From Acidimicrobiia bacterium (GTDB lineage Bacteria > Actinomycetota > Acidimicrobiia > Spongiisociales > UBA5794), in NCBI GenBank assembly GCA_029287195.1, contig JARFRN010000068.1, forward strand, positions 1-38,947: a stretch of 38,947 nt of DNA, in the 5' to 3' direction. The notes beneath the pieces were generated by a model. It ran no database searches, had not been told where the DNA came from, and saw only the letters and a program-made list of their open reading frames with translations. A program made the position numbers and the translations under genes. Each line of letters opens with the position of its first letter. Position 1 is the first letter of the stretch. Positions 1 to 38,947 of the stretch are shown piece after piece.

Positions 1-51
1 ATGATGATGGTCTACATCGATCTCGTCGAACGAATACGGGAGACACACTGA
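1..51 (+). CDS. Possible 3' end of an upstream CDS (...MMMVYIDLVERIRETH*)
   Basis: Frame 1 is open from the window edge to TGA at 49-51; too short to identify. Confidence 0.3.
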   Translation: MMMVYIDLVERIRETH

Positions 52-72
52 TGTATTCCGGACCCTGAGAAT

Positions 73-107
73 GGGACCGCACCCGTGAACTGCACGGTTG
101 CGGCCCC
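73..107. terminator. Long hairpin (15-bp stem with 2 mismatches, 5-nt loop); terminator-like or a structured leader
   Basis: gggaccgcacccgtg-aactg-cacggttgcggcccc; no clear T-run. Confidence 0.4.
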
Positions 108-127
108 ATGCCGTTACGCTCGATGCC

Positions 128-949
128 ATGAGCAATCGACCCGCACCCAATTGGCATCCCGATCCGTCCGGCAAACACGAGCTGCGCTACTGGGACGGGG
201 CCACATGGACGGATCGCGTAATGAGCCATGGCAAGGAATCCATCGATGCAGCCACCGGCACGCACATCCCGCTGGGCAAGCAATCGGCCGACAGAGTCCA
301 ACAACAGGTCGTCGAGCAGGCGGGAGTGTCGCCCGCCGGAGTCGGTGGAGGCTCGATCTTCTCCGAGCCGATTCTCGTGGTCAACCAGAAATGGAAGACC
401 ATCGAAGTCAACAGCGAGTACGCCGTCTATGACCAGAACGGCAAACAGATTGCGGCGGTACGTCAAGTGGGGCAGAGCACGTTCAAGAAGGCGCTCCGCA
501 TCATGGGCGACATCGACCAGTACCTGACTCACAAGCTCCAGATCGTCGATATGGCGGGCAATGTCCAGCTCACGCTGACTCGACCCCGCAAGTTCATCAA
601 GTCACGGGTCGAAATCGGGGACGGGGCGGGGCGGCCGATCGGCTCGGTCGTTCAGAAGAACATGATCGGCAAGATCAACTTCGGGCTCGAAGCGGGCGGA
701 ACGACGGTCGGTTCCATCAATGCGGAGAATTGGCGGGCGTGGAACTTTCGCATCGAGGATCACACGGGTAGCGAGGTAGCGCGAATCACAAAGACCTGGG
801 AGGGGCTCACCAAGACGATGTTCACCACTGCGGACAACTACGTGCTGCAGATCCATCGGCCACTGGAAGAACCGTTGCGATGCCTTGTGGTCGCGTCGGC
901 ACTTTCGGTCGATACCGCCCTCAAGCAGGACAGCCGCGGGCTCAGCTAA
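128..949 (+). CDS. DUF2510 domain plus LURP-one/phospholipid scramblase-like protein
   Basis: N-terminal NWHPDPSGKHELRYWDGATWTDRV (DUF2510 signature) followed by a tubby/LURP-like beta-rich region; start chosen at ATG 128, track ORF begins at 98. Confidence 0.75.
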   Translation: MSNRPAPNWHPDPSGKHELRYWDGATWTDRVMSHGKESIDAATGTHIPLGKQSADRVQQQVVEQAGVSPAGVGGGSIFSEPILVVNQKWKTIEVNSEYAVYDQNGKQIAAVRQVGQSTFKKALRIMGDIDQYLTHKLQIVDMAGNVQLTLTRPRKFIKSRVEIGDGAGRPIGSVVQKNMIGKINFGLEAGGTTVGSINAENWRAWNFRIEDHTGSEVARITKTWEGLTKTMFTTADNYVLQIHRPLEEPLRCLVVASALSVDTALKQDSRGLS

Positions 950-980
950 TTGCGCTCGTTGCCGATCAAGCACGAGACGG

Positions 981-3956
981 TCAGCCGTCGAGTCGAATCG
1001 CGGTACCGTCGGCGAATTCGACCTCGATAACCGACTCGCCCGGGACGACTTCGGGTCCGATACGGAACGCACCCACGGGGGTTGAGTCCTCGAGGTGCCG
1101 CAGCAACCCGTGCAGGTCGTGTGTAGCCATCTCGCTGGTTCTGTTGAGGGTTCCGGCCGAGTTGAGATCGGAATCGCCCCTCAACCGGTAGTCGCCGTTC
1201 TCGCGATCCACAAAGGCCCATCGCACGTTGGCCTTCTCCGCCCCATCTTCGAGATAGTCGAACGGATCCGGGCTGGGAACCTCGCGGTAGTTGCTGTCGA
1301 AGGTATCAGACTCGCCCCAATCTCCCCGGTAATCCTCGACACCGCCGAGATAGCTCCCGAGGAACAGATTGTTGATGTACGCCCGGCGAAAGAAGTCCAT
1401 GTGCCAGGTGTCGTACTCGACCCTGATGAAGTTCTCGGGGCCACCGGCCCCCCATGATCCGACGTCACCAAACCAGCCCGTCTCTGTGCCCCACTCACCG
1501 TCCGTAGTGTTGTTGATCAGCCAAGTCTGGTCCGAGTCCCATGTCAGAAGGTGGGCCTTCTTCCACTCAGGACCGGCCCGTAGGCCGGTGACCAGGTTGT
1601 TGGCGATCAGGTTGGGGCCCGGATTGGCCTCGACGCCGACCCCCCAGCCCCAGGGATCGATGATGCGGTTCCCGTCGACCCGGACCGCGTAGTTCTCCAC
1701 AGATAGGGTGATACCAGGTCCGCCCCCGATGACAGTGTTGTGCATGATCGAACTGCCGGTCATTCGGGAGAAGGTAATGCCGCCGACACTGCGCAATCGG
1801 TCGTAGCCTGCCCAGCCGGCGTTGATGATCGTGTTGTAGGTGACCGCCACGGGTGTCCGGCCCGGCGCCCAGTCGTTCAGAGTCTCCGGAGTAATCCGGG
1901 AACTGCTGCCTTCTGCGGCAATCCCGATCGACCCCGGGTCGACGATCCAGTTGTTGGTGACGACGATCGGAGCCAACCCTTGATCGCCTTCTACCGCTAT
2001 CTCGATGCCGACCGCCTCGCTGCCGGTCACGATGTTGCCCTCGACCACAACACCCTGGACGAAGGAACTGTCGCCGGGGTCGTCGTAACGCCGGCCGACC
2101 TGGATGAGTGCCTCATCCTCAGCCTGGGCACCGTGCCGGACATCAAACCCCTTGAATTCAACAAAATCGCCGAGGATCGAAACCGCCGGTCCGCTCCTTG
2201 CCGACATGTCGACCTCAGATTCGTTCGGGTCGGCATCATCCGGCATCCGCAAATACACAGTTGGGTGATAAGACGACGGGACCGGACCCAACACCATGAA
2301 CTCGGACACATACCGCTCAGCCTCCCCCTGAGGACGCCGCAGGCTCGCGGGCTTCTCCGCCGAGCTCACCGCCTCTCCGATCACCTCGGGGAAACCGACA
2401 CGGAACAGCGGCGGAGCGGCCTCCAGCGAAGGCTCCCTGGTGGTGTCCCATTGGAACACCAGGTGGTGCCAACCTTCGCGCATGACCACGTTGAGCCAGG
2501 TCTCCCCGAACGCTCCCAATCCCAGCTCGGGATGGGGAAGCTCGGCTTCCTCGTTGCCATGGTCCGCTCGAATGTTCCCGTCGAGCAACTCCCCGTCCAG
2601 CCACACCCGATACTCGTAGGATTGCTCACCCAGCGGCGACCCGGCTACCCGCCCGGCACGAAACGGGCCGGACACCTGAAGGTCGAAGTCATTGGTCCCG
2701 TACCACTCATAGTCCTCGGCCAATGCGGGGCGCCTCACGTAGACCCACGTAGACCCCCAGTAGACGCCGCCCTCGAAATCTTCGCCGAGTTCGGTGCCGA
2801 GATCGAGAAAACCCCCACCGTCGGTTTGCGCGACCTGCCAGATGTATCGGCTCGACCCGAAATCGAAGACGGTTCCCTCCCTAGCTCTGACATCACCGTC
2901 GAATCGGGGATCGACATACGACTCGCCACCCGTGGTCACGACGTACTCACCTGCGCTGAGATCCCACGGCGCACTCCGCTCCACGAGCGCCCTACCATCG
3001 ACCGACACCGTACCCGGCATGCTGGTGAAGGCATCTGCCGCGTAAACACCGCGCAGTCCCTCGACTGGAGTCCAGGCATTGTCCGGGAACAGATCATTTC
3101 CCGTAATCACGGGCATAGCCCCGGAAGCTCCCCGGATACCCTCGATACGAATGGGGGCTTCCGCGGTCCCGTCGGCCGTGATCTCGATGCTTTCGCGGTA
3201 CGTACCTGGGTAGACATGAATGGTGTCTCCCGGACCGGCTCGCCCCACAGCTTCGCCAATTGTCAACAGCGGACTGGCCCGGGAACCGCTGTTCTCGTCG
3301 GCGGCGTCCGGGTCTTGATTGTCCACCACGAGTGTTGGATTGCGAGTGATACGGACCGGGGCCGGCTCGGTGGCTCGCGGAATGGCCTCTGCACTCTCGC
3401 CGTCTTCAGGAGCCGTATAGAAGTAGTAGTTGGTGACTTCCCCGGCGGGCTTGCCAAACAACGTCATTGCGATTTCGTCGGCGGTATCGCCCGGTGCTCC
3501 GTGGATCAACTCGAGCGGGTAGTTGACTACCCACCACCCAGCCGGCTCGACGGTAACCCCGGTTTCGGGATCGTACGCAATCGACACGTGAACATCGGAG
3601 AGGAGCCGACGCTCGCCCGCATCGGTTACGACCTGCGCCGCAAGAACGCCGACACCGGGAAGCAGCGCCGAGGAGGGCAAGGCCAACGGGCGGCCATCGG
3701 CTTTCAGCGCCTCTGCCGCAGCCCGCGGAGGAGGCGGCTCGACAGGCGAAGGGACCGCACTGAGCTGAGGGACGGTGGTCGGAGTCACTTCGGCAGCTAC
3801 TGCTTCTCCCGCGGCTATCAGATCTGCGGGAAATTCGTACGGCTGGGTGGTGGCCGTCATCGCATCGCCCTGAGCGCATGCACTCGACACCAGCAGCAGC
3901 ACAAGCGCAGGCAAACCCGTTGTGCGGACCGAGGTCAACAGATCCTTCCTCTTCAC
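981..3956 (-). CDS. Secreted lipoprotein with right-handed parallel beta-helix repeats
   Basis: Signal peptide with lipobox-like LLLVSSACAQG; DNQDPDAADENSGSRASPLLTIGEAVGRAGPGDTIHVYPGTYRESI typical of beta-helix/DUF1565 proteins; GTG start. Confidence 0.85.
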   Translation of the reverse strand: MKRKDLLTSVRTTGLPALVLLLVSSACAQGDAMTATTQPYEFPADLIAAGEAVAAEVTPTTVPQLSAVPSPVEPPPPRAAAEALKADGRPLALPSSALLPGVGVLAAQVVTDAGERRLLSDVHVSIAYDPETGVTVEPAGWWVVNYPLELIHGAPGDTADEIAMTLFGKPAGEVTNYYFYTAPEDGESAEAIPRATEPAPVRITRNPTLVVDNQDPDAADENSGSRASPLLTIGEAVGRAGPGDTIHVYPGTYRESIEITADGTAEAPIRIEGIRGASGAMPVITGNDLFPDNAWTPVEGLRGVYAADAFTSMPGTVSVDGRALVERSAPWDLSAGEYVVTTGGESYVDPRFDGDVRAREGTVFDFGSSRYIWQVAQTDGGGFLDLGTELGEDFEGGVYWGSTWVYVRRPALAEDYEWYGTNDFDLQVSGPFRAGRVAGSPLGEQSYEYRVWLDGELLDGNIRADHGNEEAELPHPELGLGAFGETWLNVVMREGWHHLVFQWDTTREPSLEAAPPLFRVGFPEVIGEAVSSAEKPASLRRPQGEAERYVSEFMVLGPVPSSYHPTVYLRMPDDADPNESEVDMSARSGPAVSILGDFVEFKGFDVRHGAQAEDEALIQVGRRYDDPGDSSFVQGVVVEGNIVTGSEAVGIEIAVEGDQGLAPIVVTNNWIVDPGSIGIAAEGSSSRITPETLNDWAPGRTPVAVTYNTIINAGWAGYDRLRSVGGITFSRMTGSSIMHNTVIGGGPGITLSVENYAVRVDGNRIIDPWGWGVGVEANPGPNLIANNLVTGLRAGPEWKKAHLLTWDSDQTWLINNTTDGEWGTETGWFGDVGSWGAGGPENFIRVEYDTWHMDFFRRAYINNLFLGSYLGGVEDYRGDWGESDTFDSNYREVPSPDPFDYLEDGAEKANVRWAFVDRENGDYRLRGDSDLNSAGTLNRTSEMATHDLHGLLRHLEDSTPVGAFRIGPEVVPGESVIEVEFADGTAIRLDG

Positions 3957-4154
3957 AGGAGGAGATCGGCTTCCCGGCCCCCCTCCTTGAGGCTCCTGTT
4001 ACTTTCCCATCGGAGACGAGGCGGCCGCATATACCTGCGGGCACATTGGCAGGCTCTACCGAAGCTGCAGAGCCCTTTGCAGGGCCGGTGGGGGTGTTCC
4101 GTGTCGCAGCGCCCCAGGCGCCAAACCGCCCCGGCGGGGGACGAATAGACTTAC
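3957..4154 (-). promoter_or_regulatory. Long, GC-rich, potentially structured 5' leader of the beta-helix lipoprotein gene (unclassified)
   Basis: Hairpins ggctct(4052-4057)/agagcc(4069-4074) and ccgca(4025-4029)/tgcgg(4036-4040) in a ~200-nt gap between co-directional genes. Confidence 0.25.
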
Positions 4155-5531
4155 TCAGACGGGCTCGAATCTGGCTGTGAAATGGCGAAGCCAGGGGGCC
4201 TGTTCGACGATCCGGTAGCCGCCGATGTCGCCCGCTCCCATCGCAACGTCGATCACGACCTCAGCGACAAAATCGATGTGGCTCTGCGTGTAGGTGCGGC
4301 GGGGGATGGCGAGCCTGACCAACTCCATTGGCGCCGGGATCTCGGTGCCGTCAGGCTGCGGCTTGCCAAACATGACCGAACCGATCTCGACTCCACGTAC
4401 ACCGCCGTTGCGATACAGCTCCAGGGCCAGGGCTTGGGCTGGGTACTGCTCCGGCGGGATATGGGGCAGCAGTGCCTTGGCGTCGAGATAGACCGCGTGA
4501 CCGCCGGCCGGCCGCACGATGGGCACTCCGGCGTTGTACACCTTTTCGGCGAGATACTCCGTCGAGCGGATGCGATACCGTAGATAGTTCTCGTCGAGAA
4601 CCTCGGTGAGACCTATCGCGATCGCTTCGAGGTCGTAGCCGGCCAGGCCTCCGTAGGTAGGAAAACCCTCGGTGAGGATGAGAAGGTTGCGGCACTTTGC
4701 GGCCAACTCAGCATCGTTCAACGCAACAAAGCCACCTATGTAGGCCAAGCCGTCCTTCTTGGCAGACATCGTGCACCCATCGGCCAGACTGAACATCTCC
4801 TGGGCGATCTCGCGTGGCGTCTTGTCTGCGTATCCATCCTCCCGCAGCTTGATGAACCAGGCGTTCTCAGCGAAGCGGCACGCATCGAGGATCAGCGGCA
4901 GCCCGAACTCGTCGCAAACCGCTCGTGCTTCCCGCAAATTCTGCATCGAGACTGGTTGGCCGCCTCCTGAGTTGTTGGTGACCGTCACCATCACCAGTGG
5001 AATGCGACCCACGCCGACCTCCTCGACGGTGGCTCGCAAGGCGGCGATATCGACGTTGCCCTTGAAGGGCAGCAGCGCCGCCGGATCGGTCCCGGCCGCA
5101 ATGACGAGGTCCCGCGCCTCGGCCCCCTGGTACTCGACGTTGGCACGGGTAGTGTCGAAATGCGTGTTGGAGGGAACGACGTCACCATCACTCACGGCAT
5201 TCGCAAAGAGAATCCGCTCGGCCGCCCGACCTTGGTGGGTCGGGATCACCTCGGCGTAGCCGGTGAGGTCCCGCACCGTATTCTCGAAGCGGAAGAAAGA
5301 TCGCGCCCCGGCGTAGGACTCATCGCCGATCATCATGCCGGCCCACTGCTTGGCCGACATGGCACCCGTCCCGCTATCTGTCAGAAGGTCGATTATCACC
5401 TCGTCGGCGTGAAGCCCGAACAGGTTGTACCCGGCGCGCTGCAACGCCGCCTCGCGCTCTTCCATGGTCGGAAGGTCGATTGCCTGAACGCTCTTGATCC
5501 GGAACGGCTCGATGATGCTGCGATGCGGCAT
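4155..5531 (-). CDS. tnaA: Tryptophanase / tyrosine phenol-lyase family PLP beta-eliminating lyase
   Basis: PLP-Lys motif MSAKKDGLAYIGG, GYNLFGLHADEVIIDLLTDSGTGAMS, IPTHQGRAAERI, ending in the family-typical RHFTARFEPV. Confidence 0.85.
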   Translation of the reverse strand: MPHRSIIEPFRIKSVQAIDLPTMEEREAALQRAGYNLFGLHADEVIIDLLTDSGTGAMSAKQWAGMMIGDESYAGARSFFRFENTVRDLTGYAEVIPTHQGRAAERILFANAVSDGDVVPSNTHFDTTRANVEYQGAEARDLVIAAGTDPAALLPFKGNVDIAALRATVEEVGVGRIPLVMVTVTNNSGGGQPVSMQNLREARAVCDEFGLPLILDACRFAENAWFIKLREDGYADKTPREIAQEMFSLADGCTMSAKKDGLAYIGGFVALNDAELAAKCRNLLILTEGFPTYGGLAGYDLEAIAIGLTEVLDENYLRYRIRSTEYLAEKVYNAGVPIVRPAGGHAVYLDAKALLPHIPPEQYPAQALALELYRNGGVRGVEIGSVMFGKPQPDGTEIPAPMELVRLAIPRRTYTQSHIDFVAEVVIDVAMGAGDIGGYRIVEQAPWLRHFTARFEPV

Positions 5532-5685
5532 GACACTCCCTGGGTTGACAATCGAATCTTCTCACAATCGGCAGCGACACCCGGGCCGGCAACTCCGGAG
5601 GTGTCGAGGGCTGCGCCTGCCCGATGTGGAAGGCCGAGACCGAGGAAGTGAATCTCGAACCCAGCCGCAGATGCCAGACCGAAGC

Positions 5686-7326
5686 TCAGGCGCTTTCCGC
5701 CCCGGCAGCGTCCTGCAAACCGAGGTCGTCGATCGCCATCTCCCGCATCCGGAATTTCTGCACCTTGCCGGTAACCGTCATCGGAAACTCGTCGACGAAC
5801 CTCATGTAGCGCGGCACCTTGAAATGAGCGATCCTGCCTTTGCAGTACTCGGTAAGTTCTCCAACGGTGAGTTCGGACCCCTCCCGCAGCATCACCCAGG
5901 CCATGATCTCTTCACCGAACTTGACGTCGGGCACACCGATGACCTGGGCGTCGGCCACGTCGGGATGGGTGTAGAGGAACTCCTCGATCTCTCGTGGGTA
6001 CACGTTTTCGCCACCGCGGATGATCATGTCCTTGATCCGGCCCACAATATTGACGTAACCCGCACCATCCATCGTTGCCAGGTCTCCGGTGTGCATCCAG
6101 CCGTCGGCATCGACGGCCTCGGCGGTTCGCTCCGCGTCGTTCCAGTAGCCGAGCATCACCGAATATCCTCGAGTGCAGAGCTCGCCGGATTCGCCCCGTT
6201 CCAGGGTGCGGCCGCTCTCCGGATCAACGATCTTGACCTCGACGTGGGGATGGATCCGACCAACAGTGGACACTCGCCGCTCTATGTCATCGTCGGGAGC
6301 CGTCTGAGTCGACACGGGCGATGTTTCGGTCATGCCGTACGCGATCGTCACTTCCGTCATGTTGAAGTCGGAGATCACCCGTTTCATCACCTCGACCGGG
6401 CACGGCGACCCGGCCATGATGCCGGTTCGCAGCGAGGACAAGTCGTACAAACCAACATCGGGGTGTTCCAGCGCAGCAATGAACATGGTGGGTACGCCGT
6501 AGAGGCTGGTGCAGCGCTCGGCACCGACCGTCTCGAGCACCGCGTCTGGGAGAAACCTCGCTCCGGGCACCACGATCGTTGCGCCGTGTGTCGTGCAGGC
6601 GAGATTGCCCAGCACCATGCCGAAGCAGTGGTAGAACGGAACCGGGATACACACCCGATCGGCTGCGGTGTAGCGACACATCTCTCCCACAAAGAAGCCG
6701 TTGTTGAGAATGTTGACGTGACTGAGTGTCGCCCCCTTGGGAAAACCCGTCGTGCCCGACGTGTACTGGATGTTGATGGGGTCGTCGGGATCGAGTCCGG
6801 CCGACACGTCCTCGAGTCGATCCGGCGTTACCTGTCGGCCGGCGGCAAGCAACTCGTCCCAGTCGATGGACTCGAAAAAGATCGTGCGCTCGAGGGACGG
6901 CACCCTGGGCGCAACTTCCGCGATCATCTTGCGGTAGTTGCTCGTCAAGAACTCCGGCGCTGAGAACAAGAAGCGGCATCCGGACTGGTTTAGGGCATAC
7001 TCGAGTTCACTGGTGCGGTAGGCCGGATTGATGTTCACCAGGATTGCCCCGACGCGGGCGGTGGCGTATTGGATCAACACCCACTCAGCGTTGTTGGGAC
7101 TCCAGATACCTACCCGATCACCCGGCTCCACACCAAGCCCCAGCAGGCCCCGAGCCACCCTGGCGACTTCGGCGGAGAACTCGGAGTAGGTCAATCGGAC
7201 GTCCTGGAAAGGAACCACGAGCGCGTCTTCGTTCGGATACGTGGCTGTGATTCTGGCGAGGTTCTCTCCAATGGTTTCGTGAAGCAATGGGACGTCGGTG
7301 GGTCCGGCGTCGTGAGCGAGAGCCAT
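5686..7326 (-). CDS. AMP-binding fatty-acyl-CoA synthetase/ligase
   Basis: [66 protein letters not shown] motifs; start chosen at MALAHDAG. Confidence 0.9.
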
Positions 7327-7472
7327 GAACACTCCTTCAGGGACGCAACATCTCGACGCTACATCTTCTGAGGCCCTTCGCAACAGCGGCCAACCGGCCC
7401 GATCTTGGTGACGTCTGGCTTACCTGAGACCCCTATAGGGGCCTGAAATACGCCAGGCAGAGCAGAGCCACC

Positions 7473-8195
7473 TCAGCCGTGTTGGAGTTCAATATCGTGG
7501 CTGCCGCAGGTGCGACAACGGAGGCGGGGACCGCCGGCGGGTGCCCTGGGAACGGCTGTGGAGGTAGGGACGGATGCCATCTGGGGTTGGATTTCGACCG
7601 TACCGCGCTCCATTTGCGCTGTTGGAGCCATGGCCCGACCGCTCTCCCCCATGTCGGCACCGCAGCTCGCGCACACATCAACCGAGTGGTGCTGGGTTAC
7701 GCCGCAACGAGGACAGTCGGTCCATTCGCCGTCCGAGTTCTCCTCCATGGGGCCGAACGGATTCGTTGGAATGTCGGATTGTCCGAATTCCGAAGGCGGA
7801 CCGTGCAGGAACGCCGGTTCGAGCGGTTCGCTTGGGACCAGACTCCTGGCGTAGGTCGTGTGTGGGCGAACATCGCCGATGGCGTCGATGTCGAATAGCC
7901 CAAAGCCGCGACTCTCCCCGAGCGACTTCGCTCCATCGGTGAACCCGGTGACTGAGAAGAGCAAGCGGCGCACCGGCTCCCCGTCGGTGGCTTTGAGCAT
8001 GGCGAGGATCGCCGATGGTGTGATGGCCACCCGGTCGAACTTGATCCGCGTCACCAACCCGGCGCTACGCAGTTCGATGATGCCGTCCGCCGGTTCGGTG
8101 ACCTTCTCGGGCACTGCACCCAGGAAGGTCAGCCAGCGTTGCGCAACGTGATAGGCCTCGGCAAGGCTGACTGTTGGAGTGCGATATCGGTCCAT
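7473..8195 (-). CDS. Hypothetical protein with two zinc ribbons
   Basis: CPRCGVTQHHSVDVCASCG and C-terminal CRTCGSHDIELQ. Confidence 0.6.
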   Translation of the reverse strand: MDRYRTPTVSLAEAYHVAQRWLTFLGAVPEKVTEPADGIIELRSAGLVTRIKFDRVAITPSAILAMLKATDGEPVRRLLFSVTGFTDGAKSLGESRGFGLFDIDAIGDVRPHTTYARSLVPSEPLEPAFLHGPPSEFGQSDIPTNPFGPMEENSDGEWTDCPRCGVTQHHSVDVCASCGADMGESGRAMAPTAQMERGTVEIQPQMASVPTSTAVPRAPAGGPRLRCRTCGSHDIELQHG

Positions 8196-8327
8196 GAATA
8201 CCTCAGGGGCGGCGGTGCAGCTACAGGATATCGGCTGGTATAGGCCACAACCTAAGCACAGCCATACCCGTCGATGACGCGCTGATAGCCGGCGACGTCG
8301 TCAATTCAGCGCTGGACCGGAGAGATT

Positions 8328-9236
8328 TCAGCCCCTTTGCCGAGGGACCGAGTGATCCCAATCCGCCAGCAGCGTCCGCAGCGCCGCAACAAAGGCCAGC
8401 GGCCGGTCGAGAATGAGATGGTGGTGTGCTTCGGGGATCGTCACCACCGGCGCGCTGCAATCCATCAGCTCGTACATGTAGTCGGCGGTGTCTGGGGGTA
8501 CTGTCACCGAGTGCTCGCCGCGGAACATAGCAACGCGGCATTTGACGCTGGCGAGTTGGTCCCGCAGCGACACCAACGTGTGTTTGAAGAGCCCTGGGTC
8601 GAACTTCCAAGTCCAGCCTGCGTTGGTCTCGTGCAGCGAGTTGCGTGCGATGTGGTCGATGATGAAGTCGTGCTCACACGGCTGTGGCGGAATGAGCCGG
8701 AAGTGACCAAGGGCGGTCGCTAGATCTGGGTAGACCCCCGGTTTGCGGAACGCCCGGCCTCGTGCTCCCTCCTCAGACTCCGGGTCGGGCCGGCGCACCG
8801 GGGTGTCGACGATCACAGCTCCCCGCAGACGTTCACCGTGCTCGGATGCGATCTGGATGGTGACCATCCCACCCAGGCTGTGCCCCACAACAACGGGAGG
8901 CCCGGGGAACCTGGAGTGATCCGCAACGGCCATAACCTCATCCGCCCAGGCCTGGTGCGAGTAATCGGTGCGCCGGCCGCTGTCGCCGTGGCCGGACAAG
9001 TCGAGCGCAACAACGTGCCAGTTCTCTGCGAACATCGGGGCAAGGAAGGTCCACCAGTGAGCATGGGCCGCGCCACCGTGCACCAGCACCAAACCGGGTT
9101 GGGTGCGGTCGCCCCACTCGAGATAGTGGATCGGCACACCATCGACTTCGATGACCGCCTCGTCATATGGCGTCGCCAAGGCCCGGTAGAACCACTCCGG
9201 TACCGGGCGGCTATCGGCCATCGGACCCTTGCGCAA
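8328..9236 (-). CDS. Alpha/beta hydrolase
   Basis: LVLVHGGAAHAHWW oxyanion region, VVGHSLGGM nucleophile elbow, C-terminal His in IPEAHHHLILDRP. Confidence 0.85.
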   Translation of the reverse strand: MRKGPMADSRPVPEWFYRALATPYDEAVIEVDGVPIHYLEWGDRTQPGLVLVHGGAAHAHWWTFLAPMFAENWHVVALDLSGHGDSGRRTDYSHQAWADEVMAVADHSRFPGPPVVVGHSLGGMVTIQIASEHGERLRGAVIVDTPVRRPDPESEEGARGRAFRKPGVYPDLATALGHFRLIPPQPCEHDFIIDHIARNSLHETNAGWTWKFDPGLFKHTLVSLRDQLASVKCRVAMFRGEHSVTVPPDTADYMYELMDCSAPVVTIPEAHHHLILDRPLAFVAALRTLLADWDHSVPRQRG

Positions 9237-10929
9237 CCCCGAGTAGCTCGTCGGGAAGCGGAAACCAGCGGAGATGCTCGAAGTCGGGTGTCACCAGCGG
9301 AGCACCGAGTGGCTCCGGGGGTTCGGCCGTGGCGAGCTCAGCAAGGATCGTTTCGGCCTGGTCGAGGTAGCCGGCCAGATCGTCGTCGGAATGCAAGTGC
9401 GGTCGGCGGCGGAATTCCATGTCACCCATCGAATAGTCGATGTCGTGGAGGCTCAGCGGTGGTTCGGCCAGCGGTTGTCGATGCCGCCAGAGCGCAGTCT
9501 CAGGATCGAAGCGATAGTGAGGCAATAGCTGCCACCCTTGATCGGCCACGAAGTGGACTGCGTCCAGAATGAAGTCGACTACCTGGTCAGAGATGAAGTA
9601 ATTGAAGTTGACCCTGACCCAACCCGGCTTGATTCCCTCACAACCCCGCGTGATCTCTCTTTCGAACTCGTGCGAGCGTTCGAGGTCGATACCGAGGAGG
9701 CGGTGTCCGTAGGGTCCGGCGCAAGAGCAGCCGCCGCGACTTTGTATCCCGAACAGATCGTTGAGTATGGCAACAACGAAATTGTGATGTAGGTAGCGCT
9801 CGCCGTAGCGCACGATAAACGAGACGATCGAGAGTCGATCTGCATCGTGGTTACCGAGGATCTCGATGTTGGGGTTGGCCGACCAGGATGCAATGGCCTT
9901 GGTGGTCATCTCTTCTTCGCGTCGCTTGATAGTTGCGGCGCCGACGGTCTCCTTCAGCTGAAAGACCAAGCCGGCGCGAATCGACTCGATGATCGCCGGT
10001 GTCCCTCCTTCTTCGCGGTGCTCGATGTCATCGAGATACCGATGATCCACTGGATTGACATAGGCAACAGTCCCCCCGCCCGGCACCGCCGGTACTCGAT
10101 TGGCAAAGAGCTCTTTGCGAGCAACAAGGACCCCGGGCGTTCCCGGACCACCGATGAACTTGTGCGGAGAGAGGTAGATGGCATCCTTGTACGCCAGATG
10201 GGCATCGGGACCGGTCGCCGGAGGACCCATCGAGATGTCGACGTAGGGGCCGGCAGCGGCGAAATCCCAAAACGAAAGTGCCCCATGGCGGTGCAGCAGG
10301 ATCGATATCGTGCGGACATCGGAGATGATGCCGGTCACGTTGGAAGCCGCCGAGAATGAACCGATCTTGAGCTTGCGGTCGGAGTACCTCTCGAGTTCCT
10401 TCTCGAGTTGCTGCAAGTCTATGTGCCCGTCGGCGTCTTCTTCGATCGTGATGACTTCTGCGATTGACTCGCGCCAGGGCAACTCATTGGAATGGTGCTC
10501 GTAGGGTCCGATGAATACAACCGGCCTGTCCTCGGCCGGGATGTGATCCGATAGGGAGTAGCGATCCTCGAGATTGCACGGAATCCGGATGCCGAGAACG
10601 TTGATGAGCCTATCGATGGCACCGGTCATTCCCGAACCACAGAACAAGACGGCGTGTTGATCCGTTGCACCGACGCACTGCCGGACGATGTTGCGTGCCT
10701 CTTCACGGAAACGGGTGGTCTGTAGACCGGTACCAGAGGACTCGGTGTGGGTATTGGCGTAGAGCGGCATGACGGCTTCGCGTATGTAGTCCTCGATGAA
10801 GGTGAGCGAGCGACCCGAAGCCGTGTAGTCGGCGTAGGTGACTTTGCGCGGACCAAAGGGACCGTCGACAACTTCGTCGCGCCCGATGACAGAGGTGCGG
10901 ATCGTCTCGATTAACTGCTCTGGATTCAT
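9211..10929 (-). CDS. Aminotransferase class V family protein (cysteine desulfurase-like fold)
   Basis: YANTHTESSGTGLQT, LSPHKFIGGPGTPGVLVARKELF, QSRGGCSCAGPYGHRLLGID. Confidence 0.85.
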   Translation of the reverse strand: MNPEQLIETIRTSVIGRDEVVDGPFGPRKVTYADYTASGRSLTFIEDYIREAVMPLYANTHTESSGTGLQTTRFREEARNIVRQCVGATDQHAVLFCGSGMTGAIDRLINVLGIRIPCNLEDRYSLSDHIPAEDRPVVFIGPYEHHSNELPWRESIAEVITIEEDADGHIDLQQLEKELERYSDRKLKIGSFSAASNVTGIISDVRTISILLHRHGALSFWDFAAAGPYVDISMGPPATGPDAHLAYKDAIYLSPHKFIGGPGTPGVLVARKELFANRVPAVPGGGTVAYVNPVDHRYLDDIEHREEGGTPAIIESIRAGLVFQLKETVGAATIKRREEEMTTKAIASWSANPNIEILGNHDADRLSIVSFIVRYGERYLHHNFVVAILNDLFGIQSRGGCSCAGPYGHRLLGIDLERSHEFEREITRGCEGIKPGWVRVNFNYFISDQVVDFILDAVHFVADQGWQLLPHYRFDPETALWRHRQPLAEPPLSLHDIDYSMGDMEFRRRPHLHSDDDLAGYLDQAETILAELATAEPPEPLGAPLVTPDFEHLRWFPLPDELLGVAQGSDGR

Positions 10930-11227
10930 GCGGCAAATCTAATGGGTCTGCCGTCTCTCGGGGAAGGCAGGTGCCATCGAAATCCCCGATGGCGGCCGCG
11001 GATAGATTTCCCGGCCGAAGGATGACAAGCCCCCAGAACGCGAATTCCCTGCGGTGGGGGTTGGTGTGGCCGTTGGAGCCGGCTTCGGCGCTGCGCTATC
11101 GGCCGGCACGGAACGCCCCGTCTGGTTGGGGGTGGGTGTCACAATCGGGGCCGCCCGCGGGCTCACCTGAACACGCGCAGCCGCTGGCTCCGACTGCCGT
11201 GATGTGTGCCCTCGGTCGCGAGTTCGG

Positions 11228-11974
11228 TCACACCGGTCGGCAGACCTTGCATGGTCGGTACCCGGCAGATTCGGCTCGAGCCGGGTTGGGGAATTCGACA
11301 CGGTGTTGCCGGGTGATCCGGCGCGCATGGCGACAAGTCGGGTAGCAGAAGACACCGGTCGTGTCGCTGCCGACGAAACGCATTGGATCGAATTCAGCCA
11401 TGCCCTCGTGCTCGAGCAGCGACCGCTTCATCCGGGAACCAAAGGCGTAGTTGCCGATAGCTCCGTCGCTTCGCACCACCCGATGACACGGAATGGCGAT
11501 CGGCACCGGGTTGCGCCCAAGCGCCGTGCCGACCGCTCGCACCGCCCCTTCATTTCCCATCTCGCGAGCGACCCAGCCATATGGCCGCACTTCTCCCGGC
11601 GGGATAGATGCCGTCACCTCGAGGACATGTCGTTGGAAGGAAGTCAGCTGCCGCAGATCGACCGGCAGTTTGCCGAGGCGCCCCGTTTCCAGCGTTCTCT
11701 CCAATTGGCCGGCGAGTCGGGCCGGCATCGATCCCGGGTACGCCCTTCTTCCCACCCGACTGCGGTGCACCGCGAGGAAATCACTCTCATCGGACGTCGG
11801 GACGACGGAGGAGACCCCGAGCGGCGTGAAGCCAACGTAGAGGGGCCCCACCGGTCCGGCCGTCGACGCGTATTGATCGGCAAGGGCGGTGCGGATGAGC
11901 ACTTCGCGCTCGATCGACTCGGGTGGTTCCTCCTGCAGGGACAGCGAACTCAACAGATTCTCGTCGGTGGTCAT
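11228..11974 (-). CDS. Methylated-DNA-protein cysteine methyltransferase fused to a C-terminal Ada-type Zn-binding domain (order inverted relative to E. coli Ada)
   Basis: MGMT active site AIPCHRVVRSDGAIGNYAFG; C-terminal RFVGSDTTGVFCYPTCRHARRITRQHRVEFPNPARAESAGYRPCKVCRP is the Ada Zn domain; ATG at 11974 overlaps the sigma gene stop (TAATG). Confidence 0.88.
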   Translation of the reverse strand: MTTDENLLSSLSLQEEPPESIEREVLIRTALADQYASTAGPVGPLYVGFTPLGVSSVVPTSDESDFLAVHRSRVGRRAYPGSMPARLAGQLERTLETGRLGKLPVDLRQLTSFQRHVLEVTASIPPGEVRPYGWVAREMGNEGAVRAVGTALGRNPVPIAIPCHRVVRSDGAIGNYAFGSRMKRSLLEHEGMAEFDPMRFVGSDTTGVFCYPTCRHARRITRQHRVEFPNPARAESAGYRPCKVCRPV

Positions 11975-12531
11975 TACAACTCCTCCTTCGAGATCAGATT
12001 GCGGAGCCGTTCCAAACCGCGATGCACATCGGACTTGACCGTGCCTACCGGTCGCCGCAGCACCTCCCCGACCTCGTCGTAGCTGAGCCCTACAACGTGA
12101 CGGAGGACGATTGCGTCCCGCTGCCGGGGCTGTAGTTGTGCCAGCCGTGCCCGCCACTCGTCGACGGTGACTCGGTGAACGGCATCATCCTCCACCGAAT
12201 CAGTCGTCCTATTGTCGTGATTGGGTTGCAGCGGCATTTGCACAGGCCGCCGGCTGCGAGTGCGCGCATGGTTACGACAAAGATTGAGCGTGATCGTGAA
12301 CAGCCAGGGACGGAGCCGTAGCTCTGCGATGCGCTGCTGCGAGTACTCAGTCAGCGCTCGGTAGGCGCGCACAAAAACCTCCTGGGTAACGTCCTCGGCA
12401 TCATGGTGGCTCGGCAGCCAGCGCCGAGCACCGTTGAAGACCAGGCCATGCATTTCATCGAGAAGTACCGGGAATGCATCGTCCAGATTGGCCGCAAGCT
12501 GCCTTTTCAGGGCGCCATCGCTGGCAGTCAT
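11974..12531 (-). CDS. ECF-type RNA polymerase sigma factor
   Basis: HDAEDVTQEVFVRAYRAL (region 2), LQPRQRDAIVLRHVVGLSYDEVGEVLRRPVGTVKSDVHRGLERLR (region 4). Confidence 0.92.
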   Translation of the reverse strand: MTASDGALKRQLAANLDDAFPVLLDEMHGLVFNGARRWLPSHHDAEDVTQEVFVRAYRALTEYSQQRIAELRLRPWLFTITLNLCRNHARTRSRRPVQMPLQPNHDNRTTDSVEDDAVHRVTVDEWRARLAQLQPRQRDAIVLRHVVGLSYDEVGEVLRRPVGTVKSDVHRGLERLRNLISKEEL

Positions 12532-12590
12532 CTACCTCTCCGCGTTATCTCTATTCGATACAACACCGCATCGACGACACCGGTTGCAGG

Positions 12591-14297
12591 TCAATCGAGC
12601 AGTTCGCTGCGCAGTAGGTCGAGACCGACCGGCCCGACCTCCAGCAGTTGGGCGTGGAAGGCCTTCTCGTCGAACTCGACCCGGCGTTTGCGGCGAAGCT
12701 CATCCCTGATATCGAGGATGGCCTGCTCGCCGACTTTGTAGGAGATGGCCTGCCCGGGCCACCCGAGGTAGCGGGTCACCTCGGACTCGGCGCTGGGTCG
12801 ATTCAGCATCGCATAGTCTTCGAGCATCTGCACTGCGGCTTCGTAGGTCCACTCTTCGGCTGGACGAAATGGCTGCCCGGCCGGGATCGGCAGTTCTAGA
12901 TGTGAACCTATGTCGATCACTACCCGGCAGGCTCGCAACATCTGGCCGGAGAGCCACCCAAAGACATAGTCGGGCTTCTCGAAGAATCCCCACTCGCTCA
13001 TCAGGCGCTCTGCATAAAGAGCCCAGCCCTCACCGGTACCCGACTTCCAAACCCACAAGCGGTGGAGCCTGGAGAGCTTCTCGGCCAGCGAAATCTGGAT
13101 GCCCACCTGTAGATGGTGCCCGGGAAACCCTTCGTGATAGGCAGTAGTGACTTCATCGAAGACTGGATAGGGACCCTGCGGCGACAACGACCACCAGACG
13201 CTGCCGGGACGAGTGAAATCCTCAGACGGCCCTACGTAGTACGCACCGAGAGAGCTTCCCGGCGGAGCGATGTTCACGATCACTTCCTGAATGGGGACGG
13301 GAACATCGAAGTGTGTGCCCGAGAGCCTTTCAAGGGCCGCATTGAGTCGGTCTTCAGCGAAGGCCTTGAGATCGGCAGCGGTAGCCACGGTGCGAGTCGG
13401 GTCTGTCCGCAGCAGGTCATGGACTTCGGCTATGTGGGCGCCGGAGCTGATCTCGTTGGCGATCCGCTCCATATGTGCCCTAATGGCGACTACCTGTTCC
13501 CAACCCCATTCATACGTCTCCAGCGGGTCGATGTTGGACCCGAGAAACTCGTATGCGGCGCGCACGTATCGGTCCCGCCCGACGGCGTCTCTCTCAGCCG
13601 CATCGATGGCGTAGGTACCGGCGAGGTAGTCGGCGAATTTCCCGAAGGCGCGTCGGGCATCGGCAACAGCGTTCTCCAATTGACCCCGGAGGACGCCATC
13701 CAGGGAGGCTGCCTCGTATTCGTCGAGCATTCCGACATAGCGAGAGTCGTCTGATTCGCTGAACCGGCACTGTTCTACGGCCGCGCGGACCTGGCGCTCC
13801 GCCACTGCCATGCCCCGGCGGCGTCCCTCGTCGAGGCTGGCCCGATACCCGTCCAGCGCAGCCGGAAGCCTTTCAAGCCGGTAGACGATGTTGGCCCATT
13901 CCTCGGCCGAATTGCGACCCATGTGATCCCAGACCTCACGAATGCTCTGCAGTGCCGATGCCATCGAGTTGAGGTTCCGCAGATGATCGAGGTGTTCGAA
14001 CCAAGCGGCTTCTTCGTCCAGTGTCGCCTTGGCGAGCTCGACTGCCAGCCGATCCCAGTCTGTTTGCGGGGGCGGCAGAGCATCGACCCGCGAACGAAGC
14101 CTGCGAAGCAAGCGAAAGGCTTCTTCTGCTCCCTCGGGACTGAAATCGGTCCATTTGTCGTCGTAACCGGCGACGCCCAGCTCCGTTGCCAGGTCGGGAA
14201 ATGTTCGCGCCAGGTCTTCGACGATTTCGTTGCTGAGTTCATAGATGGGATGTACCTGTTCCACCGGGCCAGGGTACCCGGAGGAGCGCGGCGTCAC
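12591..14297 (-). CDS. DUF885 family protein (putative metallopeptidase)
   Basis: TAYHEGFPGHHLQ, EGWALYAERLMSEWGF, RACRVVIDIGSHLE. Confidence 0.9.
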   Translation of the reverse strand: MTPRSSGYPGPVEQVHPIYELSNEIVEDLARTFPDLATELGVAGYDDKWTDFSPEGAEEAFRLLRRLRSRVDALPPPQTDWDRLAVELAKATLDEEAAWFEHLDHLRNLNSMASALQSIREVWDHMGRNSAEEWANIVYRLERLPAALDGYRASLDEGRRRGMAVAERQVRAAVEQCRFSESDDSRYVGMLDEYEAASLDGVLRGQLENAVADARRAFGKFADYLAGTYAIDAAERDAVGRDRYVRAAYEFLGSNIDPLETYEWGWEQVVAIRAHMERIANEISSGAHIAEVHDLLRTDPTRTVATAADLKAFAEDRLNAALERLSGTHFDVPVPIQEVIVNIAPPGSSLGAYYVGPSEDFTRPGSVWWSLSPQGPYPVFDEVTTAYHEGFPGHHLQVGIQISLAEKLSRLHRLWVWKSGTGEGWALYAERLMSEWGFFEKPDYVFGWLSGQMLRACRVVIDIGSHLELPIPAGQPFRPAEEWTYEAAVQMLEDYAMLNRPSAESEVTRYLGWPGQAISYKVGEQAILDIRDELRRKRRVEFDEKAFHAQLLEVGPVGLDLLRSELLD

Positions 14298-14313
14298 GCA
14301 ACGCGAGCAGAAT

Positions 14314-15243
14314 TCAAGCCTGCGGAGGCCTGCCGTGGATTAGTTCCTCGATGTGCTGCCGAGCTTCCGGGTCATCGGGAACCTCCATCAGGGCCTGTGT
14401 GAAGTCATTCTCGGCAAGGATGTTGTCGCCCCTAGCTTGGTGGATCATGCCGCGCCCGACGAGGGCAATCGCCTTGATCGATGCGGCTCGGTTGGGATAC
14501 TCGAGCACCCGGGCCAGGACGGTGATTGCCTCGTCATGCTTCCCCAGCTCGGTGAGAGCCCGGCCACGGTAGGCAAGCGTCAGGGCGGTCACATCGTCGT
14601 CGTTGTGGACACCCTGAGTCACCTGCAGCACGCGTTCGAACTCGTCGCGCTCGTAGAGGAGCTCAGTGAGAGACAGCCGGATGTGTGTGGTTTGCTCAGC
14701 GGCCTGGAGCATGGCGATGGCGCTCTCCTCCTCGCCGCGGGCCTGATGAAGCTCAGCCAGCAGCAGGATCAGGGAGTTCCTCTGCAGTGGCAGATGCACC
14801 ATGATCCCGGCAGCCACCGCTATGGAAAGTCCTGCACCCGGCAGGTATTTTCGCACGAAGTGATCCTTGCCAACATCTTCGCTCTCCGCCACCACCTCGT
14901 CGAGCAAGGACATTGCACGATCAAGAGCCGACTCCATGAGCAGGAGACCAGCGATTGACTTGCCGACAAGCTGGTACTTGGGGTGTTGCCCGGCAACCCC
15001 CAGCACCGATTCCGGGTCACCGGACGCGACGGCCGCGTGCATTGCCTTCTCGCCCTTCGACGCCATCATGCCCGGCTTCTCTGCAGCGACCAGCTCGGGA
15101 TAGCGGTCTGGTTCCTCGAAGTCCCAGCTCATGTCACGAAAGACCGGCCCGTCGGTCCTTCGCCGTGGTCGCCATTCGAATGTCTCTGCGTCGGCGTGCA
15201 GTCTGTAACGCCGTACCGATCCCCCGCCAAACCTGAAGGTCAT
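14314..15243 (-). CDS. TPR repeat protein
   Basis: LAYRGRALTELGKHDEAITVLARVLEYPNRA and ALVGRGMIHQARGDNILAENDFTQAL; start chosen at MTFRFGGG. Confidence 0.65.
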   Translation of the reverse strand: MTFRFGGGSVRRYRLHADAETFEWRPRRRTDGPVFRDMSWDFEEPDRYPELVAAEKPGMMASKGEKAMHAAVASGDPESVLGVAGQHPKYQLVGKSIAGLLLMESALDRAMSLLDEVVAESEDVGKDHFVRKYLPGAGLSIAVAAGIMVHLPLQRNSLILLLAELHQARGEEESAIAMLQAAEQTTHIRLSLTELLYERDEFERVLQVTQGVHNDDDVTALTLAYRGRALTELGKHDEAITVLARVLEYPNRAASIKAIALVGRGMIHQARGDNILAENDFTQALMEVPDDPEARQHIEELIHGRPPQA

Positions 15244-15346
15244 GCTGTTCTCCGCATCGCGCGGCGAGCTTGCGATGTAACAATATCTGACCAGCTCTGA
15301 TCGCGGAGTAGCATCGTCAGACTGGGCAAGGAAGACGGGAGGTTCG

Positions 15347-16378
15347 GTGAGCAACACGATGGCATCCGATAGTTTCCTACGCCACCTCCCGAAGGCAGAG
15401 CTGCACGTCCATATCGAGGGCACACTCGAACCAGAGCTGATGTTTGAGATCGCGGCTCGAAACAAGGCCTCCCTCCGCTACCCCGACGTCGATGCACTGC
15501 GGGCTGCATACGAGTTCAACAGCCTTCAAGAGTTTCTCGACATCTACTACGAAGGGGCGGGTGTTCTCCGCACTCCGCAAGACTTCTACGACATGACACT
15601 GGCTTACCTGCGGCAAGCCGCCGATGATGGCGTGCGACGGGCCGAGATCTTCTTCGATCCGCAAACCCACACCGAGCGCAATATCCCGTTTGACGTATTC
15701 ATGGAAGGGATCCATGAAGCAACGCTTGCCGGCAAACGCGAATTTGGTGTTTCCAGCAATCTGATCATGTGCTTTCTGCGGCATCTCCCCCCATCTGCTG
15801 CCATGGATACCCTCAAAGCCGGCCTGCTCTATCGGGACAAGATCATCGGTGTCGGACTGGATTCGTCCGAGGTGGGCTTCCCTCCGAGCCTGTTCGCCGA
15901 GGTCTTTGCGCGCGCCGGGGCGGAGGACCTGCACCTGGTCGCCCATGCCGGCGAGGAGGGGCCCCCTGAATACGTGTGGGAGGCGCTCGATATCCTGAGG
16001 GTGGAGCGCGTCGATCATGGAGTACGCTCCTTGGAGGACCCCGCCCTGGTTGATCGATTGGTAAACGACCAGATCCCGCTAACGGTATGCCCACTGTCGA
16101 ACGTGCGCCTCAGCGGCTTCTCGACCTTGACCGAGCACACGCTGCCGCAAATGCTCGAGTTAGGTCTCAAAGTGTCGATCAACTCGGACGACCCGGCTTA
16201 CTTCGGGGGTTACATCGCCGACAATTACGTTGCCACCCAGAGTGCCCTGGACCTACCCGGTGAGTCCATGGTGGCCATCGCCCGCAATTCAATCGAGTCC
16301 AGCTTCCTGCCTCAGCCGGACAAAGCCAGGTTGTTGACAGACCTCGATTCTTACGTTGCCGCTTCGGAATACGTGTGA
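15347..16378 (+). CDS. Adenosine/adenine deaminase family protein, probably adenine-deaminase type
   Basis: LPKAELHVHIEGTLEPE, HAGEEGPPEYVWEAL, RVDHGVR, NSDDPAYFGGYIADN; GLDSSEVGFPPSLF resembles the adenine deaminase subfamily. Confidence 0.9.
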   Translation: MSNTMASDSFLRHLPKAELHVHIEGTLEPELMFEIAARNKASLRYPDVDALRAAYEFNSLQEFLDIYYEGAGVLRTPQDFYDMTLAYLRQAADDGVRRAEIFFDPQTHTERNIPFDVFMEGIHEATLAGKREFGVSSNLIMCFLRHLPPSAAMDTLKAGLLYRDKIIGVGLDSSEVGFPPSLFAEVFARAGAEDLHLVAHAGEEGPPEYVWEALDILRVERVDHGVRSLEDPALVDRLVNDQIPLTVCPLSNVRLSGFSTLTEHTLPQMLELGLKVSINSDDPAYFGGYIADNYVATQSALDLPGESMVAIARNSIESSFLPQPDKARLLTDLDSYVAASEYV

Positions 16379-16400
16379 CTTGCCCTGGTGCGCCCCTCCC

Positions 16401-17156
16401 TCAGGAGAAGACGGTCTTGGGTCGCACTTCGAGTTCCCCGTCCACGAAGATGTCCAGCTTCTCGTTGTAGAAGGCCACGTATCCAGCGATCCGTGCGCTC
16501 TCCGCGGCCGGGAATGGGTACCACCAGACCACGTTCTCGTGACGGTTACCTCCGACAACCACGTCGTAGTAGCCGGCAACCCCCTTATATGGGCATTCCG
16601 TACGTAAGTCCGTGGCTTCGAGCAAATCCATGCGCACATCGGTCTTCGGAAGGTAGTAGCGGGTAGGGAGCCCGGTTTCGAAGAGCAACCGCGCAGAGCG
16701 CGATTCGGCAACCTTCACCCCATCGATTACGACCTCGATATGCCGCGAGCTGGGGAGTACGTCCACCCGGGTGTAGGGATCCCGGGCGTGGACGTAGACC
16801 TGCTCGTCTTCCTCGAACCACGAGTCCATAGCGTTCCATTGAAATGCGACGTGGTCTCGCAACTCCGCAACCGGCGACTCGAGGTGCCGATAGGCGGCTC
16901 CTGCAGCTTTCCCAGCCGCGGTCACAACGGTGTAGAGCGTGGCATCACCACGGCTGGGGGACCTCATCGTCTCCCCGGTTGGTGTGAGCAGGTCGAGCCG
17001 CACATCACTCTCCGGGAAGTAGTAGACCGGGTAATAGGGCTTCTCCCACACCAGCAGAGGGTTGACCGTATCGGCGACCAACTCGCCTCCGAGATAGGTC
17101 CGAATCCTCTTCCGGCCGCGTTCGTTCCGGACCCGCGGCCGCTGCTTGTCTGTCAT
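16401..17156 (-). CDS. DUF427 domain protein
   Basis: CPYKGVAGYYDVVVGGNRHENVVWWYPFPAAESARIAGYVAFYNEKLDIFVDGE is a DUF427 signature; a related N-terminal segment suggests two copies. Confidence 0.85.
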   Translation of the reverse strand: MTDKQRPRVRNERGRKRIRTYLGGELVADTVNPLLVWEKPYYPVYYFPESDVRLDLLTPTGETMRSPSRGDATLYTVVTAAGKAAGAAYRHLESPVAELRDHVAFQWNAMDSWFEEDEQVYVHARDPYTRVDVLPSSRHIEVVIDGVKVAESRSARLLFETGLPTRYYLPKTDVRMDLLEATDLRTECPYKGVAGYYDVVVGGNRHENVVWWYPFPAAESARIAGYVAFYNEKLDIFVDGELEVRPKTVFS

Positions 17157-17239
17157 CGTTCATCCTCTTGGGTCGACTGTCGGGGCTGTCAATCGCATTG
17201 AATCGCATCACCCATTCAGGATTGTCGGATTATCGACAC

Positions 17240-17734
17240 TCAATGGGAGCGGCCGGTGGCGCATCGTTCACAACTCTCTCCCAGCAAACCACCGATGGCG
17301 TGACGATTTCCCGTCACCAGCTGGAACACCCGTCGCACGAGTGGCTTGAGGGGACGAACTGCCAAAACGTAGGACAGCGCCCGCAGGCTGGGAATCGCCC
17401 ACATGACTGCGAGGTAGGCGTCGGGAGGCCCGACCCATGTCCGACCATCGTCCGCGGCAACGATCATGTCGTCCCCGTAGTTGGGGAAATGGCCGTAGCG
17501 CTCGATCGCTTCCGGAGAAGCTGCTGCGATCGAGCGGATCGGGACAGATTGGTCTCGCCGTGCGAGCCATTGCACCGAACGAAGGCATAACACACACTCG
17601 CCGTCGTATACGACCGTCAGCAGGCCGGGTCGGCCATTGGCCCGTCGCGCGATTAGTTGGCCGCTCTCTCCGGCGACATCCGGTCGCCGGTTGCCCGACA
17701 GGCCGTTACTAGAAGAGACCAATGAATTCTCCAT
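17240..17734 (-). CDS. DCC family (DUF393) thiol-disulfide oxidoreductase-like protein
   Basis: LTVVYDGECVLCLRSVQWLARRD; C-terminal architecture of DUF393. Confidence 0.75.
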   Translation of the reverse strand: MENSLVSSSNGLSGNRRPDVAGESGQLIARRANGRPGLLTVVYDGECVLCLRSVQWLARRDQSVPIRSIAAASPEAIERYGHFPNYGDDMIVAADDGRTWVGPPDAYLAVMWAIPSLRALSYVLAVRPLKPLVRRVFQLVTGNRHAIGGLLGESCERCATGRSH

Positions 17735-18217
17735 CTTCGTCTACGTCCGCCATCGTGTATTTCGGGTTCATTTCAAGCCCCATCACGGTTGGCATCGTGC
17801 CTAGTCGCGGACACTTCACACCAGCTCTGCGTGCCCGTCGGGGCTCTCCATTAGTTCGGATCCCGGCTGACAGACAGATGGGTTTGCGCAGCGCAGATGG
17901 GTACTACCCCCAACCGTGGTGTTCGAAGGCTGCCATCCGGCGTTCCGACAGCCCGTCGGACTTCAAGTCGGCAGCGCCGTATGGCGGTCTTGCGATGATC
18001 TAGATCTTCTCTCGGATGAGGGCATCCGGTGGGCATAGATTCTCGAAAGATAAGGGCTCCTCTGCAGCGTCGGCGACCGCCTCCGCCGGCGCAACTGCAC
18101 CTCACCCTCGACGTGGGTTCCGATGTAGCCAAATCTGCCGATCGTGCCGCAGGCACGAGGTAGCGCTCAACACCCCTCAGCCCAAGCGGATAGCTTGGTC
18201 GGTCGAGGATGTTGTCG

Positions 18218-18335
18218 TCATTCGCCGATGACGAGCCGGAAGTAGGCCTGGTTGTCGCCGTCGGCGTCGTTGGTCCAGATCCACTCAGCGAACGATCCGG
18301 TGGCAAATCCGGCAATCCCACCCGCACCTGATCGG
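18218..18335 (-). pseudogene. Possible decayed coding remnant (C-terminal fragment ...GIAGFATGSFAEWIWTNDADGDNQAYFRLVIGE*)
   Basis: Protein-like peptide ending in TGA inside an otherwise ORF-poor ~780-bp gap; no convincing in-frame upstream continuation. Confidence 0.25.
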
Positions 18336-18514
18336 CCGGATCGCAGCCGCCTGGGTGACTTCGAGGTCGGATGACGCCGGAGCGATTCTCTGAGTCTTGA
18401 TGCCCCCTTTCAAATGGCACAGGCGCCGACGCACTTGGTAGCTATTGAGCGAAGTGTAAATATGAATGCCGCGGAGGGTGCGTAAGGTGAAATCGCGACC
18501 ATGGGAGCGAACCT

Positions 18515-19720
18515 GTGAAAGTCCTGATAGCGGACAAGTTCTCCGAAGACCACATCGAGCGGCTACGCAACGCCGGGCATGAGGTCAGCCTCCAGCCCAA
18601 TCTCTCCAAGTCGGACCTGCCGAAAACAATCGCAGGATTCAACGTTCTCGTGGTCCGGTCGACCAGGGTCACAGAAGAGACGATCGGCGCCGCCGACAAG
18701 CTGAATCTGATCATCCGGGCAGGCGCCGGTGTCAACACGATTGCACTGGAGAAGGCAGCCGAGGAGGGTGTCTTCGTCTGCAACACTCCAGGCAAGAACG
18801 CAGTTGCTGTGGCCGAATTGGCCATGGGGCTGATCATGGCCATCGACCGCAACATCCCCGATCAAGTACGGGATTTGCGCAAGGGGAAGTGGAAGAAGAA
18901 GAAGTACGCCACGACCAAGGGCCTGGCGGGCCGTTCTGTTGGGATTGTGGGTCTGGGTGCCATTGGCTTGGAGGTAGCCAAGCGTGCTGCGGCTTTCGAT
19001 ATGGAGATCGCGGTAGTCGACCGCCCCAATCGCGACCCATCCCGCTTGCAGGCGCTCAAGCATCTCGGAGCCCGGTTCGAACCCGACCTCGAGTCGCTCG
19101 CAGCCAGCTGCGATATTCTCACGTTCCACGTGCCGGCCACCCCCGAGACCGAGGGCCTCGTATCGCGTGAGCTCCTGGGGCTCATGCGTCCTGGAACCGT
19201 CATCATCAATACGGCGCGGGGCACGGTCATCGACGAGGAAGCGCTACTCGAGGTAATCGAAGAGAAGGATCTCCGGATCGGGCTCGACGTCTACAAGGGC
19301 GAGCCCGGCGCCGGTGACGCGGATTTCTCGTCTTCGCTCGCTGCTCACCCCCGTGTGTATGGGACCCATCACATCGGGGCATCCACCAACCAGGCCCAGG
19401 TCGCCATCGCCGATGCTGTCGTCGACGCCATTGAGTCATTCCAGGACGGCGAGTTGCTCAACTGTGTCAACCTGGGCGATGTCGGCGGCACTGCGATGAC
19501 GGTGACCATCCGTCACTTCAATCGTGTCGGTGTCCTGGCCGGGGTGCTGGGTACGCTGCGCGAAGCCGGTATCAACGTGGAGGACATGGAGAACTTCATA
19601 CTCAGTGGACGCACGGCCGGCTCAGCAGTGATCCACGTGGTGGGCACCGTCGACGACGAGCTGGTCGAGAAACTGGAGGCAGTCGAGAACGTGATTGCGG
19701 TTTCGGTGTCGCACCGATGA
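18515..19720 (+). CDS. serA: D-3-phosphoglycerate dehydrogenase-like 2-hydroxyacid dehydrogenase with C-terminal ACT domain
   Basis: GIVGLGAIGLEVAKRAAAFDMEIAVVDR Rossmann motif, INTARGTVIDEEALLE, GTHHIGASTNQAQ, ACT region VGVLAGVLGTLREAGINVEDMEN; GTG start. Confidence 0.9.
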   Translation: MKVLIADKFSEDHIERLRNAGHEVSLQPNLSKSDLPKTIAGFNVLVVRSTRVTEETIGAADKLNLIIRAGAGVNTIALEKAAEEGVFVCNTPGKNAVAVAELAMGLIMAIDRNIPDQVRDLRKGKWKKKKYATTKGLAGRSVGIVGLGAIGLEVAKRAAAFDMEIAVVDRPNRDPSRLQALKHLGARFEPDLESLAASCDILTFHVPATPETEGLVSRELLGLMRPGTVIINTARGTVIDEEALLEVIEEKDLRIGLDVYKGEPGAGDADFSSSLAAHPRVYGTHHIGASTNQAQVAIADAVVDAIESFQDGELLNCVNLGDVGGTAMTVTIRHFNRVGVLAGVLGTLREAGINVEDMENFILSGRTAGSAVIHVVGTVDDELVEKLEAVENVIAVSVSHR

Positions 19721-20958
19721 ACCCGGCACGGCCTCTCGTCCGACCCACGAGGATCTACCTTCCGACGCCGGAATACGCTCCAAAGGTCGCGGTGGTACCC
19801 AAATCGGTAGTGCCTGCCGGCTATTGGGAGACGCTGGAGGCCACCAACCCGTACAGCTTCGAGTTGGTGATGCGCGACGTCATCCCTTGCGAGGGCGAGT
19901 GCGCTGAGCTGGCAACGCCGGTGGGGCGGAAGCGCCTGGACATCATGATTGCGCGAGGAATCTACGAGTATCAGGCCGACCCTGCCTACTACGTGTACCG
20001 AGTCTCGGACGGCTATCGCACCCAAACCGGGATCGTCGGCGAGGTCGACGCGTCGGCCTACGACCGTGGATTGATCAAGCGGCACGAGCACACCCGTCCC
20101 GAAGCCGAGGCCGCACTGGTAGATGCCCTCGAGCGGATGCAGGCGAACTCTTATCCGATGTGCATGACATATCGTCATGCGGGTATCAACGCACTGATCG
20201 ACCGACTCACGGCCGAGGAACCGATTCTGGATTTTCTCGGCCAGGACGGAGTTCAACAGAGCGTCTGGAGAGTCGTCGGCGAGGAAACGGAAGCCGAGCT
20301 CGAATCCTGTTTGCACAACATCGAGGCGCTCTACATCACGGACGGCCATCACCGCGCGGCCGCCGGCGCGGCGCTGGCCCGCGAGATCGCCGCCGCCCAC
20401 CCGGAGGCGACCGGGCTCGAGCCGTTCAACTATGTCATGGGAGTCATCTACCCGTCGCAACAACTCAAGCTCGTCGAATACAACCGACGCGTCTCGGACC
20501 TAGCCGGTTTGACAGACGTCGAATTCGTTCAGCGGGTCAGTGAGCGTCTTCAAGTAGTGCGGCTCCGTACGGACGATCCCGAAGATGCTCGCCCCCAGAA
20601 GCCCGGCTCATTTGGAATGCTCGTCGGTGACAAGTGGTACAAGGTCACGGTTCCCGACGCGTTGCGGTCGGCCGACGATCCCTACGGTGGGCTCGATGTG
20701 GTGCTCCTCAACAATCTCATCCTGGGACCGATCCTCGGCATCAACGATCCCCGCACCAGCGAGCGGCTGGAGTACATACCCGGCACCGTACCGCTCGACT
20801 ACATCGCCGGCCAGAAGTGTGCCGCCTTCTTCATCGTGCACCCAACGAAGATGTCACAGGTTGCGGCGGTCGCCGACCGCGGCCTGGTGATGCCGCCCAA
20901 ATCGACCTGGTTCCTGCCGAAAATCAGTTCAGGCCTGTTTGTGAGGCTCTTCGACTGA
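19717..20958 (+). CDS. DUF1015 family protein
   Basis: EALYITDGHHRAAAG, NYVMGVIYPSQQLKLVEYNRRV, ATG overlaps serA stop (ATGA). Confidence 0.88.
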   Translation: MNPARPLVRPTRIYLPTPEYAPKVAVVPKSVVPAGYWETLEATNPYSFELVMRDVIPCEGECAELATPVGRKRLDIMIARGIYEYQADPAYYVYRVSDGYRTQTGIVGEVDASAYDRGLIKRHEHTRPEAEAALVDALERMQANSYPMCMTYRHAGINALIDRLTAEEPILDFLGQDGVQQSVWRVVGEETEAELESCLHNIEALYITDGHHRAAAGAALAREIAAAHPEATGLEPFNYVMGVIYPSQQLKLVEYNRRVSDLAGLTDVEFVQRVSERLQVVRLRTDDPEDARPQKPGSFGMLVGDKWYKVTVPDALRSADDPYGGLDVVLLNNLILGPILGINDPRTSERLEYIPGTVPLDYIAGQKCAAFFIVHPTKMSQVAAVADRGLVMPPKSTWFLPKISSGLFVRLFD

Positions 20959-21794
20959 TGGCAGCGGAGCCGTATGCACTGGTGCTCGGTGTGGCCCAGG
21001 ACGGCGGTCATCCTCAGCCAGGGTGTCGGCGGGATTGCTGCGTCGGCCCGGAGGTAAGCCCTCATCTGACGACCTGCGTTGCAGTGATTGACGAAGGTCG
21101 GTTTTGGCTCCTCGACGCGGGTCCGGACTTGCCCCGCCATCTCGCCAGGATCAACACCCTTGGAGTAGAGCTGGCCGGAGTGCTGTTGACTCATGGTCAT
21201 ATCGGGCACTATGCAGGTCTGGCCTTTCTCGGCCGCGAAGCAATGAACGCAACACGGCTACCCGTGTGGGCGGCACCGCGCATGAGTGCCTTCCTCGCCG
21301 CCAACGTGCCGTGGAGCCGGCTCATCACGGCCGGGAACATCGAAGTTCGACGGCTCGACGGGCCGATCTCTCTGGGTGCGAGAGTGCAGGCGGAAGCGTT
21401 TCCGGTCCCTCACCGCGATGAGTACAGCGAGACGGTTGGATGGCGAGTCACGGGCTCGCGGCGCAGCTTGCTTTATGTACCGGACACCGACGGTTGGGAT
21501 GGGTGGGAAAGCCCTATTGAGGAATACCTGGCGACAGTCGACAGAGCGCTGCTCGATGGGACATTCTTCAGCCGAAACGAGCTAGACCACCGGGATCAGG
21601 CTGCGATCGCCCATCCCACAGTCACCGAGTCGCTGCTCCGATTTGTCGCCCTCGACGACACGGAACGGTCGAAGATCCTTTTCACCCACCTCAACCACAC
21701 AAACCCGCTTCTCCGTCCAGACAGCGACGAGTACATCCGCGTCTTCCGCTCCGGAATGGAAGTCGCCACTGAGGGAGACATATTCGAGTTGTAG
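20958..21794 (+). CDS. PqqB-like MBL-fold hydrolase
   Basis: LGVAQDGGHPQPGCRRDCC, LLTHGHIGHYAGLAFLGREAMNATRLPVW; ATG overlaps DUF1015 stop (TGATG). Confidence 0.85.
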   Translation: MAAEPYALVLGVAQDGGHPQPGCRRDCCVGPEVSPHLTTCVAVIDEGRFWLLDAGPDLPRHLARINTLGVELAGVLLTHGHIGHYAGLAFLGREAMNATRLPVWAAPRMSAFLAANVPWSRLITAGNIEVRRLDGPISLGARVQAEAFPVPHRDEYSETVGWRVTGSRRSLLYVPDTDGWDGWESPIEEYLATVDRALLDGTFFSRNELDHRDQAAIAHPTVTESLLRFVALDDTERSKILFTHLNHTNPLLRPDSDEYIRVFRSGMEVATEGDIFEL

Positions 21795-21799
21795 GGCTG

Positions 21800-22531
21800 C
21801 TAGGTCAGGTGACCGCCCCCGTCGAGCCGGATGATCTCCCCGGTGACGAAGTCATTCTGAATCAGATGCAGTGCCGCCGCCACTACGGGCTCGGTGCCAC
21901 CAACCCGCTGCAGCGGCAGATCGGCGGCGAGTTCCTCGACGTAGGCGGCGTCTTCACCGGGTGGGGGCAAGATCACGCCCAGCGCCACGGCATTGACCCT
22001 GATGCCGGGTGCCAGCGCCACGGCTGCAGCACGGGTGAAGGTATCCAAGCCTCCCTTGGCAATCACGTAGGAGAAGTGCTTCAGATACGGCGTCGAGGTG
22101 CGGACGTCGGTAACATTGAGCACTGCGCCTTGCGAATCGTCTCCCAGGGCTGCGGCAAATGCTTGTGTCAGGAACACCGGAGAAGCCAGGGTCAGATCGT
22201 GACTGCGCTGCCACCCGGCGAGGTCGACATCAGTAATGGTGTCGGTGGCGAATCCTGAGGCAGAGTTGACCAGAATCGAAACCTCACCAAGGGCATCGGC
22301 CGCCATGTCGATGAGTTGCGGCGCCGCCGCCGGGTCACCCAGATCGACGGAACCGACGGCCCCTCGCCCTCCCCGGCTGTGGATTTCTGCCAGCGCATCC
22401 TCGGCGGGGCCCGCCGAGCTGTTGTAGTGCACGAAGACCGAGGCACCTGCATCGGCAAGCGCCAGCGCGATGGCTCGCCCCACCCGTCTGGCGCCACCGG
22501 TGACGACTGCAACCCGGTTGCTTATGTTCAT
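21800..22531 (-). CDS. SDR family oxidoreductase (pteridine-reductase-like)
   Basis: VAVVTGGARRVGRAIALALADAGASVFVHYNSS, LVNSASGF, YVIAKGGLDTFTRAAAVALAPGIRVNAVALG. Confidence 0.88.
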   Translation of the reverse strand: MNISNRVAVVTGGARRVGRAIALALADAGASVFVHYNSSAGPAEDALAEIHSRGGRGAVGSVDLGDPAAAPQLIDMAADALGEVSILVNSASGFATDTITDVDLAGWQRSHDLTLASPVFLTQAFAAALGDDSQGAVLNVTDVRTSTPYLKHFSYVIAKGGLDTFTRAAAVALAPGIRVNAVALGVILPPPGEDAAYVEELAADLPLQRVGGTEPVVAAALHLIQNDFVTGEIIRLDGGGHLT

Positions 22532-22560
22532 CAGTGGGAGGCTAACCCGCGCCACATGAA

Positions 22561-23175
22561 ATGGCACAAGCCGGTGGATTGACTATCTTTTCGCGGGTGA
22601 GCAAAGAAGACCCCAAACATGGCCGGTGGATTCTCCCACTGGTGGTTCTCGCCCTCGTGGCGTTCACCTATACATTCGTCAATAATCTCCCCGCCGCCGA
22701 GACCAAGGTGACGACGACGGTGGCCGCAGGTACGACGACAACAACGACCGAACCACCCGAGGAGACAACCACAACCACACTGCCGCCTGAAATAGTCGCC
22801 TTCGTCGGCAACGCCGACACCCTGGCCGCAACCGGCGTAGATCTCCGATCGCAGGCAAACACGATCAATGATGAGTACCCCGACGTCACCGGCTACGGGG
22901 CGACGCGTGATCTCATGAGCGCGCTGCGGGTGGACACCGCAGCGTTCGTAGAGGAGGTCGGTGCGGTCGTCGTCCCATCAGCCGCTGAGGAGAAGTGGAG
23001 CGATGTCACGACCTCCGCGGCGGCCATGCAGAAAGCGGCCGACGATATGTTCGATGGTCTGGTCAACACTTCGGGGTCGGAGAAGAGGCTTGCAGCTCTC
23101 GACGACTACAACATCGCAGCGGCCACTTTCGACCAAGCGATCGATGCCGCGCAAGAAGCGGCAACGGACCTCTAG
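22561..23175 (+). CDS. Membrane-anchored hypothetical protein with Thr-rich linker
   Basis: N-terminal TM segment WILPLVVLALVAFTYTFV followed by TTTVAAGTTTTTTEPPEETTTTT and a helical domain. Confidence 0.7.
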   Translation: MAQAGGLTIFSRVSKEDPKHGRWILPLVVLALVAFTYTFVNNLPAAETKVTTTVAAGTTTTTTEPPEETTTTTLPPEIVAFVGNADTLAATGVDLRSQANTINDEYPDVTGYGATRDLMSALRVDTAAFVEEVGAVVVPSAAEEKWSDVTTSAAAMQKAADDMFDGLVNTSGSEKRLAALDDYNIAAATFDQAIDAAQEAATDL

Positions 23176-23189
23176 AGGGCAGATGACGA

Positions 23190-23223
23190 AGAGAAGACGG
23201 GGCCGGATGGCCCCGTCTTCTCT
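23190..23223. terminator. Bidirectional intrinsic terminator between convergent genes
   Basis: Perfect 15-bp stem agagaagacggggcc-ggat-ggccccgtcttctct between the 22561 gene (+) and glnII (-). Confidence 0.85.
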
Positions 23224-23267
23224 TGTCCGGAAGGAGGAGGTCCTGCCGTTCTGCTATCCGATGAGTG

Positions 23268-24269
23268 TTACGACTCCACGTCGCTGCAGACCGTATCCGT
23301 GATGAGCGCAGTCACCACGTAGGGATCCATGTTCGCATTGGGACGCCGGTCCTCGATATAGCCCTTGCCGTCGCGGGCAACCTGCCACGGTATCCGAACC
23401 GAAGCGCCCCGGTCGGATACCCCGTAGTTGTATTCGGTCCAGGGGGCCGTCTCGTGCAAACCGGTCAGGCGCTGCTCGATGCCGGCGCCGTACTGCTTGA
23501 TATGGATATCCGCCTTCTTCCCAAGGGCTTCGCAAGCGGCGATGATGGCGTCGTAGCTATCCCTCATTTCTGCGGTCGAGAAGTTGGTGTGCGCCCCGGC
23601 GCCATTCCAGTCGCCCTGCACCGGCTTCGGCATGAGGTGTGCGGAGATGTCGTGGTCCTCGGCGATGCGATACAGCAACCAGCGGGCCAGCCAGATCTCA
23701 TCCGAGACAGTGACGCCGTCGGCGGGGCCAATCTGGAACTCCCATTGCCCGATCATCACCTCGGCGTTGGTGCCGGAAATGCTCAATCCGGCTGCAATGC
23801 AGGCCTCGGTGTGGTGCTCGACCACGTCGCGTCCCCAGATTTCATCGGCGCCGACACCGCAGTAGTAGCCACCCTGGGGAGCGGGGAAACCGCCGGCCGG
23901 CCAGCCGTGGGGACGGCCGTCCTTGAAGAACGTGTACTCCTGCTCGATCCCGAAGAGCGGTTCATGTGAGGCGTACTTCTCGGCAATGGCAACGGCGTTG
24001 GCTCGAGTGTTGCTCTCGTGCGGGGTCATGTCGGTATTGAGGACTTCACACATGACGAGCTTGTCGTTACCGCCACGAATGGGATCGGGAACCACGCGTA
24101 CGGGGTTGAGCACGCAGTCCGAGGCCTCGCCCGGCGCCTGCTCGGTGCTCGATCCGTCAAAACCCCAAACGGGAGGGGAATCGGCGTCGGGGACGATCTT
24201 GGTCTTGGACCGCAGCTTGGCGGTCGGCTTCTGGCCATCGATCCAGATGTACTCGGCCCTGTAAACCAT
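23268..24269 (-). CDS. glnII: Glutamine synthetase type II (GSII, eukaryotic-type)
   Basis: MVYRAEYIWIDGQ, WGFDGSSTEQAPGEASDC, FGIEQEYTFF, GDWNGAGAHTNFST, RRPNANMDPYVVTALI. Confidence 0.95.
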   Translation of the reverse strand: MVYRAEYIWIDGQKPTAKLRSKTKIVPDADSPPVWGFDGSSTEQAPGEASDCVLNPVRVVPDPIRGGNDKLVMCEVLNTDMTPHESNTRANAVAIAEKYASHEPLFGIEQEYTFFKDGRPHGWPAGGFPAPQGGYYCGVGADEIWGRDVVEHHTEACIAAGLSISGTNAEVMIGQWEFQIGPADGVTVSDEIWLARWLLYRIAEDHDISAHLMPKPVQGDWNGAGAHTNFSTAEMRDSYDAIIAACEALGKKADIHIKQYGAGIEQRLTGLHETAPWTEYNYGVSDRGASVRIPWQVARDGKGYIEDRRPNANMDPYVVTALITDTVCSDVES

Positions 24270-24344
24270 ATTGTTTGGCTCCTTCACATGACAACGCACC
24301 GGACAACCGGAGCCAAGCCCCGGGAATCCGGCGCTCGCCAGTAT

Positions 24345-24393
24345 GTCAATTGAGGGTTTCCTTCGAGTAACAGGAATGTGAACGCTGTGTTTC
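24345..24393. promoter_or_regulatory. Putative GlnR-type operator array (five half-sites at 11-bp spacing) between glnII and the GSI operon
   Basis: + strand GTCAA(24345)-n6-GTTTC(24356)-n6-GTAAC(24367)-n6-GTGAA(24378)-n6-GTTTC(24389); on the minus strand GAAAC-n6-TTCAC-n6-GTTAC-n6-GAAAC-n6-TTGAC, matching GTnAC-n6-GAAAC. Confidence 0.75.
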
Positions 24394-24454
24394 GTTGGCT
24401 ATTCAGGCTGTTCTCGGGGCCCGACCTCGCTTACCATCGCCCCTTGGAGGTGAC

Positions 24455-25747
24455 ATGCAACGGCAAGAGGAATACGTATTGCGGACCGTCGAGGAGCGCG
24501 GAGTGCGCTTTGTGCGGCTGTGGTTCACGGACATTCTCGGATTCCTCAAGTCGTTTGCGATCACTCCGGCCGAGTTGGAATCCGCCTTTGCCAACGGCAT
24601 GCGATTCGATGGATCGGCAATCGACGGGTTCTCCCGAGACCAGGAGTCGGACATGCTGGCTCAGCCCGATCCGACGACCTTTCAGATCCTTCCGTTCAAT
24701 TCAGGAGACGGCAGCGTCGCCCGCATGTTCTGTGACATCGTCACCCCCGACGGTGAACCATTCCAGGGGGATCCCCGCTGGGTGCTGCGCAAGAATCTCG
24801 AGCGGGCTCGCGCCCTCGGATACACGTTCTATGTTGGCCCCGAGGTGGAGTACTTCTACTTCGCCGACGCCGGTCCCGAGCCGCAGACACTCGACCGTGG
24901 CGGCTACTTCGATCTCACGCCGCTCGATGTTGCTCAGCAGCACCGTCGCAGCACAATCGTGGCGTTGGAGCATCTCGGCATTCCGGTCGAGTCTTCCCAC
25001 CACGAGGTCTCCCCGTCGCAGCACGAGATAGACCTGCGCCACACCGATGGATTGACGATGGCCGACAACCTGGTGACCACTCGGCTGGCCATCAAGGAAG
25101 TTGCCATGGAACAGGGCATCTACGCAACATTCATGCCGAAGCCGCTGGAAGGGCACGACGGCTCAGGGCTTCATCTGCACTTATCACTGTTTGCGGGAGA
25201 GGACAACGCTTTCCACGATGAATCGAAGAGCGACAGCCTGTCTGAGGTCGCCCGCGGCTTCATTGCCGGCCTGATCCGGCACGGACGCGAAATCACGGCT
25301 GTGACCAACCAATGGGTCAACTCGTATAAGCGCTTGGTCTCCGGATTCGATGCGCCCGTGCTGTCGGCATGGGATCGCACCAACCAAGCTGCAGTCGTCC
25401 GTATCCCCAGCGTGGCCGGCAATCGGCCGGGCGCCACCCGTATTGAGTACCGCGCCCCGGATCCGGCATGCAACCCCTACCTTGCCTTGTCGACGATCCT
25501 CGTCGCCGGGCTGACCGGTATCGAACAAGGATATGAGCTTGGAGACGGGGAGTCGATCGGATCGGCGGAACGGCTACCGACCACGCTGGCTGAAGCCCTC
25601 GATGCAATGCAAGCATCGTCACTGGTGAAGGACACGCTGGGTGAGCATGTTTTCGAATGGTTCCTGCGCAACAAGCGACGGGAATGGCAGCGCTACGAAC
25701 ATCACGTGTCGCGCTTCGAGCTAGAGCAGTACCTACCGGTGTTGTGA
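24455..25747 (+). CDS. glnA: Glutamine synthetase type I family protein (GlnA2-like; lacks NLYDLPPEE adenylylation motif)
   Basis: QEEYVLRTVEERGVRFVRLWFTDILGFLKS, MRFDGSAIDGF, GPEVEYFYF, MPKPLEGHDGSGLHLHLSLF, RIEYRAPDPACNPYLALS; start at ATG 24455. Confidence 0.92.
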   Translation: MQRQEEYVLRTVEERGVRFVRLWFTDILGFLKSFAITPAELESAFANGMRFDGSAIDGFSRDQESDMLAQPDPTTFQILPFNSGDGSVARMFCDIVTPDGEPFQGDPRWVLRKNLERARALGYTFYVGPEVEYFYFADAGPEPQTLDRGGYFDLTPLDVAQQHRRSTIVALEHLGIPVESSHHEVSPSQHEIDLRHTDGLTMADNLVTTRLAIKEVAMEQGIYATFMPKPLEGHDGSGLHLHLSLFAGEDNAFHDESKSDSLSEVARGFIAGLIRHGREITAVTNQWVNSYKRLVSGFDAPVLSAWDRTNQAAVVRIPSVAGNRPGATRIEYRAPDPACNPYLALSTILVAGLTGIEQGYELGDGESIGSAERLPTTLAEALDAMQASSLVKDTLGEHVFEWFLRNKRREWQRYEHHVSRFELEQYLPVL

Positions 25748-26397
25748 TGTTTGTCGCGGTTTACCCACCGGAACCGACGCAGCCTCTCATCGCAGCCCTG
25801 CTCGCTGCGGGGTACCAGCCGGTGCCGGTTGCGGACTTGGGTGCCTTGGAGTCACGCGTGCCCGACGGTGGGTGGACCGCCGCCGTGGTCGAGGTCACCT
25901 CGGATCTCGGAAGCTCGCTGATGATGTCGGCCAAGATGACAGAAGAGTATGGGCTGCCCGTGCTGCTCCTGATAGACCGCACCATGACGGCCGACATCGT
26001 GGGAGAGACCGGTTTTGCCGACTTCGTGTTGTCACCGGTCGATCGTACCGAGCTGCGGGTTCGCCTGGGCAGGCTCCATACGACTTCTCCGTTGGTCGCC
26101 GATGATGACATCATTCGGTTCCGCGACCTGCAGCTCAACACCGCAACCTATCAAGCAACCGTCGGCGGCGAACCGCGCGACCTCACCTTCATGGAATACG
26201 AGTTGCTGCGCTTCCTCGTCGAGAACCCGGGGAGGGTGTGGAGTCGCGACCAGATCCTCTCCAAGGTGTGGGGATACGACTACTTCGGTGGCTCCCGGAC
26301 GGTCGATGTTCATGTGCGGCGGTTGCGGGCCAAGCTGGGTGAGGAGCGCTCCTCATGGATCACGACGGTGCGGAGCGTGGGATACCGTTTCGGTTGA
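25747..26397 (+). CDS. glnR: OmpR/GlnR-like orphan response regulator with degenerate receiver
   Basis: C-terminal RDLTFMEYELLRFLVENPGRVWSRDQILSKVWGYDYFGGSRTVDVHVRRLRAKLGEERSSWITTVRSVGYRF closely resembles actinobacterial GlnR; ATG overlaps GSI stop (TGATG). Confidence 0.8.
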   Translation: MFVAVYPPEPTQPLIAALLAAGYQPVPVADLGALESRVPDGGWTAAVVEVTSDLGSSLMMSAKMTEEYGLPVLLLIDRTMTADIVGETGFADFVLSPVDRTELRVRLGRLHTTSPLVADDDIIRFRDLQLNTATYQATVGGEPRDLTFMEYELLRFLVENPGRVWSRDQILSKVWGYDYFGGSRTVDVHVRRLRAKLGEERSSWITTVRSVGYRFG

Positions 26398-26456
26398 TTG
26401 TTCCCCGGGTCGCTCTCGCCCGGGTAGGGTCTGTTCAATTGAGCGTGGGAGCGACA

Positions 26457-27065
26457 ATGATCTATCCGGTCGATGTGACTGTTGAGTACGGCAACGGGGA
26501 ACGCAGCCGCGGATTAGCGGTGGCTGGGATCCTGGCTCCGATCAAGATGCTGCTGGCCCTGCCGCACTTCTTCGTGCTGGCGTTGGTCCAATTCGGGGCA
26601 TTCATCGCCGGCTACTTCGGCTTCTGGGTCATCGCATTCACCGGGAAGCTCTCTCCGGGCATCGCCCGCTTCGTCCACAATTCGCTGGGCTGGAACGTGC
26701 GAATTACTGCCTGGTTCGGCAGTCTGCGCGACGAGTACCCGGCATTCGCGCTGGAGCAGCCCGAGTACCAGGCGCGGGTTGTCATCACCGAACCTACGTT
26801 GGAGCGCAGCCGCGGACTTGCCGTGGCCGGCATCATCTGGTTCTTGAAGGGCCTGCTACTGATCCCCCATGTCATCGTCCTGTACTTCGTCGGCATCGCG
26901 GCCGCCATCGCCGGCTACATCGCCTACTGGGTAATTGCGATCACTGGGGTGTATCCGGACGGGATCTTCAACTTCGTCGTCGGCGCGCTGCGCTGGTCAA
27001 CCCGCACTAGTGCCTGGCTCCTCAGCCTCACCGACGAATACCCGCCGTTTGCGCTGCGCGCGTAA
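26457..27065 (+). CDS. DUF4389 membrane protein, internal tandem duplication
   Basis: Two copies of ERSRGLAVAGI...IPH/LPH...W.IA.TG...DEYP.FAL. Confidence 0.85.
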   Translation: MIYPVDVTVEYGNGERSRGLAVAGILAPIKMLLALPHFFVLALVQFGAFIAGYFGFWVIAFTGKLSPGIARFVHNSLGWNVRITAWFGSLRDEYPAFALEQPEYQARVVITEPTLERSRGLAVAGIIWFLKGLLLIPHVIVLYFVGIAAAIAGYIAYWVIAITGVYPDGIFNFVVGALRWSTRTSAWLLSLTDEYPPFALRA

Positions 27066-27092
27066 CCCCGTAGCAGCTCGAGATCGACGAAC

Positions 27093-27165
27093 AAACCCGA
27101 GGGGCTGTGGCGTCCCTGCGCGGAGCATGTTCCGGTCTCGGACGCCAACACCCGAGATGGGGTTG
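27093..27165. repeat. Structured intergenic repeat, copy A (upstream of leuS)
   Basis: aaacccgaggggctgtggcgtccctgcgcggagcatgttccggtctcggacgccaacacccgagatggggttg; near-identical to 29166-29236. Confidence 0.9.
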
Positions 27166-27190
27166 TCTATCCAAAACCGACCTCGTTCTG

Positions 27191-27196
27191 TAGTGT
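27191..27196 (+). promoter_or_regulatory. Candidate -10 element (TAGTGT) for leuS leader transcript
   Basis: TANNNT 7 nt upstream of ATG 27204, geometry fitting a leaderless transcript; no good -35 at consensus spacing. Confidence 0.35.
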
Positions 27197-27203
27197 GTCG
27201 AAC

Positions 27204-27236
27204 ATGAAGCCACAGACTCGACTTCAGCTCGAGTAG
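27204..27236 (+). CDS. Putative leuS leader peptide MKPQTRLQLE*
   Basis: 10-codon ORF with two Leu codons (CTT, CTC) followed by alternative stems and an intrinsic terminator upstream of leuS. Confidence 0.4.
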   Translation: MKPQTRLQLE

Positions 27237-27262
27237 GCGCAGCCGGCAAATCGTCTGCGCCC

Positions 27263-27296
27263 AACCTCCCATGCCTGCGCTGGGAGGTTTTCTGTT
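27263..27296 (+). terminator. Intrinsic terminator/attenuator hairpin in leuS leader
   Basis: aacctccca-tgcctgcgc-tgggaggtt followed by T-rich ttctgttt. Confidence 0.7.
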
Positions 27297-27348
27297 TCAC
27301 GAAAGGAGAAGCGATGCACAGTCGCACACGAAGGGAGGGCCCGCTCTC

Positions 27349-29166
27349 ATGGCAACTCCCTACCCCGCACACGTTATCGAGGCCCACTGGCGGAAACGCT
27401 GGGAAGAAGCGGAGCTAGGCCGGGTCGACCTCGACTCGGTCGACCCGGCTGACATCTTCTGCAACCTGGTCGAGTTCCCCTATCCATCCGCCGAGGGCCT
27501 GCACGTCGGTCACGTCTTTCGCTACGTGGGCGTCGATGCGTTCGGTCGCTACCAAAGGATGCGCGGGCGTGCCGTGTTCCAGCCGATCGGCTTCGATTCC
27601 TTCGGCATCCACACGGAGAACTACGCGCTGCGGATGGGCGAGCACCCCGCGGCGCTAACGGCGCAAACGACAGCTCGATATCGCGAACAGCTCTCGCGCA
27701 TCGGAGCTGCCTGGGACTGGTCCCGCGAGGTCAACACCAGCCAACCCGACTACTACCGCTGGACCCAATGGATTCTGGTCCGGCTGTTCGAGGCCGGCTT
27801 GCTCTACCAGGAGGAGGCTCCGGTGATCTGGTGCCCTTCTTGTCTGACTGTGCTGGCGCGGGAACAGACCGAGAACGACGGCACGACGTGCGAGCGTTGC
27901 GACTCCCCCGTCACGAAGCGGGTCATGAATCAGTGGTTCCTGCGGATCACGGAGTATGCCGATCGGCTGCTGGACGGTCTCGATGAGCTCGACTGGCCGG
28001 AGCGATCGAAGGAGCTGCAACGCCAATGGATCGGAAGATCGGACAGCGGCTACCGATTGCACGACTGGCTCATCTCGCGGCAGCGGTACTGGGGCCCGCC
28101 CATCCCGATCATCCATTGCCCGGACTGCGGTGCTGTACCGGTCCCGGATTCGGAACTGCCGGTTCAACTGCCGGTGCTCGACGACTTCCGGCCGTCCGGC
28201 GATTCCCCACTGAGCCGGGTCTCGGAGTGGGTCGACACCGCATGCCCCGCTTGCGGCATTCCTGCCAGGCGGGAAACCGACGTCAGTGACACGTTCGTCG
28301 ACTCTGCCTGGTACTTCCTGCGGTACCCGTCGACCGAGTTCACGGACCGCCCGTGGGACCCGGAACGAACCGCAAAGGTGCTGCCGGTCGATTTCTACGG
28401 CGGGGGATCCGAGCATGTGCAGCGGCACCATCTCTATGCTCGATTCCTGACCATGGCAATGCATGATCTGGGCCTGGTTCCATTCGAGGAGCCGGTACCC
28501 CGGATTCGGCTCGGAGGCATGATCGTCCTGGCCGGGGCGAAGATGTCGAAGAGCCGGGGCAACGTGATCTCACCCGACACGTATATCGCCGAACATGGTT
28601 CCGATGTGCTGCGGTGTGCGCTGATGTTCTCTGCCCCGTGGGGCAGGGGCGGCGAGTTCTCCGATCGCAGCATCGCCGGTATTGAGCGATTTCTCACGAA
28701 GTGCTGGCGAACAGTTGAGCAAACGGATGATGGTGATGGCGGCGACATGGCTGCGGTGGTCCAATCGGTCACCGAGGCCATTGAGCGGTTCTCATTCAAT
28801 GTCGGGCTGGCCCGGCTCATGGAGTTTGCGGGTTGGGCGAGGTCCGGCGAGGCCAAGAGCGTGCTGGTTCGATTGCTGGCCCCATTCGCTCCTCATCTGG
28901 CCGAAGAGCTCTGGGAACGCCTCGGCGGACCCTTCTCCGTCCACACTCAGCCCTGGCCCGAGCTTCCCGAATCTCCCGCCGGGCCGGCCGAGGTCGAGAT
29001 CGTCGTCCAGGTGGACGGGCGCCGGCGCGGCGTGGTCGCGGTCCCCGCGGCGGCGGGCAAGGGCGAGGTCGTGGCTGTTGCCCGGCAACAGATCGCAGCG
29101 GTTCCGCCCACCCCCGAGCGCGTGGTCTACGTGCCTGGGCGCGTGGTCAACTTCGTGTCGGCGTGA
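27349..29166 (+). CDS. leuS: Leucyl-tRNA synthetase lacking the CP1 editing domain
   Basis: PYPSAEGLHVGH (HIGH), FGIHTENYA, ELQRQWIGRSDSG directly joined to YRLHDWLISRQRYWG, AKMSKSRGNVISPD (KMSKS), C-terminal VVQVDGRRRGVV...RVVYVPGRVVNFV; ~605 aa. Confidence 0.93.
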   Translation: MATPYPAHVIEAHWRKRWEEAELGRVDLDSVDPADIFCNLVEFPYPSAEGLHVGHVFRYVGVDAFGRYQRMRGRAVFQPIGFDSFGIHTENYALRMGEHPAALTAQTTARYREQLSRIGAAWDWSREVNTSQPDYYRWTQWILVRLFEAGLLYQEEAPVIWCPSCLTVLAREQTENDGTTCERCDSPVTKRVMNQWFLRITEYADRLLDGLDELDWPERSKELQRQWIGRSDSGYRLHDWLISRQRYWGPPIPIIHCPDCGAVPVPDSELPVQLPVLDDFRPSGDSPLSRVSEWVDTACPACGIPARRETDVSDTFVDSAWYFLRYPSTEFTDRPWDPERTAKVLPVDFYGGGSEHVQRHHLYARFLTMAMHDLGLVPFEEPVPRIRLGGMIVLAGAKMSKSRGNVISPDTYIAEHGSDVLRCALMFSAPWGRGGEFSDRSIAGIERFLTKCWRTVEQTDDGDGGDMAAVVQSVTEAIERFSFNVGLARLMEFAGWARSGEAKSVLVRLLAPFAPHLAEELWERLGGPFSVHTQPWPELPESPAGPAEVEIVVQVDGRRRGVVAVPAAAGKGEVVAVARQQIAAVPPTPERVVYVPGRVVNFVSA

Positions 29167-29236
29167 AACCCGAGGGGCTGTGGCGTCGCTGCGCGGAGTA
29201 TGTTCCGGTCTCGGACGCCCAACCCGAGACGGGTTG
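29166..29236. repeat. Structured intergenic repeat, copy B (abuts leuS stop)
   Basis: aaacccgaggggctgtggcgtcgctgcgcggagtatgttccggtctcggacgcccaacccgagacgggttg; same orientation as copy A. Confidence 0.9.
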
Positions 29237-29241
29237 CCGTT

Positions 29242-30756
29242 CTAGCCGAACTCGATCCCCTGCGCCAGCGGCAGGTCGTCACTCCAGTTGATGGTGACCG
29301 TCTGCCGGCGCATGTAAGCCTTCCACGCATCGGAGCCGGATTCACGACCGCCGCCGGTTTCCTTCTCGCCGCCGAAGGCCCCGCCGATCTCTGCACCTGA
29401 GGTGCCGATGTTGACATTGGCGATCCCGCAGTCGGAGCCTTCGTGCGACAGGAAGCGCTCTGCCGACTTCAATGAGTCGGTGAAGATCGCCGACGAAAGT
29501 CCCTGCGTGACGCCGTTGTTGATCTTGATCGCCTCCGCCAACTCGTCGAACTCGATGAGATAGAGGATCGGTGCAAAGGTCTCCACACCAAGTATCTCGG
29601 CATCGGCCGGCATCTTGATGATGGTCGGCTCGACGAAGAACCCGTCGCGATCGAGCACGTTGCCCCCGTAGAGGACATCACCGCCCTGCTCTTGCGCGAT
29701 GCCGACCGCGGCCGCAAACGTATCGACTGCAGCCTGATTGATCAGCGGCCCCATCAATACGCCGTCCTCGAGCGGGTCGCCGATCGGCACCGAGGCGTAG
29801 GCTTCAGTGAGTCGCTTGGCGATCAGATCCGAGATACCCCGCTGGATGATGAGCCGGCGCAAAGTCGTGCAGCGCTGCCCGGCGGTTCCCACTGCGGCGA
29901 ACAGCGCACCACGAGTAACCAGATCCGGGTCGGCATCGTCCATGACGATGATGGCGTTGTTGCCGCCCAGTTCGAGCAGCGAGCGGCCCAGCCGCTTGGC
30001 CACTGCGGTGCCCACCTTCTCCCCCATACCGCAGGAACCGGTTGCCGAGATCAGCGGCACCCGACCGTCGTTGATCATGGTGTCGCCGACGGTCGCCCCG
30101 GACCCGATCACCAGGTTGAACACTCCCTCGAAGCCGCTACCGGCCATTACCTCATGGACGATATTCGTCACCGCCACCGCGGTCAGCGGTGTTGAGCTCG
30201 ATGGCTTCCAGATCATCGTGTCACCACACACCGCCGCAATGAACGCGTTCCAGCTCCAGACGGCGGTCGGGAAGTTGAAGGAGGTGATGACCCCGACGGG
30301 ACCCAGCGGATGCCACTGCTCATACATCCGATGGCGGGGGCGCTCCGACCCCATCGTGAGCCCATACAGCTGACGGGAGAGCCCAACGGCGAAGTCGGCG
30401 ACGTCGATCATCTCCTGGACCTCGCCGTCTCCCTCTGCCTTGATCTTGCCCATCTCGTATGCGACCAGGGAACCCAATGGATCCTTGTAGTCCCGCAGCG
30501 CGTTGGCCAGCCGCCGCACGTAGCCACCCCGCTCCGGTGCGGGCACCATGCGCCACTCTTCGAAGACCTCCATGGAGTTGGCAACGACCGCCTCGTACTC
30601 TCCGACTGTGGCTTGCTGCACCGAGGCGATCGGTTGCTCGGTAGCCGGGTCGATGCTGGTCAGCAATGCCCCGGTGGTCGGGATCCATCCGGCCGCATAG
30701 GCACCGGCGTTAGGTTCCTCCAGAACAAGTGCGCGCAAAATCTGATCACGGTTCAC
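29242..30756 (-). CDS. Aldehyde dehydrogenase, ALDH7 (antiquitin / aminoadipate-semialdehyde DH)-like
   Basis: WHPLGPVGVITSFNFPTAVWSWN, ELGGNNAIIVMDDAD, GTAGQRCTTLRRLI, GGEKETGGGRESGSDAWKAYMRRQT. Confidence 0.9.
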   Translation of the reverse strand: MNRDQILRALVLEEPNAGAYAAGWIPTTGALLTSIDPATEQPIASVQQATVGEYEAVVANSMEVFEEWRMVPAPERGGYVRRLANALRDYKDPLGSLVAYEMGKIKAEGDGEVQEMIDVADFAVGLSRQLYGLTMGSERPRHRMYEQWHPLGPVGVITSFNFPTAVWSWNAFIAAVCGDTMIWKPSSSTPLTAVAVTNIVHEVMAGSGFEGVFNLVIGSGATVGDTMINDGRVPLISATGSCGMGEKVGTAVAKRLGRSLLELGGNNAIIVMDDADPDLVTRGALFAAVGTAGQRCTTLRRLIIQRGISDLIAKRLTEAYASVPIGDPLEDGVLMGPLINQAAVDTFAAAVGIAQEQGGDVLYGGNVLDRDGFFVEPTIIKMPADAEILGVETFAPILYLIEFDELAEAIKINNGVTQGLSSAIFTDSLKSAERFLSHEGSDCGIANVNIGTSGAEIGGAFGGEKETGGGRESGSDAWKAYMRRQTVTINWSDDLPLAQGIEFG

Positions 30757-30820
30757 GATCGACCTCCTCGAGCGGTTGTTGCCGTGGGCCCAACGCTACT
30801 AGTGGAAGGGCAGCAGATAA

Positions 30821-32191
30821 CTACGGCCACACCCCCCTTTGCAGCGCGGCGGTGCGGCAGCGCTGGATCGCAACAACTTGAGCTGCGGTACGCAGGTCGG
30901 GCTTCGGTATCGGCTCATCTGAGCCGGTCGCGTTGGTCCATGCCTCCTGATATGACTCCAGGCCCTCGGCCAATGACGCCCGCCTCGTGATAACCACCTC
31001 GGTGGAACGCCTCATCTTCTTGCGCAACTTCTCGACTACGTCGGCGTCGTCCCATTGCTGGTTTTCGATGTTCTGGGCCCATTCGAAATAGGAGACGACC
31101 ACTCCGCCGGCATTAGCCAGGATGTCGGGGATCAGTTTGATACCCCGGTCGGCGAGGATGTCATCCGCGGCCGGCGTCGTCGGACCGTTGGCCGCTTCCA
31201 CTACCAAGCGGGTGTCGATGCGCCCGGCGTTGCGACTCGTGATCTGATTCTCGATAGCAGCCGGTATCAAGATGTCACAGGGGATTTCGAGCACACCCTT
31301 TGAGGGCACCGCCTCGGCCCCCGGGTAACCCACAACAGTTCCGCTCTCATCCTTGAAACGCCCGGCGTCCCTCACATTGAGTCCTGCCGGATCGTGGATC
31401 CCGCCGCGCGAGTCGGAGACCGCGACTATCAGTGCCCCCGCATCGCGGAAAAGCTGTGCCGCATGCCGCCCGGCGCTCCCAAAGCCCTGGATCACGACCC
31501 GAAGCCCGTCGAGAGAGTCGATCCCGGCCAAGCCACCGATCGCCAGGAAGTGCTCTGTCACGTAGAAGGCACCCCGGGCAGTAGCTCCGTCGCGCGCGGC
31601 CAGACCCCCGAGTTCTACGGGCTTCCCGGTGACCACCGGCAGGTTGGCGGCACCAGGGTGCATCATCGAGTAGGTGTCGTACATCCAGGCCATCGTCTGC
31701 GCGTTCGTATAGAGATCTGGCGCGGGAATGTCGGTGTGCGGCCCGATGGTGTCGCCGAGCGAGGCAGTGAACCGACGAGTGAGCCGCTCCTGCTCACCGA
31801 TCGACAGTCGGTGGGTGTCACAAACAATCCCGCCCTTCGCCCCTCCAAACGGGACATCGACGAGGGCGCATTTCCAGCTCATCCATGCCGCCAGCGCTTT
31901 CACTTCATCGACACCGGCATCTGGATGGAATCGCACCCCTCCCTTCCCGGGACCACGAATCGCTGAGTGGAGTACCCGGTAGCCGCGGAACATGTGGACG
32001 AACCCGTCGTCTAGCAGAACCGGGAGTGTGACTTCCATGATGTGCTCGGGCTCGAACAGCCACTCGGCGATACCTCGCCAGCCGTGCAGATTGTCGGCAA
32101 AAGGAACCGCTCGGTCGAACTGTTGCCGGGTGATGTGATGCAGATTGAGATCTTCGGTCACTCCGGTGGTCGCCATATCTTGACCTTCCAT
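30821..32191 (-). CDS. Glu/Leu/Phe/Val dehydrogenase
   Basis: GPGKGGVRFHPD, WKCALVDVPFGGAKGGI, VVIQGFGSAGRHAAQLF, VEAANGPTTPAADDIL. Confidence 0.93.
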   Translation of the reverse strand: MEGQDMATTGVTEDLNLHHITRQQFDRAVPFADNLHGWRGIAEWLFEPEHIMEVTLPVLLDDGFVHMFRGYRVLHSAIRGPGKGGVRFHPDAGVDEVKALAAWMSWKCALVDVPFGGAKGGIVCDTHRLSIGEQERLTRRFTASLGDTIGPHTDIPAPDLYTNAQTMAWMYDTYSMMHPGAANLPVVTGKPVELGGLAARDGATARGAFYVTEHFLAIGGLAGIDSLDGLRVVIQGFGSAGRHAAQLFRDAGALIVAVSDSRGGIHDPAGLNVRDAGRFKDESGTVVGYPGAEAVPSKGVLEIPCDILIPAAIENQITSRNAGRIDTRLVVEAANGPTTPAADDILADRGIKLIPDILANAGGVVVSYFEWAQNIENQQWDDADVVEKLRKKMRRSTEVVITRRASLAEGLESYQEAWTNATGSDEPIPKPDLRTAAQVVAIQRCRTAALQRGVWP

Positions 32192-32568
32192 GAGACCTGT
32201 CAGCCTTCCTCCAACCTAACCCGCAGAAGGCGGGCTGGGGAAGAGAGCATGTGTTGCAGCATGCCGGGTGCACGTCCTGCCGTCAGGTACCGATCACGGT
32301 CTTCTGGCCGACTAACTCACACATTCCGAGGCCGGCCGGCGTGACCAGAGCCCGCGTTTGATGCCGCCAGATGGCAGTCCGGGTTCCAAGCACCAAATGT
32401 GCCGACGACACACGCTCCCGCTTCGATGCGCTCGAAGCCAATACGCTCACCACGATGGGTCTCGGGTGTGCGCGTCGCCCGTGATCAGGGCGCCGGTCAC
32501 CGAGTCCACCGATTCCACTGTGTCGAGCCATGAGCCCCCGCTGCCACCAATCACCGTGCCGTTCCCTG

Positions 32569-32949
32569 CTAGCGAGCCGCAATCACCTCGATCTCGACCT
32601 GAACACCCAGTGGCAACGCGGCCACTTCGACCGTGGAGCGGGCGGGTTTGGCGTCTCCGACGTACTCGCCGTAGGCCTCGTTCACCACCGGGAAGTCGGC
32701 CATGTCCGCCAGGAAGATCGTGGTCTTGACGATATCGGCGAATCCGAGGCCCAGGTCGGCAAGGATGTTGCCGATGTTCCTCATGGTCTGATGGGTCTCC
32801 GCTTCGACACCGCCCGCCACCAGACTTCCCGCTGCGACATCCATCCCCACCTGGCCCGAGACGAAAACGAACCCGTTGGCCTCGGTGGCGACAGAGTAGG
32901 GACCAACCGGGGCCGGCGCGCTGGGAACGTCGAGAATCTTCTTGGGCAT
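32569..32949 (-). CDS. RidA family protein
   Basis: APAPVGPYSVATEANGFVFVSGQVG, VNEAYGEYVGDAKPARSTVEVAALPLGVQVEIEVIA. Confidence 0.93.
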   Translation of the reverse strand: MPKKILDVPSAPAPVGPYSVATEANGFVFVSGQVGMDVAAGSLVAGGVEAETHQTMRNIGNILADLGLGFADIVKTTIFLADMADFPVVNEAYGEYVGDAKPARSTVEVAALPLGVQVEIEVIAAR

Positions 32950-32988
32950 TGATACCTCCGCTGATGATGCGCTGTCAGGCTACCCGGC

Positions 32989-33753
32989 TCAATCGGAACC
33001 GGGCAGCAGCACTTCGTAGGACGAGGGATCACTCGGATCGATGCGGACCCATACCTTGTTGCCGCGCTCCATCAACAACAGCGTCGGGTCTTCTTCGAGC
33101 CAATCGCCCACAAACCGGTGGACGGCACCATCGATTTCGACGCGCGCTCTGACCCGATAGCTCACGCCGCCGGCGTCATCCATCTGCGACGTTTCGGTTC
33201 CCATGAATGTCGCCTCGATTACCTCTCCGGTCGCTAATCCGTGGTCGGGAACGACCGGTGGCTCACTTGGCGGAGCCCACGGCGGGACCGGGCTACCGCC
33301 GGCAGCGGACACGGGCTGCGGGCGACCTCGTCGCAGCGTTACCCAGAACATCGCGGCAAGTATGAGGAGAGGGATGGCGAGAAGAACTAGGGGCAAGATC
33401 AGCAGCAGGAAGTAGTTCTGAACGCGGGCGTCGCCGGGCCGGTCGGGGTTGTAGAGCAGGGTCTTGCGGTCGCCGAGTTCCGGGACGACAAGACCACCTA
33501 GATTCACCATCGACTCGTATCGATAGGTTGTGCCGTCGACCCGATATTCGTAGACCGGGCGATAAAGGGTATCGCCATCGCTATCGACGGATGGGATGAG
33601 ATCCACCACCACCGCTTCGACGGTCTCGTGGGTCAGCACCCGAGAGATATTCGAGAACAGCCACCAACCCATGCCGAGCAAGATCGGCGCGAGCAGCACC
33701 ACCGCCACCAATCTGACGCATCCTCCGGCGACACATCCGCTACGCCGAGCCAT
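32989..33753 (-). CDS. DUF3592 family membrane protein
   Basis: N-terminal TM, YRPVYEYRVDGTTYRYES, LLYNPDRPGDARVQNYF, second TM. Confidence 0.75.
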   Translation of the reverse strand: MARRSGCVAGGCVRLVAVVLLAPILLGMGWWLFSNISRVLTHETVEAVVVDLIPSVDSDGDTLYRPVYEYRVDGTTYRYESMVNLGGLVVPELGDRKTLLYNPDRPGDARVQNYFLLLILPLVLLAIPLLILAAMFWVTLRRGRPQPVSAAGGSPVPPWAPPSEPPVVPDHGLATGEVIEATFMGTETSQMDDAGGVSYRVRARVEIDGAVHRFVGDWLEEDPTLLLMERGNKVWVRIDPSDPSSYEVLLPGSD

Positions 33754-33794
33754 ACGGGCAGGGTAGTTGTGGGTGTCTCGGTTGCCGGGCTACC

Positions 33795-34151
33795 TCAGCA
33801 GAAGGACTGACCGCAGCCGCAGGAACGCTGCTCGTTCGGGTTGTTGATCGCAAAGCCTGCGCCCTGCAACCCGCCGTCGCGGAAGTCAATCGTCGCACCG
33901 GCGACCATCGCAGCGCTCTCAGGGTCGACCACCACCCTCACGCCGTCAGTTTCATTGACGATGTCGGAGGCGTCGACCGCAGAGTCGAAGTACATGTCGT
34001 ACGAGAAACCGGAGCATCCACCAGGACGAACAGCGAGCCGCAACGACAGGCTCGAGTCGCCTTCGGCCTCGATGAGTTCGCCTACTTTGGCGGCGGCGCT
34101 GCTGGTGAGTGTTACGCCCTCGAGGGCGGTGGTCTCGTCGTTTGTCATCAT
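33795..34151 (-). CDS. Fe-S cluster assembly accessory protein (IscA/ErpA/SufA family)
   Basis: SLSLRLAVRPGGCSGFSYDMYFD and C-terminal RSCGCGQSF. Confidence 0.93.
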   Translation of the reverse strand: MMTNDETTALEGVTLTSSAAAKVGELIEAEGDSSLSLRLAVRPGGCSGFSYDMYFDSAVDASDIVNETDGVRVVVDPESAAMVAGATIDFRDGGLQGAGFAINNPNEQRSCGCGQSFC

Positions 34152-34256
34152 GGTCCTGCGACCTCCACAGCTGGATTTGGCTCGCCGGATTATATGGGTG
34201 ATTTCCCACTATGGCGATAGGTTTTTTTGCGCTGCCGGCAGTCTACGCTTGTGCCC

Positions 34257-35396
34257 ATGGTTCACATGACGGAAATCGAAGCGGCGCTCGCTCGGGTGAT
34301 CGACCCGGAGTTGGGCGCCGACATCGTGGATCTCGGCATGGTCAAGAACGTGCAAATAGACGGCGGCACCGTGACGGTCAAGATCGCGCTGACCATCGCC
34401 GCCTGCCCCTTGCGCAACCAGATCGAGAACGAGGTAGTCCGCAAGCTCAAGGCCGTGCCGGGGGTTATCGACGTAGAGATCGAGATCGGCGCTATGACCC
34501 AAGCCGAGCGAACGGCGCTCATGGAGCGGGCTCGGTTACGGGCTCGCGAACAGGCGGAGCCGACGATGGTGCATCCGAACACGCGAGTGGTGGCGGTCAG
34601 CAGTGGCAAAGGCGGCGTCGGCAAGTCATCGCTGAGCGCCAATCTGGCTCTGGCAATCGCCGGGCAGGGCCATCGAGTCGGGTTGCTCGACGCCGACATC
34701 TGGGGCTTCTCGATCCCGCGCATTCTTGGGCTCGGCGGGGAGCGACTGGAAGCCGGAGCAGAAGGGAAGATCATCCCTGCCGAATCGCACGGGCTGCAGG
34801 TCGTATCCACCGGTCTCCTGCTCGACGACGAAGACACCGCCCTGATGTGGCGGGGCTTGATGCTGTCCAAGGCTCTAGAGCAGTTCCTGCGCGATGTCGC
34901 CTGGCCGCAGGACCTCGACTATTTACTGCTCGACATGCCGCCGGGAACCGGCGACGTGCAGATGGCCCTGGCCCGGCTCCTCCCGCAAGCGGAGATGGTG
35001 GTTGTTACCACGCCGCAGCTCGCCGCACAGAAGGTGGCGGCGCGGGTGGCGGACATGGCGCGCCGCTCTCATATGCCGGTAATAGGCGTCATCGAGAACA
35101 TGTCAGGCTTCACCGCTCCCGATGGACGGCACTACCCGCTGTTTGGCTCGGGTGGCGGAAACGCGCTGGCGGAGGACCTCGGTGTCGAGCTGCTCGGTGC
35201 GGTGCCAATAGATCCTCGAGTCGCCGAGGGTGGTGACGCCGGGAGCCCCGTGGTAGTCGTCGAACCCGACTCGGCTGCCGCCGTTGCCATCGCCACGGCC
35301 GCCAAGGCGCTCACCTCTCTGTTGCCCCCCATTGCCGACGACGGATGCTCCGCCCGCCTCACCCTGGTGGCGGAGCAACTGGCCAAGATGGGCTGA
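34257..35396 (+). CDS. Mrp/ApbC/NBP35 family P-loop Fe-S carrier ATPase
   Basis: N-terminal DUF59/MIP18 domain, AVSSGKGGVGKSSLSANLALAIA deviant Walker A, LDMPPGTGDVQMAL. Confidence 0.93.
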   Translation: MVHMTEIEAALARVIDPELGADIVDLGMVKNVQIDGGTVTVKIALTIAACPLRNQIENEVVRKLKAVPGVIDVEIEIGAMTQAERTALMERARLRAREQAEPTMVHPNTRVVAVSSGKGGVGKSSLSANLALAIAGQGHRVGLLDADIWGFSIPRILGLGGERLEAGAEGKIIPAESHGLQVVSTGLLLDDEDTALMWRGLMLSKALEQFLRDVAWPQDLDYLLLDMPPGTGDVQMALARLLPQAEMVVVTTPQLAAQKVAARVADMARRSHMPVIGVIENMSGFTAPDGRHYPLFGSGGGNALAEDLGVELLGAVPIDPRVAEGGDAGSPVVVVEPDSAAAVAIATAAKALTSLLPPIADDGCSARLTLVAEQLAKMG

Positions 35397-35462
35397 GCGA
35401 ACCTTCCCGTTCTGGCGTACAGCGGCCCGGGTACCCGCGGCGGGAGTTGCGCAAGAACCGTG

Positions 35463-36656
35463 TCACAGGCACAGATCGGCAACCAGCGGATAAGGGTTGA
35501 CCGCAGCTCCGCCGCCGGGGGCCCACTCGAAGTGCAGATGCGGGATCGTGTACTGCGCGTTACCCGTGTTGCCGACGTATCCGAGCAACTCACCAACGGC
35601 CAGGCTTTGACCCACGCTCAGACCAGATGCCCAGCCGTCGAGGTGGGCGTAGTAGAACTCGTCACCGCTGTTGCCCTTGAGAGTCACTGTGATCCCGCCG
35701 AGTCCGCCGTTGCGCATGCGCTTGACCGTGCCGGCTTCGATCGCAACCAGCGGAGTACCGCGGGCGGCGATCATATCGACACCCTTGTGTGTCCGACCTC
35801 CGGATCGCGGATCACCCCAAGTGTCTGTGAAGGCAACGGCGCCATCCACCGGACAGACCATCGACGCTGCTGGGGGCGGCTCTGTGGTCGGCGGAGGCTC
35901 TGTCGTTGACGTAGTCGTGGTCGACTGGTCCGGTGGAATGGAAGTAGTAGTTTCATCCGGCGGGGCCGCGGTCGTCGTCGGGGCAATACTCGTCGTTGTC
36001 GACGTCGCCTCCCGTGCCAGCCGCTCCTCTTCCTCGCGGCGACGACGCTCCTCCTCTTCCCTGATCCGCCTTTCCTCTTCTTGGACCTCGTAGGCGCGAA
36101 CGATGGCGTCATAATCCCGATTCGCCGTCTCGAGGCGACTCAAAATCGATGCAGCAAGTTCTTCCAGGTCTGTCTTGACGGCGGTCTGGTTCGACAGCGC
36201 CTGCTCGACCACGACCTGCTGCGCCTTGTAGCTGTCTTCGAGAGCGAACAACCTGATGACGATGTCGGTCCCTTCACGACTCAGGATGTCCAGGTAGCCG
36301 GCCCTGATGGGAACATCCTCGATATCTGCCGAATCGAAGAGCACAGAACTCGACGAACCCGCATATTTGTAGCGATCAACCGCAACGTCGCGGGCTGCAA
36401 GCCGGGCGGACGCAAGCTCCTGTTCTTTCTCAGCAAGCTCGATTCCGAGCGCGGTGAGCGAACTCTCGAGCTCGATCAGCCGGGCCACTGCGGTGTCGTA
36501 CTCCGCGGTTACCGACTCCAGATCGGCAGAGATTGCACGCCGCTCCGCCTCGGCGGCCGCGACGTCCTCGAGCGATATCTCGGATTGGGCGGAGACGGTC
36601 AAGGCAGGCAGGAGCGCAATCACAAATGCACTTGCCGCGACGACGGTACGTCTCAC
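35463..36656 (-). CDS. M23 family murein peptidase with coiled-coil region and Thr/Pro-rich linker
   Basis: FTDTWGDPRSGGRTHKGVDMIAARGTPLVA, YYAHLDGWASGLSVGQSLAVGELLGYVGNTGNAQYTIPHLHFEW; GTG start overlaps upstream stop (GTGA). Confidence 0.9.
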   Translation of the reverse strand: MRRTVVAASAFVIALLPALTVSAQSEISLEDVAAAEAERRAISADLESVTAEYDTAVARLIELESSLTALGIELAEKEQELASARLAARDVAVDRYKYAGSSSSVLFDSADIEDVPIRAGYLDILSREGTDIVIRLFALEDSYKAQQVVVEQALSNQTAVKTDLEELAASILSRLETANRDYDAIVRAYEVQEEERRIREEEERRRREEEERLAREATSTTTSIAPTTTAAPPDETTTSIPPDQSTTTTSTTEPPPTTEPPPAASMVCPVDGAVAFTDTWGDPRSGGRTHKGVDMIAARGTPLVAIEAGTVKRMRNGGLGGITVTLKGNSGDEFYYAHLDGWASGLSVGQSLAVGELLGYVGNTGNAQYTIPHLHFEWAPGGGAAVNPYPLVADLCL

Positions 36657-37447
36657 ACTCCCGGCCTTTCCTCCAGCCGAACGGTCGTTGCCCCGCCTGC
36701 ATTGCCCGCACCCAAGACTACCCAACCCTCGTCGCGTAACTTGATGAGCTGAGAGCGGACCTGAAACACTGCGGCCATCCGCAGGTTGGGATCGAGACCG
36801 GCATAGACGATATCGACGATCTCATCGATGGTGGTAGCGCCCGAGCGCAGCGCGGTCAGGACTTCCTGCTCGCGTTGGACGCGGTGGGCGATGTACTCGG
36901 CAATCACGTTGCGAGCGTCGGGTAGCTGCGGACCGTGACCCGGATAGAGCCGGGCCGGGGCGAGCGCGGCAACCTTCTCCAGCGAGGCCATGTACGCAGC
37001 GGCATCCTCGATGATCACCGTCGATCCGCCGATGATGTGATCACCGGTGAAAAGGTAGTCGCCGAGACGAAAGCACACGTGATCGGAGGTGTGTCCGGGG
37101 GTGTGAACCGCAACCAGCCGATTTGCTCCGAAGCCGATTGGAAAGCCGTCCTCCAGCCGAGCGGTTGGTTCAAAGCCGTCTCCGGGCGCAAATCCGTAGA
37201 CCGGCACATCCAGTTCAGCGCCGAGACCGTTGGCTGCCGGGGCATGGTCGGGATGGGTATGAGTGACGGCAACACCCACCGGGATCAGACCGGTAAGGGC
37301 CACCCGGATCGCATCGAGATGTACCGGGATGATCGGTCCCGGATCGAGGACGAGCGCCTCGCCCTTCGATTCGATCAAATAGGTGTTCGTTCCCGGCCCG
37401 GTGAAGGGGCCCGGATTGGGCGCCAGTACCAGCTCAATCGCAGTCAT
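36653..37447 (-). CDS. MBL fold hydrolase (LACTB2/glyoxalase II-like)
   Basis: PGTNTYLIESKGEALVLDPGP, VTHTHPDHAPAANGL, VHTPGHTSDHVCFRLGDYLFTGDHI, LYPGHGP. Confidence 0.92.
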   Translation of the reverse strand: MTAIELVLAPNPGPFTGPGTNTYLIESKGEALVLDPGPIIPVHLDAIRVALTGLIPVGVAVTHTHPDHAPAANGLGAELDVPVYGFAPGDGFEPTARLEDGFPIGFGANRLVAVHTPGHTSDHVCFRLGDYLFTGDHIIGGSTVIIEDAAAYMASLEKVAALAPARLYPGHGPQLPDARNVIAEYIAHRVQREQEVLTALRSGATTIDEIVDIVYAGLDPNLRMAAVFQVRSQLIKLRDEGWVVLGAGNAGGATTVRLEERPGV

Positions 37448-38267
37448 CAGAGATCTCTACGATCGGCCGACCCCGTTGCGCGGCAGCCTGTGCCGCCCGC
37501 CGCAGTGCATCCGGATTTGGTGCGACATCCCCCAGTTCGTCGAACCCGGATTCACCCGGCATCACCACCTCGAGGGCGCCGTCGGGGAGAACGCGCATCC
37601 GCGGCTGTACTGCGACCACCCGCTTGTTGCGCCACTCGTCGAGTGCAGCTTCGACAGACGAGAAGCGGGCGAGCTGTTCGAGTATGCGCTGTGTCGGGAA
37701 CGGCACCAGCCATTCAACCGCCCGGGCTTTCTCCAACGCATCTCTCGGGACTACGAAACGGGCAGCGTCGATTTCCCTCTCATCCGGTTCCGGCACGACC
37801 TTCTCTGGGATGGCAGCTATGAAGAATCGAGCGTCGAACCTGACCGGCACCATGGTTGGTGTTATCCAGTTGGCGAAGTACGCCATTCGTCGACCGGTGA
37901 ATTTGAGCCCGCGGCCACGGGCGCGTACAAAGACATCACCCTCGACCCGAGCAACAAACGGGGGATCGCTGAGCCATACACCGGTTTCCTCCACAACCTC
38001 CCTGACCCCGGCGGCCAGCCACGGCCCCAGCTCATGATCCGTAGATCCCTCTATGCAGGCGATTGCCGCGGCAGAGTGATCTCCCGGATCCACCACTCCG
38101 CCCGGGAACACCCAGGACCCGGCCATGAACCGGGCCGATGGAGCTCGGCGCACCATCAAGACCTCGATATCGTTCACTCCTTGATAGAGGACACACATAG
38201 TGGCGGAGGGTCGGGGCTCTCCGCTCACAGCACGGTTACTCGCTTCGACCATCGACGCACTCCCCAC
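37434..38267 (-). CDS. Nudix hydrolase family protein
   Basis: MAGSWVFPGGVVDPGD and LAAGVREVVEETGVWL. Confidence 0.85.
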   Translation of the reverse strand: MGSASMVEASNRAVSGEPRPSATMCVLYQGVNDIEVLMVRRAPSARFMAGSWVFPGGVVDPGDHSAAAIACIEGSTDHELGPWLAAGVREVVEETGVWLSDPPFVARVEGDVFVRARGRGLKFTGRRMAYFANWITPTMVPVRFDARFFIAAIPEKVVPEPDEREIDAARFVVPRDALEKARAVEWLVPFPTQRILEQLARFSSVEAALDEWRNKRVVAVQPRMRVLPDGALEVVMPGESGFDELGDVAPNPDALRRAAQAAAQRGRPIVEISDDCD

Positions 38268-38604
38268 CGGCGAAGCACCTCCCGAATCTGGGGCGAAAGC
38301 AGGGCGAAGCCAACCGCATCGGTCAAGAAGCCCGGAGTGACGAGCAGAGCCCCGGCAACGAGAATCATGGCGCCGTGAACCAGTGGCTTTGCCGGAAACT
38401 GCCCGGCGGCGAACTCGGTCTGGAGACGAGCCAACTCAGCCCGGCCCTGCCGCGACACCAGCGACGCTCCGATGACCGCCGTCAATAGGACGATACCCAG
38501 GGTCGGCCACAGGCCGATCCGGCTCCCGATGACGATGAAGAACGCAATCTCGATTGGTGGAACCAGGATGAACAACAGAAATAGAATCGATGCTGGGCGC
38601 ATGT
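38225..38604 (-). CDS. fxsA: FxsA family membrane protein
   Basis: LLFILVPPIEIAFFIVIGSRIGLWPTLGIVLLTAVIGASLVSRQG, GALLVTPGFLTDAVGF. Confidence 0.9.
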
Positions 38605-38638
38605 TGGCGAGCATACCGGCATGGGTAGGCTCTGCCAC

Positions 38639-38947
38639 ATGGATCTACAGAACCTGCCCAGGGTGGATGCTGTGGCCGCGCAGCTTGTCGACGACGGTCT
38701 CGCCCCGCGGCTGGCGACGGTGCTGGCCCGCGAGTCAATCGATCGGGCACGATCGCTCGTAGTCTCGGGAAGGGCGGCAGACGCCGTGGCGCTGGCACGG
38801 CAGGCCGGGCGGCAGGTTCTGGCAGCAAGACCGACGCGAATCATCAATGCCACGGGTGTTCTCCTGCACACCAATTTGGGGCGAGCTACGTTGCACCCCC
38901 ACGTTGCGGCCGCGGCAACCGACTCAGCCGTCGGATACAGCAACGTG
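38639..38947 (+). CDS. selA: L-seryl-tRNA(Sec) selenium transferase, 5' part (truncated by window end)
   Basis: Translated by hand: MDLQNLPRVDAVAAQLVDDGLAPRLATVLARESIDRARS...TRIINATGVLLHTNLGRATLHPHVAAAATDSAVGYSNV; SelA N-terminus. Absent from the ORF track because it has no stop. Confidence 0.85.
   Translation, partial: MDLQNLPRVDAVAAQLVDDGLAPRLATVLARESIDRARSLVVSGRAADAVALARQAGRQVLAARPTRIINATGVLLHTNLGRATLHPHVAAAATDSAVGYSNV

Follow-up and report, generated by a model that had tools for sequence, protein, structure and literature searches.

A leucyl-tRNA synthetase without its editing domain, apparently under leucine control, as a candidate reserve enzyme in Acidimicrobiia

Introduction

Why would a bacterium that already has an editing leucyl-tRNA synthetase (LeuRS) keep a second one that lacks the editing domain, CP1? 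Mycoplasma mobile has a CP1-less LeuRS as its only LeuRS, and loss of LeuRS editing is also known from microsporidia; both have been interpreted as genome decay with mistranslation as its result. A first-pass annotation of 38,947 nucleotides from an Acidimicrobiia genome (the whole of contig JARFRN010000068.1, hereafter the window) pointed to a LeuRS gene of this kind and offered three meanings for it: statistical mistranslation, reliance on trans-editing, or a second, specialised enzyme. Here we follow that gene through its relatives, its genomic site and its upstream region. The reading that we narrowly favour from these comparisons is that it encodes an active accessory leucyl-tRNA synthetase without cis-editing, held behind a leucine attenuator as a reserve.

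Results

The gene (27349..29166, forward strand) encodes a protein of 605 residues that scores 600.3 bits against the bacterial LeuRS model TIGR00396 (leuS_bact), above the curated cut-off of 548.4. Alignment puts 14 residues between WIGR and the tryptophan of the RDW/HDW block, at a junction reading WIGR-SDSG-YRLHDW (28027..28068, forward strand), against about 191–231 in nearly all full-length LeuRSs aligned; the CP1 editing domain, about 185 residues, is missing, while the catalytic, zinc and tRNA-binding parts are retained. Reading frame, coordinates and span thus agree with the original description of a clean loss in which WIGRSDSG runs straight into the block that follows. A displaced CP1 would have overturned that description, and no CP1-equivalent sequence was located elsewhere in the 605 residues: the matches to TIGR00396 and to the solved LeuRSs are broken into pieces that flank the gap.

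The elements described as intact are all present in the alignment with solved LeuRSs, and all lie on the forward strand: the HIGH-type motif HVGH (residues 52–55; 27502..27513), KMSKS (residues 398–402; 28540..28554), eight zinc-type cysteines flanking the CP1 junction (27832..28254; C162, C165, C181 and C184, then C257, C260, C299 and C302) and a C-terminal tRNA-binding domain (residues 547–603; 28987..29157), recognised by alignment with Thermus thermophilus LeuRS and by the strands and helix of the structure model. F316, S319, Y322, H356, H360 and D83 align with T. thermophilus F501, S504, Y507, H541, H545 and D80, which we take to be residues of the leucine pocket; the Met40 position is occupied by Glu42, a glutamate common to the full-length sister enzymes L011 and L025. 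The leucine-specific insert before KMSKS is absent, but this is not special, since most LeuRSs aligned, the sister group included, have the short form. An AlphaFold model of all 605 residues, the modelling that the annotation had recommended, adopts a CP1-less LeuRS fold (pLDDT 92.4), and Foldseek superposes it at 2.4 Å on M. mobile LeuRS (3ziu_B; 572 alignment columns, 36% identity). Comparison with its relatives shows purifying selection on the gene: NG86 dN/dS is about 0.13–0.2, with dS near saturation.

The same genome (G000; 3.59 Mb, 83% complete) encodes a full-length housekeeping LeuRS on contig C46 (5764–8598), with a CP1 span of 208 residues and the TTRPDT and HDERD motifs; the search for a second leuS proposed at the outset therefore succeeded, and the objection that a CP1-less LeuRS might simply be typical of the lineage's housekeeping enzyme does not apply. 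The zinc-type cysteines of the paralog are absent from this housekeeping LeuRS, so that the two enzymes may differ in their need for zinc. Besides G000, a separate full-length, CP1-bearing LeuRS was found in G003, G005, G007, G023, G028 and G030; the OFTM10 genome has a second LeuRS-like match, and in G004, a genome 77% complete, no housekeeping LeuRS was found. With an ordinary editing LeuRS present, proteome-wide statistical mistranslation is not supported as the default. The idea of trans-editing divides in two. When the 83% complete assembly was searched with the CP1 region, the only meaningful matches were to the LeuRS genes and to one further large synthetase of class I; no freestanding CP1 gene appeared, which leaves the idea of a dedicated factor for trans-editing unsupported. 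The housekeeping LeuRS itself, on the other hand, may edit in trans.

In phylogenetic trees, the paralog clade (100/100 support) has as its sister group the LeuRSs of one Thermomicrobiales and one Rubrobacter genome, on a wider branch that includes LeuRSs of Gemmatimonadota, Chloroflexota and Patescibacteria, and a LeuRS of the paralog's type is the sole LeuRS found in seven sister-branch genomes tested. The housekeeping LeuRS groups with those of Dehalococcoidia. This placement on different branches excludes a recent duplicate of the genome's own LeuRS and, together with the separate full-length enzyme, excludes the paralog as the housekeeping LeuRS of the lineage. Acquisition from outside, and not duplication, appears the likeliest origin.

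The gene is patchily present at one genomic site. In the window and in G003 it lies between a gene for a DUF4389 protein (Pfam; 26355..27065, forward strand; synteny in G001, G002, G003 and G006) and one for an aldehyde dehydrogenase of the L-piperidine-6-carboxylate dehydrogenase family (29242..30756, reverse strand; synteny in seven of seven congeners); G004 has it at the same site, with a response regulator in place of the DUF4389 protein, and G005 has the aldehyde-dehydrogenase side in common. In the congeners G001, G002 and G006 the same flanking genes are adjacent and the LeuRS is cleanly absent; the flanking proteins of G001 are mostly 87–96% identical to the window's. Because three congeners have the identical locus without it, the paralog is accessory, and with a full-length LeuRS bearing intact CP1 motifs elsewhere in the genome, the proposal of a second, specialised enzyme is supported. 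Among the genomes compared, mostly metagenome assemblies, the paralog was found in 8 of 50 from the family, 8 of 138 from the order and 8 of the 396 sampled from the class, as well as in the Acidimicrobiales assembly OFTM10.

No tRNA genes adjoin the locus in the window, and two ortholog loci have a few non-leucine tRNAs. The window also holds a diverged, shortened glutamine-synthetase-like gene (23271–24299), divergent to a GlnA-type gene (24395–25747). In G005, where relatives have the DUF4389 gene, a small non-ribosomal peptide synthetase (NRPS) cluster lies directly upstream of the CP1-less LeuRS (locus L121, contig C17, 1–9519), comprising a stand-alone amino-acid adenylation enzyme, a PigA/RedW-like prolyl-carrier dehydrogenase, a C-A-T NRPS with hydrolase, a separate hydrolase and a phosphopantetheinyl transferase (PPTase).

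Upstream of the gene, on the forward strand, lies a short open reading frame, MKPQTRLQLE* (27204..27236), with the leucine codons CTT and CTC just before its stop; a first hairpin begins at that stop codon (27236..27261; z −3.2) and is followed by an intrinsic terminator, CCTCCCA...TGGGAGG then TTTTCT (27263..27293; z −4.3). The order of leader peptide, hairpin and terminator recurs in nine of nine orthologs with readable upstream DNA, the G423 enzyme described below included; the G007 gene, which starts at a contig end, is outside this set. The last five residues of each leader peptide (MKPQTRLQLE, MKPYTRLQLN, MKTNTRLQLM, MKPQTRLQLM, VIQSTNSRLLRM, MLQPIISRLLRL, MLQSTNTRLLLT, VTGLIFHVLLLE and MKPFSCSLLLT) hold two or three leucines. 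CTT is used in all of them and accounts for 15 of the 25 leader leucine codons, against 8% of leucine codons in the window, the leaders being related and not independent draws. All nine have a terminator hairpin with a T-rich tail (z −1.9 to −6.6), and the regions after the stop fold more stably than dinucleotide shuffles, by 3.8 to 10 standard deviations. The arms of the first hairpin change while pairing is kept: GCGCAG/CTGCGC in the genus, GCGAGC/GCTCGC in other genera and GCGGGCGCC/GGCGCTCGC in G423. A second small open reading frame, 34 residues and REGPLSW-like (27314..27418, forward strand), runs in another frame across the LeuRS start; it is present in eight of the nine leaders, its conservation coinciding in part with the LeuRS ribosome-binding site; translational coupling with the LeuRS is possible.

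This upstream region thus has the apparent layout of a ribosome-mediated leucine attenuator. No such leader-type structure precedes the housekeeping leuS in G000 or in G003. A generic terminator scanner did not call the terminator at 27263..27293, and a promoter scan found nothing; against Rfam, three ortholog loci had no match at the gathering threshold, and the window region had two weak matches only, both outside the leader. The conserved first hairpin does not overlap the terminator, so both can coexist, and since we resolved no mutually exclusive antiterminator pairing, the switch itself is one that we infer. The first-pass annotation missed this control region, as it missed the intermediates and the independent losses to which we now turn.

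Within the paralog clade and its sister group, the span across the CP1 site takes values of 14, 19, 117 and about 195 residues. Six orthologs (G004, G007, G023, G028, G030 and OFTM10) carry a mini-CP1 of about 100 residues (span 117) that retains the TTRPDT, YGTG..MGVPAHD.RD and HP motifs and is without the middle and distal CP1; the OFTM10 structure model is confident across this region. Three orthologs have no CP1: the window and G005, each with the 14-residue span, and G003, with 19 residues and a different junction, the nine residues EVDGNSGVR where the window has SDSG. Since G003 does not group with the window and G005 in trees, and since G004, with its mini-CP1, pairs with G005 in the flanking-gene tree, CP1 was likely lost twice within the genus; a single loss was not rejected there (p-AU 0.08–0.16).

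CP1-less LeuRSs also occur further afield. A plasmid search recovered them on plasmids of Aulosira laxa NIES-50, Nostoc sp. MS1 and Kovacikia minuta, two of the plasmids being typed conjugative; they are about 47% identical to the window protein, and their neighbour in the tree is a Bacillota LeuRS that has a full CP1. One common loss for cyanobacteria and Actinobacteria is rejected (p-AU 1e-43), and the cyanobacterial loss is certainly independent of the actinobacterial one. In an actinobacterium of another family (G423, locus L187), a CP1-less LeuRS with a span of 25, in which the HVGH motif reads HVGA, branches as sister to the entire paralog family (100/99), which by parsimony implies another loss; the HVGA substitution means that aminoacylation may be altered there. 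At least two independent losses are certain and three or four probable, a count that depends on sampling. Phages are not the apparent source: the LeuRSs of the best phage records match in two pieces, as ordinary LeuRSs do, and no CP1-less LeuRS was seen among these best matches. A viral-contig scan with the window protein returned no relative; the same scan with a cyanobacterial protein returned four, at 36–43% identity.

The cyanobacterial plasmids have surroundings of their own. Just upstream of their three LeuRS genes (L162, L163 and L164) they have in common a tiny open reading frame, M(M)H(D/H)WDL*, and after it a hairpin of the GGATC/GATCC type; this may be a separate leader. On the Kovacikia plasmid the dihydroxy-acid dehydratase gene ilvD (L164, 12902–14746) is divergent from the CP1-less LeuRS, so that two branched-chain amino acid functions adjoin; on the Nostoc plasmid an NRPS/PKS gene with P450 and AMP-binding genes (L188, 25505–34489; NZ_AP023443.1, 120504–129488) lies about 18–21 kb from it.

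Discussion

How might a reserve synthetase of this kind work, and how might it lose its editing domain? When charged tRNA-Leu runs low, above all the species that read CTT and CTC, ribosomes would stall at the leucine codons of the leader; stalling would prevent termination, the reserve LeuRS would be made, and Leu-tRNA would be restored. Because the paralog would act part-time next to an editing LeuRS able to re-bind and clear mischarged tRNA, cis-editing would be dispensable, and its CP1 could decay from the full domain still seen in sister LeuRSs, through a mini-CP1 with catalytic motifs, to none. The leader is also found ahead of the orthologs with a mini-CP1, so use as a reserve would predate the loss. 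The natural trigger may be starvation or inhibition of the main LeuRS; the NRPS cluster in G005 and the plasmid copies hint at inhibition.

That hint opens onto a possible but, in our estimate, unlikely alternative: that the paralog is an inhibitor-insensitive spare which bypasses the main enzyme as a drug target, induced by the drop in Leu-tRNA when the main LeuRS is inhibited. The attenuator logic fits induction of this sort, as do the gene's patchy presence at one locus and its ancestry on another LeuRS branch than the housekeeping enzyme, the small NRPS cluster with its PPTase beside the G005 gene, and the unrelated CP1-less LeuRSs carried by cyanobacterial plasmids, two of which type as conjugative. 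Lacking CP1, the spare would also resist inhibitors whose action is to trap tRNA at the editing site, and the benzoxaborole-type resistance raised in the first-pass annotation is possible. Yet G005 is a single case, with no biosynthetic cluster by the window gene or the other orthologs examined, and the mini-CP1 orthologs, behind the same leader, retain their editing motifs, so that absence of CP1 cannot be the original resistance trait. We know of no natural CP1-site inhibitor. The bolder generalisation, in which accessory LeuRSs without editing serve again and again as a mobile bypass of natural LeuRS inhibitors, CP1-site ones included, and are induced as Leu-tRNA falls, strikes us as doubtful; if true, their spread across actinobacteria and cyanobacterial plasmids would imply unknown natural antibiotics that target LeuRS.

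We consider it improbable that the enzyme supplies leucyl-AMP or Leu-tRNA to some other pathway, in peptide biosynthesis or sensing. A non-translational role of this sort has been proposed for LeuRS-I of Sulfolobaceae and LeuRS2 of haloarchaea, published accessory LeuRSs can be poorly active or have their CP1 disrupted (PMC9437257), and an NRPS cluster does adjoin the G005 ortholog; but the C-terminal tRNA-binding domain and all aminoacylation motifs are kept, no partner gene is conserved across genera among the ortholog loci examined, and control through leucine codons points to tRNA charging. Harder still to credit is regulated mistranslation, in which norvaline, isoleucine, valine or methionine would deliberately be let into leucine codons under leucine stress. 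The window LeuRS is without cis-editing and would be made just when ratios of non-cognate amino acids to leucine are high, and misincorporation is on record for an editing-deficient Mycoplasma LeuRS and for a LeuRS editing-domain deletion (PMC7373986); against this stand the editing LeuRS in the same genome and the editing motifs conserved in the mini-CP1 of six orthologs, which argue against selection for error. Damage to the gene or an assembly artefact, to which the large in-frame gap relative to ordinary LeuRSs and a fragmented, 83% complete assembly might point, can be dismissed: CP1-less orthologs are encoded in three genomes, G003 and G005 independently of this assembly, the frame is open, dN/dS is well under 1 and the fold is confident, so that the gene is undamaged, as first described.

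Here a CP1-less LeuRS occurs in bacteria with larger genomes, as an extra copy and under apparent leucine control, with a half-size CP1 intermediate surviving and with losses at least twice, probably three or four times, independently. The series of full, mini and absent CP1 offers natural material with which to measure what the domain contributes to aminoacylation, and could show whether, in trans, a housekeeping LeuRS does the editing for its partner, and whether these extra copies confer tolerance to LeuRS inhibitors; it makes testable the question of why bacteria retain an error-prone spare.

Each feature of the system has a known counterpart from which it departs. Like M. mobile LeuRS (PDB 3ziu), the window enzyme is bacterial, has no CP1 and keeps an otherwise complete LeuRS fold; unlike that enzyme of a small-genome parasite, it is an accessory second copy with a leucine-codon leader, and its aligned junction segment is 4 residues shorter than that of M. 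mobile, which has a compensating nonapeptide linker. It resembles Sulfolobaceae LeuRS-I and haloarchaeal LeuRS2 in being an accessory LeuRS duplicate; but whereas the archaeal LeuRS-I has a disrupted CP1 and a divergent C-terminal domain and is reported to be unable to aminoacylate (PMC9437257), the window enzyme has all motifs and a bacterial C-terminal domain. Anabaena ThrRS T2 (thrS2), an editing-defective second synthetase that is made only under stress and forms heterodimers with an editing-competent subunit (PMC4787780), likewise stands beside an enzyme that can edit, and any clearing of mischarged tRNA in trans by the housekeeping LeuRS would resemble that pair; T2 is under zinc/Zur control and its editing domain is impaired, whereas here control is by a leader peptide and the domain is deleted. 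Finally, the classical leuS attenuators predicted in Streptomyces (PMC1262725) share the leucine-codon leader peptide and terminator ahead of a LeuRS gene, but here it is a separate accessory LeuRS that is controlled, and the housekeeping gene that has no leader.
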